A stretch of 64,000 nucleotides of DNA from the NCBI GenBank assembly GCA_025057115.1, contig JANWWZ010000007.1, positions 1 through 64,000 on the forward strand, in the 5' to 3' direction. Made by a program: the position numbers and the translations under genes. The DNA is from Bernardetiaceae bacterium. Lineage in GTDB: Bacteria; Bacteroidota; Bacteroidia; Cytophagales; Thermoflexibacteraceae. Shown one piece after another: positions 1 to 64,000 of this stretch. The notes beneath the pieces were generated by a model. That model was not told the origin of the DNA and ran no database searches. It worked only from the letters and a program-made list of their open reading frames with translations. The first letter of the stretch is position 1. Every line of letters begins with the position of its first letter.

Positions 1-669
1 CAACAGGTCGTGAAAGGCGGAGAAGTAGGTCAGGTCGGTCAAGTTGTTCAAGTCAGAAAAGAGGGAGACTTTGGAAAAGCGCGTGATGCCCGTCATGAAG
101 AAAAACTTAATGTGCTGAGAACTCCCCTTGACCACGCTGTAGAGTTGCCGCAAGATGTCCCGGTGGAGGTAGGCTTGGGAGAGGTGTTGGGTTTCCAAAG
201 CGTCGGTGATGGGCTTGTCGTACTCGTCGATGAGGATGACCACCTGATTGCCCATCTGTTGGTGCATCCGCTCCATCAACTCGGCAAACTTCAGCCCAAT
301 ACCCTTTTTGTGCAGGGCTATCTGATAAGATTGAGCAATCTCATCGAGTCGTTGATGGATGGCTTGGTAGAGTCCCAGGTCGGTAAAATCCATGTGGCTG
401 AAGTCCAGGTGGATGACGGGGTAGGTTTGCCAATGGATTTTGTCGTAGATGAAAAGTCCTTTGAACAGGTCTTGTTTGCCTTCAAAGAGGCATTTGAGCA
501 AGCTGATGAGCAGGGATTTGCCAAAGCGACGAGGACGGGAAAGGAAAAAGAAAATGCTGCCTTGTTGGAGCAGTTGCCATACGTAAAATGTTTTGTCCAC
601 ATAGAGCCGTTGTGTCCGCCTCAGCTCGGCAAAGTCTTGCTGACCAGTGGGAAGTAAAGGGAGCGGCAT
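1..669 (-). CDS. AAA-ATPase-like domain protein (PF09820 / DUF1703-type), 3' end truncated by window edge
   Basis: Reverse-strand translation from ATG at 669 reads MPLPLLPTGQQDFAELRRTQRLYVDKTFYVWQLLQQGSIFFFLSRPRRFGKSLLISCLKCLFEGKQDLFKGLFIYDKIHWQTYPVIHLDFS..., with the characteristic YVDKT...F..RPRRFGKS P-loop of the AAA-ATPase_like family and a VILIDEYDKPI Walker B-like motif. It is open to position 1 and missing from the ORF track because it is truncated. Confidence 0.88.
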   Translation of the reverse strand, partial: MPLPLLPTGQQDFAELRRTQRLYVDKTFYVWQLLQQGSIFFFLSRPRRFGKSLLISLLKCLFEGKQDLFKGLFIYDKIHWQTYPVIHLDFSHMDFTDLGLYQAIHQRLDEIAQSYQIALHKKGIGLKFAELMERMHQQMGNQVVILIDEYDKPITDALETQHLSQAYLHRDILRQLYSVVKGSSQHIKFFFMTGITRFSKVSLFSDLNNLTDLTYFSAFHDLL

Positions 670-760
670 TGCTTTTTATTTGCCAAAGATAAAACAATTT
701 CAAGCGTTTTTGGGTTAGCAGCATAATTTAATAAATTAGCTTTATAAATAGCTGTCTGTC

Positions 761-3700
761 ATGGCTTTGCAACTACATGTAACAAGTTTCATCGTTGCTA
801 TTTTATCAATTTTATCCGCCTGCCCAGCCAATGGACAAGTTTTTTTCAGCGACAATTTCAACAGTTACACTTCTGGCAACCCTAGTGCTGTATGGAACAC
901 CACAACTGTAAATCCTCCCTCTGGTACGCCGCCTTTTTTTAGCGCTCCTGTTCTTTCTGGAACTAACCGCGTTTTAAGGTCTAATGGACCTACAAGCGGC
1001 TCGGGTACACGCCGAATTTACGCCTCTACTCCTTGCAGCATCTCCAACTTAAACTCACAAGCCGTTGAATGGCGCTTTGAATTTTGGTACAACGTAGCTT
1101 GGAATTCTACTAATGTAAATGCCGATAACCACGCTCGCGTATTTTTGACTAGCGACGTTGCTAATATAGACGGCAATCTAAATGGATATCATCTGCGTTT
1201 GCTAGAAAACATACAATTGTGGCGCAATACTCCTACTTCTGCTACTAATCTCAATCTTTCAGGAGGCACACTGACAGACTTAAGCACTCTTCCCCAACCA
1301 ATTCAAGTACAGGTGATTCGCCTGCCAGGAGGTCGCTGGTTAGTTTTTGTCAATGGTATGTATCAAGGTAGTGCTGTCGATAACTCTTACACTTCTTCAC
1401 AATTCTTTGGATTTCACTACCGCTATAGTGCAGCAACTCGAAATACTGCTTTTCAAGTAGATAATGTATTAGTGCAACGCTACGAAAATACAGTTCCCAC
1501 TACTGTAGTAGCAGCTAATGGTGCAAATGCTCGGCAAATCCGCATTCGGTTTAATGAATTAATGGATATAGCTGCTCTGAGGCAGTCAGCCGTTTTTTCA
1601 ATTAGTGGGGTGCCCGCCTGGCAAGTATTACCTGCAGAAGACGAATTTTCAGTTTACGTCAATTTTCCATTTGACTTTGTAGCTGGCAACAATTATCTAC
1701 TGCAATGCCAACACCTAACTGATATTTTTGGAAACGTTTCAGCAAGTATTCCCGATTTTAACTTCAATTTTAACGATATCCTTCCTCCAAAGGTATTGCA
1801 GTTAAATGTAGTCGCTCCTCAATCTTTAGACGTGCTTTTTGATGAGCCTGTAGAGCTAACAAGTGCTACAACGCTAGCTAATTACAGCTGGAATAGCGAA
1901 CAGCCGCGTGCTGCTGTACGCGATGCTACTAATACAGCTCTAGTACACTTGCTCTTTAACAATCACTTTCCTGAAAATAGCAACCAAACTCTTTCCATTG
2001 TGGCGGTGAAAGATCTGCAAAGCAATGCCATGTTACCTACAAGTGCTATTTTTCACCGTGATACGCGCGCTCCTACAGTAAATGACCTTACGGGCTGGCG
2101 ATTTCTTTCTGCTACCCAAATTGAAATTACTTTCTCTGAACCTGTTGAACCCATTACTGCCGAGTTGGTCAATAATTACTCACTGAGCAATGGCATAGGT
2201 TTTCCACTGCAGGTAGAGCGCAACCCAACTATGCCTCACAAGGTGGTACTTACTTTTGCTCAACCCATTCCAGCGAATGTACCCCTTACGCTGCGCATTA
2301 CAGGAGTGCGCGATCTGGCAGGCAATGCAATGAGTACTAATAACATTACCGTGCGATACGACCCCGATGCTCCTGAATGGACCCAACTGATTCAGCGCGC
2401 AGATAATGTGATAGAATTGCAATTTAACGAGGCAGTCAATCCCGCTACTGTAGTTACGGCTCACTTCCAGCTTACTAATATCACTGATAATCAAATCATT
2501 CCGATAATTTCGGCTTCCCTTTGCCCCATCAATAGTGCCATTGTTTACCTAACTACTGTTACTTCTTTGCCCAATGACAAAAATTTTAGCCTACAAGTCC
2601 AAAATATTACCGATTTGGGCAATAATTCCATGCCAGCACAGTCTCGTTCTTTTAATACTATTGCCCCTAAGGTAGGCGAAGCCTTCATTCTGGGCAAGAA
2701 TGCTATTGAAATACGCTTTACGGAAGCAGTGCAGCCAGTAAGTGCGCTCAATGCTGCAAACTACACTCTTTCAGGAGTTAGCAACGTGCCTACTATTAAC
2801 TTGATTAGCCCTGAAAAGGTGCGTTTAGTGTACTCTATTCCCATGGAACAGGGGCAAACTTACAGGCTCACTGTCCACAACATTGCAGATCTCAACGGAA
2901 ATTTGATGCCTTCTACTACAATCAGCTTGCATTTTGGGACCTATGTAGAAGAAGTCTTTTTGCGCACTTCCAAATTGCTGGAAGTAATTTTTTCAGAAGA
3001 AATGCCCATTGCTGAGGTGCAAAATGAAAATCGCTATTTCATCAATGGAGATCCTGCACGCAAGCCAGTTTCTGCTGTGCGCAATACGCAAAATCCTACT
3101 GTTGTAACCCTGCTTTTCAGCGATGACTTTGTCGAAAATCAAACTTATAAACTTACCTTAGGTGGCTTTGCAACTACGTGCCGCCGCTATGTTCCTCAAT
3201 CCGAGCACGAATTTGTTTTAGATCGCCGTCCACCGCAAATAGTTTCTGTTCGCGTGCTTTCACCCCTGCAAGTAGCAGTGGAATTCAATAAATCACTAGA
3301 TCGGGCAACAGCAGAAGCAGTTAACCACTACGAAATTTCCCATGGCATCGGCAGACCTCGAAAAGCCACTCTTCGCGGGAAAATAGTAGAACTCGAGCTT
3401 TCCAGTCGTTTACTGGGAAACATCAGTTACACACTTACTGCCCGTAACGTACAAGATGTATTGCGCAACACTATGCCAGTAACTGCGGTTTCTTTTCAAC
3501 GTCCTGCTCAACCTCGGTATGGCGAATTGATTTTCACAGAAATTTTAGCAGACCCCACTCCTGCTGTTGGATTGCCATCTACTGAGTTTGTCGAAATTTT
3601 TAACAATTCTACGCAGTCTTTTGAGCTTACAGGAATTAGCTTTGCCGATGAATCAGGGAGTACCTTATTGGGAGAAGGAACTATTGCCCCAGGAGAATAC

Positions 3701-6700
3701 CTAATACTTTGCCCTGATGAAGCAGTAGAGCAGTGGCAATTGTTTGGACGTGCAGTAGGATTGAAATCTTGGCGCTCGCTGACCAACTCAGGCGAAACGA
3801 TTCGCCTGGTGGATATGGATGGAAAAACTATCGATTCAGTACAGTACAGCAGTTCATGGTACCGCGACCCTAAAAAGCGAAATGGTGGATGGTCACTGGA
3901 GCGGATTTCACTAAAAGAAGTTTCTTGCACGCCCTTTGAAAATTGGCATGAGTCTATCCATCAACGCGGGGGAACTCCTGGCAAGCCTAATTCAGTCTTA
4001 AACAATCCTCCTGACAAAACACCGCCTAAGATTGCCACAGTAACTATTCTGTCTAACCGACTTTTGCAAGTTCGTTTAACCAAGGCAGTGGAACGTTCAG
4101 TGCTGGCTCGTCTTGCTAATTACCAGTTGATGGGCGCTAGCCCTGCTCGCGTGCAACATGCAACGCCTCTAGACACGCTCAATGTAAGGCTACAACTTGC
4201 CAGTGCGTTAGATAGCGGCAAGCAATATCGGCTCATTATCAACCATTTAGCTGATTGCTTTGGCAATGCCGCTGCTGATACTTTCTCTTTGGGAATTGGC
4301 AGGTACCCCAAAAAGGGGGATCTCCGCATCAGCGAAATTATGGCTAATCCTAACGCCCCAGCAGGTAGCACTACCTTAGTCAATTATGGCGAGTACGTGG
4401 AAATTACTAACCTAACTCCCGATTTGATTCAACTTCAATTTCTCAAGCTAGGATACGAAAATCGATTCTTCTCCCTACCTGCTCGAATCATCGCTCCTTA
4501 TGAAGTGCTCGTGCTGACTTCTACTGCTCGGGCGACCAATTTTGGCAGTAGAGGAATAGGTATTGTAGGTTTTCCTGCATTGGCTGACGGCGGTGCTCTT
4601 CTTACCTTAACTGATACAGCGGAAATAGAAATTGATGCAGTGCGCTACTCTTCCACTTGGTACGGTGATCGGGAGAAACAACGCGGAGGCTGGAGCTTAG
4701 AAATAATTGACTTACACAACTTTTGCGCGGAAGAGCAAAATTGGCGCGCTTCTTTGCACGCCAGTGGAGGCACTCCTGGTGCACCTAATTCTGTTCGCGG
4801 TACTATCCAAGATGAAATTCCTCCTCGCGTAACAGGGGTTGCCTTACAAAACCAGCGCGAAGTGCTCCTTTCTTTTTCCGAGCCAATTTCGTTAGAAACT
4901 TTGCTACAACCTAGCGCCTATGCATTCACACAAGGAATTCGAGTAGCACAGGTAAAGCCTATCCACCGTCGGCAAGTGCGCTTGCTGCTTGAGCAATCCC
5001 TTGACCCTGCTCTCCCCTATCGCTTGCAAATTAGCGGACTGCGCGACTGTGCCGGCAACTTGATAACGCCATCTGTCCATCAATTGGGCATCGGAAGAAA
5101 TCCGCGCCCCAAGGATCTGCTTATTACTGAAATTTTAGCTGACGAAACGCCCAAGGTGGGCTTGCCAGCAGCAGAATTTATAGAAATTTTTAATAACTCT
5201 GACGATTTAATCAACCTACAAAATGTCTATTTGGCTGACGAAAATACAACAGTGCCCTTGCCTGGAGCTGTATTACTACCTCGGCAATACGCCGTGCTAT
5301 GCGCCCCTTCGCGCGTGGATAGTTTTCTATTGCACCGCCCTGCTCCTCAACGCGTAATAGGGGTAGTAGGATTTCCTTCCCTTAGCAATGCGGGAGAACG
5401 GTTGAGACTTTTTATTGGAAATCTGATCCTACACCAGGTGCACTATAGCATTGAATGGTACCGCGACCTTGCAAAGCGCAACGGCGGTTGGAGTTTGGAA
5501 ATGATTGATACGGAAAACTTTTGCAGCGAAATGGACAACTGGACCGCTTCCATGGACCCTCAAGGAGGCACTCCTGGTCAACCCAACTCCGTTGCCGCTC
5601 CTAATCCCGATAAAACTTCCCCAGAGCTAACTCGCCTTCAATTAGAAGGCAGCCGCTTAACCCTTACTTTTAGTGAGAAAATGGATAGCACTACCCTTGT
5701 TACCTTGCAACACTATCGCATCAAACCCGAAATTGCTATCCGCCAGTTAGTATTGCATACTGACCGCGTTTTGACTGTAGAGTTAGCTGAGTCTCCTCAG
5801 GCAGGGCAATTGTATGAATTAGAATTGAGTCCAAACTTAAAAGACTGTGCAGGCAATTCTTTAGGAGAGAGCAGCTTGCGGGTACTTTTTGGAGTGGGGC
5901 GCTCACCTGAGCGATACGAATTGCTCATTAGCGAAATTATGGCAGATCCCGCTCCCTCTGTAGGCTTGCCTGAACGCGAATATATCGAACTTTACAATGC
6001 TACAGGCGATCTCCTTACCTTAAATGGCATCGTCCTTATAAAACCAGAAACGGGAACTACTGTGCACCTGCCTTCGCTGGTAATGCCAGCACAAAGCTAC
6101 TTAGTACTGGCAAGTAGTAGTGCAATGGGGGAGATTGCTGCAGCCTCTCCTTGGGCAAGAGTAGTGGGTCTAGCTGGCTTTCCCTCTCTTTCCAACACTG
6201 GTGAAACCTTGGAAATCAGGCATTTGGGAAAATTAATTCACTCGGTAAGCTATAGGGTCGAATGGCACCAGCCCCATAAGCGCAATGGCGGATGGAGCCT
6301 AGAGATGATAGACCTTAACCAACCTTGCCAACAGGCTACTAACTGGACTTCTTCCAATGACCAACGTGGGGGAACTCCTGGTAAGCCCAACAGTGTACAC
6401 GGTCCTAACCCCGACCTTGAGCCGCCTAAGATTGTAGAAATCAGTTTATTGAACTCAAGGACTTTGCGCCTTGTGTTAAACGAGCCCATGGATAGCGCCA
6501 GCCTTGTCCAGTCAGAAAACTACCACTTTTCCGCTGGCTTGCTTGTGGATTCCCTGCAAGTGGTAGGAGTTTCTACAGTGGTGATAAAACTGTTGGAGCC
6601 AGTGGTACGTGGCAAACCTTATCAGTTGAAAATCAAAGGATTAAAAGACTGCTCTGGCAATTTAATTCAACCAATCGAGCCCTTTTTTGGCCTAGGCATC

Positions 6701-8341
6701 CCTCCCAACAAATTTGAATTACTCATTAGTGAACTGATGGCAGATCCTTCTCCTGTGGTAGGGTTGCCCGAATCAGAATACGTAGAAATTTTCAATGCCA
6801 GCGATAAAGTTATTAGTCTTAAAGGAGTGACCCTGAGCAATAGCAATGGCACGAGAGGCATTTTGCCCGAAGTAAATCTATTGCCGCGTACCTATGCCTT
6901 AATTTGCCCGACTTCCGCAGCAACTGTATTCCGAAGCATTTTACCTACCAATAGCGCGATAGTATCTCCCCATCGCTGGGCAGCTTTAGATAACACTTCT
7001 GATGTGGTACAATTGCGCAATGCAGAAGGGTTGCTATTGCACCAAGTAGCTTACCGCGCTGCATGGATAAGCCATCCTAGCAAGCGCGAAGGTGGGTGGA
7101 GTTTAGAAATGCGCAACCTGAACAATCCATGTGCTGGCAGGGACAACTGGGAAGCCTCTGAACATCCTAACGGTGGGACTCCTGCTGCACCTAATAGCTT
7201 CAGCAGCACTTTACTTGACCAACACCCTCCTCAACTGCAGCGCGTAGAAACAGCTGATGGTCAACAAGTGCGCATTGTGTTAAATGAATGGATTGACAGC
7301 CTTGCTGCAACGCAAGCAAGTTATTTGGTCAATGGACAAAAAGCCAGCAAAGTGCTTTTCAGCTACAGCCGACCTAATGAAGTTCTCGTCATTTTGCCTT
7401 ATCCGCTAAAACCTGGGGAGAAAGCAACCCTACAAGTGCTTCACCTGCGCGATTGCGTTGGAAATACCCTGTTTCGCTCTCCCATTTTCCACTTGGTAGC
7501 ACCTCAAGAAGCAGCCGCGGGTGATGTTATTATTAATGAAATTTTGTTTAACCCACCGCCAACGGGAGTAGATTTTGTAGAACTTTACAACAAATCAGAC
7601 AAGTATATTAACCTTCAGAATTGGCGCATCGCTAACGCAACCACCGAGAGACTCATCAGCCAAGAAGTGCTCATCATGCCTCCTCAAACGTATCTAGTCC
7701 TTACTCCTGATGTAGCCAAACTCAAACAACAATACAGCCGTGCTATTGATTCTCTGTTGCATCAAGTCAATTTGCCTTCCTTTAACGATAAAGAAGGCAC
7801 TGTGCGGTTGCTCAACGCACAAGGAATGCTAATAGACCGGTTAGAATATAGCCAGGGTTGGCATTTTGCTTTATTGGAGCGAAAAGAAGGAGTTTCCCTA
7901 GAGCGCATTTCATTCCACGCTCCTACGCAAGAGCGGAACAATTGGCACTCTGCAGCCGCTCCCTTTTATGGAACACCTACTTATTTAAATTCTCAGTCTG
8001 AAAAGCAAAGCCCACTTGTGTCTATCAGTGAATGTTTTAGAATTGAAAATCAAGTATTTACTCCCGATGGCGACGGCTTCCAAGACCTCATGCTACTCCA
8101 CCTAGACTGTGCTGCAACTGGTAGCGTAGCCACAGTGCGCATTTTTGACTCCACTGGCAGGCTTGTTCGCACCTTGCTTAACCAGCAAACCATTGCTGCT
8201 GGCATGTTTTTGGCTTGGGATGGCATTACTGAAGAAGGTAGCAAAGCCCGCTTAGGTCCCTACATTGTAGCAATAGAACTTTTCGACTTACAAGGAAACC
8301 TAAAACGGGAATACTTAAAAGTAGTAGTGGGAGCGTTTTAG
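761..8341 (+). CDS. Very large exported repeat protein with Ig-like (SbsA-type) modules, six lamin-tail-domain (LTD)-like units and a FlgD-Ig-like C-terminus
   Basis: 2526 aa. N-terminal signal sequence. Repeated 'TEILADPxPxVGLPxxEFIEIFNNS...GGWSLEMID...NW.AS....GGTPGxPNSV' units. C-terminus 'FTPDGDGFQD...VRIFDSTGRLVRTL...WDGITEEGSKARLGPYIV' is FlgD/CHU-like. Confidence 0.88.
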   Translation: MALQLHVTSFIVAILSILSACPANGQVFFSDNFNSYTSGNPSAVWNTTTVNPPSGTPPFFSAPVLSGTNRVLRSNGPTSGSGTRRIYASTPCSISNLNSQAVEWRFEFWYNVAWNSTNVNADNHARVFLTSDVANIDGNLNGYHLRLLENIQLWRNTPTSATNLNLSGGTLTDLSTLPQPIQVQVIRLPGGRWLVFVNGMYQGSAVDNSYTSSQFFGFHYRYSAATRNTAFQVDNVLVQRYENTVPTTVVAANGANARQIRIRFNELMDIAALRQSAVFSISGVPAWQVLPAEDEFSVYVNFPFDFVAGNNYLLQCQHLTDIFGNVSASIPDFNFNFNDILPPKVLQLNVVAPQSLDVLFDEPVELTSATTLANYSWNSEQPRAAVRDATNTALVHLLFNNHFPENSNQTLSIVAVKDLQSNAMLPTSAIFHRDTRAPTVNDLTGWRFLSATQIEITFSEPVEPITAELVNNYSLSNGIGFPLQVERNPTMPHKVVLTFAQPIPANVPLTLRITGVRDLAGNAMSTNNITVRYDPDAPEWTQLIQRADNVIELQFNEAVNPATVVTAHFQLTNITDNQIIPIISASLCPINSAIVYLTTVTSLPNDKNFSLQVQNITDLGNNSMPAQSRSFNTIAPKVGEAFILGKNAIEIRFTEAVQPVSALNAANYTLSGVSNVPTINLISPEKVRLVYSIPMEQGQTYRLTVHNIADLNGNLMPSTTISLHFGTYVEEVFLRTSKLLEVIFSEEMPIAEVQNENRYFINGDPARKPVSAVRNTQNPTVVTLLFSDDFVENQTYKLTLGGFATTCRRYVPQSEHEFVLDRRPPQIVSVRVLSPLQVAVEFNKSLDRATAEAVNHYEISHGIGRPRKATLRGKIVELELSSRLLGNISYTLTARNVQDVLRNTMPVTAVSFQRPAQPRYGELIFTEILADPTPAVGLPSTEFVEIFNNSTQSFELTGISFADESGSTLLGEGTIAPGEYLILCPDEAVEQWQLFGRAVGLKSWRSLTNSGETIRLVDMDGKTIDSVQYSSSWYRDPKKRNGGWSLERISLKEVSCTPFENWHESIHQRGGTPGKPNSVLNNPPDKTPPKIATVTILSNRLLQVRLTKAVERSVLARLANYQLMGASPARVQHATPLDTLNVRLQLASALDSGKQYRLIINHLADCFGNAAADTFSLGIGRYPKKGDLRISEIMANPNAPAGSTTLVNYGEYVEITNLTPDLIQLQFLKLGYENRFFSLPARIIAPYEVLVLTSTARATNFGSRGIGIVGFPALADGGALLTLTDTAEIEIDAVRYSSTWYGDREKQRGGWSLEIIDLHNFCAEEQNWRASLHASGGTPGAPNSVRGTIQDEIPPRVTGVALQNQREVLLSFSEPISLETLLQPSAYAFTQGIRVAQVKPIHRRQVRLLLEQSLDPALPYRLQISGLRDCAGNLITPSVHQLGIGRNPRPKDLLITEILADETPKVGLPAAEFIEIFNNSDDLINLQNVYLADENTTVPLPGAVLLPRQYAVLCAPSRVDSFLLHRPAPQRVIGVVGFPSLSNAGERLRLFIGNLILHQVHYSIEWYRDLAKRNGGWSLEMIDTENFCSEMDNWTASMDPQGGTPGQPNSVAAPNPDKTSPELTRLQLEGSRLTLTFSEKMDSTTLVTLQHYRIKPEIAIRQLVLHTDRVLTVELAESPQAGQLYELELSPNLKDCAGNSLGESSLRVLFGVGRSPERYELLISEIMADPAPSVGLPEREYIELYNATGDLLTLNGIVLIKPETGTTVHLPSLVMPAQSYLVLASSSAMGEIAAASPWARVVGLAGFPSLSNTGETLEIRHLGKLIHSVSYRVEWHQPHKRNGGWSLEMIDLNQPCQQATNWTSSNDQRGGTPGKPNSVHGPNPDLEPPKIVEISLLNSRTLRLVLNEPMDSASLVQSENYHFSAGLLVDSLQVVGVSTVVIKLLEPVVRGKPYQLKIKGLKDCSGNLIQPIEPFFGLGIPPNKFELLISELMADPSPVVGLPESEYVEIFNASDKVISLKGVTLSNSNGTRGILPEVNLLPRTYALICPTSAATVFRSILPTNSAIVSPHRWAALDNTSDVVQLRNAEGLLLHQVAYRAAWISHPSKREGGWSLEMRNLNNPCAGRDNWEASEHPNGGTPAAPNSFSSTLLDQHPPQLQRVETADGQQVRIVLNEWIDSLAATQASYLVNGQKASKVLFSYSRPNEVLVILPYPLKPGEKATLQVLHLRDCVGNTLFRSPIFHLVAPQEAAAGDVIINEILFNPPPTGVDFVELYNKSDKYINLQNWRIANATTERLISQEVLIMPPQTYLVLTPDVAKLKQQYSRAIDSLLHQVNLPSFNDKEGTVRLLNAQGMLIDRLEYSQGWHFALLERKEGVSLERISFHAPTQERNNWHSAAAPFYGTPTYLNSQSEKQSPLVSISECFRIENQVFTPDGDGFQDLMLLHLDCAATGSVATVRIFDSTGRLVRTLLNQQTIAAGMFLAWDGITEEGSKARLGPYIVAIELFDLQGNLKREYLKVVVGAF
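3521..7999 (+). repeat. Six tandem LTD + Ig-like coding repeats, period about 800 bp
   Basis: LTD starts (x-IxEI) read at about 3521, 4321, 5117, 5921, 6719 and 7523; successive spacings 800, 796, 804, 798, 804 bp. Confidence 0.85.
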
Positions 8342-8432
8342 TAAGTGTAGAGCACCACCAGAATCAGCAACACAAAAGCCTATTTAGTGTTGAGGGTCAG
8401 GAAGTTACTGGTTTGTTTAGCAGGCAGATTAA

Positions 8433-9518
8433 CTACATGCGCTCAAAAAGTTCTTGCACTTGTTGGGGGGTAATTTTTTCCTGCCAATGGGGACCTAGCG
8501 CATGACTCCACATGTGGTGCAATCCCAGGCTAATTTCTGTCATTTTTTCAATTTGCTCATCAGTCCAATTTCGAGAAAGGTTTTGGGGTAGGTAAATGTG
8601 GTGCTTTGCTGCCATGGCTTTAAACTCTCGCACTCCTTCTGGATAGAAATCCTCTAAGTGATTGAAAGCGATGCAATTGGCATACCCGTGCCGCATGCCA
8701 AGTACGTAAGAAAGTCCATAAGAAAGAGCATGACAAATGCCTACTTCGGAGTAGGTAAGGCTAAGCCCGCCGAAAAGGGAAGCTACCATTAGTTTTTCGT
8801 TCATTTCTGGATTTTGTCCACTGTTGGGACCTAAGTATACCTCTCGGCAAAGGTCTAAGGCTTTGTAACCGTAGGCTTGGCTGTAGGTGTTTTGCATATG
8901 CCCTGTTATAGATTCTATGCAGTGGATGAAAGTATCCATGCCTGTATAAAACCACTGGTCGCGGGGCACTGTAGCTGTTAAAGTAGGGTCCAAAACGATT
9001 TGGTCAAACACTGTCCATTCGCATTTAATGCCTAGTTTTTTCTTCGGTCCTGTCAGGACAGCAGTCATGCTTACTTCTGCACCTGTGCCCGAGATAGTAG
9101 GTACTCCTACGTGATAAACGCCTGGATTTTTGATAAGATTTAAACCTTGGTACTGCTCTGAAGAGCCTTCATTGGTAAGCATAAGAGCTACTGCTTTGGC
9201 AATATCCATAATGCTACCGCCGCCGATTCCGATAACTCCTGCGGGAAGCCCCTGAGCTTGCAAAATAGCGTCCCGCAAGTGATCGATTTGTTCGGTAGTG
9301 GGTTCGTGAGGAGTTACATCCACAAAAAAAGTCATATCGCGCCCTTGCACGGGCAAGCGAGTTTCCAATTCCTTGCCTTTGAAGTAGTTATCTACAATAA
9401 AAACCATAAAGTCTTCTGGGCGCTGGCGCTTAGGGGCAAGAATATCACCTAGCTGGTTAAAGCTACCAGGTCCGTAAACAGTTCTAGCAACGGCGGGAAT
9501 GTTTTTGTACATAGGCAA
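8433..9518 (-). CDS. kdnB: Iron-containing alcohol dehydrogenase, KdnB-like (3-deoxy-D-manno-octulosonate 8-oxidase)
   Basis: 361 aa. GIGGGSIMDIAKAVALMLTN, GTGAEVSMTAVLTG and WFYTGMDTFIHCIESITG motifs of Fe-ADH. Extended resemblance to recalled Shewanella KdnB (DFMVFIVDNYFKGK, YQGLNLIKNPGVYHVGVPTISGTGAE, LDLCREVYL). Confidence 0.75.
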   Translation of the reverse strand: MPMYKNIPAVARTVYGPGSFNQLGDILAPKRQRPEDFMVFIVDNYFKGKELETRLPVQGRDMTFFVDVTPHEPTTEQIDHLRDAILQAQGLPAGVIGIGGGSIMDIAKAVALMLTNEGSSEQYQGLNLIKNPGVYHVGVPTISGTGAEVSMTAVLTGPKKKLGIKCEWTVFDQIVLDPTLTATVPRDQWFYTGMDTFIHCIESITGHMQNTYSQAYGYKALDLCREVYLGPNSGQNPEMNEKLMVASLFGGLSLTYSEVGICHALSYGLSYVLGMRHGYANCIAFNHLEDFYPEGVREFKAMAAKHHIYLPQNLSRNWTDEQIEKMTEISLGLHHMWSHALGPHWQEKITPQQVQELFERM

Positions 9519-9550
9519 AAAGTTTAGCTTGCAAATTTAGCAGGCTAAAC

Positions 9551-10372
9551 TTATTTCCTCACTGTTGCAAAAGGATGTTTAAGTCCTTGATGTTCAATCA
9601 AGTCTAGTTCAAAGGCGCCGATGAGCATGGCTACTTCTACCCGCAGCGGCACGCGGTTGTCGTCGTCAGAAATCCACATTTTAATGGGATGCTTACCCCT
9701 AAAAAGCTGATTTTCAGGCATGATGGGGGAAATAACAGCTGCTTTTATCCTGCCGAATTTAGTCTGCAAGTAGCTTTTGCCCAAGTAGATGATTTGTAGG
9801 TCATAGACCTTATCCTCAAAAAAGCCTGTAATGGTGAGGGTGTCTTTTTCTTTAATGCCTGAAAAATCCAATGTGCGCAAGTAGTAGTAGCCGCTTACAA
9901 TATCTTGTACATTTTTGGGAATTTTATAGTACTCTACTTTCTCAGCCTCCATGCCAGTGGTATGCCTTACTTGCGCGGTGCCTTTGAGGTGGTCAAAAAA
10001 CACAGTTTCAACCTTTTTGTAGTCGTTTTCTTGGATATGGCGGAAAAATTTATGAGGGATGATAGCTCCCGTATCGATATACGAACGCCACAGGTCATTA
10101 ACTTTCATGGTCATGGCAAAAAGCCCTGTAGTTTTGCCATGAATATCCACCTTATAACAAGCCCGATTGTTTATTGTATAGAGGTGTTCATCCAAACTAA
10201 CGGTAGCCTTGCCCACGTTAATAAATCCGTAATGAACTAAGTAGCTTAGTTTTTCGCCTGCACTAAATTTGTTATTAGGCAAGGAGCGGTATCCCTCATC
10301 AGGTGTAAAACCAACGAGGGCAAACCCAGCAACAGAAAGCAAGATCCACAGGCGTGCCCCTGTAAATTTCAT
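9551..10372 (-). CDS. DUF3108 domain-containing protein (exported)
   Basis: 273 aa. N-terminal signal; 'FSAGEKLSYLVHYGFINVGKATVSL...KTTGLFAMTMKVNDLWRSYID...P.KFFRHIQENDYKK' is typical of DUF3108. Confidence 0.8.
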   Translation of the reverse strand: MKFTGARLWILLSVAGFALVGFTPDEGYRSLPNNKFSAGEKLSYLVHYGFINVGKATVSLDEHLYTINNRACYKVDIHGKTTGLFAMTMKVNDLWRSYIDTGAIIPHKFFRHIQENDYKKVETVFFDHLKGTAQVRHTTGMEAEKVEYYKIPKNVQDIVSGYYYLRTLDFSGIKEKDTLTITGFFEDKVYDLQIIYLGKSYLQTKFGRIKAAVISPIMPENQLFRGKHPIKMWISDDDNRVPLRVEVAMLIGAFELDLIEHQGLKHPFATVRK

Positions 10373-10459
10373 TACTTGCTCAGTTTATCTTTAAAGGTTC
10401 AAACTCAATGCCAGCTGCAAAAGTAGGACAAAACTACTTTATTGATTTCAAGTTACTTT

Positions 10460-10894
10460 TCAAGCGACTTTTTTAGCAGCAAGGGATCGTTCTTTGAGCC
10501 ACTTTCGCGCCTGTTCTACATCGCGAAAAAAGCGATTTTGAAACACTTGCGTTTCAGGTTCTTCAAATACTTCTTCTGCCCCTAGTTGCACAAACAAATC
10601 ATTGCTCAATACAATAGCTGTAGTAGTAAGGCCTGCCTTAAAAGTGCGAGGGGCAATATTTTCTGCTATCCATTGCTGCATCTCTGGCGGAATTGTGTAG
10701 CCATGCCCTTCTTTTGAGTAAGCTAAGTACGCCGTTGGGTGATAAGTTTCCACGAGTTCAGCATATTTGAGAAATGCTTCCATAAATTCTTCGGGAAGCA
10801 TGTAGGCAGCATCTTCTTTCCACGCCATTTCTATGATGGCATTTTCTTCATCAAGAGAGATTTCCACAAAGCGGTTTTCAAAAAGTTTTTTCAT
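10460..10894 (-). CDS. SpoIIAA/STAS-like small protein, paralogue A of tandem triplet
   Basis: 144 aa. Aligns by eye over its whole length with the two following ORFs (FVEI, E.F...FL.YA.L.E.Y.P, I.P....W...NI.PR...AG, RFF...E.AR.WL). Confidence 0.7.
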   Translation of the reverse strand: MKKLFENRFVEISLDEENAIIEMAWKEDAAYMLPEEFMEAFLKYAELVETYHPTAYLAYSKEGHGYTIPPEMQQWIAENIAPRTFKAGLTTTAIVLSNDLFVQLGAEEVFEEPETQVFQNRFFRDVEQARKWLKERSLAAKKVA

Positions 10895-10931
10895 AGTGCA
10901 AAATGAGTTGTACGCATTTTAATTACGAATT

Positions 10932-11393
10932 TCAAGATGGCAAAGATTCACTTGTCAGAAAACAACTCGATCGCCCTGAGACGGGTTGATGCATCAGCCA
11001 TGCGCGGGCTGCTTCATAACTGGTAAAAAAACGCGAGTGATAGTCCTCAAAAGGATTTTCATCTAGCATTTGTTCGACTGCTAGCTGAGTAAAAATATCA
11101 TCGCTTGCCACTACTGCTAACACTCTCACTCCTGCTTGATAGGTGCGAGGAAAGATATTTCGAGCTACCCAATGGCGCACTTCGGGAGGGATAATATACA
11201 TGCTCCCCTTACTGTAGACAAGGCACGCCCATGGACGATAGCGCTCCGCTAATTGGGCATAAGTAAGAAAGATCTTTCGGCAAGTATCATCGCACATGTA
11301 GGTAGAGGGTGGTAACCATCCTATTTCAATAATACCTGTGGGTTGTTCAAAGAGTATTTCAACGAATGGATCACAGTAGAGTAGTTTTTGCAT
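10932..11393 (-). CDS. SpoIIAA/STAS-like small protein, paralogue B of tandem triplet
   Basis: ORF runs to 11447; start at internal Met (MQKLLYCDPFVEILF, 11393) matches the paralogues' N-termini better. Confidence 0.68.
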   Translation of the reverse strand: MQKLLYCDPFVEILFEQPTGIIEIGWLPPSTYMCDDTCRKIFLTYAQLAERYRPWACLVYSKGSMYIIPPEVRHWVARNIFPRTYQAGVRVLAVVASDDIFTQLAVEQMLDENPFEDYHSRFFTSYEAARAWLMHQPVSGRSSCFLTSESLPS

Positions 11394-11451
11394 CGTAGTT
11401 AGAGTTTCGGCTAAGTTAAGCCAATGATAGGGCTTAAACAAAGACAAAACG

Positions 11452-11889
11452 TCATTGCATCATACCCATGCGAGTTTTTTGCTTAATTAGCCATGTTTTT
11501 GCGCTTTCTACGCTATCGAAGAAACGATGTACGTATTGGCGAGCATTAGGCTCATCAATTAATTGCTCAACAGCTATTTGTGCTACAATGCTATCCCCTT
11601 TCACTACCACAGCAATGGATTTAACACCAGCTTCTTGTGATCTGGGGGTAATGTTTCGGTCCACCCACTCTTGAAGATGAGGCAGGACAATATAAGGCTC
11701 ACCAGTGTTGTAAACAAGTACACCAAAAGGAGCGTATTGTTCTGTTAAGTTTGCATAAGACAAGAAGATTTCCTTAAAGGTCTCTTCGCTCATTTGAGCT
11801 GCTTCCTCGAGCCAGCGCATTTCAAAGATGCCTTCTGATTCGTCAAACAAAATTTCACAATAGTTGCCCTTTCTATAAAGCTGAACCAT
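11452..11889 (-). CDS. SpoIIAA/STAS-like small protein, paralogue C of tandem triplet
   Basis: About 145 aa; MVQLYRKGNYCEILFDESEGIFEMRW... aligns with paralogues A and B. Confidence 0.7.
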   Translation of the reverse strand: MVQLYRKGNYCEILFDESEGIFEMRWLEEAAQMSEETFKEIFLSYANLTEQYAPFGVLVYNTGEPYIVLPHLQEWVDRNITPRSQEAGVKSIAVVVKGDSIVAQIAVEQLIDEPNARQYVHRFFDSVESAKTWLIKQKTRMGMMQ

Positions 11890-11962
11890 ATGCAAATGTT
11901 ACTACTTTCAGCGCTAAGTTAACTACAAAGAACTGCTTTGCCAAGACTTTGAGCTTTTGGGT

Positions 11963-14263
11963 TCAGAGATTTAACCAATAGGTAAACTTGGCTATTACTG
12001 CCCTGTTTTTATTAGCTAGCACGTCGGCAAAGTAGTTGTCGGTATAAACTAAAAAGAAATCGGAAACAGGTCTAAAGCGCCATTGCAAGCGCGTGTTGAT
12101 GTTGATGTTATTAATCTGGCTATTGTATTGGAAAAAAGCAGTTAAAAATAACGAGCGGCTAAATGTTACATCAAAACGCGGACCCAGCAACCATAAATTG
12201 GCGCTGTTGTATGGAGCAGGAAAGCGCAGGCGATTAAAAGTAAAGTCAAGCGAAAGGAGTGCGTAAGGGCGTATGCGATAATTAACATCTCCCGAAAGTT
12301 CCAAGCGCGTACCGTTAAAAAATTGACCTAAGTAGGTTTGAAGATTGTAGTAAAAATCGCGAAGGGTGCTGCTATTGTATCCTGCTGAGAAACTGTAGTA
12401 AGTGTAAGCAGAACCTGTGGGGAGTTTTTCGCCTCCTGTATTAGTAGGGTCAAAAGGGCGAAAGAGCAAAATGTAATCTCTTGAAACAGCTATATTGGCT
12501 TCAGCGGTGTTTTGGAAGCGCATTAAGCTGCCTACAGTGAGATTAAAGTCCGTAAGTCCATTGTGGTTATTCCAGATTAGGTCAGTTGAAGCGAAAAAGC
12601 CAAGGCGGTTAACAATTTTGGACTTGGGAAAGAAGTTGTACACTAGACGAGGGGCTATTCGTTGAAAATCATTGCGCGGTACAAATCCAACAGGAGCGGT
12701 GTAGTTTTTTCCGACCACTTGGTGAGTCCATTCTACAGTAAGGGTAGGAATGCTGTACATCACGTTAAATCCATGAGCAAAAGAGGAAGGTTTTGGCTGC
12801 TCGTGTATGCTTTTATGAAAGAAAATTTTACCATTCCACTGATTATTTCGCGAAGCGATGTTGTAATCTACCCCTGCCAAGCGATGAAAGTGCATAGAGC
12901 GTTTACCGGAATCACTTTCATGAATGGGGTCAAATGTTTGTTTATTGACGAAGATAGCTCCAATATTAGAGCGGCTAAATACTTTTCGTTGTAAAGCAGC
13001 TACCGAATAGTTATAGCTGGGCAGCCCAATGAGTTCATCTGGAGCAGCCTGCATGGTCATCAGTCCTGTGCGCCAGTTAGGACCCAACTTTCCGCTAAGC
13101 CGCGCTCCGAAGTGAATAGTATTTTGCACATTTTGCCCTGTGCGTTGGTCGATAGCCACTCCAATGCGACGAGAGAAGAAGGGACGTAAGCGATTCATGC
13201 CAAAATCGGCAAATAAATCGGCGTTTTCTAGAAAAAATTGTCTTCTTTCTGGAAAAAATATTTCAAATCGGTCCAAATTGGTGACTTGCCTATCTACCTC
13301 CACTTGAGAGAAGTCTGGATTAAAAGTCAAGTCTAAATTGAGAGCTGGGGTAATGGCAATTTTTGCGTCGGCACCTACTGAGCGGGTATACTGAACAGAA
13401 GTGGCTCTTAAATGGTCTTTACTAGCCCCGCCTGCAAGGTAGGGAATTGCCACCCAGTTAGCCCCTGGTTTACCAAGCGGTTGATCCCAGAGCAATTCTG
13501 CGGTATAAGCCAACGAGTAAATTTGAAAATTGCGCGGAATAGGTACCCATGTAGAGCGTTCGTTATACTTGCTATCAATGCGGTAAAAATTGATAAGCCA
13601 TTTTGTAGCACCTTGTTTGAAGCGCAATGTTTTAAAAGGGATGGCGATTTCGGCTGTCCAGCCTTGAGGATGCAGGCGCGTTTCTACATACCATTTGTTA
13701 TCCCAAGAAAGAGAAAGATCGGAAGAGGTAGCTCCGCCGTTGGCAACCAGTCCTTCTCGCTGAACTCCAAAAGGGCTTACACCAAAAACAAAGCCATTGG
13801 TGCGGTCGCAAAAGGGATCAATTACTACTGTAAAGCCATCGTAAGCAGGACCGCGATAGTCGCGCCGAAGTGAAGAAATCAAATAACTGCCCTGTAGCTC
13901 ATTGTAGCAAATTGCTCCAATGTATATAAATTGCTCATCGTAGGTTAAACGCACTTCTGTTTTGGCGTTGGCATAAGAGCTATCAAAGGGAAAGTGTTGA
14001 AAAAAGTCAGTCGCTTTTTCAGCCATTTTCCAGTCTGCTTCTTCTAGCTTGCCATCGAGTATAATCTTAGACCTTGCCTTCTGAATGTGAATAGCAAGGT
14101 TTCGTCTAAAGGCAATTTGTGCCTTTGCTTGAAAAGCTCCTACAAAGAAAACCAATCCCAAGCAGGTAAAGATGTGATACAAGAGTCGATACCGATTGAT
14201 AAAACACGATTGAGTGCGTTGCGGTAGGCTGATATGAAATAGTAATGCAAATCTACAGCGCAT
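11963..14263 (-). CDS. DUF5916 protein with N-terminal CBM9-like domain, outer-membrane beta-barrel-like
   Basis: Signal peptide followed by 'KIILDGKLEEADWKMAEKATDFFQHFPFDSSYANAKTEVRLTYDEQFIYIGA.CY', the CBM9-like start of DUF5916 proteins. The ORF start at 14305 would overlap kynA, so the internal Met at 14263 is preferred. Confidence 0.82.
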   Translation of the reverse strand: MRCRFALLFHISLPQRTQSCFINRYRLLYHIFTCLGLVFFVGAFQAKAQIAFRRNLAIHIQKARSKIILDGKLEEADWKMAEKATDFFQHFPFDSSYANAKTEVRLTYDEQFIYIGAICYNELQGSYLISSLRRDYRGPAYDGFTVVIDPFCDRTNGFVFGVSPFGVQREGLVANGGATSSDLSLSWDNKWYVETRLHPQGWTAEIAIPFKTLRFKQGATKWLINFYRIDSKYNERSTWVPIPRNFQIYSLAYTAELLWDQPLGKPGANWVAIPYLAGGASKDHLRATSVQYTRSVGADAKIAITPALNLDLTFNPDFSQVEVDRQVTNLDRFEIFFPERRQFFLENADLFADFGMNRLRPFFSRRIGVAIDQRTGQNVQNTIHFGARLSGKLGPNWRTGLMTMQAAPDELIGLPSYNYSVAALQRKVFSRSNIGAIFVNKQTFDPIHESDSGKRSMHFHRLAGVDYNIASRNNQWNGKIFFHKSIHEQPKPSSFAHGFNVMYSIPTLTVEWTHQVVGKNYTAPVGFVPRNDFQRIAPRLVYNFFPKSKIVNRLGFFASTDLIWNNHNGLTDFNLTVGSLMRFQNTAEANIAVSRDYILLFRPFDPTNTGGEKLPTGSAYTYYSFSAGYNSSTLRDFYYNLQTYLGQFFNGTRLELSGDVNYRIRPYALLSLDFTFNRLRFPAPYNSANLWLLGPRFDVTFSRSLFLTAFFQYNSQINNININTRLQWRFRPVSDFFLVYTDNYFADVLANKNRAVIAKFTYWLNL

Positions 14264-14298
14264 TGCTTTAATTTGAGCTATTATTTTTTTGCAAACAA

Positions 14299-15249
14299 AT
14301 GGCATCAGAGTTACTATCAGAAAAAATTTGCGACCAAGTGCGCCAGTTAGGAGCCAAGTACGAAGCCATGGGGCAAGACCTTTCTTCTTACCTCGATGGG
14401 CTACTATATGCCAATTACTTGACTTACTGGGACTATATCCACTTAGATACCTTGTTAAGCCTGCAAAATCCCCGCACCGACTTTCCCGACGAAACTATTT
14501 TCATCACTTACCATCAAATTACTGAACTATATTTCAAACTTTGCTTACACGAAATTCGCCAGCTGGCAGAAAGTACACCGAGTTGCCAAGTTTTTATCGA
14601 TAAAATCAACCGAATTTCTCGTTACTTTCGGCAATTGATAAATTCTTTTACCATCATGGTAGAAGGGATGGAACCCGAGCAGTTTTTAAAGTTTCGCATG
14701 TCGCTTTTGCCTTCCAGTGGGTTCCAGTCGGTGCAGTTTCGCATGATTGAAATTTGCGCTACTGACTTCAAAAATCTGGTATCTAAAGATTTCCGCCCTC
14801 AGATTGACACTCATACTACGATAGAAGAAATGTATGAACACGCTTACTGGAAAAAAGGCGCCACCGAGCTTGCCTCAGGCAAACCCACGCTTACTTTGCA
14901 GCAATTCGAGGTCAAGTATGCCAAACAACTCATAGAACTTGCTTATCGGTACCGAGATTGCAACTTATGGCGCTTGTATCGCCGCTATTTCCCTGATAAA
15001 AAAGAAGTAGAGGAAGCACTTCGCCAGTTTGATGCCCTTGTCAATATTGATTGGGCATTAGCTCACCTAAGCGCTGCTATGCGCTACCTCAAACGCGAGC
15101 CCGCCGCCATTGCCGCTACTGGAGGCACTAACTGGCAAGAATATTTGCCGCCGCGTTTCCAAAAGCGCATGTTTTACCCCGATCTTTGGAGCGAAGAAGA
15201 AAAAGCCCATTGGGGCAAAAGTTGGGCAATACAAAAAATGAAAGACTAA
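14299..15249 (+). CDS. kynA: Tryptophan 2,3-dioxygenase
   Basis: 316 aa. 'YANYLTYWDYIHLDTLLSLQNPRTDFPDETIFITYHQITELYFKLCLHEI' and 'FRMSLLPSSGFQSVQFRMIE' are diagnostic TDO motifs. Confidence 0.93.
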   Translation: MASELLSEKICDQVRQLGAKYEAMGQDLSSYLDGLLYANYLTYWDYIHLDTLLSLQNPRTDFPDETIFITYHQITELYFKLCLHEIRQLAESTPSCQVFIDKINRISRYFRQLINSFTIMVEGMEPEQFLKFRMSLLPSSGFQSVQFRMIEICATDFKNLVSKDFRPQIDTHTTIEEMYEHAYWKKGATELASGKPTLTLQQFEVKYAKQLIELAYRYRDCNLWRLYRRYFPDKKEVEEALRQFDALVNIDWALAHLSAAMRYLKREPAAIAATGGTNWQEYLPPRFQKRMFYPDLWSEEEKAHWGKSWAIQKMKD

Positions 15250-16010
15250 TGGCTTCTACTATCTTAGGCATCATTCCTGCCCGGTACGGCTCCACGCGCT
15301 TTCCAGGCAAAGTACTAGCTGATATTGCTGGCAAGACCATGCTCAGGCGCGTATATGAACAAGCTCGGCAAAGCAAATACTTATCCGAGCTGATAGTGGC
15401 AACGGATCATCCTTCCGTAGCCCAAGAAGTAGAACGCTTTGGCGGCAAAGTAATCATGACGCGCCCAGACCATCTCAGTGGTACGGACCGCTGCTTTGAA
15501 GCCCTGCAAAAAATCAATGGCAACTTTTCTCACGTTATCAATATCCAAGCTGATGAGCCCTTTATCGACCCTTTGCAAATAGATTTAGTAGCCCAAACCT
15601 TACAACTTCAACAAACCCAAATTGCAACCCTAATTATCCGAGTAGCTACCCTTGAACAGCTCACAGATCTGGGCGAAGCAAAGGTAGTGGTAAGCTCTAC
15701 AGGACAAGCTTTGTACTTCAGTCGGCAGCCCATTCCCTGCCTTCGCGATATTCCAATGGAAAACTGGCTATTGCACCACACTTTTTACCGCCATATAGGC
15801 ATCTACGGCTACCGCAGCGATGTACTCAGAGAAATTGCTCAGCTACCGCCTTCCCCCCTTGAACAATGCGAAAAGTTAGAGCAGTTGCGCTGGCTGGAAC
15901 GCGGTTACCGCATTCAAACCGCAGTTACTACCAAGGACAGTTTTTGCGTAGAAACTCCTGAAGACCTTGCCAAAGCAATTGCACTAGTCCAGGCTCAACA
16001 AATTCAGTAA
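15249..16010 (+). CDS. kdsB: 3-deoxy-manno-octulosonate cytidylyltransferase (CMP-Kdo synthetase family)
   Basis: MASTILGIIPARYGSTRFPGKVLADIAGKTMLRRVYEQ...INIQADEPFI...HIGIYGYR...LEQLRWLE. ATG overlaps the kynA stop (TAATG at 15247-15251); the ORF-track start at 15186 lies inside kynA. Confidence 0.93.
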   Translation: MASTILGIIPARYGSTRFPGKVLADIAGKTMLRRVYEQARQSKYLSELIVATDHPSVAQEVERFGGKVIMTRPDHLSGTDRCFEALQKINGNFSHVINIQADEPFIDPLQIDLVAQTLQLQQTQIATLIIRVATLEQLTDLGEAKVVVSSTGQALYFSRQPIPCLRDIPMENWLLHHTFYRHIGIYGYRSDVLREIAQLPPSPLEQCEKLEQLRWLERGYRIQTAVTTKDSFCVETPEDLAKAIALVQAQQIQ

Positions 16011-16675
16011 AATCACGTGCCAACTCCCCTTTGTGAAAGGGCAACAATGCAAAAGCTACGTTTGCAAGCCTTTGGCAATATGAAATCCAACACTATCCCC
16101 CTTTTGATCGCAGCGAAAATTTATTCGTCAGTCGATGAACAAATTGGCGAACTGCCCAAATTAGATATCACTGGTTAATTCTCTGGTTATGGAGGCAACT
16201 TGATCAGAGATGAGATTGTGTTTGCCATCGACCAATGGCTTGAGAATTGTTGGCATGCCGTTTACTTAATTTTATTGCTTTGCTCTTCAATTGCCTAAAT
16301 AGTTTTATTTTTGTAAGAGCATTTAATCAAAAGCCAATCTGAGGTGATGATCGCTTTAGCATGGCAAACAAGACAATCATTTGATTTAGAAGGCGTACAT
16401 TTATAACCTTGCCTTTTGGCTTTGGCATGGAAACACCTTGAAACACACAACAAGTTTCAGGTCAATTCCAGTTGAGTTCACTTTACTTGCTGTCTTAGGG
16501 TATTAACTTATCAAAATTACATGAATTGCAACAACAAGGAAAGCAAATCAACCGTACCAAAGGCAAGGAATGTGCAATCTACTCACCTGCGTAATGTAAC
16601 AGCAAATTAAATCCTACGATGCAAAACTGCGGCAAACAATTTGAGACAGTCAAGAAGTCAAATGATCAAGTTTTT

Positions 16676-18028
16676 ATGCGCTGGTATGTAGTACTCCTGC
16701 TCATTGCTTCCTTTGTTGCCGTTGCGCCTATTTATTGTCAAGAAGAAAAATCTGCTTTGGACTATTATGTAAAAGGCGAACAGTTTCGCACTAATAGGCG
16801 TTTCATTGAAGCTATAGAAATGTACGACCGCGCTATCTCTCTAGAAAGCAACAATTTCAAGTTTTATCACGCCAAAGCCGTGTGTTATTTTGAACTCAAA
16901 GACATTGCCAATACCATAATGGCGCTGGAAAAATCTTTACAGTTGAAAAAAGACTATATACCAGGACTCCTGTTGTTGGCCCAATGCTACAAGCAATCTC
17001 AAAAAATAAATGAGTACATCAATGCGCTCAATGCAGCCTTTCAATACGAGTCCGCCATCAATAAAAAAATAAATTACAAAACCAATATCATCATCACCTT
17101 ACTGCGCAACAAGGAATATGCTCGAGCTAAGCCACACGTATTGGAAGCCAGAGCTATTGCTCCTAGTGAAATGAATCTGATGTATTTTGAAGGAAAAATC
17201 TACAACGAACTGGGAGATTTCAAAGCTGCTAAAGAAGTTCTAAGCCGCCTTATCAACTCACTTACCGATAAAACTCCTCAAGTGGTGGCAAAATACTATT
17301 ACGAAATCGGCTATGCCTGTTACAAGTTAGGAGAGTTTGAACTAGCTTTTGAATACTGGAAAAACGCTGAACACGGCTATTTCAAAAACTTAATTGCCCG
17401 ATATAATCCGCGCACTTATCTTAACCATGCTCTTTGTTACTTCAAAATGTATGAATTCACCAAAGCGCGGGAAAACTTAGACTTAGCCCTCAAAATTCAA
17501 CCCAATTTAACGGCTGCTTATATGCTTCAAGCCGAAATAGCAAAAAAAGAACTCAAGCAAGACGCAGTAGTAAATGCCTACCAAACTGCTCTTGTCAATG
17601 AAAACGAACCAGCTAAAAAGGCAGAAATATGCAAATTGCTGGCATATGCCTTAATGGACTCCCAGCGATTTACTGAAGTGATTAACGCCACTTCCCAATG
17701 CCTTAAGTACACTCCCAATGATTACCAAGTAGTTTTCCTGCAAGCTATGGCATACTACCGCGCCAAACAATACGTAGAAGCGCTCAAAACATTGGAATTA
17801 ATCTCATCCAACCAAGCCTTAGATCCAGAAAACAAAGCCTTAGTCAATTTTGCCATAGCGACTATTTACCGTCTCATGGGACAAAACGACAAAGCGAAAG
17901 CTGCCTACAAACGAGCAGATGCAGGCAGTTTTGCCAAAACAGCTCAAATACTTTTAGCCGAGCTGGAAGGAACTCCGCAATCAGCTGAAGTGAGCGAGGA
18001 AGAAGTTCCCCTTACTCAAAGCCAGTAG
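16676..18028 (+). CDS. Tetratricopeptide-repeat protein with signal peptide
   Basis: Multiple degenerate TPR motifs (A.E.Y..A..L.....). Signal-like MRWYVVLLLIASFVAVAPIYC; ORF opens at 16619. Confidence 0.8.
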   Translation: MRWYVVLLLIASFVAVAPIYCQEEKSALDYYVKGEQFRTNRRFIEAIEMYDRAISLESNNFKFYHAKAVCYFELKDIANTIMALEKSLQLKKDYIPGLLLLAQCYKQSQKINEYINALNAAFQYESAINKKINYKTNIIITLLRNKEYARAKPHVLEARAIAPSEMNLMYFEGKIYNELGDFKAAKEVLSRLINSLTDKTPQVVAKYYYEIGYACYKLGEFELAFEYWKNAEHGYFKNLIARYNPRTYLNHALCYFKMYEFTKARENLDLALKIQPNLTAAYMLQAEIAKKELKQDAVVNAYQTALVNENEPAKKAEICKLLAYALMDSQRFTEVINATSQCLKYTPNDYQVVFLQAMAYYRAKQYVEALKTLELISSNQALDPENKALVNFAIATIYRLMGQNDKAKAAYKRADAGSFAKTAQILLAELEGTPQSAEVSEEEVPLTQSQ

Positions 18029-19136
18029 CATTTTCCTCTTGGGTCGGAGGCTTTTCGTCTTCCTGTTGCAAGATAGAGACTAATTTTTCATTGCTTTCTT
18101 GCTCTTGCTTCCGTTCTAGTGGGGCAAGTTGCCGATATTTTAAAATGTCTAATGCAGTAAAGACAGCCGAGCGTAGAGAGCTTTCATCAGCAATGCCCTT
18201 TCCAGCAATGTCATATGCAGTGCCATGGTCTGGGGAAGTGCGTACAATAGGCAAGCCTGCAGTAAAATTAACCCCACTTTCGAATGCCATCATTTTAAAC
18301 GGAATCAGTCCCTGATCGTGGTACATTGCCAGCACGGCATCAAAATGCCTGTACTGATGTTTGCCAAAAAAGCCATCAGCGGGGTAGGGACCTAGAACCA
18401 GCTCTCCTTTCTGGCGAAACAGTTCTACGGCAGGGGCGATGAGGGTACTTTCTTCCTGACCTAACAAGCCGTTTTCCCCTGCATGAGGATTCAGCGCTAG
18501 CACGGCAACGCGCGGCTTGCGAATAGCGAAATCTTTCCGCAGGGATTGCAACAGAATCTCTATTTTACTGGTTATCTTTTCTTGGGTCAATTCTTGGGCT
18601 ACCTGGTGCAGAGGTACATGCCCCGTTACCGTTCCTATGCGCAGCCCTTGACTTACCAACAACATGAGGCAATCCTTTGCTTGAAATACATCGGCGTAAA
18701 ATTCAGTATGTCCTGGATAGGGAAACTCCTCACTTTGAACGTTGTATTTGTTAATAGGTCCTGTTACAATGGCATGAATGCGTCCATTTTTCAAATCCTC
18801 AGCAGAGGCTCGCAGTGCTTTTACGGCAGCCATTCCTGCCTGAGGGGTAATTTGCCCTGGCGCAGGTTCGTGAAAGTCTTCCCAGCAAGGCACTAGGTTA
18901 ATTTTCTTGTCGCTTAAAGGCTGGTCGGGCTGCACTACTTGGTAAGTTAGCTCTATGCCCAACCATTTGCGATAACGCGACAATACCCTTTGCGAACCAT
19001 ACACTACAGGAATGAAAAATTTGAACAAACGGCTATCTTGCAATACTTTGATGACAACTTCTGGACCAATGCCATTGTAATCCCCTAGAGTAAAACCTAT
19101 AACGGGCAAGGCATTTTCTCGCTGTTCTGTTTCCAT
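18012..19136 (-). CDS. pdxA: 4-hydroxythreonine-4-phosphate dehydrogenase
   Basis: 'GFTLGDYNGIGPEVVIK', 'VTGPINKYNVQ', 'FPGHTE'-like 'YPGHTEF', 'LNPHAGENGLLGQEE', 'AMYHDQGLIPFK', 'TSPDHGTAYDIAGKGIA'. Confidence 0.95.
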   Translation of the reverse strand: METEQRENALPVIGFTLGDYNGIGPEVVIKVLQDSRLFKFFIPVVYGSQRVLSRYRKWLGIELTYQVVQPDQPLSDKKINLVPCWEDFHEPAPGQITPQAGMAAVKALRASAEDLKNGRIHAIVTGPINKYNVQSEEFPYPGHTEFYADVFQAKDCLMLLVSQGLRIGTVTGHVPLHQVAQELTQEKITSKIEILLQSLRKDFAIRKPRVAVLALNPHAGENGLLGQEESTLIAPAVELFRQKGELVLGPYPADGFFGKHQYRHFDAVLAMYHDQGLIPFKMMAFESGVNFTAGLPIVRTSPDHGTAYDIAGKGIADESSLRSAVFTALDILKYRQLAPLERKQEQESNEKLVSILQQEDEKPPTQEENATGFE

Positions 19137-19183
19137 TTTTTTTTTGAGTGTGTTAATGTTCAGTTGAGTGGTAAAGACTTAGC

Positions 19184-20638
19184 TTAGGACTGAATTCCAA
19201 AGAGGCGTTTTGCAAAATCGTACAGAAGGCGCACGCCGAAGCCGGTGGCTCCCGCTGGTCGATGCGTTTCCGCTGACTTAAGCAAAACTACCCCTGCTAC
19301 GTCCAAGTGTATCCAAGGGTAATTGGTAAAGTGTTGTAAAAATTTGGCAGCAGTAATAGCCCCTGCCTCTGGAGGACCTACATTTTTTAAATGGGCGATA
19401 TTGGATTTGAGATATTCGTCATACTCCTCCCAAAGAGGAAATTCTACAAACCGCTCATAGGTAGCACGGGCTGACTCAGCGAACTTTTGCTTGATTTCCT
19501 CTCCAGCAGTGCACATCATTGCACAGGCTTGCCAACCAATGGCACGTATAGCAGACCCTGTAAGGGTAGCTACATCTACTACCAAATGCGGAGCAAACTT
19601 TTGGGCGTAAATCAATGCATCAGCTAATATTAAGCGACCTTCTGCATCGGTGTTAATTACTTCTACCGTTTTGCCGTTGGCATAAGTAATAATATCTCCA
19701 GGAACATAAGCATGGGCAGAAATGCGATTGTCAGTAACTGGAACCAAGCCAATGACATAGCAAGGCAGTTGATTGGCAGCAATAGCATGCAGGGTTCCTA
19801 TGACAATAGCTGCCCCTGCCATGTCGCATTTCATCCATTCCATGCCTTCTGTTTTGATACTATAGCCTCCCGTGTCATATACAATGCCTTTGCCTACCAG
19901 CACCAGCGGATTAGCATTGACCGCATTCCTGGGGCAATATGTCATTTCAATAAAAGCTGGTTCTTCAAAACTGCCTTTGTTAACAGTTAACAAGCCATTC
20001 ATTTGCAAGGCTTCTATTTCTGCTTTGCGCATCAGGCGGGTTTCAAAGCCAGCACTTACTCCCGCTTGTTGGGCTTGCTGGCAAAGCTGACTGATGTTCA
20101 TGGCTGCTGGAGGTTCATTGACCAAGTCCCGCACTAAAAAATTAGCATTTATCACGTTGGCTAATTCTTTAAGCAAGCCTTGTGATGCTGCTTTGGCACA
20201 GCAGTCAATTTGCAAAGGTTGCGAGGCTGTGAGTTTCTCAGGTTGATACTTCAAAAACTGATAAGCTCCCAAAGCAATGCCTTCAACCAGTGCAAAAAGA
20301 AAGGCTGCATTTTCTACTTCCGTAGTTACCTGAATGCGATGGCTTCTATCTTCCTTAAGCAACTGGGCAATACGTCCGCCACTGCGCCTTATTTTTTCTG
20401 TTACCTCGTAAGTAGGTGAATTTTCTTTGGCGATATTTTGCAAGGCAAGGCAGTACACCTTGCGTTTCCACTGATTAAGTACAATTAACCCTTCACCTTG
20501 CTGAATTTTTTGGAGTAGATAGTCCTCTTCTTCTTTGCTGTTGCAAAAGGAAAATGCCTCCTGTGCACTGTTGGCTATCAAAATTGCTAGGTCAGCGCTG
20601 CTTTCAATACTACTGACTTGAGATAAGTGCACCTGCAT
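19184..20638 (-). CDS. Leucyl aminopeptidase family (M17) protein
   Basis: 'VLVGKGIVYDTGGYSIKTEGMEWMKCDMAGAA' and 'VEVINTDAEGRLILADALIYA' M17 signature. Confidence 0.92.
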   Translation of the reverse strand: MQVHLSQVSSIESSADLAILIANSAQEAFSFCNSKEEEDYLLQKIQQGEGLIVLNQWKRKVYCLALQNIAKENSPTYEVTEKIRRSGGRIAQLLKEDRSHRIQVTTEVENAAFLFALVEGIALGAYQFLKYQPEKLTASQPLQIDCCAKAASQGLLKELANVINANFLVRDLVNEPPAAMNISQLCQQAQQAGVSAGFETRLMRKAEIEALQMNGLLTVNKGSFEEPAFIEMTYCPRNAVNANPLVLVGKGIVYDTGGYSIKTEGMEWMKCDMAGAAIVIGTLHAIAANQLPCYVIGLVPVTDNRISAHAYVPGDIITYANGKTVEVINTDAEGRLILADALIYAQKFAPHLVVDVATLTGSAIRAIGWQACAMMCTAGEEIKQKFAESARATYERFVEFPLWEEYDEYLKSNIAHLKNVGPPEAGAITAAKFLQHFTNYPWIHLDVAGVVLLKSAETHRPAGATGFGVRLLYDFAKRLFGIQS

Positions 20639-20753
20639 AACGCTTCATTCAACTGTTGCTCCTTCAAAGGTAGTATGAAAGGACCATTGCTTTCCAATAA
20701 GTTTTGCAAAACTTTGCGTAGCTTTGTTAATCGGATTTTCTTTTGCTGTTATC

Positions 20754-22070
20754 ATGATTAAAGCAGATAGCCAAGTATTTTCTCTCATTCAACAAGAATT
20801 TGAGCGCCAAATGCGCGGAATAGAGCTCATTGCCTCTGAAAATTTCGCTTCTCCCTACGTGTTGCAAGCCATGGGCAGCGTGCTGACTAACAAATACGCC
20901 GAAGGTCTTCCTGGTAAACGCTACTATGGCGGTTGCGAAGTCATAGACCAAATAGAAACTCTCGCTATTGAACGCCTAAAGCAACTTTTTGGCGCTGCAT
21001 GGGCAAATGTACAACCCCACTCAGGAGCCCAAGCTAATGCTGCTGTCATGTTAGCAGTGCTCAAACCTGGCGAGAAAATTTTAGGCTTTGACCTTTCTCA
21101 TGGAGGGCATCTGACACACGGCTCGCCAGTGAACTTTTCAGGCAAGCTCTATCAACCCGCTTTCTACGGCGTAGAACCAGATACAGGGCTAATTAATTGG
21201 GACAAAGTGGAAGAAATTGCCCATCGCCAGATGCCCAAACTCATCATTTGCGGTGCTTCGGCATACTCCCGCGACTGGGACTATGCCCGCTTGCGCGCCA
21301 TCGCCGACCAAGTAGGTGCCTTGCTGTTGGCGGATATCTCTCACCCTGCTGGACTCATTGCTCGCCGATTGCTCAACGATCCCTTGCAACATTGCCATAT
21401 CGTAACCTCTACCACGCATAAAACCTTGCGCGGACCCCGTGGGGGTATTATTATGATGGGAAAAGACTTTGAAAACCCATTCGGAATAACTAACCACAAA
21501 GGGCAACTGAAAATGATGTCCGAACTATTGGATGCTGCCGTGTTTCCTGGCACCCAAGGCGGTCCCCTGGAACACGTGATTGCTGCCAAAGCAGTTGCCT
21601 TCAGTGAAGCCCTTACCAATAGTTATTTGCAGTACATTCATCGAGTGCGCGACAATGCGCGTGCCCTAGCCAAAGCATTTGCAGAAATGGGTTATCAAGT
21701 CATCTCTGGCGGTACGGACAACCATTTAATGCTCATAGATTTGCGCAACAAAGGCATCACAGGCAAGCTGGCAGAAAATACCCTCATCAAAGCTGATATC
21801 ACTATTAATAAAAACATGGTGCCTTTTGATGACAAGTCTCCTTTTATCACTTCGGGTATGCGCCTTGGCACAGCAGCCATTACCACGCGAGGACTCACTA
21901 CAGGCGATATGCCCCGCATTGCCGAGTTAATCGACAAGGCTCTTCAAAATCACAACAATGAAACCATTTTAGCGGAAGTGCGCCGAGAAGTAAACCAGTG
22001 GATGCGCCAATATCCTCTCTTTGCCGAGTCAGAAGAACTCCTTGCCGCAATGGCAGAAAGAACCCTGTAA
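20754..22070 (+). CDS. glyA: Serine hydroxymethyltransferase
   Basis: '[43 protein letters not shown]', '[15 protein letters not shown]'. Start taken at internal Met (20754); ORF opens at 20724. Confidence 0.95.
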
Positions 22071-22107
22071 AGCAAGGGTTCACTAGCGCCCCTGGCGTAA
22101 TTGCAAA

Positions 22108-22440
22108 TTGCTCTCTTTGGTTTTGCCAGCAAGTTCAATGGACATGGAGATTCAGCCTGTTAGTATTACAGAAACAGCAGCTAAGGAAATTCGCTCCATT
22201 ATGCAAAACAAAGGCATCCCCGAAGGCTATTGCTTACGCGTACTGGCAGAGGGTACCTCAGGTTGTGGAGGTGTGCGCTACCGACTAGGCTTCGACAAGC
22301 CGCGAGAAGGCGATCAACAATATACTACTCAGGGCATCCCTGTACTGTATCAAAAGCGTCATATGATGTTTCTCATCGGGTTGGAAATAGATTTCCAAGA
22401 GCGAGAAACAGAACGCGGCTTTGTCTTTAATCGAAAATAA
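22108..22440 (+). CDS. HesB/IscA-like A-type Fe-S carrier family protein (atypical, no C-terminal CGC)
   Basis: 'ITETAAKEIRSIMQNKGIPEGYCLRVLAEGTSGCGGVRYRLGFDKPREGDQQYTTQGIPVLYQKRHMMFLIGLEIDFQERETERGFVFNRK'; HesB fold pattern but ends before the usual CGCG motif. Confidence 0.8.
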   Translation: MLSLVLPASSMDMEIQPVSITETAAKEIRSIMQNKGIPEGYCLRVLAEGTSGCGGVRYRLGFDKPREGDQQYTTQGIPVLYQKRHMMFLIGLEIDFQERETERGFVFNRK

Positions 22441-22446
22441 AAGCCA

Positions 22447-22887
22447 CTAGCAGCAAATGTACAGTAAATGCATGATGGCTAAGCGGTAGCCATTGAGCCC
22501 ACAGCCTGCAATAATCCCTTTGGCATAGGGACTGATATAACTACGATGCCGAAAAGGCTCGCGAGCATAAATATTTGAAATATGCACCTCTACCACAGGA
22601 GCTGAAATGGCTGCTACCGCATCCCCTAGTGCTACAGAAGTGTGCGTAAGTCCTCCTGCATTGAGCACAATGCCCACAGAGCTAAACCCCACTTGATGAA
22701 GTTTGTCTATTAGCGCACCTTCATGATTGGATTGAAAATATTGTAACAAAGCTTTTTTTTCAAATTCTTTTTGCAAATGAGTGAAAAAACTCTCAAAATC
22801 GGTTGTTCCATAAATGGCGGGCTGGCGCCTGCCTAACAAGTTCAAATTAGGACCGTTAATAATGATGATTTCCGTCATCGTGAGCAT
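22447..22887 (-). CDS. aroQ: Type II 3-dehydroquinate dehydratase
   Basis: 'IIINGPNLNLLGRRQPAIYG', 'IDKLHQ', 'VLNAGGLTHTSVALGDAV', 'VEVHISNIYAREPFRHRSYISPYAKGIIAGCGLNGY'. Confidence 0.94.
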   Translation of the reverse strand: MLTMTEIIIINGPNLNLLGRRQPAIYGTTDFESFFTHLQKEFEKKALLQYFQSNHEGALIDKLHQVGFSSVGIVLNAGGLTHTSVALGDAVAAISAPVVEVHISNIYAREPFRHRSYISPYAKGIIAGCGLNGYRLAIMHLLYICC

Positions 22888-22925
22888 TTATTTGGCAGTA
22901 TAATTTTGAGCAAACTTGTCCATTT

Positions 22926-23561
22926 ATGCAAATTGCCGACCTTCGCAAGGAATACACCTTTGGTCAACTTAGTGAAGACCAAGTAGCTGCTTCTCCCTTC
23001 GAGCAGTTCAAGAAGTGGTTGCAAGAGGCAATTGATAGTCAGTTGCCCGAGCCTACTGCAATGCATCTGGCTACCGTGAATAATCAAGGGCGACCTGCAG
23101 GGCGGATTGTGTTGCTTAAGCACATCGATACAGGATTTGTATTTTTTACCAATTACCAAAGCCGCAAAGCCGATGAGCTGAACGCCAATCCTCTGGCTGC
23201 CTTGACATTTTACTGGGTAGAACTGGAGCGACAAGTTCGCATTGAAGGAAAAGTAGAAAAAACTGAGCCTCACCTTTCGGATGAGTATTTCAACAGTCGT
23301 CCTCTTTTGAGTCGCCTTGGAGCGATAGCCTCTCCGCAAAGTCGCCCCTTACCCGACCGCAAAGTCTTAGAGGAACGCATACAAGAGTTACAAGTTGCCT
23401 ATTCGGAAAAAGATCCTCCGCGTCCAGCCTATTGGGGAGGGTATAGGCTCATTCCCGATTATTTCGAGTTTTGGCAGGGACGCCTCAGCCGTCTGCACGA
23501 TAGAATTGTCTACCAACTTATTGCTCCAGAAGAGTGGAAAATTTATCGCCTTGCTCCTTGA
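22926..23561 (+). CDS. pdxH: Pyridoxamine 5'-phosphate oxidase
   Basis: 'MQIADLRKEYTFGQL...DPFEQFKKW'-like start, 'GRPAGRIVLLKHIDTGFVFFTNYQSRKADEL', 'PAYWGGYRLIPDYFEFWQGRLSRLHDRIVY', C-terminal RLAP. Confidence 0.95.
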   Translation: MQIADLRKEYTFGQLSEDQVAASPFEQFKKWLQEAIDSQLPEPTAMHLATVNNQGRPAGRIVLLKHIDTGFVFFTNYQSRKADELNANPLAALTFYWVELERQVRIEGKVEKTEPHLSDEYFNSRPLLSRLGAIASPQSRPLPDRKVLEERIQELQVAYSEKDPPRPAYWGGYRLIPDYFEFWQGRLSRLHDRIVYQLIAPEEWKIYRLAP

Positions 23562-23612
23562 AAAAAATTAAAAAGTTGCCAAGTTTTTTAAATCACATCC
23601 AACCCATCCATC

Positions 23613-24104
23613 TCAAAACAGACTTAGTTGCTTGTGCACCATATTAAGCTGCTCGTGGTTGAGAAGCCATTCTTTTCGCCATAAGCCACCAGCATAGCCT
23701 GTGAGGCTGCCGTCAGTACCTATAACGCGATGGCAGGGCACAATAATCCAAACAGGATTGCGGCTATTGGCGGCTGCTACAGCTCGCACTGCTTCAGGCT
23801 GTCCTATTCGAGCAGCCAATTGAGCATAAGTAATTGTATGACCAAAGGGAATGCGTTGTAATTCTTGCCATACGCGTTGTTGGAAGGGCGTGCCTTGCAA
23901 GTCCAAAGGCAGGTCAAAATGCTTTTGAACGCCTGCAAAATAGGCATCCAGTTGCTCAATTGCTTGCCGAATGAATGGATTTTGTTGGGCTAGGTCATCT
24001 TGCAAAGCGGGTTCACTGCCGATAGTAAGCCCGCAAATGCCCACCTCGGTAGCCCTGATGAGCATGTTGCCTATAGGCGAGCAGTAAATTTTACTGACAA
24101 GCAT
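23613..24104 (-). CDS. ogt: Methylated-DNA--[protein]-cysteine S-methyltransferase
   Basis: 'GTPFQQRVWQELQRIPFGHTITYAQLAARIGQPEAVRAVAAANSRNPVWIIVPCHRVIGTDGSLTGYAGGLWRKEWLLNHE' with PCHRV active site. Confidence 0.95.
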   Translation of the reverse strand: MLVSKIYCSPIGNMLIRATEVGICGLTIGSEPALQDDLAQQNPFIRQAIEQLDAYFAGVQKHFDLPLDLQGTPFQQRVWQELQRIPFGHTITYAQLAARIGQPEAVRAVAAANSRNPVWIIVPCHRVIGTDGSLTGYAGGLWRKEWLLNHEQLNMVHKQLSLF

Positions 24105-24915
24105 ACTTTTCCAAATAGTAACTCATTTGCATTGCTATAGCTTGCGCTTGTTTTTGAGCTTCTTTGTCAAAATTATTGTCGGAAGAAGCATAAAGAATAG
24201 CACGCGAAGCATTGACCAATAAGCCCCCAAAACGAGTGAGCCCTGCTTTGGAAACGGCTTCCAAATCTCCTTTTTGAGCCCCATAGCCTGGAACGAGCAA
24301 AAAGTAGTCTGGAGCTAGTCGGCGAACAGCAGCAACTCCCTCAGGTTGAGTAGCTCCCACTACAAACATGAGCTGTTCAGAGGACCCCCATTGCATAGCC
24401 CGTTCAACTACTACTTGGTAAAGAGGCTTGTTATCGGCTCCCACTACCAAGTGCTGAAAATCTTCACTACCTCGGTTGGAAGTAAGAGCTAGCAAAATAG
24501 TCCACTTGTCTGCGTAGTTCAAAAATGGCTCTATGGAATCTTTGCCCATGTAAGGGGATACCGTTACAGCCTGGAAAGGATATTGCTTAAAAAAAGTGTA
24601 GGCATACAGGTCAGATGTATTGCCAATATCTCCGCGTTTAGCGTCGGCAATGGTGAAAATATTTTTGGGGATGTAGGCTAAGGTTTGAGCAAGGCTTTCC
24701 CATCCTTTAGGTCCTGCACTTTCGTAAAAAGCCAAGTTAAGTTTGTAGGCAACGCAATGGTTGGCAGTAGCATCAATAATGCGGCGGTTAAAGGCGAAAA
24801 TAGGGTCTTTTTCCTTGTGCACACAAGGGGGCAATTTTCTCCAATCCGTGTCCAGTCCTATGCACAAATAGCTTTTTTTGCTAAATATTTCCGCTGTAAT
24901 TGACTGCTTTTTCAT
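24091..24915 (-). CDS. pyrF: Orotidine 5'-phosphate decarboxylase
   Basis: 'LCIGLDTDWRKLP', 'VAYKLNLAFYESAGPKGWESL', 'FTIADAKRGDIGNTSDLYA', 'VGATQPEGVAAVRRLAPDYFLLVPGYGAQKGDLEAV'. Start taken at internal Met (ORF to 24939). Confidence 0.94.
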   Translation of the reverse strand: MKKQSITAEIFSKKSYLCIGLDTDWRKLPPCVHKEKDPIFAFNRRIIDATANHCVAYKLNLAFYESAGPKGWESLAQTLAYIPKNIFTIADAKRGDIGNTSDLYAYTFFKQYPFQAVTVSPYMGKDSIEPFLNYADKWTILLALTSNRGSEDFQHLVVGADNKPLYQVVVERAMQWGSSEQLMFVVGATQPEGVAAVRRLAPDYFLLVPGYGAQKGDLEAVSKAGLTRFGGLLVNASRAILYASSDNNFDKEAQKQAQAIAMQMSYYLEKYACQ

Positions 24916-24942
24916 TCCAACGCAAAAAATTAAGTGCAAAGA

Positions 24943-25983
24943 CTACGGCTCTACAGCAGCAGCGTTTTCGTTGTAGAGCACTTGCAACAGAGTAGTGCCT
25001 ACGGCGTAGAGAGTTTCCTTGCTGATAATATCCATATTGTCACGGTGAGTGTGCCAAAAGTCGCCAAAGCTATTTTCGTATTGAATGATGTTAATGGTAG
25101 GAATGCCTGCCAGTTGATTAATGTACAAATGGTCATCGATTAGAGAGGAGGTAGTTTGATAGACAAAATACTTTCCAAAACCCAACTGATTAGCAGTGTC
25201 CCATACTTTTTTCACCACAGAGGGAGCATATTCCATAGAATGTCCTTCCAGCAAAAAGCGAGCATTGTGAGCCCCTACCATATCTAGCAAAATGCCGTAG
25301 TAGGCAGCATAGTTTTCCCGATGTTTATTTTTTGCCCAATATTGCGAGCCCAAGCACCAGGCATCGGGCTTGAAGGCGTTTTGCTGTTCGTCTTCTGGGG
25401 GTCCGTAGTCCTCGCTGTCAAACAAGATGATGTCAATGCCGATGTGGTTGATTTTCAAGCTATCGTATTGCTGCATGCCAATGGCGCGGGCAACTTCCAG
25501 CAGTACTCCTACGCCACTGCCCCCGTCGTTAGCTCCTAAAATGGGCTCGCGTCGGCGGGTAGTATCTGGGTCCATATCGGCATAAGGGCGCGTATCCCAG
25601 TGAGCCGCTAGCAAAATCCGCCGTTTAGCTTCAGGGTTGTAAGTAGCGATGATATTGCGAGAGCGAAGAATCGTTTTATTATAGGCAACGGCTTCAAAAT
25701 CTTGTGCTTGGACCTGCCACCCGAAGCGCTCTAACATTGCCAAAAACATTTCAGCGGCTTTGCGATGGGGTTCTGTATTAGGCACGCGCGGACCTAATGC
25801 CACTTGCTTTTTAATGTATTCATAGGCTGAATCCACATTGAACTTAGCGGCGGGATGCATTACTATTTTGGGCAGGCTTGTGGTAGAAGTAGTCGTATTT
25901 TCTTTACACGAGGTAGACAAAAAAAACAAAACGCTGCAGAAACAAGCAAAAATCACTATATTTTGACGTGCATACATAATCAC
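24943..25983 (-). CDS. M28-family zinc-dependent glutaminyl-peptide cyclotransferase-like lipoprotein
   Basis: Lipobox-like 'FFLSTSCKEN'; 'LLAAHWDTRPYADMDPDTTRRREPILGANDGGSGVGVLLEVARA', 'IILFDSEDYG', 'GIPTINIIQYENSFGDFWHTHRDNMDIIS' resembles bacterial type II-like QC of Bacteroidota. Confidence 0.82.
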   Translation of the reverse strand: MIMYARQNIVIFACFCSVLFFLSTSCKENTTTSTTSLPKIVMHPAAKFNVDSAYEYIKKQVALGPRVPNTEPHRKAAEMFLAMLERFGWQVQAQDFEAVAYNKTILRSRNIIATYNPEAKRRILLAAHWDTRPYADMDPDTTRRREPILGANDGGSGVGVLLEVARAIGMQQYDSLKINHIGIDIILFDSEDYGPPEDEQQNAFKPDAWCLGSQYWAKNKHRENYAAYYGILLDMVGAHNARFLLEGHSMEYAPSVVKKVWDTANQLGFGKYFVYQTTSSLIDDHLYINQLAGIPTINIIQYENSFGDFWHTHRDNMDIISKETLYAVGTTLLQVLYNENAAAVEP

Positions 25984-26076
25984 TTAAGGGGATTAGGTCG
26001 GTTGCGTTGATGCAAATTTTTGTAGCTTACCATCGTAATTATTGCATAACTTGTGCACAAACTTAGCGCACTTTGC

Positions 26077-27618
26077 ATGAATAAAGAAAATCGCCGCCGT
26101 TTTCTTTCGCGCCTAGCAATGGGAACACTTCTAGCAAGTGCTCTCAAAAACAGGCAAAAGCCAAGTTACGACCTGTTAATTGTAGGGGCTGGCAGTGCAG
26201 GCATGACCTGCGCTATTGCAGCAGCAGAAAGCGGCTTGCGCGTGATGGTGGTAGAAAAAGATATCAAAATAGGCGGTACGCTTAACATTACGGCAGGGCA
26301 AATGAGCGCGGCAGGAACGCGTTTGCAAAAAGCAAAAGGAATTCAAGACAGCCCTCACAAACACTACGAAGAAATTATGCAACTAAGCCAACACACCGCA
26401 GACCCCTCCATTACCCGCCTTGCCGTAGAAGAAGCTCCCCGCTTGATAGATTGGCTAGAGACACTAGGCTATCCAGTAGCAGAACAAGCGCCAGCTATTG
26501 TTTACAATCATCCGCCCTATCGCCTTGCTCGCACTTACTGGGGAACGATGGATTACAATCCAGCCAATCCCAACGAGGATGCAGGCAGATCCGTTTTAAA
26601 GACCCTGCTGCCTGTTTGGGAGAAATGGCAACGAGCAGGAAGAATTCATTTGCGGCTGGGAACTTCTATGGAAAGTTTAATCTACCACGGCGGCAAAGTA
26701 AACGGCATTGTTGCACAGGGCAACGACGGAAGTAAAATCGATTTAAAAGCCCGGCAAGTGGTATTAGCTACGGGAGGATATGCCGCTAATCCAGAATTTT
26801 TTCAGCAAGTTACTCCTAATGCGCAACGGCTTGTAAGCGGGGCTAGAATCACTTCTCAAGGAGAGGGCATTAAAGCAGCTTTACAGATAGGAGCTGCCTT
26901 CCACAATGCAGAAAAGCAAGGATATACCGTCGGCGGTATTGAACTGCAGCCCTTTTCCGGGCGAGCTGACTTCTGGGCTGCTTGGGCGCGCATTTCTACT
27001 CCCCTAGTGCGCCCACCCAGAGAAATTTACCTCAATGCACACGGAAAACGCTTCATGGCAGAAGACCAACCTGATGTTACCCTCCGTGAAAGAGCCATCG
27101 CTGCCCAACCTCACCGACAATGTTGGATCATCTTCGACCACTATGCTTTCACTGCAGGTGCTCCCCTGATTTTTCCTTGGACGGTAGAAGAGATGCAACA
27201 AGAAGCCGAGAAAGAACGCTGTTTATGGAAAGCCAACACCCTTGAAGAGCTAGCAGCTAAAACGAAACTGCCCGCCGAAAATTTTTTGCAAACCATTGCC
27301 GACTACAACGGCGCAGTAGCCAAAGGAGTAGATGAACAATTGGGAAGAAAAAATTTACAATTTCCAGTATCAACGCCGCCTTTTTATGCTTTGCTCACTT
27401 ATGGCTTTTGCCTAGTTTCTGCTGGTGGCTTGCGTACTAATCCCCATTTACAAGTGCTCAATGACTCAGGAAAACCTATCCAAGGGCTCTATGCAGTGGG
27501 AGAAATTTTAGGTGCTGGAGTTACTACGGGCAATGTATTTTGCAGCGGTATGCTGCTTACCCCTGCACTAGCTTTGGGAAGATGGTTAGGAAAAAAGCTC
27601 GCTCGTGAAAAAATGTAA
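26077..27618 (+). CDS. FAD-binding fumarate reductase/KsdD-like flavoprotein, possible Tat substrate
   Basis: MNKENRRRFLSRLAMG twin-Arg-like leader; 'YDLLIVGAGSAGMTCAIAAAESGLRVMVVEKDIKIGGT' dinucleotide-binding motif; C-terminal 'PIQGLYAVGEILGAGVTTGNVFCSGMLLTPALALGRWLG'. Confidence 0.82.
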   Translation: MNKENRRRFLSRLAMGTLLASALKNRQKPSYDLLIVGAGSAGMTCAIAAAESGLRVMVVEKDIKIGGTLNITAGQMSAAGTRLQKAKGIQDSPHKHYEEIMQLSQHTADPSITRLAVEEAPRLIDWLETLGYPVAEQAPAIVYNHPPYRLARTYWGTMDYNPANPNEDAGRSVLKTLLPVWEKWQRAGRIHLRLGTSMESLIYHGGKVNGIVAQGNDGSKIDLKARQVVLATGGYAANPEFFQQVTPNAQRLVSGARITSQGEGIKAALQIGAAFHNAEKQGYTVGGIELQPFSGRADFWAAWARISTPLVRPPREIYLNAHGKRFMAEDQPDVTLRERAIAAQPHRQCWIIFDHYAFTAGAPLIFPWTVEEMQQEAEKERCLWKANTLEELAAKTKLPAENFLQTIADYNGAVAKGVDEQLGRKNLQFPVSTPPFYALLTYGFCLVSAGGLRTNPHLQVLNDSGKPIQGLYAVGEILGAGVTTGNVFCSGMLLTPALALGRWLGKKLAREKM

Positions 27619-27859
27619 AGTCGGCTTACAGCATTAACTCAATATAGCTTTGCTTTATGTGCATTTTTAGACTATCAAAGGCTGGCAATTGAGTTCTTCG
27701 GTTAAAAAATTTACTCCGTACCACGCCAAACAACGTGTTTTTCCATTGACAAATGGACAAAGCAGCAACTGCAAGCAAAATTTTTTAGATGCTTTTGGAC
27801 TAACTGGCTGAGAGCTATACTTGAAGTCATCAGCAAAGCCAGGCAAAAGCTGGTTTGTC

Positions 27860-30343
27860 TCATGCGGAGAAATAGATTCGCTTGACGCGCTCGCCAATGC
27901 TAGTGAGAACTTCGTAAGGAATGGTGCCAAGTTGCTGGGCAATAGTTTTTAAACTATTAGCATCGCAAAAAACGATAGCTTCGTCTCCTTCCTGCGCCTG
28001 GGGAATATGGGTTACATCTGCCATGCACATATCCATGCAAATCCGTCCTACGGTAGGGGCTTTTTTGCCATGAATCCAGAAAAATCCTTTGCCGTTGCCC
28101 AGTGCCCGTCGGTAGCCGTCAGCATATCCAATAGCTAACACGGCAATCCGAGAGGGCTTGTCAATAGGATGGCTTCTTCCATAACCTATCGTAGCCCCTT
28201 GAGGCAAAGTTTTAATTTGCGAAATGATGGTTTTCAAGGCAGCAACGGGCTGAAGGTGGTTTTCTTCTTTGCCAGTGGCGGCAATGCCATACAAGCCAAT
28301 GCCTAGCCTAACCATGTCGTAATGGGCTTGAGGAAATTTTACAATGCCTGCCGAATTAAGAGCATATTTCAGAGGTCGGCTGCCGTAAGCGCTGGCAATT
28401 TGCTCAAAAATATTATCAAAAAGTTGTAACTGATGACGAGAAAATTCATCATGCTGCGCTTCATCCGCTGCAGAGAGATGAGTAAACACACCTGCAATGT
28501 TTATTTTTTCTTTGTTTTGGCGGATTATTTCGCATAGAGTTTCAACTTCTGCTGGCAAAAAACCCAGCCGGTGCATGCCTGTATCAATTTCCAGATGAAT
28601 GGGAGGCAATTGGCCTGTACAAGCGGCAAACTTGATCCACTGCTGCAGCAGCCTAAAACTGTATATTTCTGGCTCCAACTGATAGCTTTGTAACAAAGCA
28701 AAACTCTCTGGCATGGGATTCATCACCATAATAGGCAAGTAAATGCCATGCCGCCGCAAGAAAACGCCTTCATCTGCATAAGCTACCGCCAGGTAATGAC
28801 AACCTTTTTGCTGCAAGTATTGAGCAATTTCGTAATGACCATTCCCATAAGCAAAGGCTTTTACCATAACCATTATTTTAACCTTGGGCTCAAGTAAACT
28901 TTTGTAATATCCCAAGTTGTGCCCAATGGCATCTAGATTGATTTCCAGGCGCGTGCCGTGAATTTTTTCTTCCAAACGCGCTACCACTTGTTCAAAGCCA
29001 AAGGCTCGCGCACCTTTGACTAAAATGTTTTCCTCCACAAAATTTATTGCTGCTTGGTCAATGGCAGCGATCAGATCTTTTGTCTGCTCAAAATGCGCTA
29101 CTGTCAAAGGAGTAGAAAAATTAGACGGCAAGAGCCGCTCCCATTGATTGCCCACTAGCAGCAATCGGTTAATATCGAATTGTTTGACAAGATTTTCTAC
29201 TTCTTTGCAAATCATTTCATCAGTCAAACCGCTTTGCAACATGTCAGAAAGGATGAGGGTGCGCGGCTGAGTGGGATTTCCATAAAGGGCAAGAAATTCT
29301 AAAGCAATGCGCAAGCCCGTCAAATCATTGTTGTAACTATCGTCAATGAGGGTGCATCGATGAATGCCTTTTTTGCGCACCAATCGCATAGCAGGTTGTA
29401 CTTGCCAAGGCCGTGAAAAAACTTTGTTCACTGCATGGCGGATGTAGTCCAGCTCACCTAACAAATACCACATCGCTACTATGCAGTGGACGAGGTTTTC
29501 TATACAAGCCGAGTCGGCAAATGGCAGGGAAAGAGTCAAACTTTCTTTGCCAAAGTTGAGGCTAATGGTTGCACTTTGTCCCGCTTTCTCAACAATTTTA
29601 AATTTAATTGTACTTTGGTCGCTTTCCCCCCACCCTATTAGCTGACAATGAGGATATTTTTCCTGCCAAGGCAACACTTCTTGACAAATTTCTTGGTAAG
29701 CAGTGTGAAAGATCAATGCCTTAGCTGTAGTGAACAGCTTCAGTTTTTCTCTTACTTTTTCTTTTGGCGAACTAAAACCTTCGTCGTGAGCCTTGCCAAG
29801 ATTGGTAAAAATACCAATGGTAGGGCTCATTACATTGGCCAGAAGGTGCATTTCGCCTTTTTGAGAAATATCCGCTTCGAAAATGGCTAAGTTATGGACA
29901 TGATTCATTTCCCAGACCGAAAGAGCTACTCCTAGCTGAGAATTGTAACTCTTGGGACTTTTGACAATGTTAAATTTTTCTGCCAGTAGTTCTGATAGCC
30001 ACTCCTTGACGATCGTTTTGCCATTGCTGCCCGTGATGCCTATCACGGGATAATTAAAACAATGTCGGTGCAGGCGCGCTAGCTGTTGCAGGGAAGCAAG
30101 GGTATCTTCAGCAACTAGAAAAGTTCCTTCTAAGCTTTCTGGCACAGAACGGACTAGGAAAAAACGCACTCCCTTTTTGTGTGCTTCTTCTATAAAGTGG
30201 TGTCCGTCAGTGTGTTTTCCTTTTAAAGCTACGAAAATGCTCTCTGAAGCGTTTTGCGAGTGAATATTTCGGCTATCTATTTGCAATTTTTTTGAGCAAG
30301 CAAGTTGATAAAAAAAATCTACCCGGCGTAAAATGCGCTGCAT
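27860..30343 (-). CDS. murF-alr: Bifunctional UDP-N-acetylmuramoyl-tripeptide:D-Ala-D-Ala ligase / alanine racemase fusion
   Basis: MurF part: 'VIGITGSNGKTIVKEWLSELL', 'IDDSYNNDLTGLRIALEFL'. Alr part: 'VKIMVMVKAFAYGNGHYEIAQYL', 'EIDTGMHRLGF', 'VRLGIGLYGIAATG', 'AVLAIGYADGYRRALGNG'. Confidence 0.94.
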   Translation of the reverse strand: MQRILRRVDFFYQLACSKKLQIDSRNIHSQNASESIFVALKGKHTDGHHFIEEAHKKGVRFFLVRSVPESLEGTFLVAEDTLASLQQLARLHRHCFNYPVIGITGSNGKTIVKEWLSELLAEKFNIVKSPKSYNSQLGVALSVWEMNHVHNLAIFEADISQKGEMHLLANVMSPTIGIFTNLGKAHDEGFSSPKEKVREKLKLFTTAKALIFHTAYQEICQEVLPWQEKYPHCQLIGWGESDQSTIKFKIVEKAGQSATISLNFGKESLTLSLPFADSACIENLVHCIVAMWYLLGELDYIRHAVNKVFSRPWQVQPAMRLVRKKGIHRCTLIDDSYNNDLTGLRIALEFLALYGNPTQPRTLILSDMLQSGLTDEMICKEVENLVKQFDINRLLLVGNQWERLLPSNFSTPLTVAHFEQTKDLIAAIDQAAINFVEENILVKGARAFGFEQVVARLEEKIHGTRLEINLDAIGHNLGYYKSLLEPKVKIMVMVKAFAYGNGHYEIAQYLQQKGCHYLAVAYADEGVFLRRHGIYLPIMVMNPMPESFALLQSYQLEPEIYSFRLLQQWIKFAACTGQLPPIHLEIDTGMHRLGFLPAEVETLCEIIRQNKEKINIAGVFTHLSAADEAQHDEFSRHQLQLFDNIFEQIASAYGSRPLKYALNSAGIVKFPQAHYDMVRLGIGLYGIAATGKEENHLQPVAALKTIISQIKTLPQGATIGYGRSHPIDKPSRIAVLAIGYADGYRRALGNGKGFFWIHGKKAPTVGRICMDMCMADVTHIPQAQEGDEAIVFCDANSLKTIAQQLGTIPYEVLTSIGERVKRIYFSA

Positions 30344-30381
30344 AAGTAATTCTACCTAGTCAAATTGAGTAAATTCAACGA

Positions 30382-30412
30382 TTTACAAGCATGAAATGAG
30401 GATATATTTTTG
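30382..30412 (+). promoter_or_regulatory. Bacteroidota-type promoter: TTTA-N19-TATTTTTG
   Basis: TTTA at 30382-30385, 19-nt spacer, TATTTTTG at 30405-30412, matching the -33 TTTG / -7 TAnnTTTG consensus except one base. Confidence 0.5.
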
Positions 30413-30417
30413 TATCG

Positions 30418-30520
30418 GAATCAGTCGAGATGACGCCAAATGGCTTTAAGATAATTAATAAGGGGTAAATTTAACAACGCTGGAACAGTCGCGCTAATTT
30501 TTGGTGCGACTGTTTTTTTT
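30418..30520 (+). ncRNA. Candidate ~100-nt small transcript (sRNA or leader/attenuator)
   Basis: Intergenic, promoter-like box upstream (30382-30412), strong intrinsic terminator at the 3' end; no CDS of appreciable length. TSS position is an estimate. Confidence 0.45.
30484..30520 (+). terminator. Rho-independent terminator
   Basis: AACAGTCGC (30484-30492) pairs perfectly with GCGACTGTT (30506-30514), the stem extends inward with wobbles, followed by T-tract. Confidence 0.8.
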
Positions 30521-30579
30521 ATGCCCTCTTCAGAAGCCAGTTTTTTGGCTTAGGGGACTTTTTTCCGCTGTTGCAATAT

Positions 30580-30587
30580 TATATTTG
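30580..30587 (+). promoter_or_regulatory. -7 box TATATTTG upstream of acn
   Basis: Exact TAnnTTTG, 30 nt before the acn ATG; no convincing -33 at the preferred spacing. Confidence 0.45.
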
Positions 30588-30617
30588 TAAACATAAAGCA
30601 AATTAACCTCAATTGCA

Positions 30618-32894
30618 ATGGCGTTTGATATAGACATGATTCGGGCTGTCTATGCGCGTATGGGTCAGCGCATAGCAGCAGCAAGAAAGGTCTTGGGCAG
30701 ACCTATGACCTTAAGCGAAAAGATACTCTACGCTCATTTGCACAAAGACCAGCCTTTGGCAGTATTTAAGCGTGGAGTGGACTACGTGGACTTTGCGCCT
30801 GACCGAGTTGCCATGCAAGATGCAACAGCTCAAATGGCGTTGCTACAATTTATGTCAGCAGGGATTCCTAAAGTAGCCGTTCCCACTACCGTGCACTGCG
30901 ACCATCTCATTTTAGCTAAAGTAGGGGCAAAGGAAGACCTCAAAGCTGCGCAACATACCAATAAGGAAGTATATGATTTCCTCAGTTCTGTTTCTAATAA
31001 ATACGGCATCGGATTTTGGAAACCAGGGGCGGGTATTATCCACCAAGTAATTTTGGAAAACTACGCCTTTCCTGGCGGCATGATGATTGGCACCGATAGC
31101 CACACCCCCAATGCTGGCGGTCTGGGAATGATTGCCATCGGTGTGGGAGGAGCAGATGCAGTAGATGTAATGGCGGGCATGGCTTGGGAACTGAAAATGC
31201 CAAAGCTCATTGGCGTCAAGCTCACCGGTAGAATGAGTGGATGGACTTCTGCCAAAGATGTCATTTTAAAAGTAGCAGGTATTTTAACCGTTTCTGGTGG
31301 AACAGACGCTATCATAGAATACTTTGGCCAAGGAGCAGATACTATCTCTGCCACTGGCAAAGGTACCATTTGCAACATGGGAGCAGAAGTAGGAGCTACC
31401 ACCTCCATCTTCGGCTACGACCGCCATATGTACGACTACTTGGTAGCCACCGGTAGGAAAGACGTAGCCGACCTAGCTGAACAGTATAAAGAACACTTGC
31501 GCTCCGATGAAGAAGTGTACGCCAACCCCGAAAAATACTACGATCAACTTATTGAAATCAACCTCAGTGAACTAGAACCTCATATTAACGGTCCTTACAC
31601 GCCAGATCTAGCATGGCCCCTGTCCAAATTTGCCGAAGCAGTGCGCCAAAAAGGCTATCCCGCCAAGTTAGAAGTGGGTTTAATTGGCTCCTGCACGAAC
31701 TCTTCTTATGAAGACCTTACCCGTGCTGCCTCTGTTGCTCGCCAAGCAGTAGAGAAAAAGCTCAAGGCAAAGGCTGAGTTCACCATTACTCCTGGCTCCG
31801 AACAAGTGCGCTACACAGCAGAACGCGATGGCATTTTGGAAGTGTTTGATAAAATTGGAGGAGTAGTCCTTGCCAATGCTTGCGGTCCTTGCATTGGTCA
31901 ATGGGCGCGGCATGTGAATGATCCCAATAAACCTAATTCTATCATCACTTCCTTCAACCGCAACTTTGCCAAGCGCAACGATGGACTTTCTTCTACTCAT
32001 GCCTTTGTTGCTTCCCCTGAAATTGTAACAGCATTTGCCATTGCTGGAGACTTGACTTTCAATCCCATGAAGGACAAGCTCATCAACGAAGACGGCGAAG
32101 AAGTAATGCTAGAAGAACCACAAGGACTTACTTTCCCGCCTAAAGGCTATGCCGTAGAAGATCCAGGCTATCAGGCTCCTGCAGAGGACGGCAGCCAAGT
32201 AGAGGTAATTATCGATCCCAATTCTGAACGGTTGCAACGACTTGAACCTTTCAAACCATGGGAAGGCACTGATCTTCTGGGATTGAAATTGCTCATTAAA
32301 GTAAAAGGCAAATGCACTACTGACCATATCTCTATGGCAGGTCCCTGGCTGCGCTATCGCGGACATTTGGACAATATTTCTAACAACTTGCTCATAGGAG
32401 CGGTAAATGCGTTTAATGGGCAAACTAATTGCGTCAAAAATCAACTCACTGGTCAATACGGTCCAGTACCTGCTACTCAGCGGGCTTACAAGGCCGCTGG
32501 CATAGGAACCGTAGTAGTAGGGGATGAAAATTACGGCGAAGGCTCCAGCCGTGAGCATGCTGCTATGGAACCGCGTCACTTAGGAGTGCGCGCTATTTTA
32601 GCTAAATCTTTTGCCCGCATCCACGAAACTAACCTCAAAAAACAAGGCATGTTAGCCCTTACCTTTGTCAATAAAGAAGATTACGACAGGATTCAAGAAG
32701 ATGATACAATAGATATTCTCGGGCTTACTGAATTTGCTCCAGGTAAACCGCTTACCCTCCGCCTGACTCATGCCGATGGATCCGTGGAAGAGTTTCCAGT
32801 AAAGCACTCTTACAATCAGCAACAAATTGAGTGGTTCAAGGCGGGCTCTGCCCTTAACCTGATTGCCTCGAAAATGCACGCAAAAGCTAATTGA
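30618..32894 (+). CDS. acn: Aconitate hydratase
   Basis: '[11 protein letters not shown]', '[30 protein letters not shown]', '[13 protein letters not shown]', 'ACGPCIGQW', '[19 protein letters not shown]'. Confidence 0.96.
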
Positions 32895-32898
32895 CATT

Positions 32899-32936
32899 AC
32901 TGCCGTCGTTACAAAGCGCAACGACGGCAGTTTTTT
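32899..32936 (+). terminator. Rho-independent terminator of acn
   Basis: ACTGCCGTCGTT (32899-32910) / AACGACGGCAGT (32920-32931), perfect 12-bp stem followed by T-run. Confidence 0.9.
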
Positions 32937-33081
32937 ACCGAAACATCAAAATGGTCCGCGTTTTTCTTGCCTCTTGGTGCTAGCCTTGCCATTTCAGCAA
33001 TAACAATTCGCAATCAATGCACTGGCGAAGTTTTTTAGCTTACTATTCAAAAAATAGACAAGGGCAGTAAGTTTGTTTGAT

Positions 33082-34137
33082 TTAATACAAGCCCAATACT
33101 CGGCGATTGAAATCTTGATCGGCAGCAGTGCCAGCAAAATCGTCAAAGGCGCGCTCTGTAACGCGGATGATGTGATTTTTGATAAATTCAGCTCCTTCGG
33201 CTGCTCCTTGTTCAGGGTGTTTCAAAGCGCATTCCCACTCTAACACTGCCCAAGAGTCATAGTCATACGCTGCCAATTTGCTGAAAATGGCGCTGAAGTT
33301 TACTTGCCCATCGCCTAACGAACGGAAGCGCCCTGCTCGCTGTACCCAGCTTTGGTAACCGCCGTAAACACCTTGCTTGCCCGTAGGGTTAAACTCTGCA
33401 TCTTTTACGTGAAAGGCTTTGATTCGGCTGTGGTAAAAGTCAATAAACTCCAGATAATCAAGCTGTTGCAAGACAAAGTGGCTAGGGTCGTAGTTGATAT
33501 TAGCTCTGGGATGTCCGTTGAGGTGTTCTAAAAACATTTCAAAGGTGATCCCATCGTGTAAGTCTTCTCCAGGATGGAGTTCGTAGCATACATCAACACC
33601 GCATTCGTCAAAATAATCCAAAATGGGTTTCCAGCGCTGAGCAAGTTCTTTAAAGGCAGTTTCTACCAATCCAGCAGGGCGTTGAGGCCAAGGATAAACA
33701 AAGGGCCAAAGCAGCGCACCAGAAAAAGTAACGTGGGATTTTAACCCCATGTGTTGGCTTGCCTTAGCTGCATAGCGAAGCTGTTGTACTGCCCACTGGG
33801 TGCGACCAGAAGGATTGCTTCGCCATTGAGGAGGAGCAAAACTATCAAACATAGCATCGTAAGCGGGATGTACTGCTACTAGTTGTCCTTGCAAATGCGT
33901 AGAAAGTTCGGTGATTTCTACGCCCGCTTCACGGGCAATGCCCTGCACTTCTTGCGCATAGTCTTTGCTTTCAGCTGCTTTTTGCAAATCGATACAGCGG
34001 CTGTCCCAGGTAGGGACTTGTACACCGACGTAACCCAGCGAGGCAGCCCATTGGCAAATTTTTTTGAAATCGTTAAAGGGTTCTTGCTCGCCCATGAACT
34101 GAGCCAGAAAAATAGCAGGTCCTTTGATAGTTTTCAT
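33082..34137 (-). CDS. Sugar phosphate isomerase/epimerase (xylose-isomerase-like TIM barrel)
   Basis: 'FNDFKKICQWAASLGYVGVQVPTWDSRCIDL', 'CYELHPGEDLHDGITFEMFLEHLNGHPRANINYDPSHFVLQQLDYLEFIDFYHSRIKAFHVKDAEFNPTG'. Start at internal Met 34137 (ORF to 34200). Confidence 0.85.
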   Translation of the reverse strand: MKTIKGPAIFLAQFMGEQEPFNDFKKICQWAASLGYVGVQVPTWDSRCIDLQKAAESKDYAQEVQGIAREAGVEITELSTHLQGQLVAVHPAYDAMFDSFAPPQWRSNPSGRTQWAVQQLRYAAKASQHMGLKSHVTFSGALLWPFVYPWPQRPAGLVETAFKELAQRWKPILDYFDECGVDVCYELHPGEDLHDGITFEMFLEHLNGHPRANINYDPSHFVLQQLDYLEFIDFYHSRIKAFHVKDAEFNPTGKQGVYGGYQSWVQRAGRFRSLGDGQVNFSAIFSKLAAYDYDSWAVLEWECALKHPEQGAAEGAEFIKNHIIRVTERAFDDFAGTAADQDFNRRVLGLY

Positions 34138-34444
34138 AATTTTTTGAATAGATTGGCAAGTTAAGTTAGCTGCCTTCTGGTAGTTGTGCAAGCAAGCCAT
34201 GAAGAATTGTTTGCACCCGCATTTGCGTGGATACTAACTTAAGTTATCGCATTTCTTTGCCTTTACATGATAGCGAATGGGTCTTTTTGTCTTTAAAATT
34301 GCTTTAAGCGCTGAAACACTTAGTTAAATGCAGCCAAGATCATAAGGTTGAAAACGCAAACAATTTGTAAGGAAAAAAGCAGCGGTAACTTGGCAATTAA
34401 TTCACTCCGACTGGAACAACGGCAGCACTTTTCTTTTCATAAAA

Positions 34445-35590
34445 TTATTGTAGTTGATTGAAGTAAACCAATTGGCGATGAGGCAAAATTTCTGGGTGAA
34501 AAATGGCAATTAAATCAGCAAGCACTACATCTGCTCTTACACTGCCCGACTCCCAATAATCATTGCCGCCCTCCTTGCGCTGTCGCTTGTTATTGTTAAA
34601 AACCTTTCCCCATTGAACTGCCTTAAGCGTTCTAAAACGGCTATCAGTGTGGCAAATCATCTCTATGGATTCCATGCTGCCTGGATTGATCCAAAAATCT
34701 GCTTGCTGAGCCTTGGCAAGAACTGCTTCTAGGCTCAAAGGCAAACTACCGGACTTTTTTTCTTCCGCCCAGAGATAATCTGCTCCCGCATCTTTGAACA
34801 ATTGCCCCATAAAGCTATCTCCACCAGGCATGTACCAAGTGCTTCCATAGGGGATGTTGGCAAACACGGTAGGCTTTTTTTTAACGTTTTTTACTTTATC
34901 TACTAGCTGAAGGTAGTTTTTCTCAATTTGACTAAAAATACTATCGGCTTGTTGCATTTTTCCACATAATAGCCCGACTACCTTGAGCCATTCAGCTCTG
35001 CCCAAAGGCGTGTTTTCCATGAAGTCAAAATTAATCACTGGTGTTAAGCCTATTCTTTGCAAAAGAGAAAGTTTATTTTCCTCCCCCGCTGCCAGGTAAA
35101 TCATCACTGCATCTAAGTGGAGTTGGCTGAGCAGTTCTGCATTAAGGTGGTTTGGCGAGCCGATTTCTACTACCTGACCGCGCAGGACTGCTGCCCTCAA
35201 TGAATCGCTGTACAAGTAGGCAGTGCCAGCAAATGCTTTAATCACCTGCCTACAACCTAGTATTTCAAAAGCGTGGACGTAGGTAGTGCTATACAAAGCA
35301 ACTCGTTGAACGGGAATGGGAATTGGCTGACAGTTGTCAGGTAGCTTTGCGGGAGGGGCGTCCTTGGGATAAAGAGCATAGCACATTGGCTGCCCATGAG
35401 GCGGCAAAATAGTAAGCAATGTGTAATTTTCATGAGGTACTATGGAGAATAGTCTAGCATATTTGACAATATTTCTAGCGTGATGGGTTTGAAAAGTAGC
35501 TTTAGTAGGTTGATTTTCCTTGCAGAATGAAGCTATCAAAACCAACCCTATAAGCCCATACCTCAACAACAGCCGATCAAAAGCCTTCAT
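34445..35590 (-). CDS. ABC transporter substrate-binding lipoprotein (BtuF/FecB-like, cobalamin or Fe-siderophore type)
   Basis: Signal 'LLLRYGLIGLVLIASFCKEN'; 'QRVALYSTTYVHAFEILGCRQVIKAFAG...VVEIGSPNHLNAELLSQLHLDAVMIYL...GGDSFMGQLFKDAGADYLW'. Confidence 0.82.
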   Translation of the reverse strand: MKAFDRLLLRYGLIGLVLIASFCKENQPTKATFQTHHARNIVKYARLFSIVPHENYTLLTILPPHGQPMCYALYPKDAPPAKLPDNCQPIPIPVQRVALYSTTYVHAFEILGCRQVIKAFAGTAYLYSDSLRAAVLRGQVVEIGSPNHLNAELLSQLHLDAVMIYLAAGEENKLSLLQRIGLTPVINFDFMENTPLGRAEWLKVVGLLCGKMQQADSIFSQIEKNYLQLVDKVKNVKKKPTVFANIPYGSTWYMPGGDSFMGQLFKDAGADYLWAEEKKSGSLPLSLEAVLAKAQQADFWINPGSMESIEMICHTDSRFRTLKAVQWGKVFNNNKRQRKEGGNDYWESGSVRADVVLADLIAIFHPEILPHRQLVYFNQLQ

Positions 35591-36854
35591 ATTGCCCATT
35601 CAATGACCTTGCAGCGGAAGTGCCAGCGATGTAGCCAGTGGTCCAAGCAGCTTGAAAGTTGAAGCCGCCTGTAATGCCATCAATATCTAAGACCTCCCCA
35701 GCGAAGTACAAGCCAGGAAGCTTTTTGCTCTGTAGGTCTTGGTGGTAAATATCTTCTACTGAAACGCCTCCACAAGTGACAAATTCCTCTTTGTATGTCG
35801 TTTTTCCCGACACTTGGTAAACGTCATTGCGCAAAATATTGACTATTTTATTAAAATCTCCTTTACCTGCTTGTTGCCAAGTTTTTGTAGGCTGGATGCC
35901 TGCTTTGCACAACAAAAATTCCCACAGCCTTGCAGGAAGTTGAACTGGATTTGAGTTGCCGAGTTGCTTTTGCTTGTTGAGAAATTGGTGTTGCGCTAGT
36001 TGCTGGCGTAAACTAGCTTCGTCGGCATCTCCAACCCATCGCACTAGTACTGAAAAATGGTAATTTTTTTCAGCAATCCAACGGGCAGCCCATGCCGAGA
36101 GTTTTAACACCGCAGGACCGCTCATGCCCCAGTGAGTAATCAGCAGCGGTCCGCATTGGATAAAGTCCGTTCCTATAATTTTTACTATTGCCTTGGCTAA
36201 AGAAATGCCTTGTAGTTGAGTAATGTTCTCTTGAGGCATGTTAAAAGTGAACAAAGAAGGTACGGGAGGCTCAATGCAGTGACCCAAGCGGGCTAACCAT
36301 TGAAAGGATTCTAGTTTGGAATTGCCCCCAGTGGCTACGATAACTTTCCGAGCATAGAAACAAACCTGCCCAGTAGAGCTGAGTTGTAACTTGAAAAGAC
36401 CGTTTTCGGGAATAATTTCCGTTACTTGGTGAGAAGTGAATATTTTTACTCCATTGTGCTGGGCTTCTTTTATGAGCAGGTCCACAATGGTTTGCGAATT
36501 ATCACTAATGGGAAACACTCTTCCATCGGCTTCAGTTTTCAACAATACCCCACGGGACTCAAACCACTCAATGGTATCATTAGTCATAAAGCGTGGCAAT
36601 AATTTTTTCATTATTTTTTCGCCACGTGGATAATTTTTGCTCATTTCTTGAACAGAAAAGCAAGCATGCGTCAGGTTACATCTTCCGCCGCCGGAAATTT
36701 TTACCTTAGAAAGCAGTTTGCTGGTTTTTTCAAATAGGACTACTTTGCCTTTCGGCAAATGCGCCGCCGCGTGAATGGCAGCAAAAAAACCCGCTGCGCC
36801 GCCGCCCACAACAGCAATTTCTGCAAATGAATTTTGCGTAAAATGATGCAACAT
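35577..36854 (-). CDS. HI0933/YhiN-family NAD(P)/FAD-dependent oxidoreductase
   Basis: 'IAVVGGGAAGFFAAIHAA', 'KISGGGRCNLTHACFS', 'RGVLLKTEADGRVFPISDNSQTIVDLL', 'GHCIEPPVPSLFTFN', 'GPLLITHWGMSGPAVLKLSAWAAR', 'VTCGGVSVEDI...LPGLYFAGEVLDIDGITGGFNFQAAWTTGYIAG'. Confidence 0.92.
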   Translation of the reverse strand: MLHHFTQNSFAEIAVVGGGAAGFFAAIHAAAHLPKGKVVLFEKTSKLLSKVKISGGGRCNLTHACFSVQEMSKNYPRGEKIMKKLLPRFMTNDTIEWFESRGVLLKTEADGRVFPISDNSQTIVDLLIKEAQHNGVKIFTSHQVTEIIPENGLFKLQLSSTGQVCFYARKVIVATGGNSKLESFQWLARLGHCIEPPVPSLFTFNMPQENITQLQGISLAKAIVKIIGTDFIQCGPLLITHWGMSGPAVLKLSAWAARWIAEKNYHFSVLVRWVGDADEASLRQQLAQHQFLNKQKQLGNSNPVQLPARLWEFLLCKAGIQPTKTWQQAGKGDFNKIVNILRNDVYQVSGKTTYKEEFVTCGGVSVEDIYHQDLQSKKLPGLYFAGEVLDIDGITGGFNFQAAWTTGYIAGTSAARSLNGQYEGF

Positions 36855-36870
36855 CGGTTCAATATTCGCG

Positions 36871-36878
36871 TATTTTTG
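36871..36878 (+). promoter_or_regulatory. -7 box TATTTTTG upstream of subtilisin-like protease gene
   Basis: Exact TAnnTTTG in the divergent intergenic region, 48 nt before the ATG at 36926; -33 element weak. Confidence 0.35.
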
Positions 36879-36925
36879 TCTAACTTGGGCCAGTTGCCAA
36901 GAGAAAAAGCAAGTAACTTAACTAA

Positions 36926-39900
36926 ATGCAGCTTTTTAAGCGAAGCTTACTCTTTTTTATTCTGGCTTGGCATAGTATTCAATCAGCTGCGCAAGAGCCA
37001 GTAATCAGCAAAAAAGCTGATTTTCTCCCCAATCGGTTGATTGTTAAGTTTAAGCCAAGTCCTAATTTTTCCTTTTCAAATCCAATCCGTCGGCAAATTT
37101 TAGAAAAAATTGGCATTGAAGACTTATATCAGTTGCATCCTGCTAGCCGTCGCACTACCTTCGGCAATTACGAAATAGCTTTCCTCTATCAAGCAGTCCT
37201 CAAGGGTGATGTTAATTTGCACCAGGCAATTCAAGCTATTCAAAGCCAGCCAGAAGTAGCCTATGTCGAGCCCATCCCTGCTCATTACGAAATATTTGGA
37301 TCAGAGTCTTTCATTCCTAATGACCCTTTCTTCAACGAATTGCTTTATCCTGGGCGCATGTATGGATATCGCTTAGCTCGAGTATTTGAAGCATGGGAAA
37401 TTACTCGCGGTGATAGCAATACCGTCATTGCTATTGTGGACTCAGGGGTGCGCACTGACCACCCTGATCTGCGCCGCAATCTTTACTACAACCATCGAGA
37501 GCGGTTTGGAAAACCTGGCATCGACGACGACAAAAACGGCTTTGTAGATGACAGTCTGGGAGTAGATTTTGCAGAAAATACTAACATTTACAACAATTTT
37601 CATGGCACTGCTGTAGCGGGAATTGCTGCCGCCGTGCCTAATAATAATTTTGGCTTTGCAGGAGTAGGCTACCACTGCCGTATCATGCCATTGAAAGTAA
37701 CCCGCATAGGTTCTTTAAACCCCGTCGGATTGTACCAAGCTCTGTTGTATGCCGCTGAAAATGGTGCTAAAATTATTAACGCTTCTCTCGGTCAAGCGAC
37801 GGCTTTTTTGAAATGGGAACAAGATATTGTCAATTATATTACTCTTCAAAAGGACGTGCTCATTGTAGCCGCTGCTGGCAACAGGCAAGGAGGAGGTGAA
37901 ATTCCTTTCTATCCAGCCGCTTACGAAAATGTACTAGCAGTGGCTGCCTCCGACCGACAGGATAAGCGCGCTACCAATGGCGTCTATGGCAACCATGTAG
38001 CTTTGATGGCTCCCGGCGTTGATGTGTGGAGCACTTTTACAGGTCCAGATTTTACTTCTTCGCTCTCGGGTTCTTCTTTTGCCACTCCTTTTGTTGCAGG
38101 TGCCGCTGGACTGGTGCGCTCTCGCTATCCTCACTTGAAAGCCATCCAAATTGCTGCCTTACTGCGAAATACCGCTGATGATGTATATGCTTTGCCAGAA
38201 AATGCACCTTATGCCTACAAACTGGGCAGAGGACGCATCAACGTGTGGAGAGCCTTGCAAAATCAATCTACTACTGCTGCTATTAGAGCAACGCAGATTC
38301 AGTGGCATGCCCGCGGCACTACGGGATGGGCTTCCAACGATGACACAGTTGAAATTTCTGCTGTTTTTCGCAACCTATTGCGCCCTTTGACCAATGCCAG
38401 AGTTACCCTCACTACCCAATCGCGGTATGCCCGCATTTTAGAGGGCAGCTTCACCATCGGTGCGTTAGCTTCGCTGGATTCTGTGAGCAATCGCCAAAAG
38501 CCTTTTCTAATTTATATTCCTGCTGATACCCCTCCAGGAGAGACCATTCACTTCCGCTTCAACTACACCGATGGGGAATACCAGGATTGGCAAATGTTCA
38601 CCCTCACTACCTTGCCCGATCCCGTTTCGTTTGAGTTTAACCGAATTAGTCTTTCTGTATCAGCCAATGGACGCATGGGCATGACGGATCCGCTTTATCT
38701 TGCAGGAATTGGATTCCGGTTTGATAACCAACGCATATTGAGCGAAATGGGGCTCATGATAGGTTTATCTCCCACAGTGGTATCCAATAGTGTGTTTGTT
38801 CGTCCCGGAGAGCGCTCTGCTCATTTCACGCCCATTCGCCACCCACGCCTATGGGAACGAGGTTTGCAGCATACCGTTGCTTATGCTTCTTTTACGGATG
38901 CTATCAATAATTTTAACCGACTCAATATTAAGGTAGAACAAACAATTAGCGCCAGAATTAACCAGCCTCACAGGCAATACATCATCATCCACTACGATAT
39001 TACCAATAACAACCCGATGGGGCGGTACGATAGCCTACGCGTGGGACTTTACGCCGACTGGGATATCGGCAATGCCCCTAACCGTGCAGACTGGGACAGC
39101 GAAGGCAACTTCGGTTATGTCTATCAGCCCGGCGGACTATGGGCTGGCATCAAGGCTTTGGGTCCAGCGACGGGGTATTACGCTATCGACAAAGAAGACA
39201 CACCCCCCGACCAGTTTAATTTTACCGATGACTTTAACATAAGTGAAAAATTTCTCACTCTCTCCACAGGTGTTAAAAGACCGCGAGCAGGCATGCAAAG
39301 CCCTCAAGGAGCTGATGTAGCCCACGTCGTGACTAATATCATCCCTCGTTTGGAACCAGGAGAAAAGCAGCGCGTAACTTTTGTCATTGCCGTCGGAAAT
39401 AGCCTTTCAGATCTGCGCCAGTCGATTAGTCAAGGAGTGATGCAATTGCATCCTGCTACTGTTCGCAGTGCTACCCCTTCTCTGCCAGATTATCTCTGTG
39501 GAGGCGATACAGTGCGTCTTGCTCCTGGTAATGGTGAGCGCTTCCGTTTTTACAGTCCTGATAACTTGACCCAACCAATAGCTGAAGGCGCCTATTTGCC
39601 CCTTACTATGCAAGATGAAGGCAAAATCTTTTTAGTAAGCGGATACGACCACCCCATCGAAAGCCCTTTAGTTCCCTATACAGTAAAAATCCATACAGCA
39701 GTAGCGCGCTTTCATTCCATAGACTCTCTTAACATTGCCGATTCTAATAAATTGTACCTGTTCGACAAAAGTGTAAACCCTGTTAGTTGGCGATGGGAAG
39801 TGATAGGCACTCACCTGCCAGTGCAAACGGTGCAAAATCCAGTGTTTACCTTTCATCGACCTGGTAAGTATATAATTAAGCTCACTATTACAGATACTAA

Positions 39901-41680
39901 AGGCTGCCAGGCTACTGCTACAAAAATCGTAAAAGTGGTTCGGCTGGCACGAGGAAACCGTCCCGTCGTTCCTTTTATTGTCTATGGCTGCGAAAACAGT
40001 CCTATATTAATAGCACCTGCTACTTATAATGCGACGCACTTTAACTTTTACCATGATAGCCTTTCCACTACTGCTGCCTTCACAGGACGGCGCTACCTAC
40101 TTACTGATAAGCGAGTGCGCAAAGTAATCGTTACCAGCATTGACTCGGCGCTGGAAAGCCTTCCCGCTGAAGTAGAAATCAGCCGCATTCGCATAAAAGC
40201 AGCCTTCACTTATGAACCTCGTTTTGATACAGTAATTTACGACCGCATTAAGTTTACAGACCAAAGCATTAGCGATTTGTCCATTACGCGCTGGGAGTGG
40301 GATTTTGGCGATGGTTCTCCAAAGGTATTCGAGCCCAATCCCTCCTACATGTACAATCGGCAAGGTGTATTCACGGTTAAACTGGTAGTAACTAATTCCT
40401 ACGGTTGCCGCGATAGCGTTCAACATACTTTTAGAGTAGGCAGAAAAGCACCTAGACCTATTGTCCGAAACATCGAGGCTTGTCGTGGGGATACAGTAGT
40501 AGTTCGCCCTGCTGGCGGCTCGAAATTCAACTTTTACTTGCAGCCTTATACTGCTCCCGTTCATACAGGGGCCTCCTATCGATTCGTGGTAGGTAGTTTT
40601 AGGCACTTATGGATTACTAGCATCGACTCCATCATAGAAAGCGACCCACAAGTAGTAGAAATTCTTATTCGCGAAGCTATTGCTGATTTTGAAGCGCCTG
40701 AAGAAGTAGGCTTAGGACCAGACACGCCTCCCCTACAGTTTTATGACCGCAGTTTAGGTGCCGTAGAATGGTACTGGGACTTCGGCGATGGCACTACCTC
40801 AACCCGACAAAACCCCGCTCATCGCTATCGCCATCCAGGGATTTATCGCGTTCGCTTGCAAATTAGAAATATACTCGGTTGTACCTCGACGATTACTAAA
40901 CCGCTGCGCGTAGTGGGGCAAGGTCCAATACCTGAGTGGAACCCTAGACGCATATTTTGCCCTAATGAAGAAATTCTCATCGCGCCGCAGAACGGTTCTA
41001 AGTTTCGTTTTTATACTACACCTCCCTCCTTGGGCAGACCTGTTGCTGAAGGAGTTTCATGGCAACTAAAATTGACTCAATCCCAAACTATTTACATTAC
41101 CAATGCCGATTCACTACGGGAAAGTTTGCCACTTGAGGTTCGCTTAGAAGTAAGTCCATTGCATGGCCGTTTTTCAGTCAGGGGCAAGAACAATCGCCTT
41201 GTGGCAGGAGATACCATTCTACTGCAGGCAGAAAGCCAAGTAGCCATGTCATGGCAATGGAATTTAGGAAATGGAAGAACTGCTACCACTCCTCAAGTAG
41301 CAGTGGTTTATAACCGAGCAGGAGTTTACCAAGTAACCCTTAGCGTGAGAGATGAGGTAGGTTGCATACAAACGCATAGCCAGTGGCTCAATGTAGAAGC
41401 GCCTAGTGGAGTTTCTCCTCAACCTTCGCGGCAAGAGCCCATTATCACTATCGTTCCCAATCCAGTCACTACAAAAGCATTGGTAAAGATCGACTTGAAC
41501 GAATTCCAACAACTAGAGCTTGCTCTATACGACCACTTAGGTCGCCTTATCTGGACGGGTGCCGCAGAATTGCAAAATGGCGTTGTTGAGTTGCCTTTGA
41601 CGCATCTTGCTGCGGGAAGCTACCTGTTGCGCGTGCACTCCCACGACCTCACTCGACATATTCGACTTATTAAGGAGTAG
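36926..41680 (+). CDS. Secreted S8 subtilisin-like protease with Ig-like/PKD repeats and T9SS type A sorting domain
   Basis: Catalytic motifs 'VIAIVDSGVRTDHPDL' (Asp), 'NNFHGTAVAGIAAA' (His), 'LSGSSFATPFVAGAAGLV' (Ser). PKD 'WEWDFGDGSPKV...P...YNRQGVFTVKLVVTNSYGC'. C-terminal 'ITIVPNPVTTKALVKI...LALYDHLGRLIWTG...GSYLLRVHSHDLTRHIRLIKE'. Confidence 0.93.
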   Translation: MQLFKRSLLFFILAWHSIQSAAQEPVISKKADFLPNRLIVKFKPSPNFSFSNPIRRQILEKIGIEDLYQLHPASRRTTFGNYEIAFLYQAVLKGDVNLHQAIQAIQSQPEVAYVEPIPAHYEIFGSESFIPNDPFFNELLYPGRMYGYRLARVFEAWEITRGDSNTVIAIVDSGVRTDHPDLRRNLYYNHRERFGKPGIDDDKNGFVDDSLGVDFAENTNIYNNFHGTAVAGIAAAVPNNNFGFAGVGYHCRIMPLKVTRIGSLNPVGLYQALLYAAENGAKIINASLGQATAFLKWEQDIVNYITLQKDVLIVAAAGNRQGGGEIPFYPAAYENVLAVAASDRQDKRATNGVYGNHVALMAPGVDVWSTFTGPDFTSSLSGSSFATPFVAGAAGLVRSRYPHLKAIQIAALLRNTADDVYALPENAPYAYKLGRGRINVWRALQNQSTTAAIRATQIQWHARGTTGWASNDDTVEISAVFRNLLRPLTNARVTLTTQSRYARILEGSFTIGALASLDSVSNRQKPFLIYIPADTPPGETIHFRFNYTDGEYQDWQMFTLTTLPDPVSFEFNRISLSVSANGRMGMTDPLYLAGIGFRFDNQRILSEMGLMIGLSPTVVSNSVFVRPGERSAHFTPIRHPRLWERGLQHTVAYASFTDAINNFNRLNIKVEQTISARINQPHRQYIIIHYDITNNNPMGRYDSLRVGLYADWDIGNAPNRADWDSEGNFGYVYQPGGLWAGIKALGPATGYYAIDKEDTPPDQFNFTDDFNISEKFLTLSTGVKRPRAGMQSPQGADVAHVVTNIIPRLEPGEKQRVTFVIAVGNSLSDLRQSISQGVMQLHPATVRSATPSLPDYLCGGDTVRLAPGNGERFRFYSPDNLTQPIAEGAYLPLTMQDEGKIFLVSGYDHPIESPLVPYTVKIHTAVARFHSIDSLNIADSNKLYLFDKSVNPVSWRWEVIGTHLPVQTVQNPVFTFHRPGKYIIKLTITDTKGCQATATKIVKVVRLARGNRPVVPFIVYGCENSPILIAPATYNATHFNFYHDSLSTTAAFTGRRYLLTDKRVRKVIVTSIDSALESLPAEVEISRIRIKAAFTYEPRFDTVIYDRIKFTDQSISDLSITRWEWDFGDGSPKVFEPNPSYMYNRQGVFTVKLVVTNSYGCRDSVQHTFRVGRKAPRPIVRNIEACRGDTVVVRPAGGSKFNFYLQPYTAPVHTGASYRFVVGSFRHLWITSIDSIIESDPQVVEILIREAIADFEAPEEVGLGPDTPPLQFYDRSLGAVEWYWDFGDGTTSTRQNPAHRYRHPGIYRVRLQIRNILGCTSTITKPLRVVGQGPIPEWNPRRIFCPNEEILIAPQNGSKFRFYTTPPSLGRPVAEGVSWQLKLTQSQTIYITNADSLRESLPLEVRLEVSPLHGRFSVRGKNNRLVAGDTILLQAESQVAMSWQWNLGNGRTATTPQVAVVYNRAGVYQVTLSVRDEVGCIQTHSQWLNVEAPSGVSPQPSRQEPIITIVPNPVTTKALVKIDLNEFQQLELALYDHLGRLIWTGAAELQNGVVELPLTHLAAGSYLLRVHSHDLTRHIRLIKE
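39491..41403 (+). repeat. Four tandem Ig-like (Ig_7/CHU_C-associated type) + PKD composite units, period ~490 bp
   Basis: Units begin near YLCGGDTVRLAP (39491), YGCENSPILIAP (~39982), EACRGDTVVVRP (~40477), IFCPNEEILIAP (~40952); each continues FxFY...ItsiDS..ES and then a PKD. Confidence 0.75.
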
Positions 41681-41728
41681 AACGCACCACCTCTAACTAC
41701 CCGAAAAAAATTTTTTTGCTTGCTTTAT

Positions 41729-42799
41729 TCACTCGATGAAAAGATAATCGTAATGCACTAAGGGTTTTTGTCCTTTTTTGCCAAGTCGCTCTTGCGCTTT
41801 ATCGGAGCTATATTGCGCAATACCCACGCCAATGAGTTGATTATCAGGATTATAAAGTTGAATGAGGTCTCCTTTTTGGAATTGTCCTTCTATGCGGGTA
41901 ATGCCCACGGGAAGCAAACTTGCCGCGCGAGCAGAAGTAATAGCCTTAACCGCTCCTGCATCCAAAAATACTTTTCCTTTGGCAAAATCGCCGCTGTGGG
42001 CAATGCGTTTTTTAACCCCTGAGGCTTTTCGCAAAGGTCTGAAGTAGGTTCCTATCTGTTGGTCATGGAGCAGCAAGTCTACAAGCACATTAGAACGCCT
42101 TCCGTTAATAATATGCACTCCAATGCCCAATTGAGCTACTTTGCGCGCAATGTTAACCTTAGTAAGCATGCCTCCGCGCCCAAAACTGGATTTATCAGCT
42201 GTAATAAAGCGGCTCAGGTTCATCTCAGGAGTTACTTCTGCAATCAGCTCGCTGCCCGATTGTTGAGGGCTTCCTGTGTAGATGCCTTCCACATTGCTGA
42301 GAATGAGTAAAGCATCGGCATCCATCATAGAAGCAACTAAGCCAGCAAGTTCGTCATTGTCGGTAAACATGAGTTCAGTTACCGACACTACGTCGTTTTC
42401 ATTTACAATAGGCAAAATTTTATGCTGCAGCAAGGCAGTAAAACAGTTTTTAATGTTGAAATAATGAACTCTATCGCGGAAGTCTTCTTTAGTAACTAAG
42501 GCTTGGGCAATAGTGATGTTTTCTGCGGCAAACAATTGGTTATAAAGTTGGATGAGCTGAATCTGCCCTACTGCCGCTAATACCTGCCGCTGCAAAATAG
42601 TATCAGTAGAAGGTTGAAGTTGAACAATATGCCGAGCTGAGGCTACCGCTCCAGAGGAAATTAGCAATATTTCAATTCCCTTGCGGCTTAGTTGAGCTAC
42701 TTGACTCACCAAATGAGCAATATGCCTTTGGTCAGGAGTTCCTTGAGCAGTAGTAAGAACATTAGAGCCTATTTTGACCACTATGCGAGAATAATTCAT
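41729..42799 (-). CDS. proB: Glutamate 5-kinase
   Basis: 'RIVVKIGSNVLT', 'ILLISSGAVASARHIV', 'IVNENDVVSVTELMFTDNDELAGLVASMMDADALLILSNVEGIY', 'GRGGMLTKVNIARKVAQLGIGVHIINGR'. Start at internal Met 42799. Confidence 0.94.
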   Translation of the reverse strand: MNYSRIVVKIGSNVLTTAQGTPDQRHIAHLVSQVAQLSRKGIEILLISSGAVASARHIVQLQPSTDTILQRQVLAAVGQIQLIQLYNQLFAAENITIAQALVTKEDFRDRVHYFNIKNCFTALLQHKILPIVNENDVVSVTELMFTDNDELAGLVASMMDADALLILSNVEGIYTGSPQQSGSELIAEVTPEMNLSRFITADKSSFGRGGMLTKVNIARKVAQLGIGVHIINGRRSNVLVDLLLHDQQIGTYFRPLRKASGVKKRIAHSGDFAKGKVFLDAGAVKAITSARAASLLPVGITRIEGQFQKGDLIQLYNPDNQLIGVGIAQYSSDKAQERLGKKGQKPLVHYDYLFIE

Positions 42800-42962
42800 A
42801 GCTAGAGCTTTTATAGAGACGCAACTTGTGGCAAGTAAAGAATACTTGATTTGCAGTGAAATGCTCAAGTTAGCATCATTTTTTGCACCAAGCTCAATTA
42901 ACTGGTTTGTGCTAAATTAATTGCGTTTAAATTGCTAAAAACTCGAATCATTGTCAATATCT

Positions 42963-44063
42963 TTAACACAAAGCATACCTTTTACCAGGTAAAGCCTTCA
43001 CAAGCCCCTGAAACTCAAGATTGAGCAGCACTACCGCCGCTTGAGCTACTCCTAAACCACTTTGCCAGCCCAAATCGTCTAAGTGCATTTCACCATGTTG
43101 TTTCAAAAGGCTAAAGATTTCTGCTTCTTCTTTGGAAAGATCAACTACTTGGACCTTACCAGTAGACTTCTCTAGGGTAGGTGCTGTTTGCCAGCCCATG
43201 AGCTCTGCCATTGCTTTAACAGAGGTAAAAAGATGGGCTTTGTGTTTGCTAATCAAGTAGTTACAACCTTCCGAGTAAACTTGCCCCAAGTTACCTGGCA
43301 CGGCGAAAACTTCGCGGTTATATTCATTGGCATACTCGGCAGTAATCATAGCTCCTCCTTTGATAGCTGTTTCCACTACGATAACAACATCGCAGAGGGC
43401 AGCTACGATGCGATTGCGGTAAGGAAAGTTAGGAGCCGCTGGGGCAGTGCCAAAGGGATATTCTGTTAGCAATCCGCCGCCGTGAACCATTTGCCGAGCT
43501 GTTGCAGTATGCTCCCCAGGATAGATTCGGTCTAGTCCGCTGCCTAATACTGCAATAGTAGGAAGTCCTGTTTTAATGGCTTGCCGATGAGCAATGATGT
43601 CAATTCCATAAGCAAGACCGCTGATAATCAAAGCATTAAGAGGTTTTAGTCCTACTACAATCTCTTCGGTAATCTCTTTTCCGTAGCCAGTAGCTTTGCG
43701 CGTTCCTACGATGCCTACTGTGGGAGCGGCGTTTAAATCCGCATTGCCTTGCCAGTAAAGCAGTGCTGGCAAATCAGCAAACTGTTTTAACCGAGTGGGA
43801 AATTTTTCATCGGTATAAAACAAGATTGTTACGCTGTCTTTTTCGGCTTGTGCAAGGGCTTTTTCAGCTTTCGTTAGCGCTTCCGTCTGATGGTTAGCAA
43901 TCAGCTCTGCTGTTTTAGGACCAATACTGGGAATTTTGCAAAGTTTACCTTTAGGCGTTTTGAAAACATTTTCCGCAGAGCCGCAATAGCTCACCAGTTG
44001 TTTAATCAACACGTTGCCGATGTGGGGAATGAAAGACAAAGCTAGCTGATGGAGCTTGCTCAT
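42963..44063 (-). CDS. dprA: DNA-processing protein DprA
   Basis: 'VGIVGTRKATGYGKEITEEIV', 'IISGLAYGIDIIAHRQAI', 'TIAVLGSGLDRIYPGEH', 'TEYPFGTAPAAPNFPYRNRIVAAL', 'MITAEYANEYNREVFAVPGNLG'. Confidence 0.95.
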   Translation of the reverse strand: MSKLHQLALSFIPHIGNVLIKQLVSYCGSAENVFKTPKGKLCKIPSIGPKTAELIANHQTEALTKAEKALAQAEKDSVTILFYTDEKFPTRLKQFADLPALLYWQGNADLNAAPTVGIVGTRKATGYGKEITEEIVVGLKPLNALIISGLAYGIDIIAHRQAIKTGLPTIAVLGSGLDRIYPGEHTATARQMVHGGGLLTEYPFGTAPAAPNFPYRNRIVAALCDVVIVVETAIKGGAMITAEYANEYNREVFAVPGNLGQVYSEGCNYLISKHKAHLFTSVKAMAELMGWQTAPTLEKSTGKVQVVDLSKEEAEIFSLLKQHGEMHLDDLGWQSGLGVAQAAVVLLNLEFQGLVKALPGKRYALC

Positions 44064-45418
44064 GGCAGGCCATTGTTGGACGAGTTGGAATTGATAGATT
44101 CAAATTGTTGTTTTTCGAGGTGTTGCAAACGAATACTTATGGCTTGTTTGTGAGCATGGAGGTATTCAGCTTCTGCCATTACTTCCACAACAGGACCTAG
44201 CCGACGCAGTCCTTCTTGAGAAATTTGCTGATAGGTAATTTTCTTTACAAAACTATCTACCGAAACCCCAGAAAAAGCGCGTGCATACCCGTTAGTGGGT
44301 AAAGTATGGTTAGTACCTGAAGCATAATCGCCTGCGGCTTCTGGGGTATAGTGTCCTAAGAAAACGGAACCTGCATTGACAATTTTTTCCGCTACTCTTC
44401 CTGGATCTTCAACGGCTAAAATTAAATGCTCGGCAGCGTATTCATTTAACAGATCAATAGCTTCTTCTTCGCTAGCTACTAGCACGCACTTGCTATGCGT
44501 TAGTGAAGCAGCAGCCAATGCGCGGCGTGGTAGCACTCCTATTTGCTGGCGGATTTCTTCTACTACTGCTTGAATTAAAGGTTCATAAGTGGTTACTAGG
44601 AAAACATGGCTATCGATGCCGTGCTCAGCTTGGGAAAGTAAGTCAGCAGCTACAAAAGCGGGATTAGCGGTATGGTCGGCATAAATGGCTACTTCTGAAG
44701 GTCCTGCAGGTATGTCAATAGCTACTCCTCTGCGGGCAACCATTTGCTTGGCAGCAGTAACAAACTGATTGCCAGGACCAAAAATTTTATCCACTTTAGG
44801 GATAGTTTCCGTTCCTACGGCGAGGGCTGCAATGGCTTGTGCACCGCCTACTTTGTAAATCTTGTGCACTCCTGCCACTTGGGCTGCATACAGAATGGTA
44901 GGATTAATTTTGCCGTCTCGTCCAGGAGGAGTAGTCATTACAATTTGCTTGCAACCTGCAATAGTAGCAGGGGTAGCTAGCATTAACACGGTAGAAAAAA
45001 GTGGTGCTGTTCCTCCTGGAATGTACAACCCTACGCGTTCGATAGGCACACTGCGGCGCCAGCATAATACCCCTGGCATCGTCTCTACAGGTTCAAAGCG
45101 CTCTATCTGGCGAAGGTGGAAACTATAAATATTTCGGTGCGCCACCTCAATGGCATTTCTCAGCTCTTGGCTAATGGTTGCTTCCGCTTGAGCTATTTCC
45201 TCAGAAGTTACCTCGAACTGCGTGATTTTAATACCATCGTACTTTTTTGTAAACTTAGTAAGTGCAACGTCGCCCTTTTTTTTCACTTGCTTAATAATAG
45301 GTTTTACCTTTCGCTCTACTGCTCGCAAATCCATCACAGGGCGCGCCACTATAGTAGCCCATTCACTTCGGGCAGGCATTTGAAATAGCTGCATGGGCAA
45401 AGGCAAATCTTTGTGCAA
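44060..45418 (-). CDS. hisD: Histidinol dehydrogenase
   Basis: 'ERVGLYIPGGTAPLFSTVLMLATPATIAGC', 'YKVGGAQAIAALAVGTETIPKVDKIFGPGNQFVTAAKQ', 'DIPAGPSEVAIYAD', 'SQAEHGIDSHVFLVT', 'GDYASGTNHTLPTNGYAR'. Confidence 0.96.
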   Translation of the reverse strand: MHKDLPLPMQLFQMPARSEWATIVARPVMDLRAVERKVKPIIKQVKKKGDVALTKFTKKYDGIKITQFEVTSEEIAQAEATISQELRNAIEVAHRNIYSFHLRQIERFEPVETMPGVLCWRRSVPIERVGLYIPGGTAPLFSTVLMLATPATIAGCKQIVMTTPPGRDGKINPTILYAAQVAGVHKIYKVGGAQAIAALAVGTETIPKVDKIFGPGNQFVTAAKQMVARRGVAIDIPAGPSEVAIYADHTANPAFVAADLLSQAEHGIDSHVFLVTTYEPLIQAVVEEIRQQIGVLPRRALAAASLTHSKCVLVASEEEAIDLLNEYAAEHLILAVEDPGRVAEKIVNAGSVFLGHYTPEAAGDYASGTNHTLPTNGYARAFSGVSVDSFVKKITYQQISQEGLRRLGPVVEVMAEAEYLHAHKQAISIRLQHLEKQQFESINSNSSNNGLP

Positions 45419-45470
45419 ATATACGCCTACTTTTTAATTACCTTTGTCGCCAAAGCTATTGCTATTGCTG

Positions 45471-47963
45471 ATGAAACAATTTACCTTTAGCCACATCCTG
45501 CCTTACGTAATAGGCATTGCTGCATTTTACACCATCACAGCTATTTATTTTTACCCAGAAGTTTTCCAAGCAAAAAGCCTAGAGCAAGAAGATATTTTGC
45601 GCTACGAAGGCGGCTCCAAAGAGGCACGAGACTACAACGCTCGCCACCCCAGCCCCACTCTTTGGACCAATAGCATGTTTGGCGGCATGCCTACTTACGT
45701 ACTTCACCCCGTTTTTCCTGACAAACCCATCGTCCTTATCGATCAACTATTTAAAGGAATTTTCTTTTCAGGCAAGGCAGCGCATATGTTATTCCAGACC
45801 ATGCTTTGCATGTTCATCGCTTTGGCAGTTTTTGGAATAAATCCCTACGTTGCAGTCATTGGCGCGGCGGCTTTTGGGCTTACTACTTACAATTTAATCA
45901 TTATCGAGGCAGGGCACATGACCAAATCCTGGGCCATTGCCTATGCGCCCTTAGTACTGGCGGGAATCTATTTAACATTTCGCCAGAAATGGCTGCAGGG
46001 ATTTGCATTAACAGCCTTGGCTCTTGCCTTAGAAATCCGCGCGAGCCATTTGCAAATTACTTACTACCTGGCTTTTGTTTGCGCTCTCTACGTTATTGTT
46101 GAAATAATTCATGCCATTAAAACAAGAAAAATTGTTACTGCTGCAAAAACTATTGGCATTTTGTCATTAGCCGCCTTGCTAGCAGTAGGGGCTAATGCAG
46201 GAAGATTACTCACCACAGCACACTATGGCAAATATTCCCAACGCGGCAAAGCAGAACTGACGCCCTTGCCAGGAGAAGAAGCCGCCAACCCCCAAGAAGG
46301 ACTTAATCGCGACTATGCTTTTACCTGGAGCCAAGGCATTGCAGAAACTTTTACCCTCATTCTGCCCAATTTTTACGGAGGCAGCAACAACGAAAAACTT
46401 AGCCAGCAAAGCGCTACTTACCGGCTACTGGAGAATGCCCTTCGCATGGGTGATGTAGGAAACTACGAATTTTTCCAGCTGACTAAAAAAGCTCCTTTTA
46501 TGTACTGGGGAGACCAACCCTTTACCAATGCGCCTATATATGCGGGGGCAGTCATTTGTTTTCTTTTCGCATGGTTCTTGATGATTGCCACTCCAGCTGA
46601 GCGCTTCTGGCTCGGTGGCGCCGCCTTGCTCATGACGATGATTTCTTGGGGAAAGAACTTTGCTGCCTTCAACTATTTTATGTTTGACTATTTTCCAGGT
46701 TTTAACAAGTTCCGCTCTGTTTCTATGGCTCTTAGCCTAACTGTAATGCTCATGGTAATCGGAGCGGCTATGGGCTTGCATCGCACCTTTTTACTAACTG
46801 AAAAAGAACAGCCCCAATGGCTAAAAAAATTGACCATTGCGTTTGCTCTTACTGGAGGGCTATGCGCCATATTTTTTCTCATCAGCGGTGCGTTTAGCTT
46901 TAGTAGCCCTACAGATGATCAATTAGGTAGTTTACTGGAAGCTGTACGCGCTGATCGGCGAGCCATGTTCCGAAGCGATGCCATTCGCTCGTTTTTGTTA
47001 ATCTCTATTACCACTTTAGTTATTTATTTTTACCTCAGAGGAAAAGTTAGCCTCGCTATAGCTCTTACTGTTACGGGCATACTGGCTATCTTTGACTTGT
47101 GGAACGTAGGTAAGCGCTATTTAAATCAAGATGCCTTTAAAGCAAACGTAAAAGAGCAAGCCCATGCTCCCACCGCTGCAGATCAAGAAATTCTCAAGGA
47201 CAAGGATTTGCACTATCGCGTACTTAACTTAACCAATCCTTTCAACGACGCTTCTACTTCTTATTACCACAAGTCAGTAGGAGGGTATTTTGCCGCTAAG
47301 CTACGCCGCTACCAAGATTTGATTAACCGACGGTTAGAGGTAGAGATTAAGTCCATATTGGACAGTCTTCAAAAGGGCGAGCTGCCAGATTTTAGCCGCA
47401 CTCCTGCCCTAAACATGCTCAACACGCGCTATTTGATTGCCCAGCCTTCCACTAAACGAGGAGTCATACGCAATCCAGCCGCTTTAGGAAATGCTTGGTT
47501 CATTTCTCAACTCAAACCAGTTAATAACCCTGATGAGGAAATGGCTGCTTTAGCTACTCTTCCCGTAGATTCAGTGGCAGTAGTGGACATTAGCAAATTT
47601 CCGCAGGCGAAAACAGGCCTTTACCACCGCGCTGGTGCACAAATTCGCTTGGTGCGCTATGCTCCTAACCAATTAGAATACCAGTACCAAACTCCTCACG
47701 ATGGATTTGTGGTATTCTCCGAAATTTATTATCCCGATGGCTGGAAAGTAACTCTTGACGGACAGCCTGCAGGCGAATTGATTCGAGTTAATTACGTGCT
47801 TCGAGGGTTAGCTGTGCCTAAGGGAAAGCACACCCTTGTTTGTAGCTTTGAGCCAGAAATCTATCAACAGGGCAGCCTGATTACCATGATTGCCTCTTAC
47901 GTACTGATAGCGGTGCTACTAACTTCAGTAGGACTCATGTTCTACCAACAAAAAAGCAAGTGA
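45471..47963 (+). CDS. YfhO-family membrane protein
   Basis: Multiple TM segments; 'LWTNSMFGGMPTY', 'ASHLQITYYL', 'PIYAGAV', 'PGFNKFRSVSMAL', C-terminal 'VVFSEIYYPDGWKVTLDGQPAGELIRVNYVLRGLAVPKGKHTLVCSFEP'. Start at internal Met 45471. Confidence 0.88.
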   Translation: MKQFTFSHILPYVIGIAAFYTITAIYFYPEVFQAKSLEQEDILRYEGGSKEARDYNARHPSPTLWTNSMFGGMPTYVLHPVFPDKPIVLIDQLFKGIFFSGKAAHMLFQTMLCMFIALAVFGINPYVAVIGAAAFGLTTYNLIIIEAGHMTKSWAIAYAPLVLAGIYLTFRQKWLQGFALTALALALEIRASHLQITYYLAFVCALYVIVEIIHAIKTRKIVTAAKTIGILSLAALLAVGANAGRLLTTAHYGKYSQRGKAELTPLPGEEAANPQEGLNRDYAFTWSQGIAETFTLILPNFYGGSNNEKLSQQSATYRLLENALRMGDVGNYEFFQLTKKAPFMYWGDQPFTNAPIYAGAVICFLFAWFLMIATPAERFWLGGAALLMTMISWGKNFAAFNYFMFDYFPGFNKFRSVSMALSLTVMLMVIGAAMGLHRTFLLTEKEQPQWLKKLTIAFALTGGLCAIFFLISGAFSFSSPTDDQLGSLLEAVRADRRAMFRSDAIRSFLLISITTLVIYFYLRGKVSLAIALTVTGILAIFDLWNVGKRYLNQDAFKANVKEQAHAPTAADQEILKDKDLHYRVLNLTNPFNDASTSYYHKSVGGYFAAKLRRYQDLINRRLEVEIKSILDSLQKGELPDFSRTPALNMLNTRYLIAQPSTKRGVIRNPAALGNAWFISQLKPVNNPDEEMAALATLPVDSVAVVDISKFPQAKTGLYHRAGAQIRLVRYAPNQLEYQYQTPHDGFVVFSEIYYPDGWKVTLDGQPAGELIRVNYVLRGLAVPKGKHTLVCSFEPEIYQQGSLITMIASYVLIAVLLTSVGLMFYQQKSK

Positions 47964-48011
47964 TACCGCGAAAAAGTAAAGGGTGGCAGAGAATGTAAGC
48001 AACGCGTTTTA

Positions 48012-49004
48012 TCAAAAAGCGAAGATGGGCATGGGAACGCCCTTGATGCCCTGCAAAGTAACTTTAAACACATGTCCGCTATTAGGATATTGCTTTTTTT
48101 GTTCCTGAGTAAGTCCAATGGAAGCCGTTGTAATATAGAGTTCATTAAGATGCTCTCCGCCAAAGGCACAAGAAGTAACGCGCCAAGCCCCTGGGGTAAT
48201 TACTTTGAGCAATGGTTTTCCCGTCTTTGGGTTGAAGCGCATCACGCCGCCACCTTCCCAGAGAGCTACCCAAATCATATTCTCTGAGTCAATTGCCATG
48301 CCATCGGGGTATCCAGCTCCTTGAGGTATCTCTACAGCCACTTTGCTGAAGCGAATCTGACCTGTTTGAGCATCGTAATCGTAAGCGCAAACCTGACCAG
48401 TAGGAGTGTCAATATAATACATCTGTTTGCTATCTGAAGTCCAAACAATGCCATTGGAAATGCCTACGCTGTCAATTTTCTTGGTGATTTTGCCCTCCCC
48501 TTCTAAGCAATACAAAGCACCATTTCTTCCTGAGCCGTCAATAGCCATGGTACCTGCCCAAAGTCTTCCGACAGGGTCGCATTTTCCATCGTTAAAGCGG
48601 TTTTGGGGCTTGTCTTTTTCAGGAGCCGCTAGTAGCTGAAATGTTTGCTGACTAAAATTATAGCGGAAAATGCCATCTTGCAAAGCAACAATAGCATTGC
48701 CTTCCTTATCAGGCACCACAGTTCCGATGCGCTTGCCCATTGAATACGTTTGCCAACTGTTGCTAGCAGGAGTAAAGAGATGCAACAAGCCTTTCTCGAT
48801 ATCAATCCACCAAAGTTGTTGGCGCTGGTGGTGCCAAAAAGCACCTTCCCCTAGCAGAGCTCCCGCTGCCAGTATGGGCTGTGCTTCTATAGTGGGACAG
48901 TTCATGCCTACACTTTCTTGATTTGCTTGCTTGGTAGTACAGCTCATTAGAAGACCCCAAGTAACAAGTTGTGAAATAATCAAAATAGCACTATCTTGCC
49001 TCAT
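48012..49004 (-). CDS. SMP-30/gluconolactonase/LRE-family lipoprotein
   Basis: 'LLMSCTTKQ' lipobox-like; 'LLGEGAFWHHQRQQLWWIDIEKGLLHLF', 'NRFNDGKCDPVGRLWAGTM', 'GISNGIVWTSDSKQMYYIDTPTGQVCAYDYD', 'GYPDGMAIDSENMIWVALWEGGGVMRFNPKTG'. Confidence 0.92.
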   Translation of the reverse strand: MRQDSAILIISQLVTWGLLMSCTTKQANQESVGMNCPTIEAQPILAAGALLGEGAFWHHQRQQLWWIDIEKGLLHLFTPASNSWQTYSMGKRIGTVVPDKEGNAIVALQDGIFRYNFSQQTFQLLAAPEKDKPQNRFNDGKCDPVGRLWAGTMAIDGSGRNGALYCLEGEGKITKKIDSVGISNGIVWTSDSKQMYYIDTPTGQVCAYDYDAQTGQIRFSKVAVEIPQGAGYPDGMAIDSENMIWVALWEGGGVMRFNPKTGKPLLKVITPGAWRVTSCAFGGEHLNELYITTASIGLTQEQKKQYPNSGHVFKVTLQGIKGVPMPIFAF

Positions 49005-49051
49005 AACTACAGAAAAACTCCCTACCTGCGATCACTAAATTAAAAAATGCC

Positions 49052-49960
49052 ATGTACATACTAGAAACGCATCACCTTGTTAAGCGTTATGCAGGTCATA
49101 CCGCCTTGCAAGATGTGAGCATCTCTGTTCCAGAAGGTCAAATTTATGGCTTGTTAGGTCCTAACGGTGCGGGAAAGACTTCCCTTATTCGAATTATTAC
49201 CCAAATTATCGCCCCTGACGAAGGCAGTGTAATCTTTATGGGTCAGCGGTTATCTCCTACTCACCATCAAAAAATGGGCTATTTGCCTGAAGAACGAGGG
49301 TTGTATCGCAAATTGAAAGTGGGAGAACAACTTCTGTTTTTTGCTCAATTGCGAGGCATGAAAGAATCACAAGCTCGCCGACAAATTCGCTCTTGGCTAG
49401 AACGGCTAGGATTAATGGATTGGGCAAATCGACCAGTCGAAGAACTTTCCAAAGGTATGCAACAAAAAGTACAATTTATTGCCACCGTCATTCATCAACC
49501 TGCATTAATTATTTTAGATGAACCTTTTTCAGGTTTTGACCCAGTAAATGCCGACCTTATCCGAGATGAAATTTTACAACTTCGACAACAAGGAAGCACC
49601 ATTATTTTTTCTACGCATCGCATGGATACGGTAGAAGAACTTTGCGACTATGTAGGTTTTATTAACAAATCGCGCAAAGTATTGGAAGGTAAAAAAAAAG
49701 ATATCAAAAATGCCTACCGCACTTATACTTTCGTAGTAGATACAGATGCGCCCATACAGTTTGTAGAAAATGGCTATCAAATTCTACAGACTCAGCAATG
49801 TGAAGGAGGCATTTATCGCCACATCATTAAAATCCATCAAGGTACAAATAATGGTTTGTTACAGGCTTGCATGCAGCAAGCAAACATTATTTCCTTTAAC
49901 GAGCAGATTCCAGATATGCACGAAATTTTTATTCGCTTAGTGGCAACTCACCAAAATTAA
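49052..49960 (+). CDS. ABC transporter ATP-binding protein (NatA-like, ABC-2 type exporter)
   Basis: Walker A 'GLLGPNGAGKTSLIRII', signature 'ELSKGMQQKVQFIATVIHQP', Walker B 'LIILDEPFSGFDPVN', 'FSTHRMDTVEELCD'. Confidence 0.93.
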   Translation: MYILETHHLVKRYAGHTALQDVSISVPEGQIYGLLGPNGAGKTSLIRIITQIIAPDEGSVIFMGQRLSPTHHQKMGYLPEERGLYRKLKVGEQLLFFAQLRGMKESQARRQIRSWLERLGLMDWANRPVEELSKGMQQKVQFIATVIHQPALIILDEPFSGFDPVNADLIRDEILQLRQQGSTIIFSTHRMDTVEELCDYVGFINKSRKVLEGKKKDIKNAYRTYTFVVDTDAPIQFVENGYQILQTQQCEGGIYRHIIKIHQGTNNGLLQACMQQANIISFNEQIPDMHEIFIRLVATHQN

Positions 49961-49972
49961 ATTTGAATTGCA

Positions 49973-51283
49973 ATGAATAACATTTGGCTAATTGTACAGC
50001 GAGAATATCTAATTCGCGTGCGCAAAAAAAGTTTTTTGATTATGTCCATGGTTGGACCCATACTTTTTGGCGCACTAATCTTCTTACCAGCCCTGATTAT
50101 CGTTTATGCGTCAGAAGAAGACAAACACATTGGCATTGTAGACCAAAGTGGGCTATTTAAAAATAAGTTTGAAAATAGCCAATCTCTCACTTTCACCATC
50201 TTGCCTTTTGACATAGACCAAGCCAAAGCAGAGCTAAGAAAAAAACACTACGATGGACTGCTTTACATTCCTGCTATAGACATAAATAATCCAAAAGGAT
50301 TTACATATTTTTCTGAAGAGAGCTTAGCTCCTACTACTCAAGCCACTTTAGAGCGAATCATCAAACAAGAAATTGAAGAACTTCGCATGATGCGCTCGGG
50401 CATTAGAAAAGAGCAACTCGATAGCCTTCGGGCAAAAATTGAAATTACTACTATCAAAATAGGCGAGGAAGGCGAGCAGGAAAGCAGTTCAGAAGCGGCT
50501 ATGGTAATAGGTTATTTAGGTGCATTTTTTATTTATATTTTCATTTTTCTTTATGGCTCTCAAATTATGCGTGGAGTACTGGAAGAAAAAACTAACCGCA
50601 TTGTAGAAGTGCTGATCTGCTCGGTGCGTCCTTTTCACTTAATGATGGGCAAAATTATTGGCATTGGAGGAGTGGCTCTCACGCAGTTTCTCATCTGGGT
50701 AGTGCTGAGCATTGCTATCGTTAGTGGGGTTTCCATATCACTTGGATTGGACAAGGTAGCAGAAGCACGTGCTAAGGGGCAGCTAGAACAACTGCGCCAA
50801 AATCCTCAAATGACCGATGCAATACAAGTAAGCGATGCCATGCAGGCAATTGCTTCCATTAACGTGCCTCTTGTAGTAACAGCATTTGTGTTTTTCTTTC
50901 TGGCTGGTTATTTGACGTACGGCGCCCTATTTGCCGCTATCGGTGCGGCAGTAGACAACGAAACAGATACTCAGCAATTTATGCTTCCCGTTACCTTGCC
51001 AATGGTCTTTGCTATCATTTCCCTTTCCGCAGTAATAAGCAACCCCAACGGCTCCTTGGCGTTTTGGCTTTCTATGATACCTTTGACTTCTCCCGTGATA
51101 ATGATGGCTCGCGTGCCCTTTACAGGAGCCAACTGGGAACTCTTCACCTCGATGCTCATCTTGATAGCAAGTTTTATAGGTATGGTGTGGCTGGCAGGCA
51201 AAATTTATCGCGTGGGCATTCTCATGTACGGCAAAAAACCTACTTACAAAGAAATTAGCAAATGGCTCTTTTATAAAGGCTGA
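49973..51283 (+). CDS. ABC transporter permease (NatB-like, ABC-2 family)
   Basis: 'IWLIVQREYLIRVRKKSFLIMSMVGPILFG', 'IMRGVLEEKTNRIVEVLICSVRPFHLMMGKIIGIGGVALTQFLIW', 'GYLTYGALFAAIGAAVDNETDTQQFMLPVTLPM'. 12 nt after the ATPase. Confidence 0.92.
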   Translation: MNNIWLIVQREYLIRVRKKSFLIMSMVGPILFGALIFLPALIIVYASEEDKHIGIVDQSGLFKNKFENSQSLTFTILPFDIDQAKAELRKKHYDGLLYIPAIDINNPKGFTYFSEESLAPTTQATLERIIKQEIEELRMMRSGIRKEQLDSLRAKIEITTIKIGEEGEQESSSEAAMVIGYLGAFFIYIFIFLYGSQIMRGVLEEKTNRIVEVLICSVRPFHLMMGKIIGIGGVALTQFLIWVVLSIAIVSGVSISLGLDKVAEARAKGQLEQLRQNPQMTDAIQVSDAMQAIASINVPLVVTAFVFFFLAGYLTYGALFAAIGAAVDNETDTQQFMLPVTLPMVFAIISLSAVISNPNGSLAFWLSMIPLTSPVIMMARVPFTGANWELFTSMLILIASFIGMVWLAGKIYRVGILMYGKKPTYKEISKWLFYKG

Positions 51284-51357
51284 TTGCCTTCTTTCAGCAG
51301 TTTTACGGCGATCGAAGGGCTGCAAGGGTTTTGCTTATCCTTCCTTTTACCTACCAA

Positions 51358-51388
51358 CTGAAGCAATCTACAATGCTTCGGCTTTTTT
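51358..51388 (+). terminator. Intrinsic terminator of the ABC-2 operon lying inside the 3' end of the convergent symporter gene
   Basis: CTGAAGCA-atctacaa-TGCTTCGG stem (one T.G wobble), followed by c and TTTTTT on the + strand. Confidence 0.55.
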
Positions 51389-52705
51389 GGTTTCCGTTTC
51401 TTTTTCTGAAAGAGAAAAAGACTCAGCAGAAACGCAGGGAGCATAACCGAAAGCAATCTCCATTTTCTTTCTGTCAAATTCGCGTTCGTTGTTGGCAAGC
51501 CATACTGTTGCTACCCCATTGCCAATAAAGTTGGTAATTGCCCGTGCTTCGGACATAAACCTATCTACTCCCAGCAGCAAGGCTAACCCTTCCACTGGAA
51601 TGACTTTAATAGCAGTGAGCGTAGAAGCCAGCACAATAAACCCGCTTCCTGTAACCCCTGCAGCACCTTTAGAAGTAACCATCAAAATGCCAATGATGGT
51701 TAGTATCTGCGTAAAATCTAAATGTACCTGATAAACTTGTGCTAAAAAGATTACTGCCATCGACAGGTAAATCGTCGTGCCATCCAGATTAAAGGAGTAA
51801 CCTGCTGGCACTACCAGCCCCACTACTGACTTTGAGCAACCCATTTTTTCTAGCTTTTCCATCAGGGAAGGCAAGGCTGCTTCTGAGGAAGAAGTACCTA
51901 ACACTATTAACAATTCGTTGCGTATGTACTTGAGAAAATCCCAAAGACTGATGCGGTAACTTTTCATGATGTACCATAAGGCAACAAAAATGAACAAAGC
52001 CATAGTGGCGTATACTGTTATCATCAGCTTAGCCAGTGGAAAAAGCGTTCTGACGCCATATTTTCCGATGGTGTAAGCCATGCCGCCGAAAGCTCCGATG
52101 GGCGCTAGCAGCATCACTTTATGCAGTGCCCAGAAAATTTTTTGAGAAATAGGATTAAGAATATCGACAATGCGCTGCCTTCTTGAAAAATTACTCATCA
52201 ACATGCCGAAAAAAATAGCAATAACCAGTACCTGCAGCGTTGAATTATCCATAAAAAACTGCCACCAGCTAAACTCAGCAGAAGCCTTTGTATATTTGGA
52301 TATATCAGCTTGGGCTTGGGCACCTACTACGCCCTCTCCTGGTCGAATGAAATTTGCCACTACGATGCCAATGATGAGAGCTATAGTGGTTACCACTTCA
52401 AAGTACAGCAGTGCCTTAGCTCCTACTTTTCCTACCTTTTTTAGGTTGCCCATGCTAATAATGCCCAGCGTAATGGTAAGGAAAATGATAGGATTGATAA
52501 AAAGTTTGACGATACTAATAAAAGTTTTTCCCAAAAATTCGCTCAAAGTGGCGCCTACTTCGAATTCTTGACCTAGAAGGCGAGTTTTCCAAGGGGCATT
52601 GAATACTTTGGCAAGAGCAACTTCTGGGTAGAAATGCCCTAGCAACACCCCGCATGTAATGGCAGTGAGAACCCAGAAAGTAAGGTTAGAAAATATTTTT
52701 TTCAT
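51368..52705 (-). CDS. Dicarboxylate/amino acid:cation symporter (DAACS family)
   Basis: 'FLGKTFISIVKLFINPIIFLTITLGIISM', 'LGTSSSEAALPSLMEKLEKMGCSKSVVGLVVPAGYSFNLDGTTIYLSMAVIFLAQ', 'SKGAAGVTGSGFIVLASTL', 'DRFMSEARAITNFIGNGVATVWLA'. Confidence 0.95.
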   Translation of the reverse strand: MKKIFSNLTFWVLTAITCGVLLGHFYPEVALAKVFNAPWKTRLLGQEFEVGATLSEFLGKTFISIVKLFINPIIFLTITLGIISMGNLKKVGKVGAKALLYFEVVTTIALIIGIVVANFIRPGEGVVGAQAQADISKYTKASAEFSWWQFFMDNSTLQVLVIAIFFGMLMSNFSRRQRIVDILNPISQKIFWALHKVMLLAPIGAFGGMAYTIGKYGVRTLFPLAKLMITVYATMALFIFVALWYIMKSYRISLWDFLKYIRNELLIVLGTSSSEAALPSLMEKLEKMGCSKSVVGLVVPAGYSFNLDGTTIYLSMAVIFLAQVYQVHLDFTQILTIIGILMVTSKGAAGVTGSGFIVLASTLTAIKVIPVEGLALLLGVDRFMSEARAITNFIGNGVATVWLANNEREFDRKKMEIAFGYAPCVSAESFSLSEKETETKKAEAL

Positions 52706-52712
52706 AGCTGTT

Positions 52713-53627
52713 TTAGTTGATGTAGTGCACTAAATAATAGACAGGTAAAACAGTTAGCAAGGAAAGGGGTAAACCGATGCCTACCATCGCTGAAGCTAGC
52801 GGCGGATTTAAACCGTATTGGCTGGCAATGATAGCTGCTGTGTTCATCGGTCCTAGAGCAGCCCCTACTACGCTAATTTCAGCTACAAGTCCGCGCTGAC
52901 CAGCAATGAAAAAAATTACAAACCATACCAACACAGGCGCTAGGAACAATTTAAAACCCAACCCAGCAAAGAGATATTTAAGCAAAACGCCTTTACCAGC
53001 AAAATTGATTTGATACCCCACTGAGAATAATGCTAAAAAACTAAACGGGGCAGCGATTTTCTGCAGCACTGCTTTGAGCAACTCTGGCAGCGGAATCTGT
53101 CCTAGATTAAGCCAAAGGGCTACTATCAGCGCAGGAAAAGCTGGAAACTTAACTACATTAAGCAGTACGGTTTTCAAAGAAGGTTCGGAAGAGGCATAAT
53201 ACGAAGCCGTTAAAATGCCCAAAGTGGCAAAAGCCATAAACGAGCCTGCCTGACTCATGAGCACTCCTATGCGCAATCCCTCTTCTCCATAAAAAAGTTC
53301 AAAAATGGGAAAGCCTAAAAATGAAATGCTAGGGATGCCCGCTGTCATAATAAGAGCTGCTTCACTATGGCGGTGCATGCCTTGCCATTTTCCCAATATT
53401 TTAAAAAACAGAAAGCTAGCAATATATAGCCCCCACGGCATTAGCACTGGTACTAACATTTGACTACTCAAATGAACTTCCGAAGCATAAATCAACGTTG
53501 CAGCGGGCAAACAAGCATACAGTAACAGTTGGTTCACTGTCTCGTGGGCATTGCCTTTTAGGAGGCTGCTTTGTCGGAAAGCAGCCCCCAACAAAAGGCA
53601 TGTTAGTAAAAAAATCAAGTTATGCAT
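52713..53627 (-). CDS. AEC-family (auxin efflux carrier-type) transporter
   Basis: 304 aa with repeated TM segments; 'VNQLLLYACLPAATLIYASEVHLS', 'LSVVGAALGPMNTAAIIASQYGLNPPLASAMVGIGLPLSLLT'-type C-terminus. Confidence 0.87.
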   Translation of the reverse strand: MHNLIFLLTCLLLGAAFRQSSLLKGNAHETVNQLLLYACLPAATLIYASEVHLSSQMLVPVLMPWGLYIASFLFFKILGKWQGMHRHSEAALIMTAGIPSISFLGFPIFELFYGEEGLRIGVLMSQAGSFMAFATLGILTASYYASSEPSLKTVLLNVVKFPAFPALIVALWLNLGQIPLPELLKAVLQKIAAPFSFLALFSVGYQINFAGKGVLLKYLFAGLGFKLFLAPVLVWFVIFFIAGQRGLVAEISVVGAALGPMNTAAIIASQYGLNPPLASAMVGIGLPLSLLTVLPVYYLVHYIN

Positions 53628-53651
53628 GCTGGTTAGATGCTCCTTGATTGG

Positions 53652-56597
53652 CTAAAAATTAAATACTGCATTGAGGTAGTAGTAGGCTCCATTAAATCCA
53701 AACTGATTGGCATTGCGCGTAAAAGGCGTTTGCCCATTAAAGTAAGAAGCATAGTTAGAAAATACGCGGTCAGGATAAACGTCAAATATGTTATTTCCAC
53801 CAGCAGAAATGGTAATATTTTTTGTCAAATTGTAGCTTAGCACTACATCGGTGAGTGTTTTACCGCTGAAAGTCTGGCTGCGATGAGGTTGGTTAGCGGG
53901 TTTTTCCCATGCCGTTACAGGACCGAAGTAATTGATGCGCACTGTGGCGGTGAGCTTGTTCCACTGATAGGCTACCGAGCCTAGTACTTTCTCGCGGGGT
54001 TGGCTAGTTTCTATCAAGGCAATGCTAATGGTGTCCAACAACACTACAGGGCGAGTAGAACCTGCTTGTAGTTCTGCAGGAGTAGGTTTAATCCGACTAA
54101 TTTTGGTGCGGTTCATGGTAAGGGCTAAACTCGCCGTGAGACTTTTGCGATCATTGAAGGAATGTTTATAAGTAGTTACCAAATCAACCCCTTGTGTACG
54201 CGTATCTATCTGATTGGTAAAGAAAGCAACTTCTTGGAAATTGGGGAAGAGGGCTCTCAAAGCAGGAATGTTATTCACTACTAAGTTTTCGGTGATGATA
54301 ATTCTGTCCTGAATGTCAATTTGATAGGCATCGAGAGTGAAGAGAAGTTTATCTTTTAAGTTTGCTGTCATGCCTAGATTGTAATTCCAAGAAGTTTCGG
54401 CTTTGGGATCGCTAATGCCCAATCGGCGGAGGCGAGGTTCATCGCTTCGCAATTGCTTAGTTTGGCGGATCTCTCCAGCTTGTACTGTAGAAGTGGTAAC
54501 GCTATTGTAAATCTGTTGCAAAGAAGGAGCTCTAAAGCCGCGGTTGATAGAACCGCGAACAGCGAAACTTTCCGTTAGCTTCAAACGGCTTGCAATTTTT
54601 CCAGAGAGGTTACTGCCGAAATCGCTGTAATTTTCATAACGCAGCGCTCCTGCTACTAGAAACTTATTAGTAATGTCGGACTCTATATCTAGGTAAATGC
54701 CGATGTTAGAGCGACGCGTATCTGTTTCGTCTTCAGGTGCAATTCCTGGACGACCACTTGAGCCCGGCAACTTACCCCGCGTGTATGCCAATGGACCTAT
54801 TTTGTAAGAATTCTCATCTCCTCTTACTAACTGGAAGCGGTCAATGCGGAATTGGCTGCCCATGGCAACGTTAAAGGTTTTGGTGCCCAGCAAACCGATG
54901 TAATTTTTGGACAAGTTAATTTCACTGGTAAACTGCCCAAAGGCGCTTTTGCCTACATAAAAATCGCGTGGCGACTCTGCACCCATGGAGGGGTTAGCGG
55001 TGTTTTTGGCTTCCAAGTCTAAGGAGTTATATCCGTATCCTACGCTAAAGTCGAAGTTCCATTGATCGAAGGCTTGTCGGCGAATGCCTGCCACTGCAGA
55101 GTAGTCCAATGTAGTGCCTGGCAACACGGGAGAATAGCCATCGGGCCAAATATCGGTATTGGAGTTGGGGTTAGTGGGGATGGCATTGCGGAAAAACCCA
55201 TAGGCTTTGATGTACTTGTGGGAATAACCTCCAAAACCGTAGATCATCCAGCGATTATTGAGCGGATAACCTAAGTTAGCAAAAGCCTGATAAGAAGTAG
55301 TTTGATTGCTGCCATACTTAGATACGCGAAATTCTCCGTCTGCGGGCCAAACGCCGCGTGCAATCCGAGTAGCGCGTTCTACTTCTCGGTTGGTAGAGTA
55401 AATATTGCCGTTGAAGGGATCGGAGCGGTCAGTGCCATCGGCATGGTGGTAGTGCAAAGTAAGGTTGAGATAACTTTTGTCCTTGCCCAGTTTAAAGCCG
55501 TAATTGACTCCTGCTGTGTAGGTAGCCCCATCGCCTTTAGTGGTAATGCCGAACTGGGTTAAGGCTTTAAGCTTGTTGACGCTTTTGTTAAGTCCTACAT
55601 TGACAATGCCAGCAATAGCATCTGAACCATATTGAGCAGCCGCTCCATCGCGCAAGATTTCGATGCGGTCTAAGGCAAGCGGTGGAATAGTGTTCATATC
55701 AGTTACTACAGTGCCCTTGCCCACGGTGATGTTGAGGTTAAGGGCAGAGAATTGATGTCGCCGCTTGCCTTCAATGAGCACCAGCACTTGGTCAGGTGAA
55801 AGACCGCGCAAAGTGGCAGGGTCGGCATAATTAGCTATGCCGTTGATGCCATACTTAGCTGAATTGAAAGAGGGAGAGGTAAACTGCAACATTTGCCCTA
55901 CTTCTACCTGCCCTGTAGTTTGCAGGTCTTTGAAGCTAAGCACATCAATGGGCGCGGGGCGCTCTACATCTGTGCGGGCAATGTTAGCACGCGAGCCAAC
56001 GATAGCTACTTCGCCTAATTGCAGCGAAATATCTTCTAAGACAATATTAAGGGTAGTTTCCTCACCAAGTGTAATTTCTTGTGTTTTATAACCTACGAAG
56101 GAAAATACTAGCGTTTGCCCTTTTTCGGCGTTGATAGAGAAATTTCCTTCTGTGTCGGTAACGGTTCCTTTGCTGGTACCTTTAATAACGATAGATACCC
56201 CAGGCATGCCTTCTCCTGCGCTATTGGTTACTTTCCCTTTGATGGGATTGTCTGTTATCCACTCCTCCCAGCTAGCTTTCCTCAAAATAATCTGATTGCC
56301 TCGGATGGTGTAAGAAATCCCTAGTGGCAAAAGCAACTTGTTAAGTGCTTCAGAAAGAGGCTCGTTTTTGATTTCCACATCTACCTTGCGGTCAGCATGA
56401 ATTACCTTAGGGCTGTAAATGAAATGCACCCCAGCAATTTTTTCCAGTTCTGCTAGGACTAACTTCACTTCAGCACCGTGCAAGCTAAGCGACACGTTTT
56501 TGGATAGCAAATCCATGCCAGCTAAAAGAGGTGCTTGCCAAAACAGCAAGGCAAGCAACATCAACATAGCGAGTAAACGTTGTGTTTTCATTTTCAT
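53652..56597 (-). CDS. TonB-dependent receptor with N-terminal STN domain and carboxypeptidase-regulatory-like domain
   Basis: STN 'VSLSLHGAEVKLVLAELEKIAGVHFIYSPKVI'; 'IKGKVTNSAGEGMPGVSIVIKGTSKGTVTDTEGNFSINAEKGQTLVFSFVGY'; plug 'LRGLSPDQVLVLIEGKRRH...IEILRDGAAAQYGSDAIAGIVNV'; C-terminal '...YYLNAVFNF'. Confidence 0.95.
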   Translation of the reverse strand: MKMKTQRLLAMLMLLALLFWQAPLLAGMDLLSKNVSLSLHGAEVKLVLAELEKIAGVHFIYSPKVIHADRKVDVEIKNEPLSEALNKLLLPLGISYTIRGNQIILRKASWEEWITDNPIKGKVTNSAGEGMPGVSIVIKGTSKGTVTDTEGNFSINAEKGQTLVFSFVGYKTQEITLGEETTLNIVLEDISLQLGEVAIVGSRANIARTDVERPAPIDVLSFKDLQTTGQVEVGQMLQFTSPSFNSAKYGINGIANYADPATLRGLSPDQVLVLIEGKRRHQFSALNLNITVGKGTVVTDMNTIPPLALDRIEILRDGAAAQYGSDAIAGIVNVGLNKSVNKLKALTQFGITTKGDGATYTAGVNYGFKLGKDKSYLNLTLHYHHADGTDRSDPFNGNIYSTNREVERATRIARGVWPADGEFRVSKYGSNQTTSYQAFANLGYPLNNRWMIYGFGGYSHKYIKAYGFFRNAIPTNPNSNTDIWPDGYSPVLPGTTLDYSAVAGIRRQAFDQWNFDFSVGYGYNSLDLEAKNTANPSMGAESPRDFYVGKSAFGQFTSEINLSKNYIGLLGTKTFNVAMGSQFRIDRFQLVRGDENSYKIGPLAYTRGKLPGSSGRPGIAPEDETDTRRSNIGIYLDIESDITNKFLVAGALRYENYSDFGSNLSGKIASRLKLTESFAVRGSINRGFRAPSLQQIYNSVTTSTVQAGEIRQTKQLRSDEPRLRRLGISDPKAETSWNYNLGMTANLKDKLLFTLDAYQIDIQDRIIITENLVVNNIPALRALFPNFQEVAFFTNQIDTRTQGVDLVTTYKHSFNDRKSLTASLALTMNRTKISRIKPTPAELQAGSTRPVVLLDTISIALIETSQPREKVLGSVAYQWNKLTATVRINYFGPVTAWEKPANQPHRSQTFSGKTLTDVVLSYNLTKNITISAGGNNIFDVYPDRVFSNYASYFNGQTPFTRNANQFGFNGAYYYLNAVFNF

Positions 56598-56657
56598 TTT
56601 ACGGTTTTATTTAGACGTATGCAAGTTTTATTTGTTAGTATTGCCGATTCGTTAGTA

Positions 56658-57644
56658 TTACGGACATCCTTGTCCACTAATAAAGATAGTAGTGCCTTGA
56701 ATTTGATAAGTAGCCCCCACTGCCTGAACAAGCGCCTCAAGCTGTGCGTACATATCCATTTGGTTAAGGTTGCCTGTTAGGTTGCAATTTGCCAGTAGCG
56801 GATTTTCAAGAACAATTTGCACTTGGTAAGCCTTTTGCAGATCCTCCACTACTTTGCTCAGTGGGGTTTCTTTATAAATAAAACTAGGCATGTGTTCGGG
56901 CAGCCCTACAGGTTGAGGCTTTTCTATCAAAGCAGTTACAAAGTGCTTTTGCTTGGTGTAATAAGTTACCTTTTGGTTGGGGGTTAATACCACTTCCTTA
57001 TTGTGGCTATCAGCATGGCGCTCAGAAACAGCTACGCGCCCGGTGCGCACTAGAACTTCCACAGTAGCTTCACTGGTTTTGCGCACCCAAAAACTTGTGC
57101 CTAATACTTTGATAAGCAATTGATTAGTTTTGACATAAAAAGGCTTTTGAGGCTGGTGCACAATTTCGAAAAATGCGTCGCCTTCTAAAAACACCTCTCT
57201 TTTGTCTTGTGCAAAGGCATCGGGAAATTGCAACCGCGCTCCACTGTAGAGCATGACCTTGCTGCTATCGGGAAGTAGTAATTGCTTGGGCTTGGCAGTG
57301 GTATTGGCAATTCGAAAACTTTCCTGAGATTCCGCTAACTTGGTAAAAAAGTAAAATCCTGCTGAAAAAATTAGCAATGCAGCAACAGAAGCAGCAATTT
57401 TTAGCCATCCATGTTGCCACAGTGAAATTATTTTTTTCTCATTGGGCTGATTGATGCCAGTTTGTTGGCAGATAGCATTCCATGTAAGGGGCGCTAGCTG
57501 CCTCCATTCTTCTTCAGAGAGAGTTGATTCAGGGCGATCCTCCTTCCAAATTTCAAACCAGTACTCTACCAGTTGGCGTTCTTTTTCCGTGCAAGTGCCT
57601 TCTAGGTAGCGTTGTAAAAGCTCTTTAAAAGCCGACTGTTCCAT
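56658..57644 (-). CDS. FecR-family anti-sigma factor (DUF4974 C-terminus)
   Basis: 'LLQRYLEGTCTEKERQLVEYWF', one TM, 'LLLPDSSKVMLYSGARLQFPDAFAQDKREVFLEGDAFFEIVHQPQKPFYVKTNQLLIKVLGTSFWV', 'YKETPLSKVVEDLQKAYQVQIVLENPLLANCNLTGNLN'. Confidence 0.94.
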   Translation of the reverse strand: MEQSAFKELLQRYLEGTCTEKERQLVEYWFEIWKEDRPESTLSEEEWRQLAPLTWNAICQQTGINQPNEKKIISLWQHGWLKIAASVAALLIFSAGFYFFTKLAESQESFRIANTTAKPKQLLLPDSSKVMLYSGARLQFPDAFAQDKREVFLEGDAFFEIVHQPQKPFYVKTNQLLIKVLGTSFWVRKTSEATVEVLVRTGRVAVSERHADSHNKEVVLTPNQKVTYYTKQKHFVTALIEKPQPVGLPEHMPSFIYKETPLSKVVEDLQKAYQVQIVLENPLLANCNLTGNLNQMDMYAQLEALVQAVGATYQIQGTTIFISGQGCP

Positions 57645-57800
57645 TGCGGTTTTGTTTCACTAATAAGAAACACAAGTCGGCTGTATCCCTAAAGGAAATT
57701 GAAAAAATTTTATCGAGGCACTTCTTTTACGTACAGGCGGTTTTAACTGCTACTACAGAAGGCGCAGCGGAAACATGAAGTTAAGTCGAGTGTTTTGCCT

Positions 57801-60800
57801 TTACTGCTCAGTAATGACTTGTACCCAACCACGACAGGTTCTGCCCTCTGGGGAGGTGAGCAAGTAAAAATAAGTAGCGCTTATGCCTTCTCCCTTCCAA
57901 TCGTTGCCATAGCTATCAGATTGAAAAACTAACCTTCCCCAGCGGTTGTAGATTTGCAAGCGCCACCCTTGTCGGATGTTGTTAATAACGAAGAAATCGT
58001 TTTTGCCATCGCCGTTGGGAGTAATTACGTTGGGAGGCGAAATATTTTCTACAGGGACTTCTACGGTGCGAGAAGCACTACAAGCCCGATTACTTGCCTG
58101 AAGAGTGATGCGGTATATTCCCGACTGAGGGTAAGTAATAGTGCCAGGTGTGGGACCAGTAAAAGTTTGTCCATTGCCTAGCGACCATTGAAAATTAGTA
58201 GCATTAGCAGTTCGGTTGATAATTTGCACCGTGCCAGGACTGCCGCACTCTGCAGAAGTAATTACGTCAAAATCAATGCTGATGGCGGGAGAAACCTCCA
58301 CTGTAACAGCAGTGTCTATGAAACAACCTTCGGCACTAAAAATGCGCACTTGGTAGCGCGTAGTCTGAGAGGGGCGGGCAACGGGGTTGGCAATATTAGG
58401 GTTGCTCAGTCCTGTAGCGGGCGTCCACTGATAGCGCGTTCCTCCACTGGCAAACAACTGAATGGATTCGTTGGAACAAATGACAGCGGAGGGACTTAAC
58501 CTTACCCCAGCGCGAAATTCTGCTGGGTTAAACACGTTGATATCTACAAAAGCACTATCCCTTGCTATGCAGGGTCCACTGCGCACTGTGAGCCGAATCA
58601 GGTATCGACCGCTAGCGGCATAGCGCTGAGGCGGGGGCTGGAAGCCTTCAAAGGTTCTTCCATCGCCAAAGTCCCAAAGGTAGGTTTCTCCGTTATTTAT
58701 TCCATTATTGGTGATGCGAAGCAACGGACTGGGCTGGCATTGACCTTCTACAGCAGTGGAAAAGCGCGCAACAGGTCGCGGCACCACTGTAATGACGATA
58801 AAAGTATCGCGAACACACCCGCCTGCTGATTCTACGCGCAAATTATATCGCGTAGTTTGCTGAGGAGAAGCAATAGGATTGGGAATATTCGGATTGCTCA
58901 GCCCTGTGGAAGGAGTCCATGTATAACGCTCGCCTCCAGAGGCAAACAATTGCACGGATTCTCCGCTGCAAATAGTAGGTGGTGCAATAAGAGAAACAGC
59001 AAGCTGGTTACTAATTTGAACCACAGCCGTATCGCGGCTCGTGCAACCGTCTTCTGAAACCGTTAAAATAATCCGATAGGTGCCAGGACGTTGGTAGCGA
59101 AACAAAGGCGGTTGCCTTTCTGTTAGCGTCCTTCCATCTCCTAAGTCCCATTCAAAGCGCTCTCCTCCTGTGGAGTTGTTAATAAGGCGCACTAACGTAG
59201 CAGGGTTGCAAGGGTCAGCAAGTTGGACGGTGAAATCTGCTTCTACGTTGCGGACAGTAACAGTAACTGCCGTGTCATAAGTACAACCATTGGGAGCGCT
59301 AGCGCGGAGGCGATAGGTAGTAGTTTGCAAAGGGCGCGCTATGGGATTGGCAATGTTAGGGTTGCTTAGTCCAACGGCGGGCGTCCAGGTGTAGGTACTG
59401 TTAGGCTGGCGGGTATCAGCAAAAAGCTGTACTGACTGACCGCGACAAATGGTAACAGGAGAAGAAATTTGCAATTGTCCTGGGCGAACGCGCACCGTGT
59501 CAAAAGCGCGAGCAGGGCGGCAGATGATGTCATTTTCTGCAGTCAGTTGGATGGCATAGCGCCCTTCGTTGGGAAATACGTAGCGCGTGTCGCGGGTTCG
59601 AGCTGTAAAAATGACGTTTCCCGTAGCCAAGTCGCGAATTTCCCAACTAAAGCGCGTAGCATTTGTACTTCGATTGATAAATCGAAAGTCGGCAGGGGCG
59701 CAGAGTTCTTTGGTTGGATTACCTGCTGCATCTGTAGTGATGAATGCGGCTCGCAGTTCATCTATATCAATTTTAAAAGCGGCGTTGTTGCATCCTCCTG
59801 AGGGGCGCTCAATATTAGGAGCGGCAGCACGGTTGATTGTCGCCCATGCGGTAGGGGTGGTGGGAAAGTTATTACTACGGCAAGCACATACAGCGTGGTA
59901 AATGATGCCGTTTTTGTCAAACCGACTCGTACCGCCATCCACGTGGTCGCCATCTTGGACACTGTTGCCTCCGATATACGTGCCGTAGATGAGCGAGCGC
60001 GCATTGGGGCTTAGCAAGCCGATATAAAAATCATCTCCAGCAAACGCCGTAGTTTTGATTGCATCAGGGGTTACAGGCATACCAGTGATAGAGGTTTCCT
60101 GTCCGATTTGTGAGCCGGGATAAGGAGGAAAGTTATTAGTAAAGCCTCCCCAACCAGCAAAATAGATGTTGCCGCATTCGTTGACTAAAAAGGCAGTGGG
60201 GGAGAGGTCTGGTCTGCCGCGCGAGGTGCCCACTACGGTGGAGAAAATAGTGCGGTTAAGCGTAGGTGGCAAAGCGTGAATAAACTGACCACTATTAGGA
60301 TTGCTATACACTCCCGCAGTAACAGGATAAGCCCCTACCGTCGTACCAAATACGTACACGTTATTCTCTTGGTCTAGGTCCAGTAAATAAGCCTGATTGA
60401 AATTAGGTGTGCCTAAAAAAGTACTGTTGAGCAATCCTCCTGTAGCAGAAAACCTCACTACGAAGCCATCCGTAGCTCCAGCGTAAGTGCTTTGCAAGGC
60501 ACCTGAAGTGATGGGGAAACTAGTGCTTGTCGTCCCTCCACAAACTAATACTTCACCAGTAGAAGCTACGCGAAGGCTATAAGCGGCATCATACCCATTT
60601 CCCCCTAAATAAGTTCCCCATTCTAAAGAAGTAAGCGTAGGGTTCATGCGGAAAACTACTCCGTCAATAGGACCGCTCAGAGAGGAAGCAAAAGCATTTC
60701 TAACTGGGAAATTCGTAGAACGAGTACAAGAGGCAATATAGACGTTATCTCTACTATCCACTACTACTTCACCGCGGAGCTCGTCGCCATAGTTGCGCAC

Positions 60801-62117
60801 TAGGGGTGAAAGTAAAGTAATTCCTGGTATCTCGCGCAGGTTCACCCCGTCATTGCCTGTTCCACCCACGAATGTGGAAGCAATTAATTGACTGCCCACA
60901 TTGTTCAAAATGCTAATGAAAATGTCTGAACCTGCTGGGTAGTCTATTCCACCAATAGGCTCATGCGGTACGCCGCCGTTAAAGGTGCGGTCAAACGCTC
61001 CTGCGGTAGTAGGAAAATTTGCCGAACTAGTAGTGCCAAAAATAATTAGCTGATTTTGTTTATTGACAATCATGCTATGGGGACTTTCGGCGCTGCTGCC
61101 TCCCAGATAAGTAGAAAAGAGCAAGTTGCGTCCGTCAGGGCTAAACTTTTGCACAGCTACATCTACCAATCCACCAAACTGAACTTGAAAAGCCCCCACA
61201 GTAACAGGGAAGTTTCTGCCGAAAATAGTTCCCCCCGTATAGGTATTGCCTTCAGCGTCAAAGGTGGCGCAGTTGCCCCAATTGTCACTTAAAGAGCCAG
61301 AATAGGTAGAAAACACTAGTTGGGGGTCTATGATAAGTTCGTAGTCAGGGTTATATCCTTCTGGAAAGTCAAATTGCAACGTATTTTCGTGCAATACGAA
61401 ACGCGAGGGAACTTCCACTTCCTTGCCCTGAATGATTTGAAAGCAGTAAGGTTTATATTCGATGATGGTTTGAAGGGGAGTTGCAACCTTTAAATTGCCA
61501 TTGGCTTGTAACTGGAGCAAGGTAGCTCCTTCGTATTGCATGGCAATTTGGCGAGGGTTTGCATGAGGCGTTACTGCAAACTCGTACTTTAAAGCGGTGT
61601 TATGAGTAAACACGCGCAAGTGTATTCCTGGATAAATCGATTGGTAGCGCACTTCGGCATAGGAGCGCACTTCCTTAGCCCATCGTTCTTCTTGGGAGCC
61701 TATGAAATAGTGTTGGAGAGTGGAACTAGGTAGCAAGCCATGCAAATGCACTTGGGGATTTGCTCCTATGAAATGTACCCTTACGCCATGGGCGTCAATT
61801 AACTTGCCTTGCCGATGGGATGAGGATGCTTCCACTCTAGTAGCCTCAACTGAACGGTTGGGCAATTCCCTGCCGTGTTTAAGTTCATAAAGCCGCCATT
61901 GATCGTAGAAAGCCCAATGCAGCCCATCTTTGAGCAGGAAGAAAAATCCAGCGGGAATTTCCGCTCTATACTGCACTATTTCTTCCCATTGTCCTTTGTT
62001 TTCTGTGAACCAGTAGGCGTGCTCAGAGGCTTGCAGCCTTTTGCCAAACCCTTCTCCTGCCTGCAATGATGCTGTAATACACCAACTGGCTGCTAAGGCA
62101 ACATATAACTTTTTCAT
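57801..62117 (-). CDS. Secreted SBBP beta-propeller / PKD / gliding-motility-associated C-terminal domain protein (T9SS type B-like)
   Basis: N-terminal 'FTENKGQWEEIVQYRAEIPAGFFFLLKDGLHW' (DUF7948-like); SBBP-type 'FSTYLGGSSAESPHSMIVNKQNQLIIFGTTSSANFPTTAGAFDRTFNGG'; PKD 'FEWDLGDGRTLTERQPPLFRYQRPGTYRIILTV'; C-terminal 'NVITPNGDGKNDFFVINNI...LQIYNRWGRLVFQSDSYGNDWKGEGISATYFYLLTSPEGRTCRGWVQVI'. Confidence 0.92.
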   Translation of the reverse strand: MKKLYVALAASWCITASLQAGEGFGKRLQASEHAYWFTENKGQWEEIVQYRAEIPAGFFFLLKDGLHWAFYDQWRLYELKHGRELPNRSVEATRVEASSSHRQGKLIDAHGVRVHFIGANPQVHLHGLLPSSTLQHYFIGSQEERWAKEVRSYAEVRYQSIYPGIHLRVFTHNTALKYEFAVTPHANPRQIAMQYEGATLLQLQANGNLKVATPLQTIIEYKPYCFQIIQGKEVEVPSRFVLHENTLQFDFPEGYNPDYELIIDPQLVFSTYSGSLSDNWGNCATFDAEGNTYTGGTIFGRNFPVTVGAFQVQFGGLVDVAVQKFSPDGRNLLFSTYLGGSSAESPHSMIVNKQNQLIIFGTTSSANFPTTAGAFDRTFNGGVPHEPIGGIDYPAGSDIFISILNNVGSQLIASTFVGGTGNDGVNLREIPGITLLSPLVRNYGDELRGEVVVDSRDNVYIASCTRSTNFPVRNAFASSLSGPIDGVVFRMNPTLTSLEWGTYLGGNGYDAAYSLRVASTGEVLVCGGTTSTSFPITSGALQSTYAGATDGFVVRFSATGGLLNSTFLGTPNFNQAYLLDLDQENNVYVFGTTVGAYPVTAGVYSNPNSGQFIHALPPTLNRTIFSTVVGTSRGRPDLSPTAFLVNECGNIYFAGWGGFTNNFPPYPGSQIGQETSITGMPVTPDAIKTTAFAGDDFYIGLLSPNARSLIYGTYIGGNSVQDGDHVDGGTSRFDKNGIIYHAVCACRSNNFPTTPTAWATINRAAAPNIERPSGGCNNAAFKIDIDELRAAFITTDAAGNPTKELCAPADFRFINRSTNATRFSWEIRDLATGNVIFTARTRDTRYVFPNEGRYAIQLTAENDIICRPARAFDTVRVRPGQLQISSPVTICRGQSVQLFADTRQPNSTYTWTPAVGLSNPNIANPIARPLQTTTYRLRASAPNGCTYDTAVTVTVRNVEADFTVQLADPCNPATLVRLINNSTGGERFEWDLGDGRTLTERQPPLFRYQRPGTYRIILTVSEDGCTSRDTAVVQISNQLAVSLIAPPTICSGESVQLFASGGERYTWTPSTGLSNPNIPNPIASPQQTTRYNLRVESAGGCVRDTFIVITVVPRPVARFSTAVEGQCQPSPLLRITNNGINNGETYLWDFGDGRTFEGFQPPPQRYAASGRYLIRLTVRSGPCIARDSAFVDINVFNPAEFRAGVRLSPSAVICSNESIQLFASGGTRYQWTPATGLSNPNIANPVARPSQTTRYQVRIFSAEGCFIDTAVTVEVSPAISIDFDVITSAECGSPGTVQIINRTANATNFQWSLGNGQTFTGPTPGTITYPQSGIYRITLQASNRACSASRTVEVPVENISPPNVITPNGDGKNDFFVINNIRQGWRLQIYNRWGRLVFQSDSYGNDWKGEGISATYFYLLTSPEGRTCRGWVQVITEQ
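58300..59460 (-). repeat. Three Ig-like + PKD composite coding repeats
   Basis: 'GLSNPNIANPIARPLQTTTYRL', 'GLSNPNIPNPIASPQQTTRYNL', 'GLSNPNIANPVARPSQTTRYQV', encoded near 59345, 58878 and 58385, each with a PKD-type WDLGDGRT/WDFGDGRT/WSLGNGQT partner. Confidence 0.8.
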
Positions 62118-62126
62118 TGTTGAAGT

Positions 62127-63077
62127 TTACTGCTGATAAATTAGCAATGATATGTAAATTAGATATACAACAAAGAGCGCGATACCTTCCCAGCGGTCGA
62201 TTTGCCTGCCTTTACCAGTGAACAAAAACACAAATAAAGCAATAGCTGTGGCTATGTTTATGAATAATTCTGTATGCATGGAAGGATTAAAGGGAAGCGG
62301 AGTAACAACGGCATTTACTCCTAAAATTAAAAAAATGTTAATAATATTAGAGCCAACGACGTTGCCAATGGCAATATCAGAATTTTTTTTGTAGGCAGCT
62401 ACGGTAGAAGTAGCTAACTCAGGTAGGGAGGTACCTGCTGAAATAATAGTAAGTCCGATTACTGCTTCGCTTACTTGAAAAGCCCTTGCCATGGCTACCC
62501 CTCCTTCCACAATCCAATTGCCTCCTACCATCAGCCCTACAATTCCTAACATGATGTAGGCAATTGATTTGTACAAGGGCATTACTGGAATAGGTTCTCC
62601 TATCGCTCTTTCATTTTTTGCTACGTCGCTAACATAATACATAAAAATGCAGAAAAAACACAACAAGATTAGCCCATCGGAGCGAGAAATAACGGGCTTT
62701 TCGGCATTGCCGAAAAATACGTCATCTGCTACAAACCATATTACTAAGGCAGCAAGCACATTCAAGGGAATTTCTTTCCACACTGTATTTCGCTTAACCT
62801 TGATAGGGTACATTGCTGCTGAAAGCCCTAGAATAACCATGGCATTAAAAATATTACTTCCTAAGGCATTGCCCACCGCCATATCTGTAGCCCCTCGAAT
62901 GCCAGCGGTTAAGTTAACGATCATTTCAGGGGCGGAAGTACCTAAAGCCACCACCGTAAGCCCGATGACAATGTCTCGCACATTAAGCCTTTTAGCAAGT
63001 GAAGAAGCTCCATCTACCAACCAGCTAGCTCCCAAAATGAGCAAAAAAATACCTATTACAAATAATACGTACATCAT
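62127..63077 (-). CDS. Calcium/sodium antiporter (CaCA family, YrbG-like)
   Basis: Two alpha-repeats: 'VIGLTVVALGTSAPEMIVNLTAGIRGATDMAVGNALGSNIFNAMVILGLSA' and 'VIGLTIISAGTSLPELATSTVAAYKKNSDIAIGNVVGSNIINIFLILGVNA'. Start at internal Met. Confidence 0.94.
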   Translation of the reverse strand: MMYVLFVIGIFLLILGASWLVDGASSLAKRLNVRDIVIGLTVVALGTSAPEMIVNLTAGIRGATDMAVGNALGSNIFNAMVILGLSAAMYPIKVKRNTVWKEIPLNVLAALVIWFVADDVFFGNAEKPVISRSDGLILLCFFCIFMYYVSDVAKNERAIGEPIPVMPLYKSIAYIMLGIVGLMVGGNWIVEGGVAMARAFQVSEAVIGLTIISAGTSLPELATSTVAAYKKNSDIAIGNVVGSNIINIFLILGVNAVVTPLPFNPSMHTELFINIATAIALFVFLFTGKGRQIDRWEGIALFVVYLIYISLLIYQQ

Positions 63078-63159
63078 ACTTTTGGCGTAATATACAAAGC
63101 TAATATAATAGCTTAGTTGTTTATTTTCTTGCAAACTTCCCATCAAGATATCACGCCCT

Positions 63160-64000
63160 TTAAGTGATTTGCTCCGGAATTGGATACGATAATTTGCCGT
63201 AGAGGCGTTGCAGCAACAGCTGAAAGTTTTTGGCAGTCATCTTGCCATTGCTGTTGAATCGCTTTCCCAATCGATAGAGCCGAAAGATAGAAAAAGGCAA
63301 AGTGGCAGGAGGTAAATTTAACAAATTGGAAATGTGTTCACCCAGCAGAAAGCGCATCAGCGAAGGCACGAAGCCAGGTACCTGCATGAATGACCAGCGT
63401 TGTGGATGAGAAGAAATACTATCAATAAGTGCTTTAGCAAGTGCTCTGCCTTCAGGAGAAGAACGGAATTGGCGTTGAGCAATTGTCTTTTCTAAACAGG
63501 CAGCGGCGCGCATATCTGTTGGCAACCATTGTGGGAAAATGCCCAAAAAATAACCCACTAGGTTCCACAAATGTAAAAAGCCATGTGCTTCTTTCCACTC
63601 CACGGGCAAGCCTATTTTGCGCAATCCTTGTAAAGTGATAAAGGAGAAGGCTAAGTTAGTACCTGCCATATCTTCTTGATTGACGGGCAAGCCCCAAGCT
63701 TGGACGTTCCATTTGCTTGAGCGGCTCAAATGATAGCGCACCACGGCATGCATCAACCGAACAGCAACAATTTGACGCAAGGGTTGCGGTAGGATGGCAC
63801 CCGAGCAATCAAAGGCATTAGCTTGGTGGACAGAAAGCACAAAACGCGCCGTCTCTGCAAGCCGACGGCGGGTATCTGTCATAATTCGCCTTGAGCGGCA
63901 AAGTACTTTTGCTCCGTTAGCGGCTGCGTAGCAATACGGCAATGACAAAAAGCCCAACAGCAACATAATTTCTTCCACATGGCGGTGAAAGAAATTTTGA
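63160..64000 (-). CDS. MpaB/rubber-oxygenase-like (DUF2236) protein, 5' end beyond window edge
   Basis: 'RRLAETARFVLSVHQANAF...LRQIVAVRLMHAVVRYHL...WGLPVNQEDMAGTNLAFSFITLQGLRKIGLPVEWKEAHGFLHLWNLVGYFLGI'. The frame stays open upstream of the GTG at 63978 (…QNFFHRH-VEEIM…) to the window end. Confidence 0.8.
   Translation of the reverse strand, partial: QNFFHRHVEEIMLLLGFLSLPYCYAAANGAKVLCRSRRIMTDTRRRLAETARFVLSVHQANAFDCSGAILPQPLRQIVAVRLMHAVVRYHLSRSSKWNVQAWGLPVNQEDMAGTNLAFSFITLQGLRKIGLPVEWKEAHGFLHLWNLVGYFLGIFPQWLPTDMRAAACLEKTIAQRQFRSSPEGRALAKALIDSISSHPQRWSFMQVPGFVPSLMRFLLGEHISNLLNLPPATLPFSIFRLYRLGKRFNSNGKMTAKNFQLLLQRLYGKLSYPIPEQIT

Follow-up and report, generated by a model that had tools for sequence, protein, structure and literature searches.

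A predicted small RNA family of Thermoflexibacteraceae (Cytophagales) with its own promoter, a covarying terminator and candidate start-codon targets

Most of what is known about regulatory RNAs of Bacteroidota comes from gut Bacteroides, and the bacteria of this phylum mostly work without Shine-Dalgarno pairing. The genes of RsmY and RsmZ carry a dyad upstream activating site (GacA) at a set distance from the promoter, and these RNAs titrate a protein via GGA motifs. The FopS / GibS family of Bacteroides thetaiotaomicron comprises 14 paralogues with their own promoters, which pair with envelope-related mRNAs at their start codons and block translation; FopS is about 65-70 nt long, has its seed at the 5' end and associates with RbpB (PMC11697453). 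In Listeria the multi-copy sRNAs LhrC1-5 repress an envelope protein, and the upstream region of their promoters is required for induction by a two-component system (PMC4132741). Bacteroides-1, Bacteroidales-1, Flavo-1 and 6S-Flavo are structured noncoding RNAs of the same phylum as the locus described here (PMC2864571). By the way they work, FopS/GibS and LhrC are, on analogy, the nearest known systems. No paper was found on sRNAs of the bacterial family Thermoflexibacteraceae.

The locus lies in the window (the whole stretch of 64,000 nucleotides that was analysed) between murF-alr (27860-30343, minus strand) and acn (30618-32894, plus strand), whose identities are confirmed by Pfam and whose divergence, as first claimed, agrees with the coordinates; the arrangement is kept in three other species of the genus. 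A bounded plus-strand transcript of about 104 nt, separate from acn, is predicted at 30417-30520, its 5' end being estimated from the position of the -7 box with a margin of a few nt. The near-consensus Bacteroidota promoter described in an earlier note made from the sequence, TTTA (30382-30385) followed by N19 and the -7 box TATTTTTG (30405-30412, plus strand; consensus TAnnTTTG, present in nearly all copies of the family introduced below), agrees in both sequence and coordinates. The TTTA belongs to a weak -33-like element TTTACA (30382-30387, plus strand), of which TTTAC is kept in the genus and in whose position several copies of other genera have CTTAT. On the other side the transcript is bounded by an intrinsic terminator (30482-30520, plus strand). 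The earlier note had recognised it as strong and had described its 9-bp core, formed by AACAGTCGC (30484-30492) and GCGACTGTT (30506-30514); the full stem has 16 pairs (30482-30516), the longest among 12 terminator-like sites between 27000 and 34000, and the T-tract reaches 30520. The 104-nt transcript folds better than 200 of 200 dinucleotide shuffles (z -3.5). A second hairpin (CCCTCTTCAGAAGCCAGTTTTTTGGCTTAGGGG, then T6), not conserved in congeners, is noticed 3' of the terminator in the window (30521-30572).

Promoter, core and terminator are kept at the same locus in all four species of the genus (4/4) within diverging flanks, and comparison of the four species gives a common invariant block of 27 nt, TTAAGATAATTAATAAGGGGTAAATTT; the stretch from the terminator to acn is not conserved among congeners. 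The earlier note had made its reading depend on conservation of the hairpin and the promoter in close relatives, and both are conserved there. Covariation was analysed in 10 copies from three genera, where 11 of the 13 terminator pairs have changes on both sides and the alignment is 96% paired, against at most 47% in slid controls. Because the promoter, core and terminator are conserved in four species and the terminator covaries across three genera, this is more than chance. Taken with the copies at unrelated loci in other genera, conservation and covariation support the reading of an independent sRNA of about 100 nt that was first proposed, and from these sequence features the element at 30417-30520 is almost certainly such an RNA.

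Two other readings of the same stretch can be judged from the relatives. The element lies on the acn strand and upstream of acn in this genus, so a premature-termination leader (attenuator) of acn had been offered as the alternative; it is very improbable, since homologues in other genera are nowhere near acn, linkage to it being found within the genus only, and since a conserved -7 box belonging to acn itself follows the terminator. That box, outside the sRNA at 30580-30587 on the plus strand, was correctly placed from the start: it reads TATATTTG, and three congeners retain it in the form TATCTTTG. Moreover, no conserved anti-terminator was seen. A leader peptide or small protein of 12 codons, which the ATG at 30430 would permit, deserves hardly any credence: the window does contain the open reading frame, but none of the three congeners keeps its ATG and UAA stops fall within the invariant core, so the peptide role fails and no conserved ORF is found.

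The RNA is not confined to this locus. BLAST of the bacterial family first gave related copies in two other genera, from ten copies the covariance model R2 was built, and flank reading together with a scan for the upstream motif added a few more; covariance model searches, pattern scans and flank reading give 29 copies in total. The model matches 30443-30520 of the window with an E value of 1.9e-12, the window sequence being itself part of the model. There is one copy per species in the window's genus (4 species), three in G007 (second genus) and, in the third genus, four in G009 (Thermoflexibacter ruber DSM 9560), eight in G011 and at least 10 in G010, a MAG of 62% completeness whose copies include two clusters. 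The copies of other genera sit at unrelated loci. Four of the seven genera of the bacterial family appear to be without the sRNA, and a covariance model search of 292 genomes of the order gave no match outside the bacterial family. Weak model matches at L075, L076, L087 and L088 were rejected as false positives, having neither core nor upstream dyad; matches to the 18-mer with one mismatch outside the bacterial family were about as numerous as in the reversed control and were likewise dismissed, without promoter or terminator.

Two subfamilies can be distinguished, differing mainly by one G: subfamily I has the core TTAATAAGGGGTAAATTT and subfamily II ATTAAGGGGGTAAAT, the latter being confined to the third genus, where one copy has a further variant. 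Rfam 15 was searched, as had been suggested, and no family matched at gathering scores, 6S RNA included; Bacteroides-1, Bacteroidales-1, Flavo-1 and 6S-Flavo, from which the present RNA thus differs, were absent among matches to E 10 at the window locus. The initial impression that this is not a known RNA family was therefore borne out. By sequence criteria this is a previously undescribed sRNA family of the gliding bacteria Thermoflexibacteraceae (Cytophagales), dispersed and often multi-copy, represented by a single copy in the window's genome.

The number of copies, their clustering in G010 and hairpin-like insertions in some of them bring to mind a dispersed mobile or repetitive element with promoter and terminator and with no regulatory role, the more so as another paralogous sRNA family of Bacteroides adjoins transposases and invertases (PMC11697453). 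Such an element is nevertheless quite improbable: in the window's genus the copy is single and syntenic, the terminator covaries, the promoter spacing is fixed and no shared mobility gene was seen beside the copies.

GC-rich hairpin insertions (such as CGGGCGGCGAACCGC) are placed between core and terminator or between the upstream site and the -7 box in some copies (L098 ~10091, L106 ~6502, L111 ~6663, L330 ~1052), and they are perhaps a REP-like element entering sRNA genes. A subfamily I copy is syntenic in three genomes of the Thermoflexibacter group (L103, L107, L110), downstream of a putative gldJ (gliding lipoprotein), a name given on the N-terminus alone. The copy on G007 contig C171 (L109 ~6649-6730) has a broken terminator and, about 320 bp beyond its own upstream site, a second match to that site (38857 vs 38536); the region is possibly a decayed tandem copy beside a TPR protein gene.

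The promoter is present in 28 of the 29 copies; in the 29th, on G011 contig C223, the upstream region is missing. The motif CTACYTA-N6-TTGAG, or a close variant, stands upstream of nearly all copies, and its upstream half frequently completes a dyad T[GA]AGTA-N4-TACT[TC]A. In the window the putative activating site (30343-30371, plus strand) consists of the dyad TAAGTA (30343-30348) / TACCTA (30353-30358) and the half-site TTGAGTA (30365-30371). In 26/28 copies the first base of the CTAC is 53 bp upstream of the -7 box; in one copy the distance is 52 bp and in another, carrying an insertion, 68. Despite this constant spacing, the distance from the -7 box to the core ranges from 43 to 93 between copies. 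The window's genome has a single exact occurrence of the motif, at the sRNA locus. A dyad at fixed spacing is the layout expected of an activator site and, together with the conserved -7 box, gives the family its own promoter in silico. The arrangement resembles that of RsmY/RsmZ, whose genes likewise have an upstream activating dyad at a constant distance, although in the present family the site is closer to the promoter and the RNA seems to act by pairing with mRNAs.

All copies have in common a core of the AAGGGG(G)UAAAU type. In subfamily I it is 18 nt long and identical in 11 of 11 copies; in the window it occupies 30455-30472 (plus strand), complements conserved target sites and includes the seed GGGGTAAATT (30462-30471, plus strand). 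Some hairpin is possible just 5' of the core in most copies (in the window GCC-AAAT-GGC, 30435-30444, plus strand), and these predicted hairpins differ in sequence between most copies. The seed lies inside the RNA, its distance to the predicted 5' end being about 35-80 nt across copies; its predicted accessibility is 0.09-0.85 between copies, for which the 3' ends are approximate, and 0.72-0.80 within the window's genus, where better-defined ends were used. Pairing with the 16S anti-Shine-Dalgarno was rejected by reasoning, as AAGGGG(G)U needs G-U and all copies have G where the Shine-Dalgarno consensus has A.

Like FopS / GibS, the family belongs to Bacteroidota, is multi-copy, has its own promoters and is predicted to pair at start codons (PMC11697453). 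In contrast to FopS, the RNA is about 100-130 nt long (about 104 nt in the window), contains a seed flanked by a 5' hairpin and the terminator, has a dedicated upstream dyad and belongs to another clade. By the features tested, seed position and length, it is not a FopS member, being set apart by the description of FopS. The likeness to LhrC1-5 consists in multiple copies, a promoter upstream region and predicted repression of an envelope gene; the LhrC1-5 motifs are C-rich (UCCC), whereas the G-rich seed of the present family is predicted to pair with ACCCC (PMC4132741).

Occurrences of AATTTACCCC, the complement of the seed GGGGUAAAUU, were listed across the bacterial family. Within the genus the gene of a secreted TPR protein that contains a caspase domain (PF00656) has the seed complement immediately upstream of its ATG, as AATTTACCCCT-ATG in G001 and G002, TTTTACCCCT-ATG in G003 and AAATTTACTCCTT-ATG in the window's own genome; the site is kept in four congeners, two of which carry variants. 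In the window's genome 15 of 15 positions pair with the core, one of them as G-U; the duplex predicted there spans the AUG and has an energy of -21.2 kcal/mol, with 0/100 shuffles as low. An unbiased scan of that genome for complements of the 15-mer gave, besides the RNA's own locus, this start as the best site, and the only other site with one mismatch was the start of a small membrane protein of 73 aa, whose G002 orthologue also carries it. G001, G002 and G003 share a third conserved site between ftsL and ftsI, about 95-120 nt upstream of ftsI. In Thermoflexibacter two species have a site 7 nt ahead of a TPR-GAF-SpoIIE protein, and the N-terminal parts of the two proteins share 65% identity. 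The target sites form conserved islands within diverged leaders.

With a start-codon window of 12 nt and an ORF limit of 60 aa, both picked after the first matches had appeared, AATTTACCCC lies at most 12 nt from an ATG start at 7/56 sites of sRNA-bearing genomes vs 0/54 in sRNA-less sister genera (one-sided Fisher p 0.007, orthologous sites being entered separately and so not independent, and the site lists being partial for some genomes); an ORF limit of 80 aa gives 5/56 vs 0/54 (p 0.03). The sequence exceeds its reversed control in sRNA-less genomes as well. Between site loci of G005 and G006, both of an sRNA-less genus, no conserved leader site was seen, their sole related pair being a distant protein match (25-29% identity), and the g6 homologues of the TPR-caspase gene are without a good site. 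Counted genome-wide, the looser motif TTTACCCC was no more frequent in the neighbourhood of ATGs than the control, and the regulon is therefore probably small, unless targeting follows rules of another kind. Conserved seed and conserved complementary mRNA sites are thus both found, with few targets that were partly chosen post hoc.

These sites bear on whether the RNA acts on mRNAs or on a protein. An independent sRNA might act mainly by protein titration, as a decoy of the CsrB/RsmZ kind with the core as a protein-binding motif; an 18-nt core is longer and more invariant than a typical seed, and many copies in some genomes would suit a decoy. There is, however, a single motif per molecule, and titration does not predict complements of the core conserved at start codons of sRNA-bearing genomes, which makes it an unlikely main function. 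A trans-acting base-pairing sRNA repressing the predicted targets is the likely reading.

On this base-pairing reading, drawn in silico from conservation, the family, covariation, promoter architecture and conserved complementary sites, a DNA-binding activator would occupy the dyad, whose centre is about 50-60 bp upstream of the start, and turn on the -7-box promoter with its weak -33 element, and the RNA would end at its own terminator. The core GGGGUAAAUU with its flanks would then pair with AAUUUACCCC in mRNA leaders, over or beside the start codon, and so block translation initiation. Predicted targets are the secreted TPR-caspase-like protein, the ~73-aa membrane protein and the ftsL-ftsI junction in the genus, and the TPR-GAF-SpoIIE phosphatase in Thermoflexibacter; the conserved core thus matches conserved sites where envelope, signalling and cell-division genes begin, and the RNA probably switches these genes off. 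More tentatively, one activator may drive from 1 to at least 10 copies in a clade-specific regulon, in which the RNA would coordinate ftsL-ftsI division, the secreted caspase-like protease and the SpoIIE-type phosphatase via a short ACCCC leader code.

The upstream dyad, the multi-copy family and the target sites go beyond the earlier account of the locus. This would be a new Cytophagales sRNA family, defined by sequence, structure and promoter and with concrete testable targets. A G-rich seed over start codons illustrates how translation could be blocked in a phylum mostly without Shine-Dalgarno pairing, and sister genera whose copy numbers range from 1 to at least 10 are a ready-made system for studying what makes sRNA genes multiply. 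As a further observation, a short-chain dehydrogenase/epimerase-like gene (L299, G000:C85:44599) has AATTTACCCC 9 nt upstream of its ATG and is a possible additional target.
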